Positions 1 through 59,905 are shown, counted from the stretch's first letter. The stretch: 59,905 nucleotides of DNA from a bacterium (GCA_030427445.1 JAUIBQ010000005.1:1-59905), one strand, 5' to 3'. The notes: generated from the letters alone by a model not told the origin. Program-made: numbers and translations.

Positions 1-501
1 AGATCTGTCAGATGGTTTAAAGATAAAATGGTGCCTCGTAAAGTAATTGATGATGCTCTTAAAGTTGCACGTCAATCACCTACGGCTTGCAACAGGCTCC
101 CTTATGAATTTAGAATATTCGACGATCCAGAACTAGTAAAAAAAGTATCTAATACTCCTTTTGGAACGGGTGGCTACGCAGATAATATTCCTATCATAGC
201 TGTTGTGGTAGGAAAGTTAGACTCTTACTTTAGTGCACGTGATAGACACGCTATTTACATTGATAGCTCACTTGCAGTTATGAGTTTCGTCTATGCATTA
301 CAGGTTCAAGGTGTATCTACATGCTTAATAAATTGGCCTGACTTTGAACCCTTAGAGCATAAAATGCAAAAATTATTGAAGCTAGACATCAATGAGCGAC
401 CTATCATCCTAGTTGCAATAGGGTATGCCGATGATAAAGAGCTAGTACCTCGTTCAACAAAGAAAGAAATAGATACTATTAGAAGGTTCAATTTTGAATA
501 A
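1..501 (+). CDS. nitroreductase family protein, 5' partial (reading frame open to window edge)
   Basis: ORF 28..501 with the frame open upstream to base 1; 'ARQSPTACNRLPYEFRIF' and 'PIILVAIGYADD' typical of nitroreductase-like proteins. Confidence 0.75.
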   Translation, partial: RSVRWFKDKMVPRKVIDDALKVARQSPTACNRLPYEFRIFDDPELVKKVSNTPFGTGGYADNIPIIAVVVGKLDSYFSARDRHAIYIDSSLAVMSFVYALQVQGVSTCLINWPDFEPLEHKMQKLLKLDINERPIILVAIGYADDKELVPRSTKKEIDTIRRFNFE

Positions 502-1432
502 GAAACTCACAAAAAACCTCCTCTCACTGATGGTGCTCCTCTCTGTTGCATATTTTTTTATCGACAGGCTTCGGAGTAATTGGGCGAACATAGAAGCTGA
601 AACAAATTTAACCCCTTCTGTGTGGTCCTTGGCCGCAATATTATTGTTTGTTTCGGCTGTGGTTGTTTCAGGATTATTGTGGAAAAGAGTTTTGCTTTAC
701 GTGGACAGTAATATCGAACTGGATGACATCGAGGCTGTGAGAGTGCACTCAGGGGCATGGCTCCTGAAGTATATACCAGGACAGGCAGGTGCAGTAATGT
801 ATAAAGTTACATGGGCTCAGAAAAATAATTTCAAGAAACAGTCAGCAGTAGTTTCCTTTATATTAGAGAATTTATATCTAACAATCGCGTCACTAGCAAT
901 TCCGTCTATACTACTATTGCTATATGAAGACTACAGGACCTCAGTTCAATTGCTTTTAATTTCTGCTGCTGTTGCATCAATGATATTAGTCTTTAGTTCA
1001 AAGGTATTGTCAAAATTTATAAAGGCAACTTCTTCAAAGATAAAAAAAATAAATATTGAGAATATTGGAAATTACAGCTTTAATCATATAGATACAATAA
1101 AATTTTCACTTATGTATTTAGCACCCAGAGCAATAAACGGTTTAGGGTTTGTCGCTGTAAGTGCTTCATTATTCTCGGCAGGGATAGAGCATACATTACC
1201 CCTCATATCTGCATATACTGTTGCTGGAATAGTCGGCATATATGCGATCTTTGTTCCTAGCGGAATAGGTGTCAGAGAGGCAGTAATAGTTGCTTTAGTG
1301 GGACCAATTATCGGTATAGATCAGGCGATCCTTCTCTCTTTGGTAGCTAGACTATACGCCACTATCTCTGACGGTGTATTAGCCTTAGTTTACTTTATTA
1401 TATATGGCAAAATGAGAGGAATAAAAGCATGA
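494..1432 (+). CDS. multi-pass membrane protein, lysylphosphatidylglycerol synthase TM region/UPF0104-like (flippase-like)
   Basis: 312 aa, many TM helices, 'GIYAIFVPSGIGVREAVIV' motif typical of this family; TTG start. Confidence 0.65.
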   Translation: MNKKLTKNLLSLMVLLSVAYFFIDRLRSNWANIEAETNLTPSVWSLAAILLFVSAVVVSGLLWKRVLLYVDSNIELDDIEAVRVHSGAWLLKYIPGQAGAVMYKVTWAQKNNFKKQSAVVSFILENLYLTIASLAIPSILLLLYEDYRTSVQLLLISAAVASMILVFSSKVLSKFIKATSSKIKKINIENIGNYSFNHIDTIKFSLMYLAPRAINGLGFVAVSASLFSAGIEHTLPLISAYTVAGIVGIYAIFVPSGIGVREAVIVALVGPIIGIDQAILLSLVARLYATISDGVLALVYFIIYGKMRGIKA

Positions 1433-2631
1433 AATATGTACTTATAGCAGCTACTTTCTCAGGCAACAAAGGTGCAGCCTCTATGCTTGAAGCAGCTATA
1501 CAGACAATTAGCGCGAGAGACACAAAAGCACAATTCAGTGTATTCACGGTGTATCCAGAAGCAGACAAAAGATTTAATTCTTATGAAAATGTAGAAATAT
1601 TTAATGCCAAGCCACTTTATCTTGGGGCTGTAATAAATCCCATGTCTTTACTATATAAAATATTTCCACCTTTACGATTTCTCATCAGAAAAAATAAAGA
1701 AGTAAATGCTCTAGTGAAATCTGATGTATTAGTTGACTTAGGGGGGATCACGTTTGTAAATGGTAGGGAAAAATTCCTTATATATAATGTTGCCACAATT
1801 TTACCCTCATTGATACTTGGGAAGAAGGTAGTGAAGGCTTCTCAAGCTATGGGCCCCTTTTCTGGGATTAATAGAAGGATAGCATGTATATTTTTGCCTA
1901 GAGTGCATTCAATACACGCACGGGGAGCTATCACCCGAGCGTATATAGATACGCTTAAACTAGATAATGTAGTCGATTCAACCGACTATGCTTTTTTACT
2001 AGAGGCCAGTGATGATGAAAAAAATAAGGCCAAAAAGACATTGAAAAAATACGGATTTAACAAAGAACTCGAAAAAGTTGGTTTCATGCCAAGTGAAGTA
2101 ATTTATAAAAAATCCTTAAAATCTGGTAAGGACTACATTGGATTCTGTGTTGCAACAATAGAACAGCTCTTAAAGGATAATAGACAGGTATGGTTAATGG
2201 CTTACAGTGCTCGATCTGGAACAGATGCAAGACATAATAATGACTTACCAGTGTGTAGAGAGATCGCACGAGCAATTGATAGCGAAAATCTAATTTTTAT
2301 AGACGATGAACTTTCCGCTCAGGAACTAAGAATTATAATTGGCAAGATGGATATCATTATAACCTCAAGATTTCATGCAATGATAGCATCATTGAGTACA
2401 GCCACAATCCCCCTTATTATTGGGTGGAGTCATAAATATGCCGAGATAATGAGCATGTTTGATATAGAATTCTTGGCACTTGATTCGAAAGAGCTGGACA
2501 CTAAGAGAACAATGAATTTGGTTCAAAGAGCGTTTGATGAAAGATTAAAACTAAAACAACAGATTTTAAAAACTCTTCCAAAGATTATAAAAAGCGCAGA
2601 CGTACAGGTTCACAGTATTACCGGACAATAG
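1429..2631 (+). CDS. polysaccharide pyruvyl transferase family protein
   Basis: 'FSGNKGAASMLEAAI' N-term and 'SRFHAMIASLS' C-term motif; 4-nt overlap with upstream gene. Confidence 0.8.
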   Translation: MKYVLIAATFSGNKGAASMLEAAIQTISARDTKAQFSVFTVYPEADKRFNSYENVEIFNAKPLYLGAVINPMSLLYKIFPPLRFLIRKNKEVNALVKSDVLVDLGGITFVNGREKFLIYNVATILPSLILGKKVVKASQAMGPFSGINRRIACIFLPRVHSIHARGAITRAYIDTLKLDNVVDSTDYAFLLEASDDEKNKAKKTLKKYGFNKELEKVGFMPSEVIYKKSLKSGKDYIGFCVATIEQLLKDNRQVWLMAYSARSGTDARHNNDLPVCREIARAIDSENLIFIDDELSAQELRIIIGKMDIIITSRFHAMIASLSTATIPLIIGWSHKYAEIMSMFDIEFLALDSKELDTKRTMNLVQRAFDERLKLKQQILKTLPKIIKSADVQVHSITGQ

Positions 2632-2656
2632 CTAACGTGACTTGTTTTGTTTCAAT

Positions 2657-3598
2657 TTAGGTTAAGGAATTTTTTTTAACTTTTTCTAGGATATTTTCAC
2701 TAATAATTCTATTAGTTTTGATAAGGTCTGCTATCACACCAAGCACACAGAAAAGTAGTCCTGCTGTGAAGAGTGCTACTCCCAGTAGTAGTGATTGGAT
2801 GTGTTGACCTGGATTTTGATCTCCGACTGTGAGAATGAGATATCTCACGAAAGGAATTGCGCTAATTAGTAAAAGTGACAAACCGGGGACGACAAACACC
2901 TTTAGAGGCTCATGCATGAAATAGCTTTTCGCAATAACTCGTCCAGATTTGTACATATGCTGCCAGATGTTTTTAAACAATCTTGATTTACGAGTAGGGG
3001 GATTAGTAGTCACTGGAACAGACGAGATAGCCATCCGTTTACGACCTGCATGAATGATGCTTTCAGTGCAGTAGCTAAATGAGTTTACTATATGCATCTT
3101 GATAGCTGCTTCTTTAGAATAAGCTCTGAAGCCACTGACCGTGTCAGGAACATTTGTGTTAGCTGCTTTATTTACAACCCATGAGCCAAACTGCTGCATC
3201 ATTTTCTTAAATGTACCAAAGTGCGCGATTGTTCCTGTCTGCCGGTCACCAATAACTATATCAGCTTCACCGTCTAAAATTGGTTTCGTGAGTTTAGGGA
3301 TATCAGCTTGAGGATACTGATTGTCTCCGTCTGTGTTTACAATCACATCTGCGCCATGTGCCAATGCGTAGTCAAGCCCATCTGTGAATGACCGTGCTAA
3401 ACCTTGATTCGTTCTGTGATGAACAAAATGCTTCACGCCGAATTTCTTGGCTACTTTTACCGTTTCGTCTGTGGATCCATCATTAATAATTAAGATTTCA
3501 ACGCTTTCAAAACCAGGCACCTTTTTTGGTATCGTTTTAAGCACATCTGGGAGCGTTTCCTCTTCATTTAGACATGGGATTTGTACAAATAATTTCAT
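2657..3598 (-). CDS. glycosyltransferase family 2 (dolichyl-phosphate mannose synthase-like) with C-terminal TM helices
   Basis: 'IPCLNEEETLPDVL', 'NTDGDNQYPQADI', 'SGFRAYSKEA'. Confidence 0.85.
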   Translation of the reverse strand: MKLFVQIPCLNEEETLPDVLKTIPKKVPGFESVEILIINDGSTDETVKVAKKFGVKHFVHHRTNQGLARSFTDGLDYALAHGADVIVNTDGDNQYPQADIPKLTKPILDGEADIVIGDRQTGTIAHFGTFKKMMQQFGSWVVNKAANTNVPDTVSGFRAYSKEAAIKMHIVNSFSYCTESIIHAGRKRMAISSVPVTTNPPTRKSRLFKNIWQHMYKSGRVIAKSYFMHEPLKVFVVPGLSLLLISAIPFVRYLILTVGDQNPGQHIQSLLLGVALFTAGLLFCVLGVIADLIKTNRIISENILEKVKKNSLT

Positions 3599-3599
3599 T

Positions 3600-4940
3600 T
3601 CAACCTCTTCCAACTCCTATGTATTGTAAACCAGCGCTCTCTATATCTAAAGGGTTCAAGACGTTTTGTGCATCAACTATAAGCGAACCGGCCATTTTTT
3701 TGCTGATATCCTTCCATTTTAGCTCTCTAAACTCTGGCCATTCAGTTGTGATGAGCACAGCGTCTACACCAGTAATGGCTTCATCGACTGAGCTACAGGG
3801 CTTGACTGTCTTCCTGAGATCTTCAGATGCTTCCTCATTTGCTTGGGGGTCATAAGCGCAGACGCTAGCACCTCTCTTATCGAGTATGTTTGCCAGATTA
3901 ACACCAGGAGACCTGCGGGCATCGGACGTACCTGCTTTGAAGGCTAGTCCAAGTACTGCAATCTTTTTACCTTCAAAACTTCCGAGCGCATTTTGAGCTT
4001 TTTCGGCTATGTACCCAGGCATACTAGCATTTATGTCTGTTGCTGCAGTCATAATGGGCATCTCAACACCGTAGTGAGTTGCGCTTGAGATAAGCCCTGA
4101 GACATCTTTCGGGAAACATCCACCACCATAGCCACGACCTGCGTTGAAGAATGCGCGTCCAATTCTACGGTCAGCTCCAACGGCATCCATGACATCAACA
4201 ACATTTGCGCCAGAGGCGTCTGCAAGCTTGGCGATGTTATTTGCGAAAGATATCTTGAGGGCCAAGAAAGCGTTAGCAGTCACTTTTATGAGTTCCGCAC
4301 TTTCTAAATTAGCCTCAATGTATTGTCCAACTGGCGCATTCTCTTTCCATCTATCATCAAGCTCAGCAAGTTTCGCAATATCGTCTCTGTTTTTCTCGAT
4401 ATCTTTATAGACATTTATAACAGCTTTACGCGCCTTTTCACTTGGTCCGCCTACAACAATACGGTCAAAGTACAGCGTGTCTCCGACTGCCGTTCCTTCA
4501 CGAAGAAATTCGGGGTTTGAGGTGTAGTTTTCTGGATGTTTCAGAAGTTTTGATGCTTCTTTGCCCGTACCGACTGGGACGGTACTTTTTTGGACATATA
4601 CTGCATCATCTTGCATGAGTTTTGAGGCTGTTTCTGCGGAAGAGAAAACATAGCTGAGATTAGAGCTCCCGTCTGGATTATCGGGTGTGCCTACACAAGA
4701 GAAAATCACAGAAGACTCTTTCACACCATCGTAATCTGTAGAAGGAATGAGATTTCCATCGTCTACTGCTTTTTTGATAAGTGGATTGATGCCTTCCTCA
4801 TAAAAAAAAGATTTACCGGATTTAAGGACGTCAATTCGCTTAGGGTTGATGTCGATAAGATGGACTTTGTACCCTGCAATTGCTGCAATTGCTGCGGTTG
4901 TCACACCCACATACCCAGACCCAATCACTGAAATTATCAT
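3600..4940 (-). CDS. UDP-glucose/GDP-mannose dehydrogenase family protein (nucleotide-sugar dehydrogenase)
   Basis: 'ISVIGSGYVGVTTAAIAA', 'NPEFLREGTAV', 'GYGGGCFPKDV', 'GLAFKAGTSDARRSP'. Confidence 0.92.
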   Translation of the reverse strand: MIISVIGSGYVGVTTAAIAAIAGYKVHLIDINPKRIDVLKSGKSFFYEEGINPLIKKAVDDGNLIPSTDYDGVKESSVIFSCVGTPDNPDGSSNLSYVFSSAETASKLMQDDAVYVQKSTVPVGTGKEASKLLKHPENYTSNPEFLREGTAVGDTLYFDRIVVGGPSEKARKAVINVYKDIEKNRDDIAKLAELDDRWKENAPVGQYIEANLESAELIKVTANAFLALKISFANNIAKLADASGANVVDVMDAVGADRRIGRAFFNAGRGYGGGCFPKDVSGLISSATHYGVEMPIMTAATDINASMPGYIAEKAQNALGSFEGKKIAVLGLAFKAGTSDARRSPGVNLANILDKRGASVCAYDPQANEEASEDLRKTVKPCSSVDEAITGVDAVLITTEWPEFRELKWKDISKKMAGSLIVDAQNVLNPLDIESAGLQYIGVGRG

Positions 4941-4991
4941 AATCTATATTTTAACAAAATTGGATGAAGGGTTTGGTATAGTAGAGGTACT

Positions 4992-6044
4992 ATGATTGTA
5001 TGCATTATTGCGGGGGGTAGTGGGACAAGGCTATGGCCTCTATCTACTTCCGAGTACCCAAAACACTTATTAAAAGTAAATGGTGACGATAGTTCACTAT
5101 TACAAAATACATATAAACGAGCGAAAGAAATAGCAGACCATGTGTATGTTGTTACAGAAATGGGGCATGCCCACCACATCAAAAATCAGCTACCTGAACT
5201 CACAGATGACAATTTTGTAGTAGAGCCTGCAAGACGAGGTACAGCTAGCTGTATTGTCGCAGCGTTAGCTCATGTATCTAAGCGTCATGATAAAGAAGAG
5301 CCTGTGGCGATTCTATCTGCAGATCACTACATTAGAGACCTTGTTGGCTTTACACATAGTTTTCGTATAGCCGAGGATGTTTCAAAGAGTGAAGGCAGAA
5401 TAGTATTAGTTGGAGTAGAACCTGATCATCCTGCAACAGGATTTGGATATATCCAGAAGGATGGTATTTTTGATGAAGATAGCCTTGTGTACAATGTACA
5501 CTCGTTTAGAGAAAAACCAGACTATGACACAGCAAGGTCTTATGTAAAAAGTGGTAAATACTTATGGAACTGTGGCTACTTCGTCGGCTCAGTAAAGACA
5601 TTTACTGAAAAAATGAAAGAGCACTCAGAAGAGCTTTTCTCTAATTTTAAAAAACTCTCTGACGCAAGCGATGATTCATACAGAGATGTATATTTGGCAT
5701 TTGAGAACGATACAATCGATTATGCATTGATTGAAAAAGTTGATGATCTTTTGGTGGTTCCAGCGAGTTTTGACTGGATGGACTTGGGATCTTACGGTGA
5801 TCTTCATAAAGCTGTAGGTGCCGATGAAAAAGGCAACTATGTTGGAAAAGGCAATGTTGAGCTTGAGGACGTAGATAACTGTTATATAGAAAATCACGAA
5901 GATAAGCCTGTCGCAGTTGTGGGCCTCGATAATGTTGTCGTCATAAACACCAAAGACGGAATTTTAGTAGCACGAAAAGACCTAGGCCAACAAGTCGGGG
6001 TTGTCGCGAAGCGTATAGCAAAGAAAGGTGAAGAAAGTGCCTAA
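4992..6044 (+). CDS. manC: mannose-1-phosphate guanylyltransferase
   Basis: 'IIAGGSGTRLWPLSTSEYPKHLL', 'REKPDYDTARSYVKSGKYLWNCGYF'; lacks a fused PMI cupin. Confidence 0.9.
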   Translation: MIVCIIAGGSGTRLWPLSTSEYPKHLLKVNGDDSSLLQNTYKRAKEIADHVYVVTEMGHAHHIKNQLPELTDDNFVVEPARRGTASCIVAALAHVSKRHDKEEPVAILSADHYIRDLVGFTHSFRIAEDVSKSEGRIVLVGVEPDHPATGFGYIQKDGIFDEDSLVYNVHSFREKPDYDTARSYVKSGKYLWNCGYFVGSVKTFTEKMKEHSEELFSNFKKLSDASDDSYRDVYLAFENDTIDYALIEKVDDLLVVPASFDWMDLGSYGDLHKAVGADEKGNYVGKGNVELEDVDNCYIENHEDKPVAVVGLDNVVVINTKDGILVARKDLGQQVGVVAKRIAKKGEESA

Positions 6045-6795
6045 GCAGGTTATAGCATTTGATCTTGATGACACATTAGCAATATCCAAAGGTGCAGTTA
6101 CTGATAGAATGGCTGAACTTTTGTCGAAATTACTTAGACACAAACAGGTCTGTATTATTTCTGGCGGTAAGTTTGAGCAGTTTTTAACTCAAGTTATTGA
6201 AAGACTTGAAGTTGAAAGACATTATCTCCTTAATCTACATGTTTTACCAACCTGTGGAACTCGTTATTACCAGTATGATGACGCGAAGCAAGAATGGAAA
6301 CCGATATACAAAGAAGATTTGCCTGATGACAAAAAAGAAAAAATATTGAACGTACTGGAGTCGAGTGCAAAAAAACTAGGTATTTGGAGAGAAAAAACCT
6401 GGGGGCCAATCATTGAAGATCGACTCAGCCAGATTACGTACTCAGCTCTCGGCCAACAAGCACCACCAGACGAAAAGTATAAGTGGGCTGAAGAAAATGC
6501 AGACTTAAAAAAAGAATTTCGTAATGAGTTAGCTGAACTACTCCCTGATTTGGAAGTGCGTCTTGGAGGCTCCACATCCGTAGACATTACATTGCCTGGT
6601 ATTGATAAAGCCTACGGCATGAAGAAGTTGATGGCAGAACTTGAAGTTGGAATAGATGACATCTTATTTGTAGGTGACAAGCTTGAAGAAGGCGGGAACG
6701 ACTATCCTGTAAAAGCACTTGGCATAGACACTATAGCAGTAGAAAAGTGGGAAGATACACAGTTTGTAATAGAAACACTTAACAAAGTCGGGTAA
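6028..6795 (+). CDS. HAD-IIB phosphatase, eukaryote-type phosphomannomutase-like
   Basis: 'IAFDLDDTLA', 'IISGGKFEQF', 'GGSTSVDITLPGIDKAYG', 'FVGDKLEEGGNDYPV'. Confidence 0.75.
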   Translation: MKKVPKQVIAFDLDDTLAISKGAVTDRMAELLSKLLRHKQVCIISGGKFEQFLTQVIERLEVERHYLLNLHVLPTCGTRYYQYDDAKQEWKPIYKEDLPDDKKEKILNVLESSAKKLGIWREKTWGPIIEDRLSQITYSALGQQAPPDEKYKWAEENADLKKEFRNELAELLPDLEVRLGGSTSVDITLPGIDKAYGMKKLMAELEVGIDDILFVGDKLEEGGNDYPVKALGIDTIAVEKWEDTQFVIETLNKVG

Positions 6796-6800
6796 GTTGT

Positions 6801-7304
6801 ATGACTAAAGAAGAAGTATTAAAACAAGTTAAAAAAGAGCTTGTGATGGCTAAGAAATACACATTAGCTGATGTCGATGAGCTTAAGCCCTGGGGTGCTT
6901 ACTATCGACTTGCAGACGAACACGCCGAACAATTTGTTGCAGAGTATTTCCCTGGACGAACCGTAGAAGAACTAGGTCAAGGTGGCAGTCTGAGTCCAAA
7001 GTTTCTTATATTTGAGCCAGGTAAAAAACTCAGCTTTCAATACCATCACAGAAGAGCGGAGATATGGCGAGTTATTTCAGGCAGATTGACGGCTACAATA
7101 ACCGATAAAGATGAGGAAGGTGAATATACGACATACACAGCTGGAGACGAACTGTCATACGGTGCGGAAATGCGCCATCGTGCTGGTGCTCCAGAAGATG
7201 GAGAATGGTGTGTTGTTGCAGAGATTTGGCAACACACTGATCAAGAAAATCCGACAGATGAATCGGACATAGTTCGCTTAGTCGATGATTTTGGGAGGGC
7301 CTAA
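6801..7304 (+). CDS. type II mannose-6-phosphate isomerase-like cupin
   Basis: 'KPWGAYYRLADE', 'LSFQYHHRRAEIWRVISG', 'YTAGDELSYGAEMRHRAGAPED'. Confidence 0.85.
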   Translation: MTKEEVLKQVKKELVMAKKYTLADVDELKPWGAYYRLADEHAEQFVAEYFPGRTVEELGQGGSLSPKFLIFEPGKKLSFQYHHRRAEIWRVISGRLTATITDKDEEGEYTTYTAGDELSYGAEMRHRAGAPEDGEWCVVAEIWQHTDQENPTDESDIVRLVDDFGRA

Positions 7305-7305
7305 T

Positions 7306-8244
7306 ATGACAACAGACTCATTACTTACTTTACGTACTTTCACTGAAGATAATATGCCTACACTTGATGTTGTGACTTTGGGTGCACTTGAGTTGCTTTC
7401 TCAAAAGAACCTACCAAAGCTCGACATACCATATAAGCATCCAATCGTTGTCGGCTCAGGCAATGCGGAAGTAGCGGGAAGGATTATATTTGAGAGCGTT
7501 GATGCAATATTTGCCTCAGAGAGCACAGTAGACGCAAAGCTGGAGATAGAATCAGTCGATGGCGTAGTGCTTTTGTCTGCTTCAGGTAGTAAACACGCAC
7601 CAATTATCGCTAACAAAGCAAGAGAGAAGGGACTTCCTGTAACTTTAGTCACAAATAACGAAGAAAACCCTACGAAAGAGGCAATGGCAGATTACAGTGG
7701 ATACGCGCAATTTGTGTACCCGAAAAATAGGGAACCGTATACTTACAACACTTCGACATATATGGGTATGATTTTAGGGGGCAGTGGTGAGAGTGCATCG
7801 GAAATCGAAGCATTTATTGAAGAGTACATCTCCACGATAACCTTCCCTGATTTTAGTCAGTATCAAAAATATTACCTCATTGTTCCTCCGCACTTCTCAG
7901 GCATCACATCGATGTTACAAACGAAATTCATTGAGCTTTTTGGCCGTGAAATTGCTCGAGATGTAAGCACCTCTGAACTTATGAAGCATGCTACCACTGT
8001 CGTACCCTCTAAAGAATTATTTATCTCATTTGGTGATGTTGAGAACGTTTGGGGTGAGCCTGAAGATAGGTTACACATACCTCTCCCTAACGCTGCAGGC
8101 TACGGTGCTATGATGGCGATAGGGTATTACGTTATAGGACAGATCCAAAAAGAGTATAGTCACTATTTCCAAGACAATATTGTAGAGTATTGCAAACGTG
8201 CCTCTGAGTCGTTTAGGTCTTCAATATCACCAATAGTTGAGTGA
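7306..8244 (+). CDS. SIS-domain sugar-phosphate isomerase-like protein
   Basis: 'VDGVVLLSASGSKHAPIIANKAREKGLPVTLVTN' SIS-type motif; ATG at 7306 preferred over the ORF-track start. Confidence 0.65.
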   Translation: MTTDSLLTLRTFTEDNMPTLDVVTLGALELLSQKNLPKLDIPYKHPIVVGSGNAEVAGRIIFESVDAIFASESTVDAKLEIESVDGVVLLSASGSKHAPIIANKAREKGLPVTLVTNNEENPTKEAMADYSGYAQFVYPKNREPYTYNTSTYMGMILGGSGESASEIEAFIEEYISTITFPDFSQYQKYYLIVPPHFSGITSMLQTKFIELFGREIARDVSTSELMKHATTVVPSKELFISFGDVENVWGEPEDRLHIPLPNAAGYGAMMAIGYYVIGQIQKEYSHYFQDNIVEYCKRASESFRSSISPIVE

Positions 8245-8289
8245 TTTCACGCCGTTTGACCATTTAACTTCTTAGGATTTCACCGCATT

Positions 8290-10113
8290 TTATTCTACAG
8301 TGACTGATTTTGCGAGATTTCTGGGCTTGTCTATATCTCGCCCAAGCTCTTTTGCTGCGTGGTAGGCAAACAAATAGGTGGCTACTGAGCTGAGCAGTGG
8401 TTGAAGTGGTTCGATAGTTTTTGGTATGACGATTATGTCTTGTGCGAGTTTTGCCGATGGCGAGTTCTTGTCGTCTACTAGTGTAACGATTTTGCCGTTG
8501 CGTGCATGAATCTCTTGCATGTTGCTGAAAGATTTTTCATCCATGTCGTTACTGAGAGCGATGGCGAACGTTGGGAAACTTTCATCAATCAATGCGAGTG
8601 GCCCGTGTTTCATCTCGCCACCAGCAAAGCCTTCAGCGTGTATATAGCTAATTTCTTTAATCTTCAACGCGCCTTCCATGGCGACAGGATAGGCGTAGCG
8701 CCGGCCTATGTAGAGGAAATCATTGTGGTGCGCATACTCCTTGGCTATTTTTGCTATGTCTTTTTCTAGTTTTAATACTTCTTCAATTTGCTGTGGGATG
8801 ACATTGAGCGCTTTGACCACTTCAGAAAACTTCGGATAGTTTTTTGCAAGCTTTAGCGCAATTAATACAAACACGGTGACTTGTGCGACGAATGCTTTGG
8901 TGCTGGCAACTGCTTTTTCTGGACCTGCATGACAGTAGACGCCTGCATCTGTCATACGAGCTAGCGTGCTTCCAGGTGCGTTGACGATACCAAGTTTTAA
9001 GATGCCCGAGCCCTCTAGTTTCTTGAGAGCAGCGATAGAGTCTGCTGTTTCACCAGATTGCGAGACAACGAGCACAGCGGTGCTTCGCGAGAGAGGTTCT
9101 TGTCGGTAGCGAAACTCACTAGCTTGTTGCACCTCGACTGGTATGCCGGCAATTTCTTCGAGCAAATATTCACCGACCATACCAGCGTAGTAACTAGTGC
9201 CACACGCTATGATGATGATGCGATCAATGAACTGTAGCTGGTCTTCGACGAGCTCAAGTCCGCCAAGTTTTACGATCTGTTCATCCGCACGCAAACGACC
9301 GAGCATCGCTGAACGTACCGTCGCGGGTGTTTCGTGGATTTCTTTGCTCATAAAGTCAGGGAAGTCGCCCAAGTCGCCGTCTCCGCTATCTATTTCGATA
9401 ACTTCAGTGGCTCGTTCAATAGACTTTTTGGTAGTAATGTCGACGATACGGTAGCCCTCAGTGTTTACGACTGCGATTTCACCGTCTTCTAAGAACACGA
9501 CATCTTGTGTGTGCCCTGCGACAGGTAATGCATCTGAGCCAATAAAAAGCTCATCTTTGCCTACTCCTAGAGCAAGTGGGCTTGAAAGCTTCGCAGCATA
9601 GAGGTTTTCTGAGTCATGTGAACTTAGTAGTACAAGCGCATACGCTCCACGCAGTGTTTGTACCGCTGCCTGGAATGCACTTAGGACGTTGCCTGTTTTT
9701 TGATAATGGAAATGGACAAGGTTTGGCACGACTTCAGTGTCTGTATCGGAGTAGAATTCGTAGCCCTGTTTGCTTAGAAATTCTTTGATCTCCTCGTAGT
9801 TTTCTATGATACCGTTATGAACTACATAAAACTCTTTACTCTTGTCGTGATGTGGGTGAGTATTTCGCTCCAGAACTCCACCATGGGTCGCCCAGCGCGT
9901 ATGGCCGATGCCTACTGAACCATGAACAGGACGTTCAGCCTCTTCTTTACGTAAATGTTCAACCCTGCCAACTGTTTTTGCAGTGCTGATTTTTTCTTTA
10001 TTTAATACAGCGATGCCGGCTGAGTCGTACCCACGATACTCAAGAGTCTCTAAACCATCTAAAAGATAGTCCTTAGCTTCATTTTTACCGATGTATCCTA
10101 CGATTCCACACAT
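8290..10113 (-). CDS. glmS: glutamine--fructose-6-phosphate aminotransferase
   Basis: 'MCGIVGYIGKNEAKDYLLDGLETLEYRGYDSAGIAV', 'GHTRWATHG', C-terminal 'PRNLAKSVTVE'. Confidence 0.97.
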   Translation of the reverse strand: MCGIVGYIGKNEAKDYLLDGLETLEYRGYDSAGIAVLNKEKISTAKTVGRVEHLRKEEAERPVHGSVGIGHTRWATHGGVLERNTHPHHDKSKEFYVVHNGIIENYEEIKEFLSKQGYEFYSDTDTEVVPNLVHFHYQKTGNVLSAFQAAVQTLRGAYALVLLSSHDSENLYAAKLSSPLALGVGKDELFIGSDALPVAGHTQDVVFLEDGEIAVVNTEGYRIVDITTKKSIERATEVIEIDSGDGDLGDFPDFMSKEIHETPATVRSAMLGRLRADEQIVKLGGLELVEDQLQFIDRIIIIACGTSYYAGMVGEYLLEEIAGIPVEVQQASEFRYRQEPLSRSTAVLVVSQSGETADSIAALKKLEGSGILKLGIVNAPGSTLARMTDAGVYCHAGPEKAVASTKAFVAQVTVFVLIALKLAKNYPKFSEVVKALNVIPQQIEEVLKLEKDIAKIAKEYAHHNDFLYIGRRYAYPVAMEGALKIKEISYIHAEGFAGGEMKHGPLALIDESFPTFAIALSNDMDEKSFSNMQEIHARNGKIVTLVDDKNSPSAKLAQDIIVIPKTIEPLQPLLSSVATYLFAYHAAKELGRDIDKPRNLAKSVTVE

Positions 10114-10670
10114 TAACTCTTAACTCCTATATTATTTCTTACGCAATTTACTAAAATGAAATGTGTCACGTCTTCAGTTTTTTCGCCCCTATTTCTGTAC
10201 TCGTTAAGAGTGACACGACTTGTTATGTGATTTATGATTGCCTGTTGACCAATTTCTAAAGGGAAAACCAAGAATGCTTGTGCTGATGGGATTTCTCCCA
10301 TGTAAAATCCATTCGGAATGTTACTTAATGCATTAGCCCATCTTGATCGGTGAATTCGAGTGTATTCAGCTCGTTGACTTAGCGCACGTTTTGCGAGGCC
10401 ATAATCCTCTAGCGGTGAAGGTATATCAGACAGTAAAGAATAAGCCGCATCTAATTCTAGCCTACACTCTTTTGGAGCAACATCTTGAACCATCTTGCCA
10501 GCGCTTAAGACAGCATCTACCGAATCAAAGCCTACAATTAGTGCATCTTCTCCTTCATGGGATATAGGTAAATCGCGAATAGCCTCTGGTAATCTACGCG
10601 CGTTAATGTGAGGGGGAACTTCTTCATTGGTCTCAAGCCCCCTAGTAAAAACGTATGATTGACTGCTCAT
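10113..10670 (-). CDS. hypothetical protein
   Basis: ORF with internal ATG (MSSQSYVF...) as likely start; no family recognised. Confidence 0.5.
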   Translation of the reverse strand: MSSQSYVFTRGLETNEEVPPHINARRLPEAIRDLPISHEGEDALIVGFDSVDAVLSAGKMVQDVAPKECRLELDAAYSLLSDIPSPLEDYGLAKRALSQRAEYTRIHRSRWANALSNIPNGFYMGEIPSAQAFLVFPLEIGQQAIINHITSRVTLNEYRNRGEKTEDVTHFILVNCVRNNIGVKS

Positions 10671-10843
10671 GAATACTTTCTTTATATTTGATGTGAATAA
10701 AGAATACTCAACGAATACCACGTAATCATCGTTTTATTTGCAACGGTCTAAGGTGTTGTCAGATCATTTTTTCTAGTAGTATTAGAACAATATCGAGGTG
10801 TTAGAAATTTGTTTATACAAAATTTACAACGATTTTGTAAGGG

Positions 10844-11953
10844 TTATTTGTGTGAGACTGCTTTTGCAATCGTGTTTATCATGCTGCTTCGGAAGTTTGT
10901 GATAGAAAAACGCTCTGCATTTTCTAGGAGTGCTTGGCGGTTGTAGAGCTTGTAGTTAAGGGACTTCATGGCAGAAGTAAGGGACTCGATGGATTGTTTT
11001 TCAAAGAATTCTCCAGTCACACCTTCTTCCACGATATCCAGAGCTCCACCAGCTCGATATGCGAGTACGGGCACTCCTGCGGCTTGTGCTTCTGCTGCGA
11101 CGATACCGAAGTCTTCAACATTGGGGAAGAGGAAAAACTCGGCCTTTGCTAATGTTTTTACGAGTTTATCGTGTTCAAGACGTCCAGGAAATGAAATAGT
11201 TGGGCCGGCCATCGCTTTAAGTCGTGGTGTCTCAGGACCAGAGCCAACAACTGTCAGTGGAACTTGGAGTTCATTGCATGCTTTGATGGCTAAGTCGAAG
11301 CGTTTGTGAGCAACGTGTCGGCCATAGACGATAAAACCTGAGCGTTTTTCCTCTGGCTTTGCGTGGAAAGCCTCAGTATCCACTGGAGGGAAAACGACGT
11401 CTGCGTCTTTTTTGTAGTATTTTTTAATATCATTTTTGATATGTGTAGAGTTGGCGATGAAATAATCAACATGTTGAGCTGCTTTAAAGTCCGATTTCCT
11501 CAGTGGCTTGAATAGCAATTTAAGTCCTACTCGAACTATTGGGTCGAATGCTCCGAACCCTGGGCGGTTCATATACTCATCATATTTTGCCCATAGGTAG
11601 TGAGGGGGTGTATGACAGTAGTTGATATGGATCTGCTCAGATCGGCGCTTTTTGACTTGCTTTGCGTGGCCTGAACCGCTAGAGCTTATGATGATGTCGT
11701 ACTCTGAGAGATTGAGGGATTTAAACCACCAGATTTGCAGGACAGACGTGAAGCGTCGGAGTTTATTAAATGGCCATTTTTGCAAATAGCCAGTGACGAC
11801 CATGTTATCTAACTTTTTACGCCATTCGTCAGAGCAGTAACTCGTGTAGATTGGTGCTTCTGGGTAGAGGACGTGGAGCTGCTCAACGACTTTTTCTGCA
11901 CCACCGCCATACAACCAATCGTGTATGATGACGACGTTGCTAGTCGTTTTCAT
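10844..11953 (-). CDS. glycosyltransferase family 4
   Basis: 'GGAEKVVEQL', 'YGRHVAHKRFDLAIKA', 'FGIVAAEAQAAGVPVLAYRAGGALDIV'. Confidence 0.9.
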   Translation of the reverse strand: MKTTSNVVIIHDWLYGGGAEKVVEQLHVLYPEAPIYTSYCSDEWRKKLDNMVVTGYLQKWPFNKLRRFTSVLQIWWFKSLNLSEYDIIISSSGSGHAKQVKKRRSEQIHINYCHTPPHYLWAKYDEYMNRPGFGAFDPIVRVGLKLLFKPLRKSDFKAAQHVDYFIANSTHIKNDIKKYYKKDADVVFPPVDTEAFHAKPEEKRSGFIVYGRHVAHKRFDLAIKACNELQVPLTVVGSGPETPRLKAMAGPTISFPGRLEHDKLVKTLAKAEFFLFPNVEDFGIVAAEAQAAGVPVLAYRAGGALDIVEEGVTGEFFEKQSIESLTSAMKSLNYKLYNRQALLENAERFSITNFRSSMINTIAKAVSHK

Positions 11954-13385
11954 TGCTGAAAATCCTGTTTAGTACTTGTGCGAATGTTTTGCCGAGGATA
12001 ATGACGTCGAGCAAGAAGCTCCAGTTTTGTGCGTAGTACATGTCCAGACGGCGGCGCTCTTCAAAGTCTATGTTCTTACGACCTGAGACAACTGCCAGCC
12101 CTGTGATGCCAGGCTTTACACTCAATATGACGTTCTTCTTTTTGTAATAATCCATCTCCTCGGGTACGAGCGGGCGAGGACCGACGAGCGACAAGTCACC
12201 CTTAAGCACATTAAAAAGCTGAGGCAATTCATCGAGTGATGTTTTGCGCAGGAATTTACCAATTTTACTCACGCGAGGATCGTTATCAAGTCGGTCTCCG
12301 TTCGCTCGGTATTCTTTGGCTAGCTCTGGTTTGCCAAGCTTTGTAAATGCTTCTTCTGGCGTAAGTCCGCTTAGTCCATTTACATGAGTTCTGAACTTAA
12401 ATAGTTTTATCTTCGAGTTGTAGCGTGACAGTCTGGTTTGCCTAAATACAGCTTTGCCGTCTCCAATAATTGTAATCATAAGCCATATCAACGCTAGGAA
12501 AGGTAACGCGAATATCGTGACGATTACCCCTACCGAGAAATCAAACAAACGTTTAAAGATTCTACCCCAGCCTGTAAGCGGTGTTTGGTGCACGCTAATT
12601 GTTGGGATGTTTTGGAAGAGTTCAACTTCAAGGTTTCCAACAAACAATTTACTATTGCCGGGTACGAAACGGTAGCCAATATGGTTTGTCTGAGCGAAAG
12701 TGAGTATCTCGTCGTTTTTCTGCTCATCGGAGTAAAGTTCAGTTTGAATAATGGCATGGATGGATGGTGTGTGGAGTGTTTCGATAGCTTGCTCAAACGT
12801 TGCGAAATGCTTGTTATCAGAAAGATGTTCTACGGTAGTTCGGCGATTTGCAACTACACCGACGACTTTGTAACCTCCACTTTGATTTTGGAGATTGAGC
12901 AAAAGTTCATCTGTAATATTTGTGTTACCGACAACAAGGAGATTTGTAACACCACGGCCTGCACGGTATCTGAAACGGAAAATGATACGAATCAGCGTGC
13001 GGAAGAATAGTGTAAGAATAAATGAGAGTGCGAGGCCGTAGACGACCACTAGTCGAGCTGGGAAAATTGCACGGTCGAGAATGTACTCAGCAGAAATCAA
13101 AAACTGAATACCAATAACTGAACCGACAAGCAGTAATGCTGCTTCACGGATGCGGTTATCAAAGTTACTGGTGCGATATAGGCCAAGCAGCGCAAAGATG
13201 AAAATCCACACACCCAAGAGTAGAGCGATGATAAGGGCATACTCATTTGCAGCGACGGTCTCAACGAGTGAGCGATCGTCGATTTTCACTCGGATAATGT
13301 ATGCTCCAATAAATGAAAGAAGTAGGGCGGTAAAGTCACTTATGAGAAGAGTGATGTTGTAGAGTAAAGAGTTAGCGCGTTTCAT
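11940..13385 (-). CDS. polyprenyl glycosylphosphotransferase (exopolysaccharide-initiating sugar transferase)
   Basis: N-terminal TM helices; C-term 'KRLFDFSVGVIVTIFALPFLALIWL', 'GKFLRKTSLDELPQLFNVLKGDLSLVGPRPLVPEE'. Confidence 0.93.
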   Translation of the reverse strand: MKRANSLLYNITLLISDFTALLLSFIGAYIIRVKIDDRSLVETVAANEYALIIALLLGVWIFIFALLGLYRTSNFDNRIREAALLLVGSVIGIQFLISAEYILDRAIFPARLVVVYGLALSFILTLFFRTLIRIIFRFRYRAGRGVTNLLVVGNTNITDELLLNLQNQSGGYKVVGVVANRRTTVEHLSDNKHFATFEQAIETLHTPSIHAIIQTELYSDEQKNDEILTFAQTNHIGYRFVPGNSKLFVGNLEVELFQNIPTISVHQTPLTGWGRIFKRLFDFSVGVIVTIFALPFLALIWLMITIIGDGKAVFRQTRLSRYNSKIKLFKFRTHVNGLSGLTPEEAFTKLGKPELAKEYRANGDRLDNDPRVSKIGKFLRKTSLDELPQLFNVLKGDLSLVGPRPLVPEEMDYYKKKNVILSVKPGITGLAVVSGRKNIDFEERRRLDMYYAQNWSFLLDVIILGKTFAQVLNRIFSNEND

Positions 13386-13492
13386 CGTGTTGAGGTCTAT
13401 TTTAACAGATTGCTTGCTTAGGAATTAGACTATTCCCTTTTAGTGTTTGCTTTTTGTTCGAGGGAGGGGTAGACTAACCATAAGCAAAAAAT

Positions 13493-13960
13493 ATGAAAAT
13501 TACTAAAAAAAACAAAAAATTACTTATCCAGTTCGCGGAATATATGGTTAGTGGCGGAGTCTGGTTTTGGTCTGGTTATGTATTAATTATTCTACTTGAT
13601 GAGCCACTAGGCTTGTTTTGGGCAAACCTGATTGGAAATGCAGTCGGTATCACACTTAACTTTACTATAAATCGACTGTGGGTATTTAATACGAAGCGGC
13701 CTGAAGAGCTTCATGAAACTGCGGGTCGATACATTGTCTACACAGCACTTAACGCGTTCTTGCTTAACTATTTGATTTTGTACGCGCTTGAAGAATACGT
13801 GGGATTGGGTCCGGAGATAGGACAGTTTATCGCGAGTGGATTCTTCACGATTTGGAACTATTTCTGGTACAAGGTATGGGTGTTCAAGGGCAAGCCAAAA
13901 CCTAAAGGGAAAATTGTACGAAGAGATAAGGCTAAGCGCAAAAGAAAGGCAAAACGATGA
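13493..13960 (+). CDS. GtrA family membrane protein
   Basis: 'FAEYMVSGGVWFWSGYVL', 'NAVGITLNFTINRLWVF', 'FFTIWNYFWYKVWVF'. Confidence 0.85.
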   Translation: MKITKKNKKLLIQFAEYMVSGGVWFWSGYVLIILLDEPLGLFWANLIGNAVGITLNFTINRLWVFNTKRPEELHETAGRYIVYTALNAFLLNYLILYALEEYVGLGPEIGQFIASGFFTIWNYFWYKVWVFKGKPKPKGKIVRRDKAKRKRKAKR

Positions 13961-14388
13961 GCGAGTCAAAAAAACGACCAACAAAGAAACAATACGAACT
14001 ACTTTCGTTTATAGATGAGTTCATCAAAGAGCACGGCTATAGCCCGAGTTATCGAGAGATCATGCGCGGATGTAATTACACATCAGTTGCGACTGTTGCA
14101 CTGCATGTCGGAAACCTAGTTAAGCGTGGTCATATAGTCAAGAAAGATAACTCCGCACGCTCGCTTGAAGTCGTGAAAAGCGATGAAACTGCGCAGAATA
14201 TCGTGCAAAAAGAAGTTGACCACGCCAAGAAGCTTGTTGAAGAGATTGAGAAGCGATTGAAGCAGTTCGAGCAAGAAGCTTCTCAGGAAGTGTTGGATGA
14301 AGTCTATGTGCTAGTCGGAGCTCTGAAGGTGCTCGGTCATGACGACCACGCATACGAGTTCGCGACGGAGCTACATAAACTAAAGTAA
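13957..14388 (+). CDS. LexA-type winged-helix DNA-binding protein without S24 protease domain
   Basis: 'PTKKQYELLSFIDEFIKEHGYSPSYREIMRGCNYTSVATVALHVGNLVKRGHI' then coiled-coil; no Ser/Lys protease region. Confidence 0.75.
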   Translation: MSESKKRPTKKQYELLSFIDEFIKEHGYSPSYREIMRGCNYTSVATVALHVGNLVKRGHIVKKDNSARSLEVVKSDETAQNIVQKEVDHAKKLVEEIEKRLKQFEQEASQEVLDEVYVLVGALKVLGHDDHAYEFATELHKLK

Positions 14389-14403
14389 GTAATAGAAGTA
14401 TAC

Positions 14404-14880
14404 TTACTGGCAATTGGCGATTGAGCTAAATTGTGTTGAGCCTGAAGGCCAAGAACTTAGAAAGAAACCATTTAGCCGGTAGTAATGTGCTGAATCCCAA
14501 ATTAAGTAATCGTTATGGATTTGTGACGCATATGCTTGTCCCGATTTCCATTGGCCATTATCTGCTGGTCCAGCAGTCAACTGTCCTACGGAGCCAACTC
14601 CTGGGCGGTAAATGCTAGAGTTGAATCGAACACTGGTGTAAGTTACTGAGCTAGTTGGTGAATTTGATAAGAGTGCTACTCGGACATCCCATAGTGGGCC
14701 AAATCCTGAGTTTACGTATTTTTTACATATAAGCGTCAAGCCGGCATGTGAGTCATTTAGTGTCGTCCAGCCTGCTATTGCAGAGGTTTTACTTTGATAA
14801 ATAAGTAACGAAGATGCCATCATTAATAGACTGACTACGATAAACAGTACACCTTTATTTAGTTTATATGCTGCGTGCAT
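14404..14880 (-). CDS. hypothetical secreted or membrane-anchored protein
   Basis: N-terminal hydrophobic segment 'GVLFIVVSLLMMASSLLIY'. Confidence 0.55.
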   Translation of the reverse strand: MHAAYKLNKGVLFIVVSLLMMASSLLIYQSKTSAIAGWTTLNDSHAGLTLICKKYVNSGFGPLWDVRVALLSNSPTSSVTYTSVRFNSSIYRPGVGSVGQLTAGPADNGQWKSGQAYASQIHNDYLIWDSAHYYRLNGFFLSSWPSGSTQFSSIANCQ

Positions 14881-14998
14881 TATGCCTCCTCTTTTAATAT
14901 CCTTACACTTACTTTATAAAAATTGTAATTCTGTAACCGTGATGTTTGTTACATAATCAATAATTCTGCTATTCTCAGACAATAAATAGGGGTAAAAG

Positions 14999-15712
14999 TT
15001 GAAGAGAGAAATTATGCGGAAGAGAAGAGTGGTTGCCTTTTTTGTGCTTGCTATCGTGTTTTTGTTGAGTGTGTTTGCCTCAAATCCTGCTCCAGTTGAA
15101 AGCCCTGTTAAACAGGAGATAAACGATGTATTGGCTGCACAAAGTGAATTGGCGAGTGATGTTCTTGATAGTTTGGAAGTAAAGGGTAGAGCGCCGAAGA
15201 CAGGGTATTCACGCGGTCAGTTTACTGACGGCTGGGCGACGATTGATGGTTGTGATGTGAGGAATCGAATTCTGAGTGCTCAGCTTATGCAAATCGAGAT
15301 AGATGAAGATGAGTGTTCTGTGCTAGCCGGTGTTCTCGATGACCCGTATTCAGGTAATCAACAGGTTTTTATCCGTGGGGAGATGACGAGCTCCAAAGTG
15401 CAGATAGACCATGTCGTCGCACTGAGCGATGCGTGGCAGAAAGGTGCACAGGAAATAACTGATTTAGAGCGACTGGCATTTGCTAATGATTCTCTTAATC
15501 TTTTAGCAGTGAACGGTCCACTTAACCAACAGAAAGGCGACTCAGATGCTGCGAGCTGGTTGCCACCCAACACTTCGTTTCGGTGTCAGTATGTTGCACG
15601 ACAGATTGCTGTGAAAGCGAAGTATCACCTTTGGGTAACAGACGCCGAGCAAGCAAGTATGAGACGAGTGTTAAACAATTGTCCGGAGCAAGTATTGCCA
15701 TATGCTGAGTGA
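14999..15712 (+). CDS. secreted HNH-type nuclease (DUF1524-like)
   Basis: Signal/TM N-term; 'QIDHVVALSDAWQKGA', 'NDSLNLLAVNGPLNQQKGDSDAASWLPPN' HNH-like core. Confidence 0.8.
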   Translation: MKREIMRKRRVVAFFVLAIVFLLSVFASNPAPVESPVKQEINDVLAAQSELASDVLDSLEVKGRAPKTGYSRGQFTDGWATIDGCDVRNRILSAQLMQIEIDEDECSVLAGVLDDPYSGNQQVFIRGEMTSSKVQIDHVVALSDAWQKGAQEITDLERLAFANDSLNLLAVNGPLNQQKGDSDAASWLPPNTSFRCQYVARQIAVKAKYHLWVTDAEQASMRRVLNNCPEQVLPYAE

Positions 15713-17168
15713 GTTTCTTGAGAAGAAGCTTCACATTTCTTGGGTTATAACATTTGGTGCACTCGCGTTTCTTTTCGGTGTGATACTTTCTCTTGTATTT
15801 AGCGGGTTTGGATCAGTTGAGTGGCTGGTAATATCACTTTGCTTGCTGGGTATTTCACTCATAAAACCAACAATACTAAAAATAGTATCTGTAGTTTTGG
15901 GTGGATTATTGTTTGGACTTTACCGAGGTGGCGTAGAACTTGAAGTTCGTAGCGGATTAGACATATATTTTAATGAAACGGTCATCATAGAAGGGTTTGT
16001 GTCAGATGATCCAACTATCGCGCTTGATGGGGACACGAGACTTGTAGTGGATGTCGTGAGTATAGATGATGAACAAGTGCCTGCAGAGCTATGGGTGTCC
16101 GTACCTCAAACTTCTACAGAGTTACCCGATGTGAAACGCTCCGATACGATACGATTTCAAGGGAGAATCGAACCTGGATTCGGTACATTTGAAGGAGCGG
16201 TATATCGTGCTAATTTAATCGCAGTAGTGAGAACTCCTTACATCGATGTTGCACGTGATGTTCGTGATGACTTCGCTTCACATGTAAGCGAGCAGGTGAC
16301 GAGTCCAGAGAGTGACTTAGGAAACGGATTTTTGCTAGGGACTAAAACCAGGTTACCTGAAAAGCTGGATCAGGATTTGCGTATGCTAGGACTTACGCAT
16401 ATCGTCGTGGCAAGTGGATACAACCTCACTATTTTGGTGCGTCTTTCGCGTAGAGTGATGATGCGCATCTCGCGGTTTGCCGCATTTGCTGGATCTATAG
16501 GATTGGTAATTGCATTTGCTCATGTGACTGGCTGGTCGCCGAGTATGACACGAGCCGCGATGATTACGCTGCTAAGTCTCATAACTTGGTATTACGGGCG
16601 GAAGGCACATCCGTTTACGCTATTGTCGATAGTGGCAGCTGTAAGTGTATTTCTAAAGCCGAGCTATGCGTGGGGAGATATCGGATGGCTACTTTCATTC
16701 CTGTCGTTTACAGGTGTAATTATCCTTTCGCCGATGCTCCATCTTTATTTCTGGGGTAACACAGCTGGAAATACAGTGAGGCAAATACTTATCGAAACGT
16801 TTTCAGCGCAATTATTAACAGCACCATTGATAATTTTCGTGTTTGGGCAATATTCGACACTAGCACTCGTCGCTAACTTGCTGGTCTTACCATTTATCCC
16901 AATGGCTATGTTGTTTACGTTCGTTGCAGGTGTGTTTGGGTATCTGTCATTAGGATTTTTGAATACAGTTATCGCTTTCCCCGCACAAGTACTATTAACG
17001 TATATCGTGAGCGCAGTCGAGTGGCTGTCCCGGTTCCCAATAGCTAGACAAGAAGTTTCGCTTTCCGTGACAGGTTTAGTAATCGTTTATATGTCAATGA
17101 TATTGTTTATGGTATTTTTATATAAACGCACTAATCATCATTTGGGTGAGTATAACGTTATCGAGTAA
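15702..17168 (+). CDS. comEC: ComEC/Rec2-family competence protein
   Basis: 'DLRMLGLTHIVVASGYNLTIL', 'GWSPSMTRAAMITLL', 'DIGWLLSFLSFTGVIIL'; multi-TM. Confidence 0.88.
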   Translation: MLSEFLEKKLHISWVITFGALAFLFGVILSLVFSGFGSVEWLVISLCLLGISLIKPTILKIVSVVLGGLLFGLYRGGVELEVRSGLDIYFNETVIIEGFVSDDPTIALDGDTRLVVDVVSIDDEQVPAELWVSVPQTSTELPDVKRSDTIRFQGRIEPGFGTFEGAVYRANLIAVVRTPYIDVARDVRDDFASHVSEQVTSPESDLGNGFLLGTKTRLPEKLDQDLRMLGLTHIVVASGYNLTILVRLSRRVMMRISRFAAFAGSIGLVIAFAHVTGWSPSMTRAAMITLLSLITWYYGRKAHPFTLLSIVAAVSVFLKPSYAWGDIGWLLSFLSFTGVIILSPMLHLYFWGNTAGNTVRQILIETFSAQLLTAPLIIFVFGQYSTLALVANLLVLPFIPMAMLFTFVAGVFGYLSLGFLNTVIAFPAQVLLTYIVSAVEWLSRFPIARQEVSLSVTGLVIVYMSMILFMVFLYKRTNHHLGEYNVIE

Positions 17169-17179
17169 AGAAGGTAGAA

Positions 17180-18898
17180 ATGGTTAGAAGAATCACATTT
17201 TTGTCGATTGTAACTACATTTATTCTTACTTTTGTACTCACGACTCTCTCTGTCGTAGTTGTTTCTGCATCTGAAGCCGATGAAAAAACGCTCTTAATCT
17301 ACGAACTTCAAACAGGATCCCCTAGCAGTGCATCCAGTGAATTTATTTCAGTTGTAAATGCCTCTACCAAGCCGCAACGACTTAACGGTCTGTGCGTGCA
17401 TTATTCCGCAGCAACTTCTGAATCATGGGTACAGCGAGCGTGTTTTACTGATGAAGACGAGTACACACAACTATGGATTGTAGCTGGTGGTGTTGCGTAT
17501 CTAACAAGTGACGAATTCATTGCTGAAAACATCGGTTTTCTGCGAGACGCGGCACTGAGTGGTGCGATGGCTGCGAGTAGTGGAGCGGTGAAGCTCACAC
17601 AACATACTCAAGATTTAGACGTGGTCGGTTGGGGAGCGAGCAACTATTTTGAGACTGCTTCATCTAGCGTGCCATCGAATGCACAGTTATTGAGAAGAAT
17701 TGTTAATCAAACGACGCTTCAAGATACTGACGATAATAGTTTTGATTTCGTATTGATGCCGCAAGGAATCGCTGCAAGTAGCGGTGTGTTTGAGGTAGAA
17801 ATTCCAAGAGATGTGTGCGCAAATATTGAAGGTTTACAGACCGAAGTACCTGAGAGTTTTGAAGTAATTGAAGGCAGCTGCCTACAAGATATCTGTACAA
17901 ATATAGTAGGATTTCAAGAGTCAACTGAAGGGTATGAGGTCAATGGTGAAGGTCTATGTGTTGAGGTTGAGCTTGAAGGCTCCACTATCGAGATAACTGA
18001 ACTTTTGCCAAACGTGAGTGGTGCTGATGGTGGAAAAGAATTTATCGAACTACACAACCCAAACGATTTCGTAGTCAATTTAGAGGGCTACTCGCTTGTA
18101 CTCGGAAGCAAGAGTTACGTGTTATCAAGCGTCGTTCTGTCTCCTGGCGACTATATTGCACTCTATGACTCTGATTCTGGGCTGGTCTTGCCTAATACGA
18201 CCGGCGAGGAAGTTGTGCTGTTTGCTCAAAATGGTGATGAAGTGTCAAGATCTTCAACGTATACAAATGCACCAGATGACTACTCATGGATAATGATATC
18301 CGGGCAATGGCAATTTTCTAATCAACCAACTCCCGGAGGCACAAATAAAGTTTCCCTTAGTACTAGCAGTAGCGTAGGAGGCGAAGAAGCTGAAAATGTG
18401 CTAGCTGATTGTCCAGACGGTAAGTTTAGGAATCCACTCACGAATCGATGTAAAAATATCGAAAGTGCATCGAATAGTTTGGTGCCTTGCGATACAGATG
18501 AGTACAGAAACCCAGCTACAAATCGGTGCAACAAGCTTAGCTCATCAACAAGCTCTCTAAAGCCATGTGCAGCAAACCAAGAACGTAACCCCGAGACAAA
18601 TCGCTGTCGAGCAATAAGTTCAAGTGATAATTTAGAGCCTTGCGAAGAGGGTAAGGAGCGTAACCCAGAAACAAATCGCTGTCGCACCGTTGCAACACTC
18701 GCATCAGTAGATGTGGACGGCAGTGGACCAGCACTTACCGCAACAATCGTCGATGTGCCAACTCCAAATACAGGAGTAAATTGGGCGGTCATTTCTTTAG
18801 CGATAATAGGTTCGATTGCATACATTATGTATGAATGGCGAGAAGAGCTTAATAAAACGATGCTGAAAATCAGGTCTGCTGGCGTGTTCAATAAATAA
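17180..18898 (+). CDS. secreted lamin-tail-domain (LTD) protein with four Cys/RNPxTNRC repeats and C-terminal TM
   Basis: 'TIEITELLPNVSGADGGKEFIELHNPNDFVVNLEGYSLV' LTD; 4x 'C..x..RNPxTNRC'; C-term TM. Confidence 0.8.
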   Translation: MVRRITFLSIVTTFILTFVLTTLSVVVVSASEADEKTLLIYELQTGSPSSASSEFISVVNASTKPQRLNGLCVHYSAATSESWVQRACFTDEDEYTQLWIVAGGVAYLTSDEFIAENIGFLRDAALSGAMAASSGAVKLTQHTQDLDVVGWGASNYFETASSSVPSNAQLLRRIVNQTTLQDTDDNSFDFVLMPQGIAASSGVFEVEIPRDVCANIEGLQTEVPESFEVIEGSCLQDICTNIVGFQESTEGYEVNGEGLCVEVELEGSTIEITELLPNVSGADGGKEFIELHNPNDFVVNLEGYSLVLGSKSYVLSSVVLSPGDYIALYDSDSGLVLPNTTGEEVVLFAQNGDEVSRSSTYTNAPDDYSWIMISGQWQFSNQPTPGGTNKVSLSTSSSVGGEEAENVLADCPDGKFRNPLTNRCKNIESASNSLVPCDTDEYRNPATNRCNKLSSSTSSLKPCAANQERNPETNRCRAISSSDNLEPCEEGKERNPETNRCRTVATLASVDVDGSGPALTATIVDVPTPNTGVNWAVISLAIIGSIAYIMYEWREELNKTMLKIRSAGVFNK

Positions 18899-18964
18899 AT
18901 GCAAAAAAAGCTTGTGTTTTGAATAAAACAGCATTATGATGCTGGCAGAGAGTCAAGACTTAAC

Positions 18965-21900
18965 ATGAAACTATTTAAGAAACGTAACAAAACGTTTAGT
19001 AAGAAATTTTTTAATACTAAAAAAGCACTCATATTTGTGGGGCTTTTTGCACTTATCGGAGTAGGCTTCATTTTTAATAGTTTAGCAGCAACAAGCTTGA
19101 CGATTGATTCAAGTCTGCCCGTACCGCAAAATGTACGAGCATTTCCAGATGATAAAAATATTATTGTTACTTGGGACAATATGCAGCACCCAAATGTCAA
19201 TACTCGAGTAGTTGGGTACTACATTACGTATAGAGAAAAAGGAACGAGCGAGTGGAAAGTAGCTCAACAGCAGGTAAATCGAGACACAAAATATAACATC
19301 GATTATCAAACTGCCGTGCAGCTGCAACCACTAAAAAATGGCACGCAGTATGAGATTCGTGTTCAAAGTGTCAGTGGTACAGCGCAATCTTATAGAAACG
19401 GCACATATTCTGCTCATCCAAATGATTCAAGTACTTTTTATAGGGGAGATGGACGTGTCTCTAATGTAAGTAACACAATAACTTCAACTCCTAGCAGTGC
19501 TCGTGTCGATGACATGAGAAACCGTTTAACAGGATTTTTTGATGATTTCGAGCGTCCTGCTGGTCCTTTTGATGAGTTGAAATGGAATAATGCTACGACA
19601 GCATGTATCGTTCCAGGGACAGCCGCAGCATTTCTCAATGACCAGTTCCATACCCACAATCAAATCCGCTCATTATGTGATCGCGCAGGCATGGCGTCAC
19701 GTCCTCGTGCAACATTCGATATCTCAAATGCAACTGAGTCAAACCCAGCTATCATACAGTTCGATATAGATGGTGCAAGTCAGCCTCGAGATACATGGTA
19801 TCTAGATTTTATACCTTTGAGCGCTCGACCTCAGACGAACTTACCTATAGATATAACTTCTCATAATGATCTGTTTGATGGTGATTCTGAGGATCCGGGT
19901 AATATGGTACGTATCAATGCGAAGTTAGACGATGTTGATTTTACTTATTACCAGCCAAATCGTTCACCTGGAGGCTTGAGTGATGCTAGTCAGAGTGGAC
20001 TCCCTTCTCCGAGCATGCGAAGCCCACTTCCAGTACCTGATCTCCCGCCTACAGCGATACCAAATGTTAGGAATCATTGGCTGATAGAGGTAACTCCAAC
20101 ACGAATGAGAGTGATAATTAATGGTCAGGTCGTGGCTACGAAAGCGTTGCCAACTGCATTCACTTCTCAGAAGAAATTCACCTTGCATAGTACGATATTT
20201 TCGTACAACACAGGAAAGCAGTATTACCAAGTTACTCCGTTTGTTCAACTCTTCCACTGGGATAATTTTGGATTTAGCGGCCCTGCACCAACTGAAGTTA
20301 TACACAACTATTTAGAAGGTGGTCCGAGTGGTGATACGCCAGTCTTTTCTACGACATACGACACAAATAAATCTATACCTGAAAAATCTAGAACTACAGT
20401 CATCCCAATACCTGACAACATTGGAAATTTGAAGAACGGCAAGGCTCGACTGTACTTCACGATGCAAGATTTATCGAACCTAAGCTACGATCCATATAAC
20501 TGGTCTAGTAGCCAAAATATTGTAGTGAACGGTAAATCATATGCATTCCCTGACCCACGTCTAAACATGAATAATCCTAAGCCATATCCGCCAAGCAACT
20601 TTGACGGTATCGTAGGTGGTTATGTACCCATGTCGACGGCGATTGAGATTAATCAAGCCGACCTTATCAAAGGCGATAATACCGTTCGTTTCAATTTAGG
20701 AAATTCTAGTGTGCTAAACGTGCACTTGGAGTTGCCGTATGACACGTCAAATCCAAATATACCAAACTACACACAGCCTCTAGAGGTGTTCGGTAGCAAG
20801 TACTCCGAAATTGTAAGACCACCACTTACAGTATGTGATAAGTACTGGTTTATTGAGCGTGATCTCGGCTTACCTTATGAAGTAGGGAAAAATAATCTCG
20901 ATGTGACCAAGGGGTGTGCGATGCTTAACGGACACTCGAACACTACTCCTGATCCAGGGGAGGAGCACGACCCAACTCCAACAAATGCTTCACCGACAGG
21001 AACACTAAACACGTCTGTTTCAAGTGCAACTGCTCCAGCTAGCTACACAGTTATTGCGAATGGTAGTGATTCAGACGGCTCGGTATCAAAAATTGAGATT
21101 AGAGAGAATGGTGCATCGGTACGGACATGTAACAACGCTACATCTTGCTCGTTTAACGCGAGCAATAAACAAACTGCAACATATTCTTACAACGCAGTCA
21201 TTACTGATGACGATGGTGCAACCACAACTACTAGCACGAGGACTGTAACCGTCTCAGCTCCGACGCCGCCACCTACGTCAAATAGATTCCAAACACTGCC
21301 GGTAAATGCAAGCTTGCCTAGTGATGCAGAATGCTCATCACGAGTCCGCAGCGTGGCAGAGATTAGACCAGCAAACGCCGTACCGAACAGTACAAGAGGT
21401 GTTGGCGGTAACTACATTAACCAGCGTGTGACTGGAAACTATACCGGTACAACAGATGAAATCATCCAGTGGGCTGCATGTAAATGGGGTATGGATGAGG
21501 ATATCCTACGTGCGCAGATGGTCCAGGAATCATACTGGCATCAATCAGCTATTGGAGACTTCACGAATCAAGGACAAAGCTATTGTTCTCCGATTTATCC
21601 TGTTGGTTCATATTCACCTCAGTATAACGGTGACAACAATCACACAAATGAGTGCCCAGAAAGCTACGGACTATCTCAGGTTCGGTGGACGTATCACAAG
21701 TCAGGATTCTACAGCAGCACAAACGAATCACAGGCTAATCTGACGAATAATGCCATCTATTCAACAGCATACAACGTAGACTATTGGGGTTCCGTTTGGA
21801 GGACTTGCTATAACGGTGATTATGGTTGGTTAAATACAGTTGAAAAGGGCAGAGACTATGCAGCCGGAGATGAGTGGGGGTGTCTTGGTATGTGGTTCTC

Positions 21901-22891
21901 TGGTAGATGGTACACGGATGCCGCTAATAGCTACATTGCTAATGTAAGAAACAATCTTGACAATAGAGTTTGGGAAACAACTGCATTTAGAAATGCACAG
22001 CCAACGAATACAATACCAGGTAATTCAACCCCTCCTTCTGATACCACACCACCATCAGTAGCCATTACGGCTCCTAACAATAATTCATCGGTAGCAGGTA
22101 CAATAACTGTTACAGCAAACGCCTCTGATGATAGTGAAGTCTCTCGTGTGTCATTCTACTTGGATGGTTCAAATACAGCATTTAGTAATGACTCTACTGC
22201 GCCATACAGTGCTCAGTGGAATTCTGCAAATGTTTCCAATGGTCAGCACACTATTCGCGCTGTCGCAACTGACACATCGGGTAATATCGCATCGTCGTCT
22301 AGTATTACGATTAATGTGAACAATGTTAGTCCAGACACGCAAGCACCAGCTGTAGTCATAACGTCGCCAACTAACAACTCGACAGTGTATGGCACGGTGG
22401 TTGTTCAGATAAATGCGACAGATAATGTTGGAGTCAGCAAAGTAGACCTAGTAGTTAACGGCTCTGCGTCAGCTACAGATACCACTTCTCCTTACCGATT
22501 CTCTGTAGATACAACAAAACTAAGTGAAGGCACTCACCAGCTTAGTGCTCGTGCGTACGATGCAGCAGGAAATAATACCTACGCATCGGTCATTACGATT
22601 ACAGTTGATAACTTGCCGGAACCACCACAGCTGTGTGTTGATCAGAATGCAAATAACTACAATCAGCCTTTGCCATGTACCTACGACCCTGAACCTGAGC
22701 AACCAACAGATCCGACACCTACTCCGGGTGATGTAAACGGTGACGATGTCATAGATCGAAACGATTTGAGAATTGCTCGTTACTACTACAGATTAATCGT
22801 AGCTATATTCACAAATGGTGACATGAACGGTGACGGTCGAGTGGACAGAGAAGATCTAAGAATAATACGTTACTACTATAGGAGAATTTAA
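18965..22891 (+). CDS. secreted multidomain protein: FN3, lectin-like region, lysozyme/SLT-like domain, Ig-like repeats, C-terminal type I dockerin
   Basis: 'VPQNVRAFPDDKNIIVTWD' FN3; 'QMVQESYWHQSA...ESYGLSQVRW' SLT-like; two 'PPSVAITAPNNNSSV...' Ig-like repeats; C-term 'GDVNGDDVIDRNDLRIARYYYR...GDMNGDGRVDREDLRIIRYYYR'. Confidence 0.82.
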   Translation: MKLFKKRNKTFSKKFFNTKKALIFVGLFALIGVGFIFNSLAATSLTIDSSLPVPQNVRAFPDDKNIIVTWDNMQHPNVNTRVVGYYITYREKGTSEWKVAQQQVNRDTKYNIDYQTAVQLQPLKNGTQYEIRVQSVSGTAQSYRNGTYSAHPNDSSTFYRGDGRVSNVSNTITSTPSSARVDDMRNRLTGFFDDFERPAGPFDELKWNNATTACIVPGTAAAFLNDQFHTHNQIRSLCDRAGMASRPRATFDISNATESNPAIIQFDIDGASQPRDTWYLDFIPLSARPQTNLPIDITSHNDLFDGDSEDPGNMVRINAKLDDVDFTYYQPNRSPGGLSDASQSGLPSPSMRSPLPVPDLPPTAIPNVRNHWLIEVTPTRMRVIINGQVVATKALPTAFTSQKKFTLHSTIFSYNTGKQYYQVTPFVQLFHWDNFGFSGPAPTEVIHNYLEGGPSGDTPVFSTTYDTNKSIPEKSRTTVIPIPDNIGNLKNGKARLYFTMQDLSNLSYDPYNWSSSQNIVVNGKSYAFPDPRLNMNNPKPYPPSNFDGIVGGYVPMSTAIEINQADLIKGDNTVRFNLGNSSVLNVHLELPYDTSNPNIPNYTQPLEVFGSKYSEIVRPPLTVCDKYWFIERDLGLPYEVGKNNLDVTKGCAMLNGHSNTTPDPGEEHDPTPTNASPTGTLNTSVSSATAPASYTVIANGSDSDGSVSKIEIRENGASVRTCNNATSCSFNASNKQTATYSYNAVITDDDGATTTTSTRTVTVSAPTPPPTSNRFQTLPVNASLPSDAECSSRVRSVAEIRPANAVPNSTRGVGGNYINQRVTGNYTGTTDEIIQWAACKWGMDEDILRAQMVQESYWHQSAIGDFTNQGQSYCSPIYPVGSYSPQYNGDNNHTNECPESYGLSQVRWTYHKSGFYSSTNESQANLTNNAIYSTAYNVDYWGSVWRTCYNGDYGWLNTVEKGRDYAAGDEWGCLGMWFSGRWYTDAANSYIANVRNNLDNRVWETTAFRNAQPTNTIPGNSTPPSDTTPPSVAITAPNNNSSVAGTITVTANASDDSEVSRVSFYLDGSNTAFSNDSTAPYSAQWNSANVSNGQHTIRAVATDTSGNIASSSSITINVNNVSPDTQAPAVVITSPTNNSTVYGTVVVQINATDNVGVSKVDLVVNGSASATDTTSPYRFSVDTTKLSEGTHQLSARAYDAAGNNTYASVITITVDNLPEPPQLCVDQNANNYNQPLPCTYDPEPEQPTDPTPTPGDVNGDDVIDRNDLRIARYYYRLIVAIFTNGDMNGDGRVDREDLRIIRYYYRRI

Positions 22892-22892
22892 G

Positions 22893-24068
22893 GTGGTCAA
22901 TACAATAACTAAGAAGACGTTCCTGTTTGTAACTGCATTATTACTGTCTATCACTATGTTGTTGCCAGCGCAGGTAAGTGCTGCAAATGTACAGATGAAC
23001 CTTTCTAGCTCTGCAAGCACCGTGGTTGAAGGAGATACATTTAATGTTTCTGTCAGATTGGCACTCGGTTCTAGTCAAAGTTTTGATGCACTTGCGACGG
23101 TTTCGTACGACAGCAGCAAAGTCCAGTATCTTTCTGCTGATTACTCACTAAGCAGTGAATATGGTTCTGCAGGCCCTGATGATGGACCAATAAATAATTC
23201 TAGCTACCGCGTCGACGGATGGTTTGAGAAAAAAACAGCAACTGATACGGTAACTATTGCCACGCTTCGGTTTAAAGCTCTGACTTCATCTGGCTCAACT
23301 AACTTTTCACTTTCAGATGCCGATGTGAGTGACGCTGGTTCACCGCCACCTGCTGAGCATTCAGTCAGTACAAGTGGAGTGAGCGTCTCGTTCAAAGAAA
23401 AACCAGTCGTTACGCCTAGCTCTAATCAGCAGCCTGCGTCAGGCAGTAGTGCTCAGCCAGCGACAGGCGTGCCAAGCTCTGAAGAGTCAGAAGCAAATGC
23501 ACAGTACGATGATGACCAGCCAGTTGAAGCGAATGAACTAGCTGACAGTGCCACATATGATATCGCAATCGCAATCTATGATGATTCTGGGTTAACAAAA
23601 GACGGCGTTAGTGTACGGATAAATGATACGGAGTCGCAAACAGATGATGAAGGTGTTGCACGATTCTCTGGATTGAGTGCTGGAGTATACACAGTGTCAG
23701 TTGACGGTACCGACCAGGAGATAGAGGTGTTAGTAGGAGATCCTGAGGTAGAGCAGCTGTACACAATTACTGTTGATGGGTCGGACAGCTTACTGTCACG
23801 TGTCCAAGATTACGCACTACCGATAGCAATCGGGCTTGCCGTGTTAGCAGTTATCGTTTTACTAGCACTGTCTTTGAAAACGTATATCTCAAAGAAAAAG
23901 ATGCTTTCATCAGGCGGTGACCCAGCAGTGCTATCAAGCATGGAGACCAACCAGAGTGCTGAAGATCAAGAAGCTACAGAAGAAGCAAAGAGAATGGAAG
24001 AATTTCTCAAGCCTAATCCGCCATCAGCAGAAACTGTCATCCGACCTGACGAAAACAGGGAAGATTAA
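22893..24068 (+). CDS. membrane-anchored cohesin-domain protein with Cna-B/CarboxypepD-reg-like domain and C-terminal TM
   Basis: 'VQMNLSSSASTVVEGDTFNVSVRLALGSSQSFDALATVSYDSSKVQYLSAD...IATLRFKALTSSGSTNFSLSDADVSDA' cohesin-like; 'DDEGVARFSGLSAGVYTVSVDG'; TM 'ALPIAIGLAVLAVIVLLALSL'. Confidence 0.8.
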   Translation: MVNTITKKTFLFVTALLLSITMLLPAQVSAANVQMNLSSSASTVVEGDTFNVSVRLALGSSQSFDALATVSYDSSKVQYLSADYSLSSEYGSAGPDDGPINNSSYRVDGWFEKKTATDTVTIATLRFKALTSSGSTNFSLSDADVSDAGSPPPAEHSVSTSGVSVSFKEKPVVTPSSNQQPASGSSAQPATGVPSSEESEANAQYDDDQPVEANELADSATYDIAIAIYDDSGLTKDGVSVRINDTESQTDDEGVARFSGLSAGVYTVSVDGTDQEIEVLVGDPEVEQLYTITVDGSDSLLSRVQDYALPIAIGLAVLAVIVLLALSLKTYISKKKMLSSGGDPAVLSSMETNQSAEDQEATEEAKRMEEFLKPNPPSAETVIRPDENRED

Positions 24069-24107
24069 TTGTTTTGTATTATCAACTATCGCTGTACAAT
24101 ATAATTC

Positions 24108-25082
24108 ATGATTATTGATATTCTTATCTTGGTTGCAGCGCTCGCTGGAGTGGTAAAAGGTGCTGACTGGTTCTTAAACTCTGCAGAAAAAGTCGGAGTG
24201 AGCATCGGCTTACCGCCGTTTATCTTAGGCGTGATACTCGTTGGGTTTGGCACAAGCTTGCCTGAACTCGCAACATCTATCGCTGCTGTAGCAGATGGCG
24301 TGAATGACGTGTCAATCGCAAATGTGGCAGGTTCAAATATCGCTAATATCTTTTTGATACTCGGTATCGCGACAATTGTAATGGGCACGATTAAGTTTGA
24401 TAAAGATCTGATAGATCTGGACGTGCCATTACTGCTCGGTGTGACAGTGCTATTTGGTTTGTTAGTGATAGACGGTAGTTTAAGTATGTTTGATGGGTTG
24501 GTGCTCCTTACTGTTTTTGCTTTTTACATTATGTATTCTCTTGGGTATCGTGAAGATAAAGAACACCATAAAGGGCTTGTGGCGCTTATCTCTGCACTGA
24601 GTCGTGGGCCTAAGCAAAAGGTAGAAAAGAAACAAAATTTGATCGGTCCATACACGATACTTGTACTAATCTTTTCCGTAATACTGCTCGGGGCTTCTTC
24701 AAAGTTTGCTGTAGATTCACTCTTGAGGATTGTCGAACAGGTGAGCGTCGGTGTCGGAGTGTTGAGCTTCTTTGCGTTAGCGATAGGTACGAGTTTGCCG
24801 GAGTTGACGGTCACCATTAAGTCGCTTAAAGCGGGTAAAGGCGATATCGTCGTTGGAAATATCATCGGTTCTTGTATGTTTAACATGTTACTTATCGGTG
24901 GCGTCGCGAGTGTATTCAAGGTTCAGGTTGTAGACCCAGCGCTCTTGCCGTGGATGATCGGCGGAATGATCATTTCTGTACTGCTTATAAACACAAGTAC
25001 GATTAGTAAACGCATCCACGTCTGGGAGGGCGTAGTATTTGTGCTGCTGTATGTCACATTAGCGACAAAGATTATAGGCTAA
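24108..25082 (+). CDS. calcium/sodium antiporter (CaCA family)
   Basis: 'GFGTSLPELATSIAAVADGVNDVSIANVAGSNIANI', 'AIGTSLPELTVTIKSLKAGKGDIVVGNIIGSCMFNML' duplicated alpha repeats. Confidence 0.93.
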   Translation: MIIDILILVAALAGVVKGADWFLNSAEKVGVSIGLPPFILGVILVGFGTSLPELATSIAAVADGVNDVSIANVAGSNIANIFLILGIATIVMGTIKFDKDLIDLDVPLLLGVTVLFGLLVIDGSLSMFDGLVLLTVFAFYIMYSLGYREDKEHHKGLVALISALSRGPKQKVEKKQNLIGPYTILVLIFSVILLGASSKFAVDSLLRIVEQVSVGVGVLSFFALAIGTSLPELTVTIKSLKAGKGDIVVGNIIGSCMFNMLLIGGVASVFKVQVVDPALLPWMIGGMIISVLLINTSTISKRIHVWEGVVFVLLYVTLATKIIG

Positions 25083-25144
25083 GGAAGAAAAAGTAACTAT
25101 TCTAACTTTTTTTATTTGTGACACGACTACAATTACTATCAAGA

Positions 25145-26866
25145 ATGAATACTCAAATTAATAGAATTTGGTTAACCTGTGGCTTGGTCTTCTCAGCGAT
25201 TATGCTCGTTGTGCTCATTTCTTTTTTCGTAACAAGAAACACAGTTGATCGAGAGCTAAATATTCGAGTGGATGATTACGCGAGCATCACTCAAGATTTA
25301 ATCGACGATGAATTAAAAAGTAGTGAAGATAATCTCTGGGCAGGCGCTGGTTTACTAAATTCTAGTGAAGTACAGCTGACTAACGAGGAATGGTCGGAGT
25401 TCTATGAGCAATCGGGTATACAAGACAGGTTTGCAGGTGTGCGCGGGTTGGGTTATGCGGAGATTGTGAATCGTATAGATCTTTCGGATTTTGAAAACGA
25501 CTATGATGTAGCCGTTTATCCAGAATCAGAAAACAGCGTGACTGCAAATGTGGTCTATCTGTATCCAAATCTTGGAAACAACAGAAATGTCCTCGGGTTT
25601 GACATGTACTCAAACGACATAAGAAGAGAAGCCATGTTTCTCGCAAGAGATACAAATGAAGCTTTCATGACAAAACCTACAGTATTAGTGCAACGCAGTG
25701 ATGCAACAGGTGAACCGGAGCTTGGGTTTATTTTGTATGTACCTCGGTATACAAGGAATGCCGATCGAGAGACGTTAGATGAAAGGCGTGAGAACATTAA
25801 GGGCTATGTGTATTCAGTTTTCACAGCAAAAGATTTCTTGTCTTCAGCACTACTAAGACAAAGTGATGATAGGTTTTCATATCAGGTGATGGTCGATGAT
25901 ATGGTGTTGTACGAAGAAGCTGAGTTTGCAGAAATGCAGACTGGAGATTTTCAGGAGCAGGTCATTAGTTCGACATTAAAAGGCGTAGATTTTGATATTC
26001 GTTATGTCTACAACCCTAGTGAAATCCTGCCTAACTCAATTCGCTCGCAACCAGTATCGGTTTTGTTAATTGGTGTTACCGGCGCTTCGTTAGCAACGTT
26101 TTTAACCTGGCTACTACTCAGCAACAGGAACAAGGAACTATTGCTCGAAAAAGAACGTGATATTAATGATGCAAAAGACAGCCTTTTGTCTATCGCATCT
26201 CACCAGCTTCGTACACCTGCAACAGGTGTAAAGCAGGATTTAGGGATGGTGCTTCAAGGTATGGCCGGCGATGTTAGCGATACACAAAGAAACTTCTTAG
26301 AAAAAGCTTACGAAAGTAATGACCGACAGCTGAAAACCATAAATGATGTACTGTACTTAGCTCGTTTAGAGGCTGGCAGAATTGTACTTTCAAAAACAAA
26401 GATAAAAATGCGCACAATTCTCTATTCTTTGATTGAAGAAATGCATGACAATATTGAAGAAAATAATCATAAATTGGTCGTCAAAGCTCCTAAAAAAGCA
26501 GTGTATGTTTGGGCGGATGAACACATGGTTCGCATGATCTTAGAAAACTTATTGTCAAACGCCATCAAATACACACCAGAGGGTGGGAAGATTAAAGTAG
26601 TTCTGAGGAAGAGTAAAGGTGGCATAAAAGTAAGCGTAGAAGACAGTGGAGTCGGGATTAAAGACGACCAAAAAGACGAGATATTTAAGCAGTTTAGTAG
26701 AGTCGGAAACTCGCTTTCTAAATCTGTATCAGGCAGCGGAGTGGGGCTGTATTTAGTTAAAAATCTAGTTGAAATGCATGAGGGTGAGATAACGGTCGAA
26801 TCAGATGGGGAAAATGGCTCTACCTTTACGGTGTATTTACCGACAAATAAACCAATAAAAACGTAA
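25145..26866 (+). CDS. sensor histidine kinase with CHASE-like extracellular domain
   Basis: 'GVRGLGYAEIV' CHASE-type; 'IASHQLRTPATGVKQDL' H-box; 'NLLSNAIKYTPEGG' N-box; 'GSGVGLYLVKNL'. Confidence 0.92.
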   Translation: MNTQINRIWLTCGLVFSAIMLVVLISFFVTRNTVDRELNIRVDDYASITQDLIDDELKSSEDNLWAGAGLLNSSEVQLTNEEWSEFYEQSGIQDRFAGVRGLGYAEIVNRIDLSDFENDYDVAVYPESENSVTANVVYLYPNLGNNRNVLGFDMYSNDIRREAMFLARDTNEAFMTKPTVLVQRSDATGEPELGFILYVPRYTRNADRETLDERRENIKGYVYSVFTAKDFLSSALLRQSDDRFSYQVMVDDMVLYEEAEFAEMQTGDFQEQVISSTLKGVDFDIRYVYNPSEILPNSIRSQPVSVLLIGVTGASLATFLTWLLLSNRNKELLLEKERDINDAKDSLLSIASHQLRTPATGVKQDLGMVLQGMAGDVSDTQRNFLEKAYESNDRQLKTINDVLYLARLEAGRIVLSKTKIKMRTILYSLIEEMHDNIEENNHKLVVKAPKKAVYVWADEHMVRMILENLLSNAIKYTPEGGKIKVVLRKSKGGIKVSVEDSGVGIKDDQKDEIFKQFSRVGNSLSKSVSGSGVGLYLVKNLVEMHEGEITVESDGENGSTFTVYLPTNKPIKT

Positions 26867-26910
26867 TATTTCTTACAGGAGTCTGCACACGCAGGAAATA
26901 CAATATAGTC

Positions 26911-27297
26911 ATGACGAAAAAATCAAACAAAACTATCTTGATAGTCGAAGACGAATCAGTGCTCAATGAGGCATATCAAATCACGCTTGCGCAGGCTGGA
27001 TACGATATTATCTCAGCTTTTGATGGGAAGGAAGCCCTGGAGCTCGTTGAGGAAGTATCGCCTGACATAATTTTGCTTGATCTACGTATGCCGGTACTCG
27101 ATGGTATAGGGTTTTTAAAAGAGTTTGATTCAGAAGCTCATCCGAAGACAAAAATAATTGTATTTAGTAATTATGACATGCAAAAAGAGATCGATGAGGC
27201 CTATGAGCTGGGTGCCGACAAATATATCCTTAAAGCGTGGGCGTCACCGAAAGAACTGATAAAAATAGTCAAAGATACTCTCGAGCAGTCAGACTAA
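26911..27297 (+). CDS. single-domain response regulator
   Basis: 'ILIVEDESVLNEAY', 'DIILLDLRMPVLDGIGFL'. Confidence 0.92.
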   Translation: MTKKSNKTILIVEDESVLNEAYQITLAQAGYDIISAFDGKEALELVEEVSPDIILLDLRMPVLDGIGFLKEFDSEAHPKTKIIVFSNYDMQKEIDEAYELGADKYILKAWASPKELIKIVKDTLEQSD

Positions 27298-27306
27298 ATT
27301 ATCTCA

Positions 27307-28002
27307 CTATCGTTTCTCAACTAACTCAGAAAATCCATCTTCACCGACAGCTTGTTCGAGTTTTTGTTTGTTTACTGTATAGATTTTTTTGCTGTAACTT
27401 AAAACACCTTTTTGCTTAAGACTACTTAGCTCAGTAGCGGTTGTCTCACGAGTCAAACCGACGAGCGCAGAGATTGTCGCATGGGTGAGCTTGATGTTAA
27501 TTGTATAGTCATGATCACTGCCTTGTTGCTTTTCACCAAACTGGTAGAGCAAGTAATAAAGCGTGAACAAGATTTTCTCAGTGGCTCTTGATTGTTCCAG
27601 AGCTGTTACTCGCATAAGCAATGAGTCTTGGTCCTGAGCTAGTTTATTAATTATATAATCTCTGAAATCATCATTCGATGTAATTGCTTTTTGGATGCTG
27701 GCTCTTAAGATACTCGTGGCCTCACAGAATTCCACCGTTTCGTAGTAGAAGGGGCTGCTCGATGTTTTGTTAAATAGCCAAGACATCGGTAAAAAATCAC
27801 CAGGCCCTAAAAACGCAGCTATTTGTTCATCACCTGACTTCTGCAAAGTATAGACTTTAACGGCACCTTTCGTAATTAAATATCCGCTGCGGGGCACTTC
27901 GCCCTGATAAATAAGTGTTGATCCTTCTTTAAACAGGCGTTTTGTGCCGTCAAATAATGCTGCAATTTCGTTTATTCTCATCTGTTTATTAGTGTAACCC
28001 AA
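27307..28002 (-). CDS. Crp/Fnr family transcriptional regulator
   Basis: cNMP-binding 'GSTLIYQGEVPRSGYLITKGAVKVYTL'; HTH 'THATISALVGLTRETTATELSSLKQKGVL'. Confidence 0.9.
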   Translation of the reverse strand: MGYTNKQMRINEIAALFDGTKRLFKEGSTLIYQGEVPRSGYLITKGAVKVYTLQKSGDEQIAAFLGPGDFLPMSWLFNKTSSSPFYYETVEFCEATSILRASIQKAITSNDDFRDYIINKLAQDQDSLLMRVTALEQSRATEKILFTLYYLLYQFGEKQQGSDHDYTINIKLTHATISALVGLTRETTATELSSLKQKGVLSYSKKIYTVNKQKLEQAVGEDGFSELVEKR

Positions 28003-28126
28003 CTACTGGTAATTAAAAAGTAAGAATATTAACAGGATTTTTGTCAATGTCTTCACCGCGCGCAACCACGCTTAGAACTATGATGAATATACTTTCAAAA
28101 CTAGTACAAAAGCGAAAGGATTTATA

Positions 28127-28372
28127 ATGAGTAAGAAAGAACTACTATCATCGTATAAAACATCACTGAACTTTTCATTAGTTAGCATGACTGTAAGTTG
28201 CATGGGCTTACTGGGATTGCTAGTCTTTAATAACCAAGAAGCAATTCGATTATTTTTCTATCAGCCATTGTTGTTTGCAGCAATATCAGGAGCATTATCT
28301 TTTGTCGCAGTTCCTTTAATCGCGTTGCTACTATCGTTTCTTAAAAGCAAGAAAACATACTCTGCAGCTTAA
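28127..28372 (+). CDS. small two-TM membrane protein
   Basis: ORF with two hydrophobic stretches; 'AAAGGATTTATAATG' upstream. Confidence 0.5.
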   Translation: MSKKELLSSYKTSLNFSLVSMTVSCMGLLGLLVFNNQEAIRLFFYQPLLFAAISGALSFVAVPLIALLLSFLKSKKTYSAA

Positions 28373-28473
28373 ATGTAAGAAAAATAACACGATAACTGTA
28401 GGTTTACTGACGGATTTTAAAAACGCAACATTCTAAGATAGAACCATCAATTAATAATAGGAGAGGAAAGGCA

Positions 28474-28620
28474 ATGAAGAAACTTAGCGAGAAAGAACTC
28501 GACAACAAGATCAACACGTTCTTGAGTAGAAAAAACGCTGAAGTGTTTCATTCTCAGGAAAGCAAGGTTGTCGTTGATTTCGACAGATCAAACAACTTCG
28601 CTGTAGTGAAATTCGCCTAA
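28474..28620 (+). CDS. 48-aa small protein
   Basis: MKKLSEKELDNKINTFLSRKNAEVFHSQESKVVVDFDRSNNFAVVKFA*, preceded by 'AGGAGAGGAAAGGCA' Shine-Dalgarno; shorter than ORF-track cutoff. Confidence 0.55.
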   Translation: MKKLSEKELDNKINTFLSRKNAEVFHSQESKVVVDFDRSNNFAVVKFA

Positions 28621-28633
28621 ATAGGAGGTCCTC

Positions 28634-28765
28634 ATGATTTTGCGAGAGCTATTATTAAATGTGAATAATAATAAAAACGCTCGAAGCGATAAACCCAAGG
28701 ATAATTGGTTTATCGAACAATATGAAAAGCGTAACGAGAATCCATCCATCTCGTTATATAACTAA
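28634..28765 (+). CDS. 43-aa small protein
   Basis: MILRELLLNVNNNKNARSDKPKDNWFIEQYEKRNENPSISLYN*, preceded by 'ATAGGAGGTCCTC' Shine-Dalgarno. Confidence 0.5.
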   Translation: MILRELLLNVNNNKNARSDKPKDNWFIEQYEKRNENPSISLYN

Positions 28766-28781
28766 AAAAGGAGATTATCTC

Positions 28782-29033
28782 ATGAACATTTTACTATGGA
28801 TTATTTTTGGAGCATTAGCAGGCTGGATAGCTTCCGTGATCGCTGGAACTAATGCAGAACAAGGGGCGATTGGAAACATACTAGTTGGAATTGTCGGTGC
28901 ATTTGTTGGAGGATTCATCATGAGTCTGTTTGGAGAGAGTGGCGTCACAGGCTTTAGTCTGTACAGCCTTGCAGTAGCTATCGGAGGAGCAGTGCTCGTA
29001 TTATTCGCTTGGAAATCAATAGCGACGCGATAG
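28782..29033 (+). CDS. GlsB/YeaQ/YmgE family stress-response membrane protein
   Basis: 'LLWIIFGALAGWIASVIAGTNAEQGAIGNILVGIVGAFVGGFIM'; 'AAAAGGAGATTATCTC' Shine-Dalgarno before ATG 28782. Confidence 0.85.
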   Translation: MNILLWIIFGALAGWIASVIAGTNAEQGAIGNILVGIVGAFVGGFIMSLFGESGVTGFSLYSLAVAIGGAVLVLFAWKSIATR

Positions 29034-29156
29034 ACAAACACCTTACACCTTTTTCACTTGATAAGCTTGGGCCACCCTCCCAAGCTTATTTTATGTAGCG
29101 ACGTACACAAGCACAATGCTATACTCGGTTTAAGAAGTAAATAAGGAATTTTTTAT

Positions 29157-31823
29157 ATGAATGTATCCGCTATTGCTACTACTGCATGGCAATTTGCAAA
29201 ACGGTATCGAATAACAATGCTTTTATGGGTTATCGTCGCCCTATTTGGGGCGCTTAGTTACGGGTTTCTCTTAAATCGTGAAGGATTTCCGCCAGTTAAT
29301 CTACCGATAGCAACAGTACAGGGAACGTATTTTGTTAATGATCAAAATAAGGTAGACCAAGACATTGTCGTGCCAATCACGGATGCGCTTGAGACACTAG
29401 ATTCCATTGATAGCTATCAGGCATCAGCGAGATCAAATAGTTATGGAATTTTTATTTTTTTCAAAGACGATGTAGAAGCCGATGATGGTGCAAACCAAGT
29501 AAACAGCGCCATCAAAGAGCTAGCCACACTTCCTGAGGGAGTAGAGTATGCTGTTGAGCCAATTGAGCCAGCTTTGTTTTATGGCGAGTACAATTTGGTA
29601 GCAGCAGTATATGATCAAGAAGACTCATCGTACGAAGATCTACAGACAGTCGCTATGCAGGTTGCAGACGATGTTGCAACAATTGCAGAGGTAGAATCTG
29701 CAGAAGCTATAGAAGTAGTAGAGCAGGTGTCTAGTCCTGGAAGTGAAGAAAGTATTTCACAACAAACATCAATTAATCGTGTTGGAATCAGAGACGGCGA
29801 AAGCTTCACGTATTATCCAGCTGTATCTGTAGGGGTTGTTTCTGCAGAAGGAATTGACGACCTAGATTTATCTGATGGTGTCGCAGCTAAGCTATCTTCT
29901 ATAGACACAGGTAGTGCAAAAACGACGATTACTGCGGACTTCGCTACGACGGTGCGACAGCAAGTTAATTCCCTGCAAAGTAACTTAGTAAGCGGGTTAA
30001 TCGCGGTAATTATAGTCACGCTATTGTTAATCAGCTGGCGTGCTTCAGTTGTTATCGCTCTCTTTATCCCAACAGTACTTGCGGCCACATTTTTAGGTAT
30101 GTTTGCTTTAGGCTATACGCTGAACACCATTACATTGTTTGCAGTTATCCTGACACTCGGATTGTTTGTAGATGATGCTACGATAATTGTCGAAGCACTC
30201 GACGCCGGAAGGAAAAAAGGGCAGTCTCATAAGAAAACTATCAAAGAAGCAGTGGGGCGCGTAGGCGTTGCGTCGCTGGCAGGTTCACTTACAACGATGC
30301 TGGTGTTCGCACCAATGTTATTTGTCGGCGGAATACTAGGTAGTTTTATTAGATTGTTGCCGATCACAGTAATCCTTGCACTAACGATTTCATTCACAGT
30401 ATCAATTGTGCTTGTACCTCTGCTTTCAAGAATCATGGTTTTAAGCTCTTGGAGCGATATATCATTATTTAATCGACTCAGTTTGTTAGTGCCGTTCGAA
30501 AAGAGAGTCGCAGAGTTTGTTGCTAATCTTCCATTGAAGCCTACGAAAAAAGATAAAAAACGAACACTACTTCATATTGGCCTATTTTCTGTGAGTATCG
30601 TGGCTATTTTGGCTGCAGGATTTTTCTCTAGCCAACTAAAGTTTGATATTTTCCCACAACCAAAAGACGGTGATCGCCTACAGGCTTCAGTGACATACCA
30701 AAGAGGCAGTACAATTCAAGCTGCTGAAGAAATCTCAAATGATATAGACGAGATTATTGAAACAACAGTAGGAGGTGATCTTGCTTACGTTACTTATTTA
30801 GAAGCTGATGAGCTATCAGCCACAATCGATATTGGTCTTGTACCATTCTCAACTCGAGACACAACCAGCGTACAGTATGTAGATCAGCTTCAGGAATCAT
30901 TGAGTTCGGTTTCTGGAGCAACCACGCAGGTGAGTCAACTATCTGTTGGGCCACCAGTAGCTGATTACCCATTCCAGATGCGAGTCTATGGTAAAAATCA
31001 GCAAGATGTATTGGACGCCAGTAATGAAATAGCAAGGTATCTACAGGGTCAGCAACTAGAGCTAAGTGGTAAGACAACTACTATTGAAGAAGCAATTGTC
31101 CAAGTAACGGGTGGTATAAATCGCTCGGAGAAAGGGCAATACCAAACAGTACTTGCTCGTGTTGAAAACACAGATCTTAACTCGGCTGCAGTGATGGAGA
31201 TTGAGCAAGTTGTTAAAGACGAATTCAATGACGAACGGCTCGAAGAATTTGGACTAAATGCTAGCCAGTTGGACTTCGATGTTTCGCAAGAAAGCGAAAA
31301 TGCGGATAGCTTCAGCGCAATCGGTGTTGGACTGATCCTAGCGATATTTCTGATGTATATCATACTTGTTTTGTTGTTTAATTCTCTTCTTCAGCCACTC
31401 TTAATCTTAATGGCGGTACCGTTTAGTATGTTTGGTGTGTTCTCTGGATTGTTTGTCACCGATAATCCGATGAGTTTCTTTGTGATGCTTGCGATACTGG
31501 GGTTAGTAGGAATCGTGGTAAATAACTCGATTTTGCTTACAGAGTACGCCAATCAAGAGAAGGCGAGCGGCAGCACAAATCGTGAAGCGATATCTAACGC
31601 TGTTAAAGACCGATTCCGTCCGCTAATAGTCACTACGACAACTACGGTGTTCGCCCTTCTTCCACTTGCGCTTAGTGATCCTTTTTGGCAGGCTCTTGCA
31701 TATACATTGATATTCGGCATTATTTCAAGCACGGTACTGATCATTATTAGTTTCCCGTACTACTACCTAGTGGTTGAATGGATCAGAGATAAAAAGAATA
31801 ATCGCTTTAAGTCTCTACGCTAG
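29157..31823 (+). CDS. efflux RND transporter permease (AcrB/HAE-like)
   Basis: 'EGFPPVNLPIATVQGTY', 'LGLFVDDATIIVEALDAGRKKG', 'GIVVNNSILLTEYANQ', 'RFRPLIVTTTTTVFALLPLAL'. Confidence 0.9.
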   Translation: MNVSAIATTAWQFAKRYRITMLLWVIVALFGALSYGFLLNREGFPPVNLPIATVQGTYFVNDQNKVDQDIVVPITDALETLDSIDSYQASARSNSYGIFIFFKDDVEADDGANQVNSAIKELATLPEGVEYAVEPIEPALFYGEYNLVAAVYDQEDSSYEDLQTVAMQVADDVATIAEVESAEAIEVVEQVSSPGSEESISQQTSINRVGIRDGESFTYYPAVSVGVVSAEGIDDLDLSDGVAAKLSSIDTGSAKTTITADFATTVRQQVNSLQSNLVSGLIAVIIVTLLLISWRASVVIALFIPTVLAATFLGMFALGYTLNTITLFAVILTLGLFVDDATIIVEALDAGRKKGQSHKKTIKEAVGRVGVASLAGSLTTMLVFAPMLFVGGILGSFIRLLPITVILALTISFTVSIVLVPLLSRIMVLSSWSDISLFNRLSLLVPFEKRVAEFVANLPLKPTKKDKKRTLLHIGLFSVSIVAILAAGFFSSQLKFDIFPQPKDGDRLQASVTYQRGSTIQAAEEISNDIDEIIETTVGGDLAYVTYLEADELSATIDIGLVPFSTRDTTSVQYVDQLQESLSSVSGATTQVSQLSVGPPVADYPFQMRVYGKNQQDVLDASNEIARYLQGQQLELSGKTTTIEEAIVQVTGGINRSEKGQYQTVLARVENTDLNSAAVMEIEQVVKDEFNDERLEEFGLNASQLDFDVSQESENADSFSAIGVGLILAIFLMYIILVLLFNSLLQPLLILMAVPFSMFGVFSGLFVTDNPMSFFVMLAILGLVGIVVNNSILLTEYANQEKASGSTNREAISNAVKDRFRPLIVTTTTTVFALLPLALSDPFWQALAYTLIFGIISSTVLIIISFPYYYLVVEWIRDKKNNRFKSLR

Positions 31824-31831
31824 CTGAATTT

Positions 31832-32512
31832 TCACCAGCGAATGGGTTTTTTGCCTTGTTTTTTAAGATAATCGTTTGTTTTACTAAACGGTTTACTCCC
31901 GAAGAACCCACGATGTGCACTTAGAGGTGACGGGTGGGGTGCTTCAAGGATGCAATGCTTCGATTGGTTTATTAGAGGTTTCTTGCTGCGTGCATACGAA
32001 CCCCATAAGATAAACACGACATGCTCGTTTTTTTCTGATATTGTCTGAATGATCTTATCGGTGAATTGCTCCCACCCTTTTTTTTGATGACTTCCGGCTT
32101 GATGGGCACGTACGGTCAGAGTAGCATTTAGCAGTAGAACCCCTTGTGTCGCCCAATCTGATAAATCGCCATCAGTTCTTGTTACTTTTAGGTCATCCTT
32201 TAGTTCCTTGTAGATGTTTCGTAAGCTCGGTGGCAAAGGGAAGTTACTGGGGACTGAGAAACTGAAGCCTTGTGCCTGCGGTTTGCCGTAAACGTCGCTA
32301 TGATAGGGGTCTTGACCTAATATAACAACCGCAACATCGCGTATCGGGCATTCATCTAATGACCTGAAAATATTCTTTGGAAGCGGGTAGACCGTCGTTT
32401 TAGTGTATTCATCTTTAATAAACTCAGTCAGGTTTTTAAAATATTCCTTCTGAAATTCATCACGTAAAGCCTCTTTCCAGCTGTTCTCAAGTACGACGTC
32501 CATACGCTCCAA
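31832..32512 (-). CDS. ung: uracil-DNA glycosylase
   Basis: 'VVILGQDPYHSDVYGKPQAQGFSFSV', 'GVLLLNATLTVRAHQAGSH', 'APHPSPLSAHRGFFGSKPFSKTNDYL'. Confidence 0.96.
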   Translation of the reverse strand: MERMDVVLENSWKEALRDEFQKEYFKNLTEFIKDEYTKTTVYPLPKNIFRSLDECPIRDVAVVILGQDPYHSDVYGKPQAQGFSFSVPSNFPLPPSLRNIYKELKDDLKVTRTDGDLSDWATQGVLLLNATLTVRAHQAGSHQKKGWEQFTDKIIQTISEKNEHVVFILWGSYARSKKPLINQSKHCILEAPHPSPLSAHRGFFGSKPFSKTNDYLKKQGKKPIRW

Positions 32513-32600
32513 TGTACCATAGTCAGTATAAAAAGTTAGCAGCTACATTGAACGTAGCTGCTAACTGAATCAAGGGACGAGCAAGTAGTGTTTAAAAGAG

Positions 32601-33035
32601 CTATCTCATTCTCATACCACCGCCAGGGCCACCCCTACCGCCGCTAAGTCGTAAGTAAGACAGATCAATGCCGTTTTCTTCTGACCAGGTTTCGAGTTCT
32701 GCTTGACGAGATTCGCGTTCAGCTTCCATTTCTTCACGCTTTGTTTCGATTGCAGCTTTCTGATCCTCAGTGATTTCACCCGAGTCTACGAGACTTTGTA
32801 GTTCTTCGCTGTATTCAGCTTCTCTTTCTGCCTGACGTTCTTCTTTTAACTCGTCCATAGCAGTTTGGACTTCTGCTTCATCTACATTCAACTTTTCAGA
32901 CAACGATGAAGTGAACTCGCTGTCATTACTGCTGTGAGCGCTTACGATACCACTAGTTATCCCTAGCGTACCAATCCCAGCTATAGCCACGAGAGCACTC
33001 ATTGTTAATGGTTGTTTTATGCTTTTACTTATCAT
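32601..33035 (-). CDS. secreted Glu/Arg-rich helical protein with Gly/Met-rich tail
   Basis: signal peptide 'MSALVAIAGIGTLGITSGIVSAHS'; C-term 'GGRGGPGGGMRMR'. Confidence 0.6.
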   Translation of the reverse strand: MISKSIKQPLTMSALVAIAGIGTLGITSGIVSAHSSNDSEFTSSLSEKLNVDEAEVQTAMDELKEERQAEREAEYSEELQSLVDSGEITEDQKAAIETKREEMEAERESRQAELETWSEENGIDLSYLRLSGGRGGPGGGMRMR

Positions 33036-33203
33036 TTTTTACTCCTTATAGTTAGTTTTGTAGCTAGTTCTCGTGTGCTGCCATGCCCATGATGGTCAAG
33101 CTCGGGTTCACTACGCGATTAACTATATTAAACGGCTCTTTAAACGAGCTTAAAAGTATTGATTCTTACATTTCGTATCTGTTAGTGTGATACGATTCTA
33201 TGC

Positions 33204-33749
33204 ATGAATATACTCTACGTTCCCGGACTTGGCGAAGGAGCTGTGTTGTCATTTCAGAAAAAGTACATTGCACTACTAAATGTGTTTAGATCGAAACACA
33301 GCAAAATTGCTGTGTTTGAACCTCGTTGGGAAAGCGATGAAAATTTCGAGAAAAAATATAAACGCCTCCTGGAGTTGTACGAAACAATACATCCAACTAT
33401 TGTTGTGGGTCCTAGTGCCGGCGGCGCATTGACTATAACATTATTTGCTGAACATGAAGAGCTCAAAACTGCTTATGTCATATGCGGTAAGCTCCGAGGC
33501 TCAGAAAAGATTGGTGAAGTTTACAACAAACGTGCTCCTGCTTTGATAGATGCGGTAAAGAGAAGTGAGTTCCACTTGAAGAGCGGGATAGGACGAGATA
33601 TACGAAGCTTTGTTTCTAAGCACGATTACGACGGTATTGTAGAAAAAGAAGATATGTTTACAGAAGAAATGCGGCTTACGACTATGCCTGTAGTACAACA
33701 TGGTCGAGCTATTTTATACTGGTTGTTTAGATATTTGCCGGGTGTTTAA
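33204..33749 (+). CDS. alpha/beta-hydrolase-like protein
   Basis: 'MNILYVPGLGEG', 'IVVGPSAGGALTITLFAEH' nucleophile elbow-like. Confidence 0.5.
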   Translation: MNILYVPGLGEGAVLSFQKKYIALLNVFRSKHSKIAVFEPRWESDENFEKKYKRLLELYETIHPTIVVGPSAGGALTITLFAEHEELKTAYVICGKLRGSEKIGEVYNKRAPALIDAVKRSEFHLKSGIGRDIRSFVSKHDYDGIVEKEDMFTEEMRLTTMPVVQHGRAILYWLFRYLPGV

Positions 33750-34012
33750 CGTTTCAGTTTTTCGCGATGAGGACAACCAGCCCAGCAGCATGGACGCCTC
33801 ATACCTTTTTTCATTTTGTCTAATCCAGTGATGATACGCTTTTCTCTAGTTTTTTCTTGTTTTGCAGAAGTTACCCAGCAAATCCACTCATTTCGTGCCA
33901 GTGGGGTAATGTCTTGCCATAGAGTGGTAGCATAATCTTCAGACACTATCGCTTGTCTAAAATCGGCCGGGAGTTTGTGCACAGTCCCGTCGTTAAGCGT
34001 GGAAGTTTTCAT
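33746..34012 (-). CDS. YdeI/OmpD-associated family protein
   Basis: 'DGTVHKLPADFRQAIVSEDYATTLWQDITPLARNEWICWVTSAKQEKTREKRI'. Confidence 0.75.
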   Translation of the reverse strand: MKTSTLNDGTVHKLPADFRQAIVSEDYATTLWQDITPLARNEWICWVTSAKQEKTREKRIITGLDKMKKGMRRPCCWAGCPHREKLKR

Positions 34013-34033
34013 GGGTAGTAGTATACTACTATT

Positions 34034-35014
34034 CTATTTTGGAAGCGTGACAGAAAATACACTTCCTTTTTTGCCATCACTACTAACATCAAGATGATAG
34101 TTTTTTGAGCGAGCTACTTCTGTAGCTATGGATAACCCTAGTCCATACCCTGATGACTCATTCTCTGTGCGTGAGGTATCGGCTCTATAAAAACGCTCAA
34201 AAACCACTTTCTGTTTATCTTTAGGTATCCCAATGCCTTGATCTTCCACGTGTATAGAGAAAGATTTTTTCGAATCGGTTGAGCTGATAACTACTGTACT
34301 TTTCTTGGGGCTATACTTGAGCGCATTGTCTATGTATATCGAAAGTATCTGAGACAGTGCAGATGGGTGCAGCGTTATAGATGCTGAATCAACTTTTGTT
34401 GTGAATGATATATTTTTTTCTTTTGCTTGCAGCTCAAATGTCTTCACTATTTTATCGACTACCTCACGTATGTCTACTAGTTGAGGAGATTCGTTTGTTT
34501 GCTGGGTGGATAGCTCAAGCAGTGAATTTGTGAGTTGTCTTAATGACTCGACTTGTTTAATGTTTGTGAGTAAAAGTTGTTGTACCTCATCTTTTTTCAG
34601 AGACTTCTTTTTCAGTGCTATTTCGTTCGAAAGTAGTAATGACGTCAGTGGGGTTCGTAGTTCATGTGATGCATCAGAAACAAAACGCTCTTGTTGGCGT
34701 ATCGATGCTTCAATCGGCGAAAGAGTTTTTCGTGCGAGTCCATAAGAAAGCACTGTTCCACCAAGTAATATTGTTAGGTTAAGTAAGGCGAGAGACACTA
34801 TAACTGATTGTTTCGTTTCTCGGTCTCTTCTGTCTATCCGTTCTTGTAGTGAGTCTGGAATACGCTCTGCTTGTAGTGCACGATTTGCTTGAGGTGGAAG
34901 CGGACGATTTAAGCGGTCAGAAACAAGTCCATAAATGATAAAACTAAAGATGATAGACAACGTCATGATGACTGCTAAGTAACTAATGGTTAGTTGTCTT
35001 GTTCTTTTATCCAT
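34034..35014 (-). CDS. sensor histidine kinase
   Basis: 'FVSDASHELRTPLTSLLLS', 'SGYGLGLSIATEVARSKN'. Confidence 0.93.
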   Translation of the reverse strand: MDKRTRQLTISYLAVIMTLSIIFSFIIYGLVSDRLNRPLPPQANRALQAERIPDSLQERIDRRDRETKQSVIVSLALLNLTILLGGTVLSYGLARKTLSPIEASIRQQERFVSDASHELRTPLTSLLLSNEIALKKKSLKKDEVQQLLLTNIKQVESLRQLTNSLLELSTQQTNESPQLVDIREVVDKIVKTFELQAKEKNISFTTKVDSASITLHPSALSQILSIYIDNALKYSPKKSTVVISSTDSKKSFSIHVEDQGIGIPKDKQKVVFERFYRADTSRTENESSGYGLGLSIATEVARSKNYHLDVSSDGKKGSVFSVTLPK

Positions 35015-35016
35015 GC

Positions 35017-35685
35017 TTAATCTTCGATTTTGTATCCAAAGCCAGGAACCGTATGGATCAACGCGTGACCAAAAGGCTTATCTATTTTTTTACGCAAGAA
35101 CATGATAAAGAGTTCAACGTTGTTAGGTAGTACATTCGATTCAAAATTCCATACATGCCCGATAATCGACTCTTTCGTATGAGGTGTATAAGGGTTTCTC
35201 ATTAGAAACTCCAGTAAGGCATACTCTTTTGCTGTTAACTGAATGTCTTTCTTTGCCCGCGAGACTTGTTTCGTTTTTGGATCTAAAGTCAGGTCGGCTA
35301 TTTGTAGTATTTCTTGGCTTTTCTCTGCTGGACGCCTCAACAACGCACGGACTCGTGCTAATAACTCGTCAAAGTTAAATGGTTTCACAACATAGTCATC
35401 TGCGCCTGCATCGAGTCCGTTAACTATATCACTGTGCTGATTCCTCGCAGTAAGCATAATGATTGGAGTCGCTACGTTATCACCTCGAAGTTTTTTACAT
35501 ACATCGACACCGTTCATCTCAGGCAGCATAATATCAAGCAGAATCAAGTCATAATCATGTGATGAGGCGCTCAAGTAGCCATCGTAGCCATCGTACGAAA
35601 CATCAACAGCATATGATTCGTGTTCCAGGCCATCTTTTATCGCATGTGCGATGATTTTATTGTCTTCGACGACAAGTATTCTCAT
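35017..35685 (-). CDS. OmpR-family response regulator
   Basis: 'MRILVVEDNKIIAHAI', 'LILLDIMLPEMNGVDVCKKLR', winged-helix C-term. Confidence 0.94.
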   Translation of the reverse strand: MRILVVEDNKIIAHAIKDGLEHESYAVDVSYDGYDGYLSASSHDYDLILLDIMLPEMNGVDVCKKLRGDNVATPIIMLTARNQHSDIVNGLDAGADDYVVKPFNFDELLARVRALLRRPAEKSQEILQIADLTLDPKTKQVSRAKKDIQLTAKEYALLEFLMRNPYTPHTKESIIGHVWNFESNVLPNNVELFIMFLRKKIDKPFGHALIHTVPGFGYKIED

Positions 35686-35816
35686 AAGTAAAGTATACCT
35701 TTCATGATGGTTCCAAGTATATGCAAGTGTTGCTTTATTTCTGCTTTAAATGTCTTCGGAGGGTGAAGTTGTTATACTTAATAGCATCTAAGCAAGGATA
35801 AGCAGTTAACTTACTA

Positions 35817-37721
35817 ATGCGATTTCTTATCAAATCATTTCGGGGTGTTACGCAAAACAAAAAGCACTTACTAGCTCTTGGCTTGCTTATTGTTTTAGGT
35901 GCTGCAGCATCTTTGTATGTGTTTTATCCACGTACTATCAGTTTTGCTTATGCTGGTGAGTCATGTGTCAACAAACTAACATTACTGCCTTCACATCACT
36001 CATCAGAAAGTGATCATTTTGCTGTTGAGTTCGAGGGTATGGTTACCTTGTTTGATAAACAGATACTCTCTAAAAAAACTTGTATCAAGCCAAAAGTACA
36101 GCCCCAAGAAGGTGTCTATAAAGTCGTTATAACGCCACATTCCTTAAGCATGTACGGTACATATGCGACAGTTGTTGTCGGTAGTGAACCCGAAGTAGAC
36201 CTAAGCAGTATTGCATCACCATTACCCACGAACGACCCTATAGAATTAAAACTTTCAAAACCGGACACGACTTATTCATACACACTGCGAGCAAACAGCA
36301 GCATGGCAGAGTGTAGTACAGAAGTAGACAGTATTCATATAGTATGTGACGCATCCCAGCTTAATTTAGAGCAAGGAAGTAAATATGATATCAGTGTTTC
36401 ACGATACTTTGGAGGTAAAGAATCAAGCATTGAGATTGGTGCTGTTTCTGTCGAGACACTCTCTGCTACGACGATTCGCGAAGCATCCATAGCTAACGAA
36501 GATATCATTTACTCGAAACCGACCAAGTTTAGTTTTACAGCCGATAAAGAACTAGAAGGAGCGGTTGTAAGTTTAGCCACTGTTGATGGCGATGAAGTTC
36601 CTGGCGTGGTGTCTATAGATGGCGAATCGCTGACTTACGACGTAAAGGAAGAGCTAGCACGAGATATGCAGTTCACGATTACAGTTGAGCAAGTGCGCGC
36701 CATTGACGGATCCTCGCTGAGTAACCCATATGTTCTGTCGTTCATGACATCTGGAGGTCCAAAGGTCTTGAGTTCATCTATAAAGTCGTACGGCACGTCT
36801 CCGAATGCTTCGGTATCAATAAAACTAGATCAAGCATTACTGGATACAACGGATATTACAGAGTTAGTCACTGTGAGTGGTGTGCCTGCCCAAGCGAGTT
36901 TTACTGAAGACACAATCTACATTTCATTGAACAACGCTGACCTATGTAGCTTATTCACCATTCAAATTAAGGGTGAGCTTCAAAGCACGTATGAAGTTAC
37001 TTCATTGGTTGAGTGGAGTCAGTCGTCTCGTATCCGGTGTCATTCTATTTCTACAATCGGTTATTCGGTTCGAGGAAGGGCAATCTCAGCTTACAGTTTC
37101 GGGTCAGGAGAGCCGATGTTGTTTATAGGAGCGACACATGGGAATGAGCTCAGCAGTGGCTATCTTATGGATAGGTTCATTGATGACTTAGAAGCAAATG
37201 TTGACGCAATACCTGAGGGCAGGAGGGTGGTAGTGGTACCGCGAGTTAGTCCAGACGGATTTGCTGCTATAACCAGGAGAAATGCTAATAATGTCGATTT
37301 AAACAGAAACTTCCCGACAGCAGATTGGAAAAGCGATGTGACGATGCCTGGTGGAGCTTTAGTTGAAGGTGGGGGTGGAAGCGAACCACTGTCTGAGCCA
37401 GAGAGTAGTGCTATTGCAGACTATACATTGGCACTGCAGCCAAAACTTGTGCTCACCTATCATGCTGTCGCGAATAACGTTATCGCAAATGAAGCAGGTG
37501 TTTCATGGAATGCTGCAGCTAAGTACGCACAGTTAAGCGGCTACCAACATGTTTCTAAGTCCGCAACTGGAGATGTATTTGTTTATGATACGAATGGAGC
37601 TTACGAGGATTGGTTATATGAAAAACATGGGATTGCAGCTTTATTGGTTGAGCTTAGTAGTATGAGTTACTCGCAGTTTGAAAGAAACAAGCCTGCGATG
37701 TGGGCAATGTTGGATTTTTAG
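35817..37721 (+). CDS. secreted M14-family zinc carboxypeptidase with N-terminal Ig-like regions
   Basis: 'FIGATHGNELSSGYLM', 'VPRVSPDGFAAITRRNANNVDLNRNFPTADW', 'LTYHAVANNVI', 'LLVELSSMSYSQFE'. Confidence 0.85.
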   Translation: MRFLIKSFRGVTQNKKHLLALGLLIVLGAAASLYVFYPRTISFAYAGESCVNKLTLLPSHHSSESDHFAVEFEGMVTLFDKQILSKKTCIKPKVQPQEGVYKVVITPHSLSMYGTYATVVVGSEPEVDLSSIASPLPTNDPIELKLSKPDTTYSYTLRANSSMAECSTEVDSIHIVCDASQLNLEQGSKYDISVSRYFGGKESSIEIGAVSVETLSATTIREASIANEDIIYSKPTKFSFTADKELEGAVVSLATVDGDEVPGVVSIDGESLTYDVKEELARDMQFTITVEQVRAIDGSSLSNPYVLSFMTSGGPKVLSSSIKSYGTSPNASVSIKLDQALLDTTDITELVTVSGVPAQASFTEDTIYISLNNADLCSLFTIQIKGELQSTYEVTSLVEWSQSSRIRCHSISTIGYSVRGRAISAYSFGSGEPMLFIGATHGNELSSGYLMDRFIDDLEANVDAIPEGRRVVVVPRVSPDGFAAITRRNANNVDLNRNFPTADWKSDVTMPGGALVEGGGGSEPLSEPESSAIADYTLALQPKLVLTYHAVANNVIANEAGVSWNAAAKYAQLSGYQHVSKSATGDVFVYDTNGAYEDWLYEKHGIAALLVELSSMSYSQFERNKPAMWAMLDF

Positions 37722-37730
37722 CTTAGCTAT

Positions 37731-38486
37731 TTAAATATCAGAAGCTTTGTCTACAAGTGTCGCTTGGATGCGATAGGGCAGAAAGCGCACGAATAGATTA
37801 GTAAGTAGTTTGTTTGAGAAGCCGTGTGTGACCTCGACTTTACCACTCATCATTGCGTCATACCCTAGTTGTGCGACGTCTTTTGGATCGGCTCCTTGAC
37901 TGTGCTGAGGTGCATTTGCCTCCTTGAAAAAAGAGGTCTTTGTAGCTCCTGGATGGAGTGCTGTCACAGTGACACCATACGGTTTCATGCTGTGTGCGAG
38001 TGCACGAGACAAGCTGCGGACGTATGCTTTCGTAGCATAGTATACCGGCTGCTTTGGCCCTGGAAAAAATGAAGCTACGGAAGCTGTGTTGAGTATCTTT
38101 CCGCCTCCTTGTTTTTTGAAGTCTTTGCCAAACAGGTAGCAAAGTTCAGTGAGCGACTGCATATTTAGGTGCATCATGTTCTGGTACGTTTCTAGACTAC
38201 CTTCAAGAAAATCTCCGACATAACCAAACCCTGCGTTGTTCACTAATATTCGGATATTTTTATCTTTCAGGTCAGTGTGTAACTTTTGTGCTGATCTGGG
38301 CTTGGATAGATCTGCAGGATAGATGTCTACAGCTACCCCATATTGCTCTTCCAAAGTCTTGGCTATCTCATCAAGTTCTTTTTTACTGCGCGAGTTTAAT
38401 ACAAGGTCATGGCCCTTAGATGCCATGAGGTTCGCTAGTTCTAAACCGATGCCACTACTTGCTCCGGTGATAAGTGCTTTTTGCAT
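37731..38486 (-). CDS. short-chain dehydrogenase/reductase
   Basis: 'ALITGASSGIGLELANLMASKG', 'LVNNAGFGYVG', 'YYATKAYV'. Confidence 0.93.
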   Translation of the reverse strand: MQKALITGASSGIGLELANLMASKGHDLVLNSRSKKELDEIAKTLEEQYGVAVDIYPADLSKPRSAQKLHTDLKDKNIRILVNNAGFGYVGDFLEGSLETYQNMMHLNMQSLTELCYLFGKDFKKQGGGKILNTASVASFFPGPKQPVYYATKAYVRSLSRALAHSMKPYGVTVTALHPGATKTSFFKEANAPQHSQGADPKDVAQLGYDAMMSGKVEVTHGFSNKLLTNLFVRFLPYRIQATLVDKASDI

Positions 38487-38554
38487 AGTTTCCTCAAATT
38501 AAATACACCCCCAGTATGACATACCAGGGGTGTAGCTTTCAGCGGTTGCTCGAC

Positions 38555-38884
38555 TTAGTAGCGTCCGCGTCGGTCGTTGCCACCGAAGTTACGGTTGCCG
38601 CCACCGTTATTGTCGAAAGAACGACGTGGTCGCTCTTCGCGAGGTCGTGCTTCTGACAGGTTGATTGCTCGTCCGTTAATCTCTTTACCGTTTAGGGTAT
38701 CTAGAGCTTTTTTGCCATCGTCTTCGTCTTCCATTTCGACAAAGCCGAAGCCTTTTGAACGTCCAGATTCGCGATCTTTGATCACGACTGCACTTTTAAC
38801 TGCACCAGCTGATTCGAAAAACTCACGGAGTTCATCATCAGTGACGCTGTAGGCAAGTCCGCCTACGTATAGGTTTTTAGCCAT
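38555..38884 (-). CDS. RRM-type RNA-binding protein
   Basis: 'NLYVGGLAYSVTDDELREFFESAGAV' RNP2 and 'RSKGFGFVEM' RNP1; Arg/Gly-rich tail. Confidence 0.93.
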   Translation of the reverse strand: MAKNLYVGGLAYSVTDDELREFFESAGAVKSAVVIKDRESGRSKGFGFVEMEDEDDGKKALDTLNGKEINGRAINLSEARPREERPRRSFDNNGGGNRNFGGNDRRGRY

Positions 38885-39100
38885 ATACATCCTTAAAATT
38901 AGTTTATGTACGCCTGTTGTTCTCTTATCCTGCTCACGATTGTTGTTAGTACGTATAAACTAATGAACTTACGGAGTGTAATAGTAACTACTTGCAAGCA
39001 GGATTATACCAGAAATTGACTTATTAAGAAAGATAACGAAAATTTTACAAGAATCAATTAAGTAAAATATAGTTTTATAGCTTGCTGTACAATTGCATAT

Positions 39101-39499
39101 ATGAGCAAAGCAACACAGTACTACACTCCAGGAGTTTGTAACATCAATAACGTAGAGTCTGCGTCTCGTAAGAAAATTGCGTATGTATTCTTTGTATTAG
39201 CGTTATTATTTATTCTGCTAAGTATATTATTCGCGTTAAGTTTCTACAGCATTATTATCACTTTTCCTCTCATGTTTATTGCTTCGCTTAATTATCTGCA
39301 AGCTAAAAACAATTTTTGCGTCATGTATGCGAAAAATAACCTTTTTAATTCATCTGAAGCATTTGCAGACACTGAGAAAATCACAGATGAACATGCTATC
39401 AGAGCTGATTCACAGAAATCTCAGAGAATGTATCTACACTCTGCTGGTTTTGCGTTTTTACTGTCACTTGCCCATTTGCTGATACTGTTATCTAGATAA
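39101..39499 (+). CDS. small membrane protein
   Basis: hydrophobic segments; promoter-like AT-rich upstream region. Confidence 0.5.
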   Translation: MSKATQYYTPGVCNINNVESASRKKIAYVFFVLALLFILLSILFALSFYSIIITFPLMFIASLNYLQAKNNFCVMYAKNNLFNSSEAFADTEKITDEHAIRADSQKSQRMYLHSAGFAFLLSLAHLLILLSR

Positions 39500-39578
39500 T
39501 GTAAAACAAGCTTACTTATGTAAAAAGTATTCTATACTACTAAGTTTTTCATACCAGATAAAATGCTATAGTAAGAGT

Positions 39579-40034
39579 ATGTTAGATTTGTTTAATCATG
39601 AGATTAAAGATTTTATTTCACAGCACACGACAGCCGTTATAGCTACGGTAGATAGTGAAGGTCAGCCACACACTTCAACCATATATTTTAGTTACGAGGA
39701 AAAAGATAAAATATACTTTTTAACTAAAGATCGTACAACCAAGTCTCAGAATTTAGAAGCGAACAACAAAGTAGCGATTACAGTTTTAGATAAAAACCAG
39801 GCTATTGCTGTCAATATCACCGGTACAGCGAAGGCAGTTGAAGATATTGCCAAGCGTGACAGTGTGATGCAGAGTGTATTGAAAATCTCGCACGATAATC
39901 AAGCTGATTACGCACCAATAGTGAAACTGCATAAAGGTGGATTTAAAGTGTTCATGTTGACTCCAACTCAAGCGAAAATGACAGATTTTACAAAGCCGAT
40001 GGGGGAAGTAAAAGAAAAACTAAAGAATTTTTGA
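39579..40034 (+). CDS. pyridoxamine 5'-phosphate oxidase-like FMN-binding protein
   Basis: 'AVIATVDSEGQPHTSTIYFSYEEKDKIYFLTKDRTTKSQNLEANNKVAITV'. Confidence 0.85.
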   Translation: MLDLFNHEIKDFISQHTTAVIATVDSEGQPHTSTIYFSYEEKDKIYFLTKDRTTKSQNLEANNKVAITVLDKNQAIAVNITGTAKAVEDIAKRDSVMQSVLKISHDNQADYAPIVKLHKGGFKVFMLTPTQAKMTDFTKPMGEVKEKLKNF

Positions 40035-40074
40035 AATAACAAAAGATAAGTTGTAAAAACAGGTGGGATAAAAC

Positions 40075-40866
40075 ATGAGTTTAGAAAACAAAGTATTCGT
40101 TGTGACTGGAGCTGGCGGGGGTATCGGTAGTGAATTAGCATATGGTCTGTTACAGCGTGGTGCAAAAGTTGTAGCGGTCGACCTAAATGAAGAAAACTTG
40201 AAGCTATTCGAGACACAGGTCAATAGTCCAAATTTAAAGATTGTAGCGCTCGACATCACAGATGAAGAAGCAGTCCACAAGCTCCCGGACATCGTCAAAG
40301 AGACGTTTGATACAGTCGAAGGACTCATTAATTGTGCTGGGATAATCCAACCATTTGTTAAGGTGAAAGACTTAGAGACAAAAACAATTAAAAAGGTGAT
40401 GGATGTAAACTTTTATGGCACGCTTTACATGACACAAGCATTTCTGCCAAAACTTCTAGAAAGACCGGAAGCGCATCTCGTAAATGTCTCAAGTATGGGT
40501 GGTTTTTTACCTGTGCCAGGCCAAAGCGTATACGGGGCATCAAAGGCAGCAGTGAAGCTACTCACTGAAGCACTCTATGCTGAACTGAAAGGCACCAACG
40601 TCCATGTTTCTGTTGTATTCCCAGGAGCTACAAAAACTGATATCACCAACAACTCTGGTGTCGATACACCTGGAGATGCTTCTAATTCTGACTATCCAAT
40701 GCTTTCTGCAGAAGAAGTTGCAACTAAAATATTGAACGGAATTGAAAAGAAGAAATACCAGATTTTTACGGGGAATGACTCTCGATTCATGAACATTCTC
40801 TACCGTATCTATCCTAAATTTGCGACCAACTTCATCGCTAGTAAAATGCAAAGCCTGTTGTCTTAA
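40075..40866 (+). CDS. short-chain dehydrogenase/reductase
   Basis: 'VFVVTGAGGGIGSELAYGLLQRGAKVVAVD', 'YGASKAAVKLLTEALYAEL'. Confidence 0.93.
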   Translation: MSLENKVFVVTGAGGGIGSELAYGLLQRGAKVVAVDLNEENLKLFETQVNSPNLKIVALDITDEEAVHKLPDIVKETFDTVEGLINCAGIIQPFVKVKDLETKTIKKVMDVNFYGTLYMTQAFLPKLLERPEAHLVNVSSMGGFLPVPGQSVYGASKAAVKLLTEALYAELKGTNVHVSVVFPGATKTDITNNSGVDTPGDASNSDYPMLSAEEVATKILNGIEKKKYQIFTGNDSRFMNILYRIYPKFATNFIASKMQSLLS

Positions 40867-41783
40867 ATTTTTACGACGACACTCCCTTTTTTATGGCCAG
40901 TGTCTACGTAACGATTTGCTTCGACAATCTCTGATAAGTCATAAGTCTTGTCTATCGTCGCTGTTAACTGACCAGCATCAAACATTTTTGCAAGTATTTC
41001 TAGGTCCGATGAAAGTTCTTTAGCAACATCAAGACTGTCGACAGTAACGTACGCCCCATTGTCTGCTATGAGGTGCTTTGCGGCAGATTTTGGCAGCTTC
41101 CCAACAGCATCAAATACAATATCGAATGTTTCAGTAATGTCACTCAGTTTTGTGGATGTGTAGTCATGCACATTGTTTGCTCCTAGTTTCTTAGAGAGTT
41201 CGATACCGTCTGGACCACAAATCGCCGTAACATTTGCTCCGTAGTTTTTCGCAATTTGTACTGCCATAGACCCAACAGCTCCAGTTGAACCATTAATAAG
41301 TACATTACTACCTTTCTCTAAACCAGCTTTACGTAGAAAATACAGCGCAGTATTACCACCAAAAGGTAGAGCACTGGCTTCTTCGTGTGTCGCTTTCTTT
41401 GGTTTAAGCGCAATCGCCCGTTTATCGGGTAAAGCACAATATTCTGCATATGCACCGAAACTAAAGCCTGCCATAGCATACACTTCATCGCCGACTTTGA
41501 ATCTTGTTACATCTCTACCTATTTCTACAACTTCACCTGATAATACGCTTCCTGGGATCCTCTTGGGCCTGCGCAATCCTAGTACTATCCGTAAGATAAT
41601 CTTACTTATTACTCCTTTAAGGCCTTCGCCACCATCAAGCGCACGCATACGAACATCACCAGAGTTTACGGTTGCTGCTTTTACTTTTATTAGTATTTCA
41701 TTTTGTTTAATTGTCGGCTTAGGCACGTTTTTCACAGAAAGTACTTCCGGTGCTCCGTATCCATTTGCTATAACTGCTTTCAT
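40863..41783 (-). CDS. NAD(P)-dependent medium-chain alcohol dehydrogenase / quinone oxidoreductase-like
   Basis: 'INGSTGAVGSMAVQIAKNYGANVTAICG', 'GDEVYAMAGFSFGAYAEY'. Confidence 0.9.
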   Translation of the reverse strand: MKAVIANGYGAPEVLSVKNVPKPTIKQNEILIKVKAATVNSGDVRMRALDGGEGLKGVISKIILRIVLGLRRPKRIPGSVLSGEVVEIGRDVTRFKVGDEVYAMAGFSFGAYAEYCALPDKRAIALKPKKATHEEASALPFGGNTALYFLRKAGLEKGSNVLINGSTGAVGSMAVQIAKNYGANVTAICGPDGIELSKKLGANNVHDYTSTKLSDITETFDIVFDAVGKLPKSAAKHLIADNGAYVTVDSLDVAKELSSDLEILAKMFDAGQLTATIDKTYDLSEIVEANRYVDTGHKKGSVVVKI

Positions 41784-41792
41784 AGTACTCCT

Positions 41793-42473
41793 TTATTTTT
41801 TAGTTTCTTTTATGTGTTTTAGGCGAATTTTCTCTAATCCCTCCAAGATAATAGAAAGCCCGAAATCAAAATCTTGCTGGCCATCGTGAGTGCCATCAAT
41901 AATACTCTGAGTCATTGCACGTGCATGGGGAAGTTCAGTCTCTGATAAGTACGGTAAATATTGTTGCGCAACTTTTTTGTATTCTGAAGCTTCAATAGGG
42001 AAGTCTTCCCGCTGCATGTTAAACCCATAGATGTAGCTATCGATAGTGTTCCAAGCATAGTCGGCTAATTGAGTGCTAAACCCTGCCTGCAGGAGATAGC
42101 CAATTGTTGAATCAGAATATTTCAACATACGTCGTCCGTCATTAAAGCCGGATATAAATAAGTGTGCAGCCCACGAATGCTTTTCTAGGACTTCCTTAAC
42201 TATGTGGGCACGTTTTGTCATTGCTTCTCGCCAATTGATGTCGGCACTTGGTGGATTAACTTCAGGTGCTACATACTCGACCATTGCTGCGATTAAAGCA
42301 TTTTTATTGGCGACATGGTGATACAGTGACATAGCTTCAACGCCCAACTTACTTGCCAGCTTACGCATCGATAGTGAATCAATGCCTTCAGTATCAGCAA
42401 TTTCTACTGCCGTTGCAATAATCATGCCGTGAGTCAGTTTCGGCCGATTTTTTTTCTTGACTTTATCATTCAT
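41793..42473 (-). CDS. TetR/AcrR family regulator with TetR_C-like domain
   Basis: 'ATAVEIADTEGIDSLSMRKLASKLGVEAMSLYHHVANKNALIAAMV'. Confidence 0.92.
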   Translation of the reverse strand: MNDKVKKKNRPKLTHGMIIATAVEIADTEGIDSLSMRKLASKLGVEAMSLYHHVANKNALIAAMVEYVAPEVNPPSADINWREAMTKRAHIVKEVLEKHSWAAHLFISGFNDGRRMLKYSDSTIGYLLQAGFSTQLADYAWNTIDSYIYGFNMQREDFPIEASEYKKVAQQYLPYLSETELPHARAMTQSIIDGTHDGQQDFDFGLSIILEGLEKIRLKHIKETKK

Positions 42474-42533
42474 ACATAATAACCTTACAGTGTAAGTCTA
42501 TTATACACTAATAATTGCGTAAAGGAGCTTTTA

Positions 42534-42656
42534 ATGGAATTACTATTTACTTCTGATGCATGGGCATCGCCTGGAGGAGTAGGATTTTTTCTACTTTGTT
42601 TGAGCGTATTCTTCTACCTCATGTTTCGTTTAGACGTTAAAAATAAGAAGAAATAA
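42534..42656 (+). CDS. 40-aa small membrane protein
   Basis: MELLFTSDAWASPGGVGFFLLCLSVFFYLMFRLDVKNKKK*; 'AAAGGAGCTTTTA' Shine-Dalgarno. Confidence 0.5.
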   Translation: MELLFTSDAWASPGGVGFFLLCLSVFFYLMFRLDVKNKKK

Positions 42657-42669
42657 GGACATTAGTGTC

Positions 42670-42819
42670 GTGTCAAAAACAGGTAAATCAAACTGGCGCA
42701 AAGGTGCTGGACTTGCAGTCGGTCTTTTAATCGGTGTACTGCTTGCAGTAGTGTCGGGTAACAACGGTTTATTTGTAATTGGAGTTGCAATCGGTGCGGC
42801 TCTAGAAGCCAAAAAATAA
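42670..42819 (+). CDS. 49-aa small membrane protein
   Basis: GTG start; VSKTGKSNWRKGAGLAVGLLIGVLLAVVSGNNGLFVIGVAIGAALEAKK*; matches glycine-zipper/TM style. Confidence 0.4.
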   Translation: MSKTGKSNWRKGAGLAVGLLIGVLLAVVSGNNGLFVIGVAIGAALEAKK

Positions 42820-42851
42820 CAATAAGCTCTAATTTTGAGCAAGGGGGAACT

Positions 42852-43490
42852 ATGAAACTAACAACAGCAAAATTAACAGGTCTATTTTATCTAGGCCTTG
42901 CAATAACAGGTGTATTTGCATTTTTATTCGCGAGAGACCAGTTGCTAGTCGCTGGAGATGCAACTCAAACAGCAGCTAATCTCGTAAAAGACGAAACACT
43001 TGCACGTTTTGGTATAGCAGCAGAGGTACTAATTGTAGGGTTTCAGGCACTTGCGGCAGTGTGGTTCTACAAATTATTTAAGAAAAAAGACAGCTTTACC
43101 GCTGGTCTAATCGCAGTATTCGGTATGGTAAATGCCATCGTTATATTGACGGCTTCTGCTTTTTGGTTAATGGCACTTAATACTGCTGTAGCCGGTGGTA
43201 GTAGCGACACAGTACTAACACTATTTGATGCACACGAAACACTATGGCAAGTTGGTGCTTTGTTCTTTGGCTTATGGTTGTTACCGATGGCTTACATGGC
43301 TCAGAAATATGACATGCCACGTGGTATGGTTTGGTTCTTAGTGGCTGGTGGAATTGGTTATGTGCTATCAACCTTTACGGGTATTGTACTGCCAGAACAA
43401 ACTACTCTAAATGAAGCGCTACCAATGCCAGCAACTATTGGCGAATTCTGGATGATTGGCTACCTACTCTTTAAGGATGTGAAAGGCTAG
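42852..43490 (+). CDS. DUF4386-like membrane protein
   Basis: 'KLTGLFYLGLAITGVFAFLFARDQLLVAGDATQTAANL', 'LVAGGIGYVLSTFTGI'; 'AAGGGGGAACT' upstream. Confidence 0.75.
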   Translation: MKLTTAKLTGLFYLGLAITGVFAFLFARDQLLVAGDATQTAANLVKDETLARFGIAAEVLIVGFQALAAVWFYKLFKKKDSFTAGLIAVFGMVNAIVILTASAFWLMALNTAVAGGSSDTVLTLFDAHETLWQVGALFFGLWLLPMAYMAQKYDMPRGMVWFLVAGGIGYVLSTFTGIVLPEQTTLNEALPMPATIGEFWMIGYLLFKDVKG

Positions 43491-43494
43491 CACA

Positions 43495-43872
43495 ATGGAT
43501 ACTATAGGGTGGATACTACTTGCATTGCTTGCAGTGCAAGTAGTGTTCCAAGCAAAACTGGCTCTCGGCGCTCCGTTGGGACATATCGCATATGGCGGTA
43601 GACACAAAGGCGCTTTGCCAAAAAACTATCGGATTATTAGTGCTGTCGCAGTTCTTGTGTATTCTTTTTTTATGACCATTGTTGTCATGGCTTCCACTGC
43701 GGATAACGGTGTAAGTTCTAGCAGTCTTATCGAAATTGTACTCTGGATTATGGCAGTATTTTTTGGGCTTGGCACGATTGCGAATGCGTTTTCCCCAAGC
43801 AAGCCTGAACGGTGGTGGGCAGTATATACTCTAGCTACACTTCTCTGTACTCTGTATCTATTACAAGTTTAG
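43495..43872 (+). CDS. small four-TM membrane protein
   Basis: hydrophobic ORF directly downstream of the DUF4386-like gene. Confidence 0.55.
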   Translation: MDTIGWILLALLAVQVVFQAKLALGAPLGHIAYGGRHKGALPKNYRIISAVAVLVYSFFMTIVVMASTADNGVSSSSLIEIVLWIMAVFFGLGTIANAFSPSKPERWWAVYTLATLLCTLYLLQV

Positions 43873-43936
43873 AAAACAAAGACAGAATATTCTCGTAGTG
43901 TTTACGCTTGGGTATATCAGTAGGATGATTTTAGGG

Positions 43937-44341
43937 CTATTCCCATACTTTGGCTTTGTTTAGTAACTTTGGATATTCAGGTTGAAGTATACAGAATTCA
44001 TTGTCAAAAGGATCAAGCATAACCCAATAATTAAAACCTCTTTCATGCATATACTTATGCTTTTTAGCTCCAAATTTCTCGAGTCTACTTGCTTCAGCTT
44101 CTATATCGTCGGTTTCTATATCTATATGTATTCTTGTTTTGCTGGTCTTTTCTTCAGGGACTAGCTGCAGGAGTATTCGTATGTCATTATCGGGAATTTT
44201 CAGCCTTCTGTATGTAGTATCGCTGTTGCCTATCGTCGAGAACTCTTCAAGTTTTGCACCAAATGCGTTGGTGTAGAAGTGTAGTGCTTTATCAAAATTG
44301 TTGACGTCAATAGTTATATAGCAGAGTCTACTTTTATGCAT
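43937..44341 (-). CDS. VOC-family (glyoxalase-like) protein
   Basis: 'ITIDVNNFDKALHFYTNAFGAKL', 'YWVMLDPFDNEFCILQP'. Confidence 0.88.
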   Translation of the reverse strand: MHKSRLCYITIDVNNFDKALHFYTNAFGAKLEEFSTIGNSDTTYRRLKIPDNDIRILLQLVPEEKTSKTRIHIDIETDDIEAEASRLEKFGAKKHKYMHERGFNYWVMLDPFDNEFCILQPEYPKLLNKAKVWE

Positions 44342-44520
44342 AAAATAAGTGTACCAAAAAGCAAATTAATGTAGTGTAGATTTACGGATTCAATCTGACG
44401 ATTGGCCCTGATAAAGTATAAGATATAGTTTTGTTCCGAGATATAACCTACTATTCGTATGTGTTGTCTATTTAAGCAGACACAGTAGTCTAAAGTCATA
44501 TTTTAGGTATACTGTAATTT

Positions 44521-45045
44521 ATGAAGACAAAAATTAAGCGCAGTAAAAAAGAAATAGCAAAAACAGTTTTAATAATAGTTGCGGTTGCTATATTGGCTTT
44601 TATGACAATCATTAGTGAATCAAATACTGTTAGAAAATTTCGGATTAATTCATTAAGTAATAACATTCTGAACGACTTCAATGGTAGTACCAATAGTGAT
44701 TTGAAAGATTTTGAATCAAGAAATTTCTGTAGAGAAGCAGGTGTAAAATTTCAAAGATCATATGAGTTCTGCATATCTGAACATAGCTCATCTCTATATA
44801 ATTCTGCCACAAAATTTAACGAGTCTGTAGATGTATATAATTATTTTGATAAAGACTGGAAAATACGGCAAACAGAACAAGAATCCCTTAAGTCTAAAAT
44901 AAAAGATGAAGAAGTTACCTATAGCGGTAAAAAAAGTTTCTACGGCAATGTTAATTGTAGTGTATGGTATAGCTATCACACGTCAACAAAATATGAGTCA
45001 TTGCGTATATCGTGTAGCTTTAGAAAATCAAGTGCTTTTTTGTAA
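44521..45045 (+). CDS. hypothetical protein with N-terminal TM
   Basis: 'TVLIIVAVAILAFMTII' then soluble domain. Confidence 0.5.
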   Translation: MKTKIKRSKKEIAKTVLIIVAVAILAFMTIISESNTVRKFRINSLSNNILNDFNGSTNSDLKDFESRNFCREAGVKFQRSYEFCISEHSSSLYNSATKFNESVDVYNYFDKDWKIRQTEQESLKSKIKDEEVTYSGKKSFYGNVNCSVWYSYHTSTKYESLRISCSFRKSSAFL

Positions 45046-45170
45046 TACGTAACATCTTTATTTACCTATTCACATCATCGTCATATACGGAGCAGGCATC
45101 TATGCATAGCATGCATCATATCGTTAATTTCATACTCTACTTAACAACCAACATTTGTCAGATAATTAGT

Positions 45171-45794
45171 TTATTTGCCTTTGTATTGAAATATATAACA
45201 CGTGGCAGACGTAACGTAACCTGGTCCTTTTCCGGTTTTTAGCAGCTCTTTCTTCGAATCATTTTGTCTATCTTTACGTATGAAATACTGCTCTAACTTT
45301 TCTTCGGATAAACGCCACGCTTGTTTCGTGTGTTTTGCTACAGCGATAAGTTTAAAGTCTTTATCTAAATGTGCCATTGTAGCATCGCCATGACTATTGT
45401 TTGCGACAAATATCCCGCCTTTTTTTAGATACTGTTTGCCTGCCTGAGAGACAAACCCAGCATATTGCGATAACAACAAGTCGAAATCGTCATCTATATC
45501 CAGTGCCGTGTCGTAGTTCTGCTTCAAAAATGTGTACCGAGAAGGTTGAGCGTATTGTTTATTATTCGCTATAAATGCTTCCGCTTCTTCGCTCTCTACC
45601 ATCTTTTTAAAGGCATCATATGAGTCCACATACACTACTTCTGGGTATACCAGGCTAGGGGTTATATGAATGTGGCTTCCTAGGTACAGTGCCTTTTTGA
45701 CCGCGTACTTTTGCTGCAGTAATTCGAATAAGCCTAATCTGTCAAACTGACGTGATATGAAGTATTTATTGTACTCATCTAGAAAATGTTTCAT
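45171..45794 (-). CDS. hypothetical protein
   Basis: 207-aa ORF, no family recognised. Confidence 0.55.
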   Translation of the reverse strand: MKHFLDEYNKYFISRQFDRLGLFELLQQKYAVKKALYLGSHIHITPSLVYPEVVYVDSYDAFKKMVESEEAEAFIANNKQYAQPSRYTFLKQNYDTALDIDDDFDLLLSQYAGFVSQAGKQYLKKGGIFVANNSHGDATMAHLDKDFKLIAVAKHTKQAWRLSEEKLEQYFIRKDRQNDSKKELLKTGKGPGYVTSATCYIFQYKGK

Positions 45795-45892
45795 AGATTA
45801 AGTATCTCATACATTATTAATACTAAGCCGAGTGTGCACAATTTTCTTATGGTGTCTGTAGAGTACGCATCAAGTACGTTGATGGGACGACT

Positions 45893-46309
45893 CTAGTTAA
45901 GTATTCCGACAGTAAGACCGATCAGCGCAAACTCAACGATAACCCACGTAGCGTCAATCCACATGAGCTTAAATGGTCGCAGAGCGAATGCGTATAAAAA
46001 TAGTATTTGCGATGCAGCAAGCCCCACACCTAGAACGGCACCATCAAACAGTCCGTCAAACCAACCTTGAGTGTCAGCCAGCACAACATTTAGCGTAAAT
46101 GCTCCAACACTGCTCGTCACAAGAACTAGCGGCATAATCCGGCTCACGTATGCTTTCTCTATGTCTTTTGCTTTAACCTCAACCGCTTCCATCCATGGCT
46201 TACCTGCAAGGCTGCTACTGTACCAGACGAAGCTCCATACCATGCTTACGACAACAGATACCGCCACAGCTACCCAATTCACGTTGTTTAACATTTCTGA
46301 TAAATCCAT
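45893..46309 (-). CDS. DUF1761-like membrane protein
   Basis: 'VNWVAVAVSVVVSMVWSFVWYSSSLAGKPWMEA', 'FKLMWIDATWVIVEFALIGLTVG'. Confidence 0.75.
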   Translation of the reverse strand: MDLSEMLNNVNWVAVAVSVVVSMVWSFVWYSSSLAGKPWMEAVEVKAKDIEKAYVSRIMPLVLVTSSVGAFTLNVVLADTQGWFDGLFDGAVLGVGLAASQILFLYAFALRPFKLMWIDATWVIVEFALIGLTVGILN

Positions 46310-46375
46310 TACTCCTCCATTATGCCGATTGTGCTAATTATCTCATAAGTAAAAGTTTCAATTCTACTCTGGGTA

Positions 46376-46410
46376 TCAAAAAGTCAGAACTATATCTACA
46401 GTTCTGACTT
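46376..46410 (-). terminator. Rho-independent terminator-like hairpin after tRNA-Asn-like unit E
   Basis: perfect 10-bp inverted repeat AGTCAGAACT/AGTTCTGACT followed (minus strand) by TTTTT. Confidence 0.75.
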
Positions 46411-46424
46411 CATCTATTCCAGCT

Positions 46425-46555
46425 TGGCTCCGGGGACTGGATTCCCCAGGGAAATTTTGGAGAGCTTTAGCACGTGCTAGTACTGCACGCTCTGGCTCAA
46501 AATATCGAACCAGCCCTTTCAGGGCAATCTGGTTCGATTCTACATCTTCGATGTA
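46425..46555 (-). ncRNA. structured tRNA-Asn-derived unit E, ending CCCCGGAGCCA
   Basis: TGGCTCCGGGGACTGGATTC identical to tRNA-Asn 3' end; 10-bp stem ATCGAACCAG/CTGGTTCGAT; stems TTTTG/CAAAA and AGAGC/GCTCT; 5' hairpin TACATC..GATGTA. Confidence 0.55.
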
Positions 46556-46556
46556 A

Positions 46557-46586
46557 AAGAAAAAGCCCCGACAAATGTCGAGACTT
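46557..46586 (-). terminator. terminator-like hairpin of unit D
   Basis: minus strand AAGTCTCGAC-ATTT-GTCGGGGCTT then TTT. Confidence 0.6.
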
Positions 46587-46592
46587 CATTTT

Positions 46593-46613
46593 TGGCTCGC
46601 TGTGGTGAGCGAG
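46593..46613 (-). other. short hairpin with GAGCCA end (unit D)
   Basis: minus strand CTCGCT-CACCAC-AGCGAG-CCA, followed by a terminator, resembling the layout of the other units. Confidence 0.35.
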
Positions 46614-46690
46614 TTACGAACTACTCATATACTACTTTAATCTGTTCTAGAACTGTGACATAATTAATTTAACTAATTTAATTTATACAG

Positions 46691-47953
46691 ATGGTACAAA
46701 TACTTAACGACTCAAAAACTGATATCCATGTCATTAAAACTGATTTTGGAACTAATGAAATAAACTTTGTAGAGAGAAAAGGTATTGGACACCCAGATAC
46801 ACTAGCAGACAATCTTGCTGAGCACCTAAGTGCAAAATATTCTCGATACACGTTAGAAAAGTTTGGAGCAATCTTACACCACAATTTTGATAAACTTGGT
46901 ATTCTAGGTGGAAAATCTTTAGTAAAATTTGGCAGCGGAAAAATGACTAGCCCCATAAGAGTGCTAATTAACGGGCGAATATCTGATAAATTTGGCGACG
47001 AAACAATACCTTTTAGAGAGATGCTTTCGTCAGCTACGTACGAGTTTATAAGTGCTCGATTCGGTGAGTTGATCCCCGAAGATATGGTATCTATAACATT
47101 TAATATAAGTACAGCAAGTAGTCCTGGGCATTCAGACAAGAATGATAAAAGCGGCAGTAGTCGCAATTACTGGTTCCAACCTAGAGGGTTAAATGATCTA
47201 CCAGAAATACATAGTTTGTTCTCGAATGATACTTCAATTGGATGTGGGTATTACCCTTTAAGAAGTATTGAATCCTATGTCTTAATGCTGGAAAACGACC
47301 TCACATTAGGTGAGTTTGCCAAGAAACACGTTTGGGCTGGTACAGATGTTAAGATAATGGGTTCTGATATAGAAGGGAAAGTAGATATAACTCTATGCGT
47401 TCCTCAGATCTCTAGATATGTTAATGACATCGAAGAGTATAAAGCAAACATCAAGATCATAAAGGACTATTTAACTGAGCATTCTCAGAAAAATTTAGGG
47501 AGTAAGGTCAATTTTAATCTCAATACGCGTGATGATTACGAAAGGCAAGAGCTATATCTGACAGCTACTGGATCTTCGATTGAAAGTGGTGATGAAGGCT
47601 TGGTAGGTAGAGGTAACCGTGTTAACCAGTTAATTACGATCAATAGTCCTATGAGCATGGAGGGTGCAAGTGGAAAGAACCCTGTATATCACATCGGAAA
47701 ACTCTACTATATAGCAGCCCATCAAATAGCAAAGAAGGTTTATGAAAAATTCGATGGCCTGCAGAATGAAGTGTATCTAGTGAGTAACAGCGGCAGGGCA
47801 TTAATCAGTCCTTGGAAGACCGTAATCAAGGTGCCGAAAAATAGTAATGTTAACCAATCAGACGTAGAGTCATTTGTTGTTGGATGCCTCAGAGAGATAC
47901 CGCAAATTACAAACGAATTAGTGTCAGTAAATTCAGAATTAGTTATCTCATAA
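46691..47953 (+). CDS. archaeal-type S-adenosylmethionine synthetase
   Basis: 'FVERKGIGHPDTLADNLAEHLSAKY', 'GRGNRVNQLITINSPMSMEGASGKNPVYHIGKLYYIAAHQIA'. Confidence 0.9.
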   Translation: MVQILNDSKTDIHVIKTDFGTNEINFVERKGIGHPDTLADNLAEHLSAKYSRYTLEKFGAILHHNFDKLGILGGKSLVKFGSGKMTSPIRVLINGRISDKFGDETIPFREMLSSATYEFISARFGELIPEDMVSITFNISTASSPGHSDKNDKSGSSRNYWFQPRGLNDLPEIHSLFSNDTSIGCGYYPLRSIESYVLMLENDLTLGEFAKKHVWAGTDVKIMGSDIEGKVDITLCVPQISRYVNDIEEYKANIKIIKDYLTEHSQKNLGSKVNFNLNTRDDYERQELYLTATGSSIESGDEGLVGRGNRVNQLITINSPMSMEGASGKNPVYHIGKLYYIAAHQIAKKVYEKFDGLQNEVYLVSNSGRALISPWKTVIKVPKNSNVNQSDVESFVVGCLREIPQITNELVSVNSELVIS

Positions 47954-48031
47954 GTATGAAGTAGCTAGCTTTAATCTATAGTTGTATTTCTGTACAAAAT
48001 GTACTAAAGTATCAGTAGGAATTATTTACCA

Positions 48032-49312
48032 ATGCATGACTTACGTGAGATATTTTCTGAAGAGCAGTTTGGACAGACTGTCGAAGCTTTGCAATATCGT
48101 GGTTTTGAGCTAACTGAAGGCGATAGAGCCGTCTATTATGAACTTAGATCGTTGCGAAGTGGCCAAGAAGATTTACGTGCAGATAAAAATAGAATAGCGG
48201 CACAGTTTAAAGATTCAGACGACCAAAGGCGAGCTGAACTTAGAGAAGAATTGGCTACAGTTGAAAGTGCATTAGAAAGTGCTAAAGAACAGCTTGAAGG
48301 GGTTGAGCCTGGATTTAATGACAGAATGCTCAGAATGCCAAATATATCTGCTCCTCACGTACCTATCGGTGGATCAGAAGATGAAAACGTTGAGGTTTCT
48401 GTTCATGGTGAAATTAAGGTGTTACAAGGTGATGTTACATTAGATCATCTTACTCTTGGCACAAGACTTGGTATTATTGATAACGATAATGCCGCCATGC
48501 TATCGGGCTCTAAATTTTCTCTTTTACGCGGTGAAGGTGCTGTACTAAAACGAGCATTGATAAATTTTATGCTAGACAGCTCTACAGCAAATGGCTATGA
48601 GGAGGTTGATGCTCCATACTTAGTTAGACCCGATATAATGCAGGGGACAGGTCAGTTACCAAAGTTCGATGATGACATGTTTAAAACCACAGACAATAAA
48701 GGTAATCCTCTATATTTGATTCCTACCACTGAGGTTACATTGACCAACTTATTAAGAACTCATGTGTTCTCTCCCGAAGAACTTCCGTACAAGCTTACTG
48801 GATCATCAGAGAACTTCCGCCGCGAAGCTGGAAAGTCAGGGCAGGACACTAAGGGACTAATCAGGAATCATCAATTCCCAAAAATCGAGTTAGTTAGAGT
48901 TGCACACCCAGATGATTCTTGGGAAAGTTATTACGAGATGATAGATGAAGCAAGTTTGGTTCTAGAAACCCTGGGCTTACCTTATCGGCATCTTGATCTT
49001 TGTACGGGAGACTTAGGAGTTGCTGCTATGGCAACGAGGGACCTTGAAGTTTGGTTACCTAGCCAAGGCCGTTACCTGGAGGTTTCTAGTGTTAGTAACA
49101 CTGGGTCTTATCAATCTCGTAGAATGGGTATGAAATTTCTTAATCCAGAAACTGGAAAACGTGAATTTGTTCATACACTTAATGGTACAGCAGTAGCTGT
49201 TGGAAGAACACTAGCTTGCATACTAGAAAATGGCCAGAATCCAGACGGTTCAGTAGACATTCCAGAGGCACTGCATGATTACACTAAGTTTAGTAGGATT
49301 ACGACTGAATGA
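48032..49312 (+). CDS. serS: seryl-tRNA synthetase
   Basis: N-terminal coiled-coil; motif 2 'NFRREAGKSGQDTKGLIRNHQFPKIELV'; 'LCTGDLGVAAMATRDLEVWLPSQGRYLEVSSVSN'; motif 3 'VGRTLACILENGQNPDGSVDIPEAL'. Confidence 0.93.
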   Translation: MHDLREIFSEEQFGQTVEALQYRGFELTEGDRAVYYELRSLRSGQEDLRADKNRIAAQFKDSDDQRRAELREELATVESALESAKEQLEGVEPGFNDRMLRMPNISAPHVPIGGSEDENVEVSVHGEIKVLQGDVTLDHLTLGTRLGIIDNDNAAMLSGSKFSLLRGEGAVLKRALINFMLDSSTANGYEEVDAPYLVRPDIMQGTGQLPKFDDDMFKTTDNKGNPLYLIPTTEVTLTNLLRTHVFSPEELPYKLTGSSENFRREAGKSGQDTKGLIRNHQFPKIELVRVAHPDDSWESYYEMIDEASLVLETLGLPYRHLDLCTGDLGVAAMATRDLEVWLPSQGRYLEVSSVSNTGSYQSRRMGMKFLNPETGKREFVHTLNGTAVAVGRTLACILENGQNPDGSVDIPEALHDYTKFSRITTE

Positions 49313-49956
49313 CAGGAGCTATTTTTATAGGTGGTGGTGGTGGAAAAGAAGATGCTGTTGAATTAGATGCAGCATATAAAAATAAAGTATTATCTTCATC
49401 GAAATCACCAAGTTGCTTGTATATTCCCCATGCTATGGAGTCAGGAAAACATAGCAAAGCTCTTCACTGGTTTACTGAAACGTATGACTTCTTTGAGGAT
49501 ATTAAGTTACTGCAAGCCCCTAAAGATTTAGAGGATGAATACGATAGCATCTATATGGGTGGAGGATATTGTCATAGGCTAAGAGATACTCTAATAAGCT
49601 TTGATGTCCATTCGGCGTTTTTTAAATCTTTTATTGGAAAAGGCGGCAGCCTATATGGTGGTAGTGCAGGAGGGGTTGTTCTAGGAAAAACCTTATTGTC
49701 ATCAAGAGAAGTTATGTTACGACCTGAAACGTTTCTGCCTTTAGACCATCAGGGCATGGATATTTGCAACGGACTTAGCTTTAGGCCTCATTTTACAGGC
49801 AGCAAAGACGAGGCTTTAGCAATAGAATCTCTTTCTAGGGAGCAAGAAATAGCAGTAATAGCTCTTAGCGAGGGAGCTGGAGTAATAATACAAGAGGGCC
49901 AAGGACACGAACTCATTAACCCTGATCTTGCTCTAGAATTTGGTGTGGACTTATGA
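49309..49956 (+). CDS. S51-family peptidase (peptidase E/cyanophycinase-like)
   Basis: 'YDSIYMGGGYCHRLRDTL', nucleophile 'YGGSAGGVVLGKTLL', 'FRPHFTGS'; 4-nt ATGA overlaps with both neighbours. Confidence 0.85.
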   Translation: MTGAIFIGGGGGKEDAVELDAAYKNKVLSSSKSPSCLYIPHAMESGKHSKALHWFTETYDFFEDIKLLQAPKDLEDEYDSIYMGGGYCHRLRDTLISFDVHSAFFKSFIGKGGSLYGGSAGGVVLGKTLLSSREVMLRPETFLPLDHQGMDICNGLSFRPHFTGSKDEALAIESLSREQEIAVIALSEGAGVIIQEGQGHELINPDLALEFGVDL

Positions 49957-50963
49957 TTAATATTGAAGCTTTTGAAGCTCGAATGAAATGTCTAGAAGCG
50001 TATTCTTTCTCAGAAAGATATGCAACTGCAGTATCTAATTTAGCTGATCTGTATACGGAAATCGAATATGTTGAACCTATGCCGCTAGTTCGTGATATAG
50101 ACGTAGACTCAACCTTACTAACTTCCTCCGGTTTACAGTATATGAACCAGTTCATACATGGTGATATGCCAGTACCCAACCATGCGTTCTTGATATCACA
50201 GCCTGTCGTTAGGATGAACTATCTCCCTACTGTGTCTATGGGGTCATATACAAACTTCGTCAATTTCGGCACAATGCAAATTGGCTTAAACCAAAATGAA
50301 CATACCACTTTAAGCAATGAGTACCGAGATGTCTTGGCTGAAGCAGCTGGAAGTGATGTGACTACAATTACTGTCAGCGAAGATTTAAAGCATAACAGAA
50401 ACGGAATGGATTATAGAACATACCATGAGAATTACGTTGTCGATGACCTTGAGGTCGCCGATTCTCTTTTTCACGAAATTGTTCTAGCAGATGGTGCAAC
50501 TATAACATTGTCAGAACTTGGGGGTGGTTTAGAGAGACTATTATTCGGAAGATCACCTCTAGTAATTCAAGAAACAACAGGTATTAGCACAATAGATGCT
50601 ACCAATATCGAAGCAGCTGACGCTTTTAGGGGCGCAGTCTTGATAGCTGGAAACAGTGTTAGGCCTTCAAATAATAACCAAGGCTACCAATTGCGCCGAC
50701 TTTTAAAGCGTATGCCAGATACTTCAGCAGACCTACAAGAGTTTATGGAATCGTTAGCATTCAGCCAAGTACCACAAAGATATTGGCAAGATATTGGCGG
50801 AACGCAACTTCCATTCAAAGAAACTGCAGACATAGTTAGAAAAGAGTTATGGCGTAACGTAAACTTGGCAGCCTTAAGTAGAGCTGGAGTTAAATCTAAG
50901 TCAAAAATGGATCTCTCTATGGACCCAGTAGCTTTCTCTACTAAATTTAGTCTAGGTGAATAG
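49953..50963 (+). CDS. stand-alone AlaRS-like class II catalytic-domain protein (no editing domain)
   Basis: 'DSTLLTSSGLQYMNQFIHG...ISQPVVRMN' resembles AlaRS N-term; motif 3-like 'LSELGGGLERLLFGRS'; 'RGAVLIAGNSVRPSNNNQGYQLRRLLKRM' matches AlaRS 'IADGVxPSNexRGYvLRRixRR'. Confidence 0.75.
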   Translation: MINIEAFEARMKCLEAYSFSERYATAVSNLADLYTEIEYVEPMPLVRDIDVDSTLLTSSGLQYMNQFIHGDMPVPNHAFLISQPVVRMNYLPTVSMGSYTNFVNFGTMQIGLNQNEHTTLSNEYRDVLAEAAGSDVTTITVSEDLKHNRNGMDYRTYHENYVVDDLEVADSLFHEIVLADGATITLSELGGGLERLLFGRSPLVIQETTGISTIDATNIEAADAFRGAVLIAGNSVRPSNNNQGYQLRRLLKRMPDTSADLQEFMESLAFSQVPQRYWQDIGGTQLPFKETADIVRKELWRNVNLAALSRAGVKSKSKMDLSMDPVAFSTKFSLGE

Positions 50964-51590
50964 ATTATCTAGGCGTTTTATACCTTCTGGGTTAAAAATA
51001 TCAACTATCCTATCATTGCAAAATATTAAGCCAGAGCTCTCGCTAAGTCCGATAAGATTTGAATTAAATCTCTTTGCTTCGGCTATATGACGATTACTAA
51101 ACTCACCATATAAATGTGGCACAAGAGAGGAGTTATTCAAATAATTGTACCCATGATTATCGTTTGACTCAACAAATTCATCAGTTGGAGCTACCGTAAT
51201 TGTTTTGCCAAAAATAATTGCTCCAGCACTTCCTCCGTAAACAAGACCACCGCTGTTGATATGTTTACTTATGTAATCATCAAGTCCATAATGAGCGAGG
51301 GTATATAGTAGCTTACCAGTGTTGCCGCCTCCTATGTATATAAGATCATATGTTTTCTTAGAAAAAGCTTTAGCACTAGCTGAGCTAGTCACTGTATCTA
51401 TACTTTCAAGATATCCGTACTGACTCTTAAACCAATTAACAGCGTCACTATAGTAATCATTCTTTAACGCTACGGGTATATATAGACATCTAGAGGACCC
51501 ACGCTTAAGTAATGCTTTTCGTAAAGATAGATCAATCTTTTTTGATTGTTTAGCGTTGCCACCGCCCGATAGATATATTAAACCTTTCAT
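50952..51590 (-). CDS. S51-family peptidase paralogue
   Basis: 'YDLIYIGGGNTGKLLYTL', 'YGGSAGAIIFGKTI', 'LVPHLYGEF'; clearly homologous to 49309..49956. Confidence 0.85.
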   Translation of the reverse strand: MKGLIYLSGGGNAKQSKKIDLSLRKALLKRGSSRCLYIPVALKNDYYSDAVNWFKSQYGYLESIDTVTSSASAKAFSKKTYDLIYIGGGNTGKLLYTLAHYGLDDYISKHINSGGLVYGGSAGAIIFGKTITVAPTDEFVESNDNHGYNYLNNSSLVPHLYGEFSNRHIAEAKRFNSNLIGLSESSGLIFCNDRIVDIFNPEGIKRLDNLFT

Positions 51591-51655
51591 AATTCACAAT
51601 TGTACATATGATAGATACCTTTGACAAATATAGGTCAATATTATAAGTTATACAT

Positions 51656-52255
51656 ATGACAAATAACGAAATGACTCTTGAAACTTATGAACGTAATATT
51701 GACAAGTTTATTGAACGCACGCCTAAAGACACTATTGGTGAAACTAAAGTTTGGCTTGATGCAATCGCAGAAAGAGTTTCTACAGGCAGCAGTGTGCTTG
51801 AAATAGGAAGCGGCTTTGGACGTGATGCCGACTACTTAAGGTCAAAAGGTATTGGAGTGTTGTGTACTGATGGAGCTGCTGGTTTTGTTAAAGCGCTAAG
51901 AGCGCGAGGTCATGAGGCTATGCAACTAAACGTACTTACTGACGAGATAGACGGTTCTTATGATCTAATATTTGCAGATGCAGTTTTCGAACATTTTACT
52001 CGTGACCAACTTGCTTACGCCCTTTCAAAACTAAATAGGGCCACTGTAGATGGTGGAACTTTAGGTTTTAGCATCAGGAGAGGTGAAGGTGAATATTGGT
52101 CAAAAGAGAAATTAGATGAAGATAGATTTTTTTGTTTGTGGGAACCTGACCAACTAGGTTTCGCCGTAACCGCTGCTGGTTTTAAGGTCGATAGTATTTC
52201 AGAGAGCAATGGCTATCAAAACATAAAAAGACTTTACCTACTTGCTACCAAATAG
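51656..52255 (+). CDS. class I SAM-dependent methyltransferase
   Basis: 'SSVLEIGSGFGRDADYLRSKGIGVLCTDGA', 'YDLIFADAVFEHFT'. Confidence 0.9.
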   Translation: MTNNEMTLETYERNIDKFIERTPKDTIGETKVWLDAIAERVSTGSSVLEIGSGFGRDADYLRSKGIGVLCTDGAAGFVKALRARGHEAMQLNVLTDEIDGSYDLIFADAVFEHFTRDQLAYALSKLNRATVDGGTLGFSIRRGEGEYWSKEKLDEDRFFCLWEPDQLGFAVTAAGFKVDSISESNGYQNIKRLYLLATK

Positions 52256-52314
52256 TTTTAGTAGATTTCCATTTTATTGCTACTTTGCTTCATAACTAAA
52301 GTATCTCACGAAAC

Positions 52315-52340
52315 AAAAACACTATGTTTCCATAGTGCTT
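52315..52340 (-). terminator. terminator hairpin of unit C
   Basis: minus strand CACTATG-GAAA-CATAGTG-TTTTT. Confidence 0.75.
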
Positions 52341-52346
52341 TCAGCT

Positions 52347-52557
52347 TGGCTCCGGGGTGAGAAAGTCCAGTGGACTTTTGCAAGGGAGACCACTCTTGAA
52401 CACTTGTTTTCAAAGAGGTGGCGACGGGGTCGCGGAACGTGACTGGATAGAATCAACACAACAAATCTGTGCGCCTGGAGCAGGGCAGCAGACTTGATAT
52501 CGAACCAGCGACCTCGAAGTTAACAGCTTCTTGTCCGCTGTACAGCGGACTACCCAG
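52347..52557 (-). ncRNA. interrupted tRNA-Asn(GTT)-like unit C with long insert in T-arm
   Basis: 34 nt (52500..52533) identical to tRNA-Asn anticodon arm to T-loop; CCCCGGAGCCA 3' end at 52347..52357; 18-nt perfect palindrome GTCCGCTGTACAGCGGAC in D-arm position. Confidence 0.6.
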
Positions 52558-52607
52558 TATTTAGTATTAATTTCTTGGCTCAGCTTACAGGTCACGGACT
52601 TTAATAA

Positions 52608-53030
52608 CTACTGTAAGTTGCTGTCTTCAGCTAGGCGAACCATTCTATCTATAAACCAAAATTTAACTATCATAACAAGCAGCGAAGACAGTACAAGGGG
52701 TATAAGTTCTTGTTGCCAACCAAAGTAAATAAACAGCCCAAATAATGGAATATTAGCTAAGTTCAGTAGCGTCGGCAGATCGTGCTTCAATTTTTTACCA
52801 TCCTCAAAATATAGTTTTTCACCAATAACACCTTTACTCATCCAGTTATCGCCATTTTTAGGTCGAGGGAATAACAGCGGATTCACAACAAGCCAAACCA
52901 AAGTTATTCCTATGATCCAGTAGTTGTGCAAGTATAAGCCGACTGCTAACATCGGCATGGATAGAACACGACTCCATCCACTCCATGGATTAGTATGCCT
53001 ATCCCAGACTCTATCGCTTAGTATTGCCAT
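52608..53030 (-). CDS. small membrane protein ('NPWSGWSRVL' family)
   Basis: 140-aa ORF, 'MAILSDRVWDRHTNPWSGWSRVLSMPMLAVGLYLHNYWIIGITLVWLVVNPLLFPRP'. Confidence 0.7.
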   Translation of the reverse strand: MAILSDRVWDRHTNPWSGWSRVLSMPMLAVGLYLHNYWIIGITLVWLVVNPLLFPRPKNGDNWMSKGVIGEKLYFEDGKKLKHDLPTLLNLANIPLFGLFIYFGWQQELIPLVLSSLLVMIVKFWFIDRMVRLAEDSNLQ

Positions 53031-53060
53031 AAACCTACTATAGCAGATGCTTAGATTAAA

Positions 53061-53102
53061 ATAGCAGGCTATTCAGTAGCGCGAAAGCTTACTGGATAGC
53101 CT
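53061..53102 (-). terminator. terminator hairpin of unit B
   Basis: minus strand CAGGCTATCCAGTAAGC-TTTCGC-GCTACTGAATAGCCTG then CTATTTT. Confidence 0.65.
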
Positions 53103-53117
53103 GTAAAATATATGCTC

Positions 53118-53222
53118 TTGGCTCCGGGGACTGGAAAGATAAAATCCGCCCGTCTACCAAGCTAAGGCTTGGTGGGGGATTTCCGCCCCAGCTTCGCTGG
53201 TTCAATTCGCATACTGCGAACT
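53118..53222 (-). ncRNA. structured tRNA-Asn-derived unit B
   Basis: CCAGTCCCCGGAGCCA 3' end; hairpins CCAAGC/GCTTGG, AATCC/GGATT, TTCGC/GCGAA; homologous to unit A. Confidence 0.55.
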
Positions 53223-53223
53223 T

Positions 53224-53261
53224 AAACTAAAAACAGACCCGATTGGGTCCGTTCTTAGTTT
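53224..53261 (-). terminator. terminator hairpin of unit A
   Basis: 16-bp stem with two mismatches AACTAAGAACGGACCC-AATC-GGGTCTGTTTTTAGTT. Confidence 0.65.
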
Positions 53262-53363
53262 GGCTCCGGGGACTAGAAGCCTATGGAAATTCCGCCCGTC
53301 TGCAAGCTAAGCTTGCGGGGGAATATCGAACCGCTTCGCTGGTTTAATTCGCTGTTCGCGAAC
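53261..53363 (-). ncRNA. structured tRNA-Asn-derived unit A
   Basis: TAGTCCCCGGAGCCA 3' end; hairpins GCAAGC/GCTTGC, ATTCC/GGAAT, TTCGC/GCGAA; homologous to unit B. Confidence 0.55.
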
Positions 53364-53365
53364 TC

Positions 53366-53403
53366 AAAAGAAAAGAGTCAGACAAAATGCCTGACTCTTT
53401 TCT
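53366..53403 (-). terminator. tRNA-Asn terminator
   Basis: perfect 13-bp stem AGAAAAGAGTCAG/CTGACTCTTTTCT with TTTT downstream on minus strand. Confidence 0.75.
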
Positions 53404-53405
53404 AT

Positions 53406-53480
53406 TGGCTCCGGGGACTGGATTCGAACCAGCGACCTCGAAGTTAACAGCTTCTTGCTCTACCGCTGAGCTACCCCGGA
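53406..53480 (-). tRNA. tRNA-Asn(GTT) with encoded CCA
   Basis: minus strand TCCGGGGTAGCTCAGCGGTAGAGCAAGAAGCTGTTAACTTCGAGGTCGCTGGTTCGAATCCAGTCCCCGGAGCCA folds as a cloverleaf, anticodon GTT. Confidence 0.95.
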
Positions 53481-53569
53481 ACGCCTAACTCATTTTCTTA
53501 AAGTAAGGATGAGTACAGAGGTAGATTATACGTCTTTCGTGTGATACCGTCAACCAGAGTTAGAGAAAT

Positions 53570-53974
53570 TTATGCAACTCTGGATTCTATAAAGTGTCGG
53601 ACTTCATCTGGTACTGGCATCACAGAGAGCCGACCATTACGCACCAAAAGGAATTCGTCATTTACCGAATCAGCTTTGATGTCGGCAAGTGAAAGAGTTT
53701 TAATATATTTCTTAACAAACTTGATATCAGCAACCCAGCTTGTGCGAGGATCATCCTCATTTTTTCTTGGCTCTGATATTACTTCAGCAAGTCCAACAAT
53801 CTGTTTCTCTTTCTGTGAATGATACACATAGACATGATCACCGACCTCCCATTGCTTGATAAAACCAATCGCCTGAAAGTTGTGCACCCCGTCCCAAAGG
53901 GTAGAGCCGTCCCGTTTCAGGTCATCGATAGAATAGTCAGTATCTGGGTCTGCTTTAACTAACCAATAGTTCAT
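53570..53974 (-). CDS. EVE-domain protein
   Basis: 'MNYWLVKADPDTDYSIDDLKRDGSTLWDGVHNFQAIGFIKQWEVGDHVYVYHSQKEKQIVGLAEV'. Confidence 0.93.
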   Translation of the reverse strand: MNYWLVKADPDTDYSIDDLKRDGSTLWDGVHNFQAIGFIKQWEVGDHVYVYHSQKEKQIVGLAEVISEPRKNEDDPRTSWVADIKFVKKYIKTLSLADIKADSVNDEFLLVRNGRLSVMPVPDEVRHFIESRVA

Positions 53975-54059
53975 GGACACTATTGTATCAGCGTGCATCT
54001 ATGAACAAAAAACGTAGTTGCTGTATATACGTGAGCGCTTTAGAATAGTACTTTGGGAT

Positions 54060-54755
54060 ATGCAGAAACAAATATACTTTTTTGGTGGTATAACATTCGT
54101 GCTGTTAGTTGCAGTACTTGTCTTTGTTGTTATGTCAAAGAGTGACGGAAGCAAACTACCTCAAACATCTGTCAGCGAGAATCAGTCGCAGCCTAAAAAG
54201 AAAGTGAGTGACTCCGATATCGTTGCTGTTTTTTCTGAAACACCTGTTCAGAGTCAGATAACAAACGCAGTGCCGACAGACGAAGCAGATGTCGCTGCTG
54301 CTAGTGATACTCAACAAGTAAAGATCACATTGCCTGATGGATGGGACATCAAATCTAATGATACTAAAGAAAAAAGTGACTGTGATGCCAGCAAACAACA
54401 AACAGTAGCTGTGTTTGAGAATGGTGATGAAAAAATTACTGCGTACGAAAACGCAAGTCCAACAGGATGTGACGGTAAAACGATCGGTGATGTTAATGTG
54501 ACATTCGAGTACCAAGAAAACGGAATTATCAAGGTTAAGCGCCCTTCACAGTTCACGCAGTGCATTAAAGAGCAAAACAGTACATGCCCTAAGGGTGACG
54601 GTAAAGTGACGGTGTTTGTCACATCGGATACGCCAAATCCACTCAATGGACACACTTACGCTTTCCGCATTGATGACACCAAGCTAGATGCAGATTTTGA
54701 TACACAAGTTACTGGTTTAATTTCACACATTGACCAAATAACTTTCAGCTACTAA
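54060..54755 (+). CDS. hypothetical membrane-anchored extracellular protein
   Basis: N-terminal TM 'IYFFGGITFVLLVAVLVFVVM' then soluble domain; ATG 54060 preferred. Confidence 0.6.
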   Translation: MQKQIYFFGGITFVLLVAVLVFVVMSKSDGSKLPQTSVSENQSQPKKKVSDSDIVAVFSETPVQSQITNAVPTDEADVAAASDTQQVKITLPDGWDIKSNDTKEKSDCDASKQQTVAVFENGDEKITAYENASPTGCDGKTIGDVNVTFEYQENGIIKVKRPSQFTQCIKEQNSTCPKGDGKVTVFVTSDTPNPLNGHTYAFRIDDTKLDADFDTQVTGLISHIDQITFSY

Positions 54756-54778
54756 GCACTAAGGCTATACTTAAACCT

Positions 54779-55555
54779 ATGTCGATCATCGAAGCAATTA
54801 TCCTCGGACTTGCTCAGGGCTTAACAGAGTTCATTCCGGTTTCCAGTTCAGGGCATCTGTTGCTTTTGCATGAGATGCTCGGTACCAATGAAAATTCACT
54901 CGGTTTCGATGTAGTGCTTCATGTAGGTACATTGCTGGCACTTATTGTTTTCTTTAAACAAGACATCACGATGCTCATTAAAAATGTATCACAAAAGAAT
55001 AGCGAGGGAAGGCTTGCACGAATTTTAGCAGTAGCGACACTGCCTGCTGCGCTTGTTGGATTATTGTTTAGCGATTTTATTGACGATACAGTGCGCTCTC
55101 CATTTGTTGTGATGATAGCGCTCGCAATCGTAGGAGGCATCATGCTTATAGTAGATTCGCTAAAACCTAAAACGAAAAATATCGAAGAAGTGAGCATGAA
55201 ACAGGGAATTCTTATCGGTGTTGCTCAAATGTTTGCATTAATCCCTGGAGTCTCTCGCTCAGGGGCGACGATTACAACTGGACTAATGCTAGGACTCAGT
55301 CGTGAACTTGCTGCAAGATTTTCTTTCTTGCTCGCCATACCAATCATCACAGGATCTGCTCTTGGATTGTTAATCAAAGGTGATTTAGGGGCTTCTGACC
55401 AGACATTGCCATTGCTACTCGGCATGTGTGCGGCATTTTTGAGTGGACTGTTTGCAATTAAATTCATGCTCAACATTATCGGTAAAGTTGGACTGCGTCC
55501 ATTTGCACTGTATCGCATCGCACTCGCTGTAGTTGTTGGTTTATTTTTGCTGTAA
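54779..55555 (+). CDS. uppP: undecaprenyl-diphosphate phosphatase
   Basis: 'IILGLAQGLTEFIPVSSSGHLLL', 'ALIPGVSRSGATITTGLMLGLSRE'. Confidence 0.96.
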   Translation: MSIIEAIILGLAQGLTEFIPVSSSGHLLLLHEMLGTNENSLGFDVVLHVGTLLALIVFFKQDITMLIKNVSQKNSEGRLARILAVATLPAALVGLLFSDFIDDTVRSPFVVMIALAIVGGIMLIVDSLKPKTKNIEEVSMKQGILIGVAQMFALIPGVSRSGATITTGLMLGLSRELAARFSFLLAIPIITGSALGLLIKGDLGASDQTLPLLLGMCAAFLSGLFAIKFMLNIIGKVGLRPFALYRIALAVVVGLFLL

Positions 55556-55587
55556 AATAAAACCATAAACATTGTTGAGGAGAAGAA

Positions 55588-56319
55588 ATGACACTTAATT
55601 TAACTAAAAAGACGCTTTTGTATGGAATTTATCTATTGTTGCTTGTGGTGATACTTGGACTACTTTTATGGTCACAGCCATGGAAGGCGAACTCTTCGAG
55701 TGAGACTCGAAAAATCACAGTGAGCGGACAAGCGACCGTGGAGTCCGAGCCAGATTTATACGTCTTCAGCCCTTATTTTGAAGTGAAAGATACAGATCAA
55801 GAAGCTGCTCGTAAGGAAGTATCAACGCTTGCAAATAATGCTGTTGAAGCTATGAAAGAGCTTGGTGTCGAGGAAAAAGACATTACACTCGATGTAAGTA
55901 ACTATGACCGCTGGTACTGGGCTGAAGGAGAAGAAGGGGTAATGAATGCGTACCTCACCATTAAAATTCGAGACAAAGACCTTGCGCAGAAAGTTCAAGA
56001 TTACCTTACAAGCTCAAGTGCAAAAGGTCAGTTAACAAGCCAAGAGTCATTTAGTGAAGAAAAGCAAAAATCACTTGAATCTGAGGCGACTGAACAAGCG
56101 ATTGAAGACGCGAGGAGTAAAGCTGAAGCTCAGGCTAAGCTTTTCGGGGCGAAACTAGGTGATGTTATCGAAGTAAAGCAAAACGAAGATGTCAGCGCGT
56201 TGCCTTACCGTGGGATAGCAGAGTTACAAATCTCAGATGGAGCAGATAAATCATTGCCAGTTCTTCCAGGTGAGCAGGAATATACAAAGACACTTCAGGT
56301 TGTCTACGAATTGCGCTAA
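55588..56319 (+). CDS. SIMPL-domain (DUF541) protein
   Basis: 'KITVSGQATVESEPDLYVFSPYFEVKDTDQEAARKEV', 'EAQAKLFGAKLGDVIEV'. Confidence 0.88.
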   Translation: MTLNLTKKTLLYGIYLLLLVVILGLLLWSQPWKANSSSETRKITVSGQATVESEPDLYVFSPYFEVKDTDQEAARKEVSTLANNAVEAMKELGVEEKDITLDVSNYDRWYWAEGEEGVMNAYLTIKIRDKDLAQKVQDYLTSSSAKGQLTSQESFSEEKQKSLESEATEQAIEDARSKAEAQAKLFGAKLGDVIEVKQNEDVSALPYRGIAELQISDGADKSLPVLPGEQEYTKTLQVVYELR

Positions 56320-56359
56320 GTTGTCATATACGTAAGAGGTATCGTACAATTACATAAGT

Positions 56360-56986
56360 ATGAAGAACGCTTTAATCGCACTTTGGGTGTTACTGACTCT
56401 AGGGTTGCTGGGTACGACAGGTTATTTGTTTATGCAAAACCGCGACCTCGACCGTCAGATTAACGAAACTACTGAAGAAAAAAATGAACGGTTAGTTAAC
56501 GAAATCAACAAAGTGTTTGATTTACCAGATGAGACGCCGGTCGTCGCAATCGTCACAGACAAAGAACAGTTTATTAGTGAGTATCCAGTATTTGAAAATG
56601 CTGAGTCAGGTGATTACCTGCTATTCTTCCGTAAGGCACGACTTAATGTCTTGTATCGTCAAAGCGAAAAACGAGTTGTGAAGACCGCACAAGTTGCCGT
56701 CCCAATAAGTATTGAACTTATCGGTAGCAAAGACGCGATTGCTGAAGCTGAATCTCAATTGCAAGAGCTTGAAGGCAGCGTTACATTGGTTAAAACAGTT
56801 AATACAGGGATAGCGCAAAGCTTAATCTACGATGTTGACCAGGACCAAGCAGACGAAACAAGCCAGCTTGCAGACAGACTAGAAATTAAATCTGCTTCGA
56901 CATTACCAGACACAATTACACCAGGAGACACAACGGAAATTGTTATTCTTTTGGCTGACTCTTCTGCCCCTGAGTCTACAGAATAG
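56360..56986 (+). CDS. hypothetical membrane-anchored protein
   Basis: N-terminal TM, coiled-coil, conserved-looking soluble domain. Confidence 0.55.
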   Translation: MKNALIALWVLLTLGLLGTTGYLFMQNRDLDRQINETTEEKNERLVNEINKVFDLPDETPVVAIVTDKEQFISEYPVFENAESGDYLLFFRKARLNVLYRQSEKRVVKTAQVAVPISIELIGSKDAIAEAESQLQELEGSVTLVKTVNTGIAQSLIYDVDQDQADETSQLADRLEIKSASTLPDTITPGDTTEIVILLADSSAPESTE

Positions 56987-56994
56987 GGACACGG

Positions 56995-57975
56995 TTATTT
57001 CTTTTCTTCGGGGTCAATAAGTACAGATCTTAATTTTGGTTTACCTTTAGCTTCAGCTAGATCGGTCATGATAAGCTCTGACCTTGTAGATAAATCCATA
57101 TCTTTTTCAGGGAGGTGTAGTCCAGAAATGTAAACTCCAGATTTTGGTGGTTCTGACAAGTCCAGTGATATACCAAGGACAGGCCCATTAAAGTATAGAT
57201 TGATTGTATTAGGTGATGGTCTCATCATTTGCCATTCTCTAGCAAATTTTTTGACATCAGTAGGGAATTTCCATGGGGTATGGTAATCTCTAGTGCCACT
57301 CGGAGCTACGCCCCTTATAGTAGGTACTTCATTGGTAGTTTGCATAAGTAAATTTGATTGAGTATTAAACTCTCCAACATATTCTGGATCAAGACGTTTT
57401 CTGACTTCTTTGTTTCCTGCAGGTATCACAAAACGTACATTACTAAACAGACCCTGCATAGCTGGTACGGCAGGTAGATTATTTGTTTTTACATATTTCA
57501 ACATAGCACTAACAGCTAGATCGGTTTCGAATTCGTCCGCTCTAACACCGTTTTCTTGTAAACAAACAGACGTCATTCCAAGTGCAAGTGCAACACCTAT
57601 TACGTCACGATGATTCGTCGCTATGACTAGGTCGCCTTGATCTAAGCGATCTTTAAGATGGGTAACTAAGTCTTTTCTGTCGAGCATAATTTCAATATAT
57701 TGCTCTATTTCCGGTATGATAATTCTGCCAAAATCAACAAGCTCTTTTGTGGTTGCCGACTTTCCTCTAGATGCAATTGTATCGATAGCTTGTATTTCCC
57801 GAATTTTGTCCGGTTCCGTTGAACTCTCTGGATCAAGATAATCAAACTTATCATGGTCATTAAAATGGGTACCAACCATTTCTTTGAAAAGTTGATCTAC
57901 TGCTTCTTGACTCTCAAGTTCGACTAGATTTGGATTCCTAATAAGACCATAGCGACTATCTAAAACTTCTACCAT
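56995..57975 (-). CDS. hypothetical protein, possibly PlsC-like acyltransferase
   Basis: 'DLVIATNHRDVIGVALAL' and 'GVAPSGTRDYHTPW' weakly resemble acyltransferase NHxxxxD / EGTR motifs. Confidence 0.4.
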   Translation of the reverse strand: MVEVLDSRYGLIRNPNLVELESQEAVDQLFKEMVGTHFNDHDKFDYLDPESSTEPDKIREIQAIDTIASRGKSATTKELVDFGRIIIPEIEQYIEIMLDRKDLVTHLKDRLDQGDLVIATNHRDVIGVALALGMTSVCLQENGVRADEFETDLAVSAMLKYVKTNNLPAVPAMQGLFSNVRFVIPAGNKEVRKRLDPEYVGEFNTQSNLLMQTTNEVPTIRGVAPSGTRDYHTPWKFPTDVKKFAREWQMMRPSPNTINLYFNGPVLGISLDLSEPPKSGVYISGLHLPEKDMDLSTRSELIMTDLAEAKGKPKLRSVLIDPEEKK

Positions 57976-58089
57976 TACAGTAATTTATATATTATAAATA
58001 CAATTTAGTCAAACGCCGTGAAAAACACAATATGTAGCGTGAGCAGAATCGTGCTAGACTCTAGGTAATAGGCAAATTAATAACAAAAA

Positions 58090-58151
58090 CGATCATGAAG
58101 CAGGGTGAAATTCCCTCACAGTGCCGCTACGGTCAAAGTCCGAGCTGATCT
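58090..58151 (+). promoter_or_regulatory. cobalamin-riboswitch-like aptamer core
   Basis: GATCATGAAGCAGGGTGAAATTCCCTCACAGTGCCGCTACGGTCAAAGTCCGAGCTGATC: GGTGAAA..TCC..ACAGTGCCGCTACGGT..AGTCCGA motifs, closed by GATCA/TGATC. Confidence 0.7.
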
Positions 58152-58174
58152 AAAACACCCGAGCAGGAAATAAA

Positions 58175-59725
58175 ATGGCGTTGAGCCCAACAGAGGTAGA
58201 AAGACCAAATGGCGTGGAATTTGAAGATTTCACACATGAATCAGACTTTATTCTGTGGGAAAAAGAGCTTCAACAAAAGACAGCGGTTTTAGCTGAGTGT
58301 TTGCCGTACGAAGGTGAAGCTCTGGATCTATCTAGGGCGCTGCTCGCATCAGCAGCGGTAAGCTCTCTGATAAAGATTGAGACTGTCGATAATGGTGAAC
58401 AAACAACACTCATGACTTCGGCGCAACGAGCCAATTATGATCCCGATGCAAAAGCGATGGTGTTAACTAATGCGAAGACAGACTACCTTGAAAGGGCGTA
58501 TAAATCCGGACATACAGTAAGTGTTGACTTGTTTGCAGTAGATGGCGAGCTCTCTCAGCATGGACAAAGTATGATGAACGTCAACGTAAATAGTATGAAG
58601 TACTTAACAGATGAAACACTGAAGAATCGAGGACGAATAGAAACTCATAATGCTGTACGTCAACAAAAATATTTCGAAGCTGGCCTCCTGTGTGATCATA
58701 CACTTGTTACGTTCTCGCTCGTACCGGAAGCAATAGAGAAATCTAAAGCTAAAAAATTAGGATTCTTCACGGAGAATATGAGTTTAGCAATCCAGGCTGT
58801 TGGGAGTGCAGATGATGATTCTGTAAAGCTTGAGTCTGCATTTGTCGCCGGGGCAGATCTTGATGGCCGAAGATTTGATTTGGACACGGTAAAACAACTG
58901 TATTTAGACCTCGGTATAGATATCCAAGATAAAAATACAGAACAGATACTGGCGAGCCCAGTGCTAATTCATAACAGCCTTATGAAAGACGGGGTGGTGG
59001 ATATAGTGAAGCTTTATGACTGTATAGCAGGCAGAATAACGTCACAGCGCCGTTTTTATGGCCAACAAGCAAGTGGTGGAAATGACTACGAAGAACACAA
59101 AAAAGAATGTACTCGAAGAGAGCGCGTAGCAAATGAAGTAGCTGAACGCACTGCAGATGCGTTGATAGCTGCAGCTGATACGTTCAGCGCCCCATTAGAT
59201 GCAACTCGCAAGCTTCATGAGCTAAATGATGCAGAATTAAAGAGAATGATTGTTACGGACAGCAGTATTGATGTCGCTGTTCTTGGGCCTACTGCTGTTC
59301 ATGCAGTTGAGCAAGCAAGAATGTATTACGCAAACAATGACATGATGAGTTTGCAGATTTCACTAGAGTCCATACGCAGAAATGGCTCATCTAGCTCTTG
59401 TCCAAATGGTGGATTTTCGAGTGGAGAATCGTCAGTTGTTGGTGTCGAGAGTCTGGGTGCTGGTATGGGTGACGAAAACCAAGAAGAGATTGGGGGAAAG
59501 CAGGAGATGACCTGCCCATTCTGTGAAGAGAAAACGAGCGGAGATCCGTGCGCAGACAGTATTACATGTACTAAATGTAGCGCATCTACGAAGTATTCAG
59601 AGGAAGAGAATAACAGAAGAGCTGCACAGTATAAGAAACTCAAAATGATCAAAGTAGCTAGTCAAGAAGCAGTTGATAAAAATTTCTGGGGTTTAATGAA
59701 AGGGGTAAAAGATGACAGCAGATGA
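58175..59725 (+). CDS. hypothetical protein with C-terminal zinc-ribbon
   Basis: 516-aa ORF; 'CPFCEEKTSGDPCADSITCTKC'. Confidence 0.7.
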   Translation: MALSPTEVERPNGVEFEDFTHESDFILWEKELQQKTAVLAECLPYEGEALDLSRALLASAAVSSLIKIETVDNGEQTTLMTSAQRANYDPDAKAMVLTNAKTDYLERAYKSGHTVSVDLFAVDGELSQHGQSMMNVNVNSMKYLTDETLKNRGRIETHNAVRQQKYFEAGLLCDHTLVTFSLVPEAIEKSKAKKLGFFTENMSLAIQAVGSADDDSVKLESAFVAGADLDGRRFDLDTVKQLYLDLGIDIQDKNTEQILASPVLIHNSLMKDGVVDIVKLYDCIAGRITSQRRFYGQQASGGNDYEEHKKECTRRERVANEVAERTADALIAAADTFSAPLDATRKLHELNDAELKRMIVTDSSIDVAVLGPTAVHAVEQARMYYANNDMMSLQISLESIRRNGSSSSCPNGGFSSGESSVVGVESLGAGMGDENQEEIGGKQEMTCPFCEEKTSGDPCADSITCTKCSASTKYSEEENNRRAAQYKKLKMIKVASQEAVDKNFWGLMKGVKDDSR

Positions 59726-59905
59726 TTACCAACACATGCAAGATATTTGTAACGGAATTTGCGACATTACCGAAAATTATGCTGAGGAAAAAGATTTGAT
59801 GCGCTGCGTAACGTGCCCTTTCTGTAAAGAAACCGTCGACGCTATATTAACGCCAACGACGATTGCATGTCCGGCGTGTGAAGTAGTCGTCACTAGACAA
59901 GCTTA
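59712..59905 (+). CDS. hypothetical zinc-ribbon protein, 3' partial
   Basis: ATG at 59712 overlaps the upstream gene by 14 nt; MTADDYQHMQDICNGICDITENYAEEKDLMRCVTCPFCKETVDAILTPTTIACPACEVVV... Confidence 0.65.
   Translation, partial: MTADDYQHMQDICNGICDITENYAEEKDLMRCVTCPFCKETVDAILTPTTIACPACEVVVTRQA

Follow-up and report, generated by a model that had tools for sequence, protein, structure and literature searches.

Related elements at tRNA genes

Genomic islands that target tRNA genes regenerate the end of the target tRNA and displace the old one (PMC4383910; PMC9897764). Partial tRNAs have been explained by integrating elements, which measured ~9-23 kb in one study (PMC9897764), and tycheposons are cargo transposons of 4-200 kb with a tyrosine recombinase (PMC10872708). 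Short, structured and dispersed elements include the Rickettsia palindromic elements and the mobile GC clusters of yeast mitochondria (PMC2694212; PMC4478555). Integron attC sites are folded and defined by their fold more than by their sequence, with one strand preferred (PMC2727003).

The small units described here, at the tRNA genes of Saccharibacteria, resemble each of these systems in part. Like tRNA-targeting islands, they are found with a regenerated tRNA and a displaced end; however, islands span kilobases and carry an integrase, whereas the units are 100-210 nt long, free of cargo and also found on the 5' side of tRNAs. They share with tycheposons the tRNA-anchored insertion arrays but differ from them in size (100-210 nt compared to 4-200 kb). 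Similar to the small palindromic elements, they are short, structured, dispersed, apparently non-autonomous and housed in reduced genomes; to our knowledge, the palindromic elements are not tied to tRNA genes and do not regenerate their target. The likeness to integron cassettes comprises the small size, structured sites defined by fold with one strand preferred, arrays at one platform and a probable order with the newest unit nearest to the platform. In the commonest insert, termed the C-element, the fold is indeed conserved on one strand, as revealed by covariation and a strand test. Different from cassettes, the units are mostly cargo-free and sit on a tRNA gene as their platform, neither an integron integrase nor an attI platform being found, and the C-element has three helices compared to the one imperfect hairpin of attC.

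Since size, target, strand-specific fold and two-sided occurrence together fit no known family, we regard the class as new, and we know of no described element that inserts ~100 bp exactly at tRNA genes, keeps the tRNA whole and has a core folding in one strand. A literature search found nothing on such units in Saccharibacteria, which is weak evidence given its thin coverage of subscription papers. If the agent were an island integrase acting in trans, the units would be a variation on a known kind of element.

Organization of the tRNA-Asn locus

The window, a stretch of 59,905 nucleotides, belongs to a Saccharibacteria genome of 966,415 bases (G000). ARAGORN identified a single tRNA in it, an intact tRNA-Asn(GTT) on the minus strand at 53406-53480 (Rfam tRNA, 65.7 bits), which is the insertion platform. 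The sequence CCCCGGAGCCA occurs five times on the minus strand, at 46425-46435, 52347-52357, 53119-53129, 53261-53271 and, within the tRNA, 53406-53416. Shuffled windows held 0.31 matches on average with one mismatch allowed and never reached five, and in the whole genome CCCCGGAGCCA is limited to these five copies. The recurrence of the tRNA-Asn 3' end, first noticed in a sequence-only reading of the window, is thus borne out, with one start corrected from 53118 to 53119. Two further observations of that reading hold as well: a distinct terminator-like hairpin directly follows each copy, and the DNA before each copy is foldable. The five ends thus have five terminators, and the foldable DNA contains a GGTTCGATAT-type sequence or an inverted T-arm.

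All parts of the array lie on the minus strand unless otherwise stated. Unit A (53261..53405, 145 nt), defined by its sequence and displaced end, adjoins the tRNA and contains a terminator (~53401-53366), a hairpin P1 (~53365-53348), a hairpin P2 of inverted and direct T-arm copies (~53345-53325), an A-type insert P3 (~53328-53284) and the displaced tRNA end, which extends to 53261. Unit B (53119..53260, 142 nt) has the terminator at 53260-53226, P1, P2, an A-type insert P3 at ~53183-53141 and, at 53134-53119, a displaced end identical to the tRNA at 16/16 positions. It is followed by putative cargo island 1 (52576..53118), which comprises a terminator hairpin, a DUF6653 membrane protein gene (52608-53030) and a short displaced end, GAGCCA, at 52581-52576.

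Unit C (52347..52575) consists of P1 (52550-52533), a type-2 insert (~52500-52449), ATCCAG (52448-52443), a nested C-element and the end CCCCGGAGCCA (52357-52347), in addition to an exact 34-nt copy of tRNA-Asn from the anticodon arm to the T-loop (52533-52500). The nested C-element, 87 nt with three helices, occupies 52357..52443 on the plus strand, opposite to the tRNA (model R1 match 52345-52455 (+), 101.2 bits). Putative cargo island 2 (46593..52346) starts with a terminator (52346-52314), ends with the short displaced end GAGCCA (46598-46593) and carries genes for a methyltransferase (51656-52255, +), an S51 peptidase (50952-51590, -), an AlaRS-like protein (49953-50963, +), a second S51 peptidase (49309-49956, +), SerRS (48032-49312, +) and AdoMet synthetase (46691-47953, +). 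Unit E (46425..46592) contains a terminator (~46592-46558), P1 (~46555-46541), P2 (46538-46504, ATCGAACCAG...CTGGTTCGAT), an insert P3 (~46506-46444) and a displaced tRNA end (46443-46425). Beyond it lie the ancestral tRNA-Asn terminator and 3' flank (46370..46424), here ~7 kb from the tRNA. The inserts of A and B are alike, C has another and that of E differs; the A-type pattern is also present at C29 of G000 and in G004, with a variant in G008.

Insertion units at many tRNA genes

The array is not particular to tRNA-Asn. Fragments of the window segment match many relatives, where they adjoin other tRNAs, and in G000 itself units of this sort come after tRNA-Arg, Lys, Val, Gln, Tyr, Trp, Leu, Met and others. 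A search of 113 distinct tRNA loci for displaced copies of the 16-nt 3' end recovered 52 within 12 kb downstream (34 exact, eight with one mismatch and ten with two), a few of which are neighbouring whole tRNAs rather than units, compared to none for a reversed-end control. The closed genome G045 gave 11 versus 0.

The units vary narrowly in length, from about 100 to 210 nt, and share one anatomy among several unrelated-looking insert types (A-type, type 2 and C). Each combines a displaced tRNA end, usually the 3' end from the T-loop to CCA and sometimes the 5' end, with an inverted T-arm copy and with a structured insert seated in the T-loop. Reading from the tRNA, the order is terminator, P1, P2, P3, 3' strand of the T-stem, acceptor strand, CCA and the older terminator. 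Hairpin P2 is built from the 5' strand of the tRNA T-arm, copied once inverted and once direct. In either orientation the T-arm copies follow the sequence of the adjacent tRNA, with means that were never reached in 5000 permutations. The units thus carry a tRNA-matched T-arm and its inverted copy beside a structured insert in the displaced T-loop.

Comparison of relatives provided both occupied and empty sites with exact junctions, as expected from the earlier suggestion of insertion at the tRNA. In G018, where the site is empty, an intact tRNA-Asn is directly followed by the terminator that comes after unit E in the window; this terminator is 183 nt away in G013, 210 nt away in G003 and two units away in G011. 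Between G004 and G010, which belong to one genus, three sites differ. In G004, tRNA-Thr(TGT) is followed by an insertion of 104 nt with a second copy of its last 18 nt, and tRNA-Arg(TCT) is preceded by one of ~201 nt in which its first 25 nt recur along with a C-element. Both sites are empty in G010. Conversely, the unit of G010 at tRNA-Val(GAC) is absent from G004. None of the three insertions carries a gene, and those at tRNA-Thr and tRNA-Arg are exact to the tRNA end. Exact insertion of a unit at a tRNA gene therefore leaves the tRNA intact and displaces its old end.

The C-element

The C-element is 87 nt long, and 28 aligned copies gave a consensus of three helices with 32 pairs, 27 of which show compensatory changes on both sides. 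Its covariation score of 0.613 compares to 0.20 after shuffling and at most 0.12 when partners are slid. G-U pairs outnumber A-C mismatches by 86 to 27 in an alignment whose fitting to the model favours structure; this excess identifies the folding strand as the tRNA-sense strand. The C-element is thus selected to fold as one strand, that of the tRNA. Covariation was tested on the C-element alone, one exact A-type pattern having given too few copies, so the covarying helix described for the window units stands for the C-element family and not for A, B and E taken individually.

A covariance-model search of relatives, as the sequence-only reading had proposed, gave C-element matches in 38 of 61 genomes of the order, with up to 20 copies per genome. 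A phylum-wide sample of 240 genomes yielded one match outside the order, which is at chance level; contigs with C-elements are labelled Ca. Saccharibacteria or Patescibacteria, and one assembly Parcubacteria. No known structured RNA family among the Rfam 15 models matched the C-element or the units, and no phage, plasmid or virus with a C-element was detected in INPHARED, PLSDB or IMG/VR at the sensitivity of exact patterns or blastn.

In G045, 15 of 17 C-elements lie within 400 nt of a tRNA, compared to 3% of random positions. Across genomes 68 of 82 are near a tRNA (41 downstream and 27 upstream), all on the tRNA strand. A typical downstream copy sits in the T-loop of a truncated tRNA copy, usually replacing 1-2 nt, and is flanked on the right by the last 20-22 nt to CCA and on the left by 8-13 nt of the T-arm. 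Upstream copies mirror this layout: tRNA positions 1-25 or 1-55/65 lie to their left. The copy in the window is reversed and seated in the T-stem/acceptor part, and reversed C-elements also occur at the acceptor end of tRNA-Asn copies in two further loci (L020 and L049). Nearest-neighbour tests showed that C-elements cluster weakly by genome and by tRNA, which is consistent with turnover and gives no proof of jumps between tRNAs. A cassette made of a tRNA gene between two C-elements was considered and rejected, as it fits only a few loci (L027 and L201) and most tRNAs of G045 have a C-element on a single side.

Cargo islands and candidate enzymes

The small units share their kind of target with a second class of element, islands of kilobases with large serine recombinases, which use its final 6-8 nt. 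The recombinase genes of these islands run convergently into tRNA 3' ends, with the stop codon inside the tRNA, at tRNA-Arg, Asn, Met, Gly, Gln, Lys, Glu, Trp, Leu and Asp. Two islands have a readable far end (L140 near 12683 and L134 near 8234), which in both retains no more than the final 6-8 nt of the tRNA plus a terminator and is followed by a small unit. In the window, the two GAGCCA ends noted earlier are present, and six bases alone are not significant; as their position matches the short exit ends of integrase islands elsewhere, the sites at 52576 and 46593 probably mark the ends of two cargo islands. No clear terminator follows the site at 52576, where the assignment is weaker. Neither island of the window contains a recombinase gene. 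Contrary to the earlier proposal, the units are no simple delimiters of cargo: A and B contain none, and the two cargo blocks run to the short GAGCCA sites, after each of which comes a small unit (C and E). Nor are the units in general mainly boundaries of cargo.

Several enzymes were considered as the agent of unit insertion. G000, like most of 21 genomes, encodes a single Xer-like tyrosine recombinase, as a rule close to tRNA-Arg(CCT). A search for classical dif sites gave matches at the level of a reversed-pattern control, leaving no Xer site to compare. The DEDD transposase of bridge-RNA elements (IS110/IS1111) was rejected, as PF01548 occurs in one of 61 genomes and not in G000. So was a reverse transcriptase, as would serve a retroelement or SINE-like element, since PF00078 occurs in nine of 61 genomes and is missing from G000 and from the C-rich G001, G004, G006, G009 and G016. 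The closed, C-rich G045 encodes one serine integrase, found by HMM beside tRNA-Leu(GAG) and missed by a motif scan; absences based on motifs only are therefore not counted as evidence. A crude motif search of G045, the only genome covered, detected no HUH/Y1 transposase.

A model for unit insertion and its alternatives

We propose that A, B, C and E are Saccharibacteria-specific insertion units of 100-210 nt that enter tRNA genes, probably as non-autonomous mobile elements with a folded recombination site. A site-specific mobile unit of this kind is suggested by the restored target, the displaced old end, the T-loop specificity and the one-strand fold. The small units would be comparable to empty cassettes, and their hairpins may serve as the site at which a single-stranded or cruciform intermediate recombines. 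Given the known stiffness of DNA, a double-stranded circle of 104 bp would be stiff, which favours such an intermediate. The joining of units at the T-loop would fall to a putative recombinase supplied in trans, perhaps the housekeeping Xer or the serine recombinases of the islands, and each joined unit would bring a fresh tRNA end, usually with a terminator. In the window, several unit insertions and two cargo islands would have pushed the ancestral tRNA-Asn terminator ~7 kb away. Less in keeping with the model are the several unrelated-looking insert types within one anatomy, the weak clustering of C-elements and the reversed C-element of the window. A more specific form of this model, which we put forward only tentatively, is an integron analogue on a tRNA platform, in which 100-210-nt cassettes move as folded single strands into T-loops and the tRNA is rebuilt at each step, by the lone Xer or an undescribed enzyme.

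The main rival is a function as non-coding RNA or as tRNA decoy, the 3' half and CCA being retained for a purpose such as engaging tRNA enzymes, anticodon or T-loop nucleases, or integrases. The conserved one-strand fold of the C-element also fits a functional RNA, which we count against the mobile-unit model; its conserved loops, its orientation on the tRNA strand, which could reflect selection at the RNA level, the CCA ends with terminators and the long-term presence in the order point the same way. Nevertheless, the units lie behind terminators and, judged from sequence, have no evident promoter of their own; the presence and type of unit at the same tRNA vary between genera, and many C-elements sit upstream in truncated 5' copies that lack a CCA end. 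Overall, we consider a role as RNA or decoy rather improbable.

Alternatively, the units might be attR scars left when islands with a serine or tyrosine integrase entered in series and afterwards lost their cargo, an origin that, for serine integrases, we favoured at first and dropped after reading the exit ends of the islands. Serine-recombinase islands do target tRNA 3' ends throughout the group, and integrating elements are the normal source of partial tRNAs (PMC9897764). However, no more than 6-8 nt of the tRNA remain at the two readable exits, where a distinct small unit comes next, cargo-free units of 104 and ~201 nt are present or absent as wholes within one genus, and unit lengths are narrow. 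Moreover, no serine recombinase was detected in G016 and G006, which have 19 and 20 C-elements, respectively, with G006 being 85% complete. The scar explanation is thus unlikely, and the doubt that the sequence-only reading cast on plain serial integration was right, as the cargo-free units are themselves insertions; its interpretation as a whole, which offered att scars, structured boundaries of cassettes in the manner of integrons, or expressed RNAs with CCA ends, is partly supported. Local replication or repair errors at tRNA hairpins, such as template switching or slippage, could leave degenerate duplicates, including inverted T-arm copies, duplicated ends and related copies within one locus. 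Such local events cannot account for one 87-nt insert, its loops conserved, that recurs at the majority of tRNA types and across many genera, and the terminators adjoining the tRNA differ from the displaced old terminator. As one structured family occurs at many tRNA types, such errors are largely refuted as a full account and seem very improbable.

The C-element is present in over half of the examined genomes of the order, in organisms with very small genomes. Insertion units of this kind would account for the partial tRNAs that clutter such genomes, identify tRNA genes as places where the genome grows, and point to a recombination activity or RNA class that is not yet known.

tRNA-Asn loci and C-element clusters in relatives

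A near-identical unit, i.e. a 100-210-nt insertion ending in a displaced copy of the tRNA end, lies 3' of tRNA-Asn in two relatives of different families (loci L036 of genome G003 and L050 of G011). Even so, the displaced end in G011 differs from the acceptor stem of its tRNA-Asn, which suggests that the tRNA allele was swapped after insertion of the unit. A single metagenome-assembled genome, G018, has three tRNA-Asn loci (L047, L049 and L051) of two alleles, each with a separate array or cargo; these loci could be genuine or could represent contamination.

At least five C-elements, the 87-nt three-helix covarying insert most common in units, surround tRNA-Leu(TAG) in G016 (L201:1300-3010); within this cluster, one almost full-length tRNA copy is interrupted twice, by an insertion in its anticodon arm and another in its T-loop.

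Recombinase genes adjacent to tRNAs

For many tRNA types, the 3' part of the tRNA gene, read antisense, supplies the last codons of a large serine recombinase gene (L134:14671-16290; L135; L139; L140; L142-L146; L149-L151). In addition, tRNA-Arg(CCT) has the lone Xer recombinase gene nearby, at a distance of at most about 1-1.5 kb, at 14 of 20 loci (L086-L105) from many genomes of the order.

Gene content of the window

An AdoCbl-II (cobalamin) riboswitch on the plus strand (58077-58156; 43.4 bits) is followed by a gene at 58175-59725. The cargo block downstream of tRNA-Asn (46691-52255) encodes two S51 peptidases, a methyltransferase, a second-style SerRS, an AlaRS-like fragment and an archaeal-type AdoMet synthetase, and may represent a pathway for a small peptide or a nucleotide-peptide, self-protection included.
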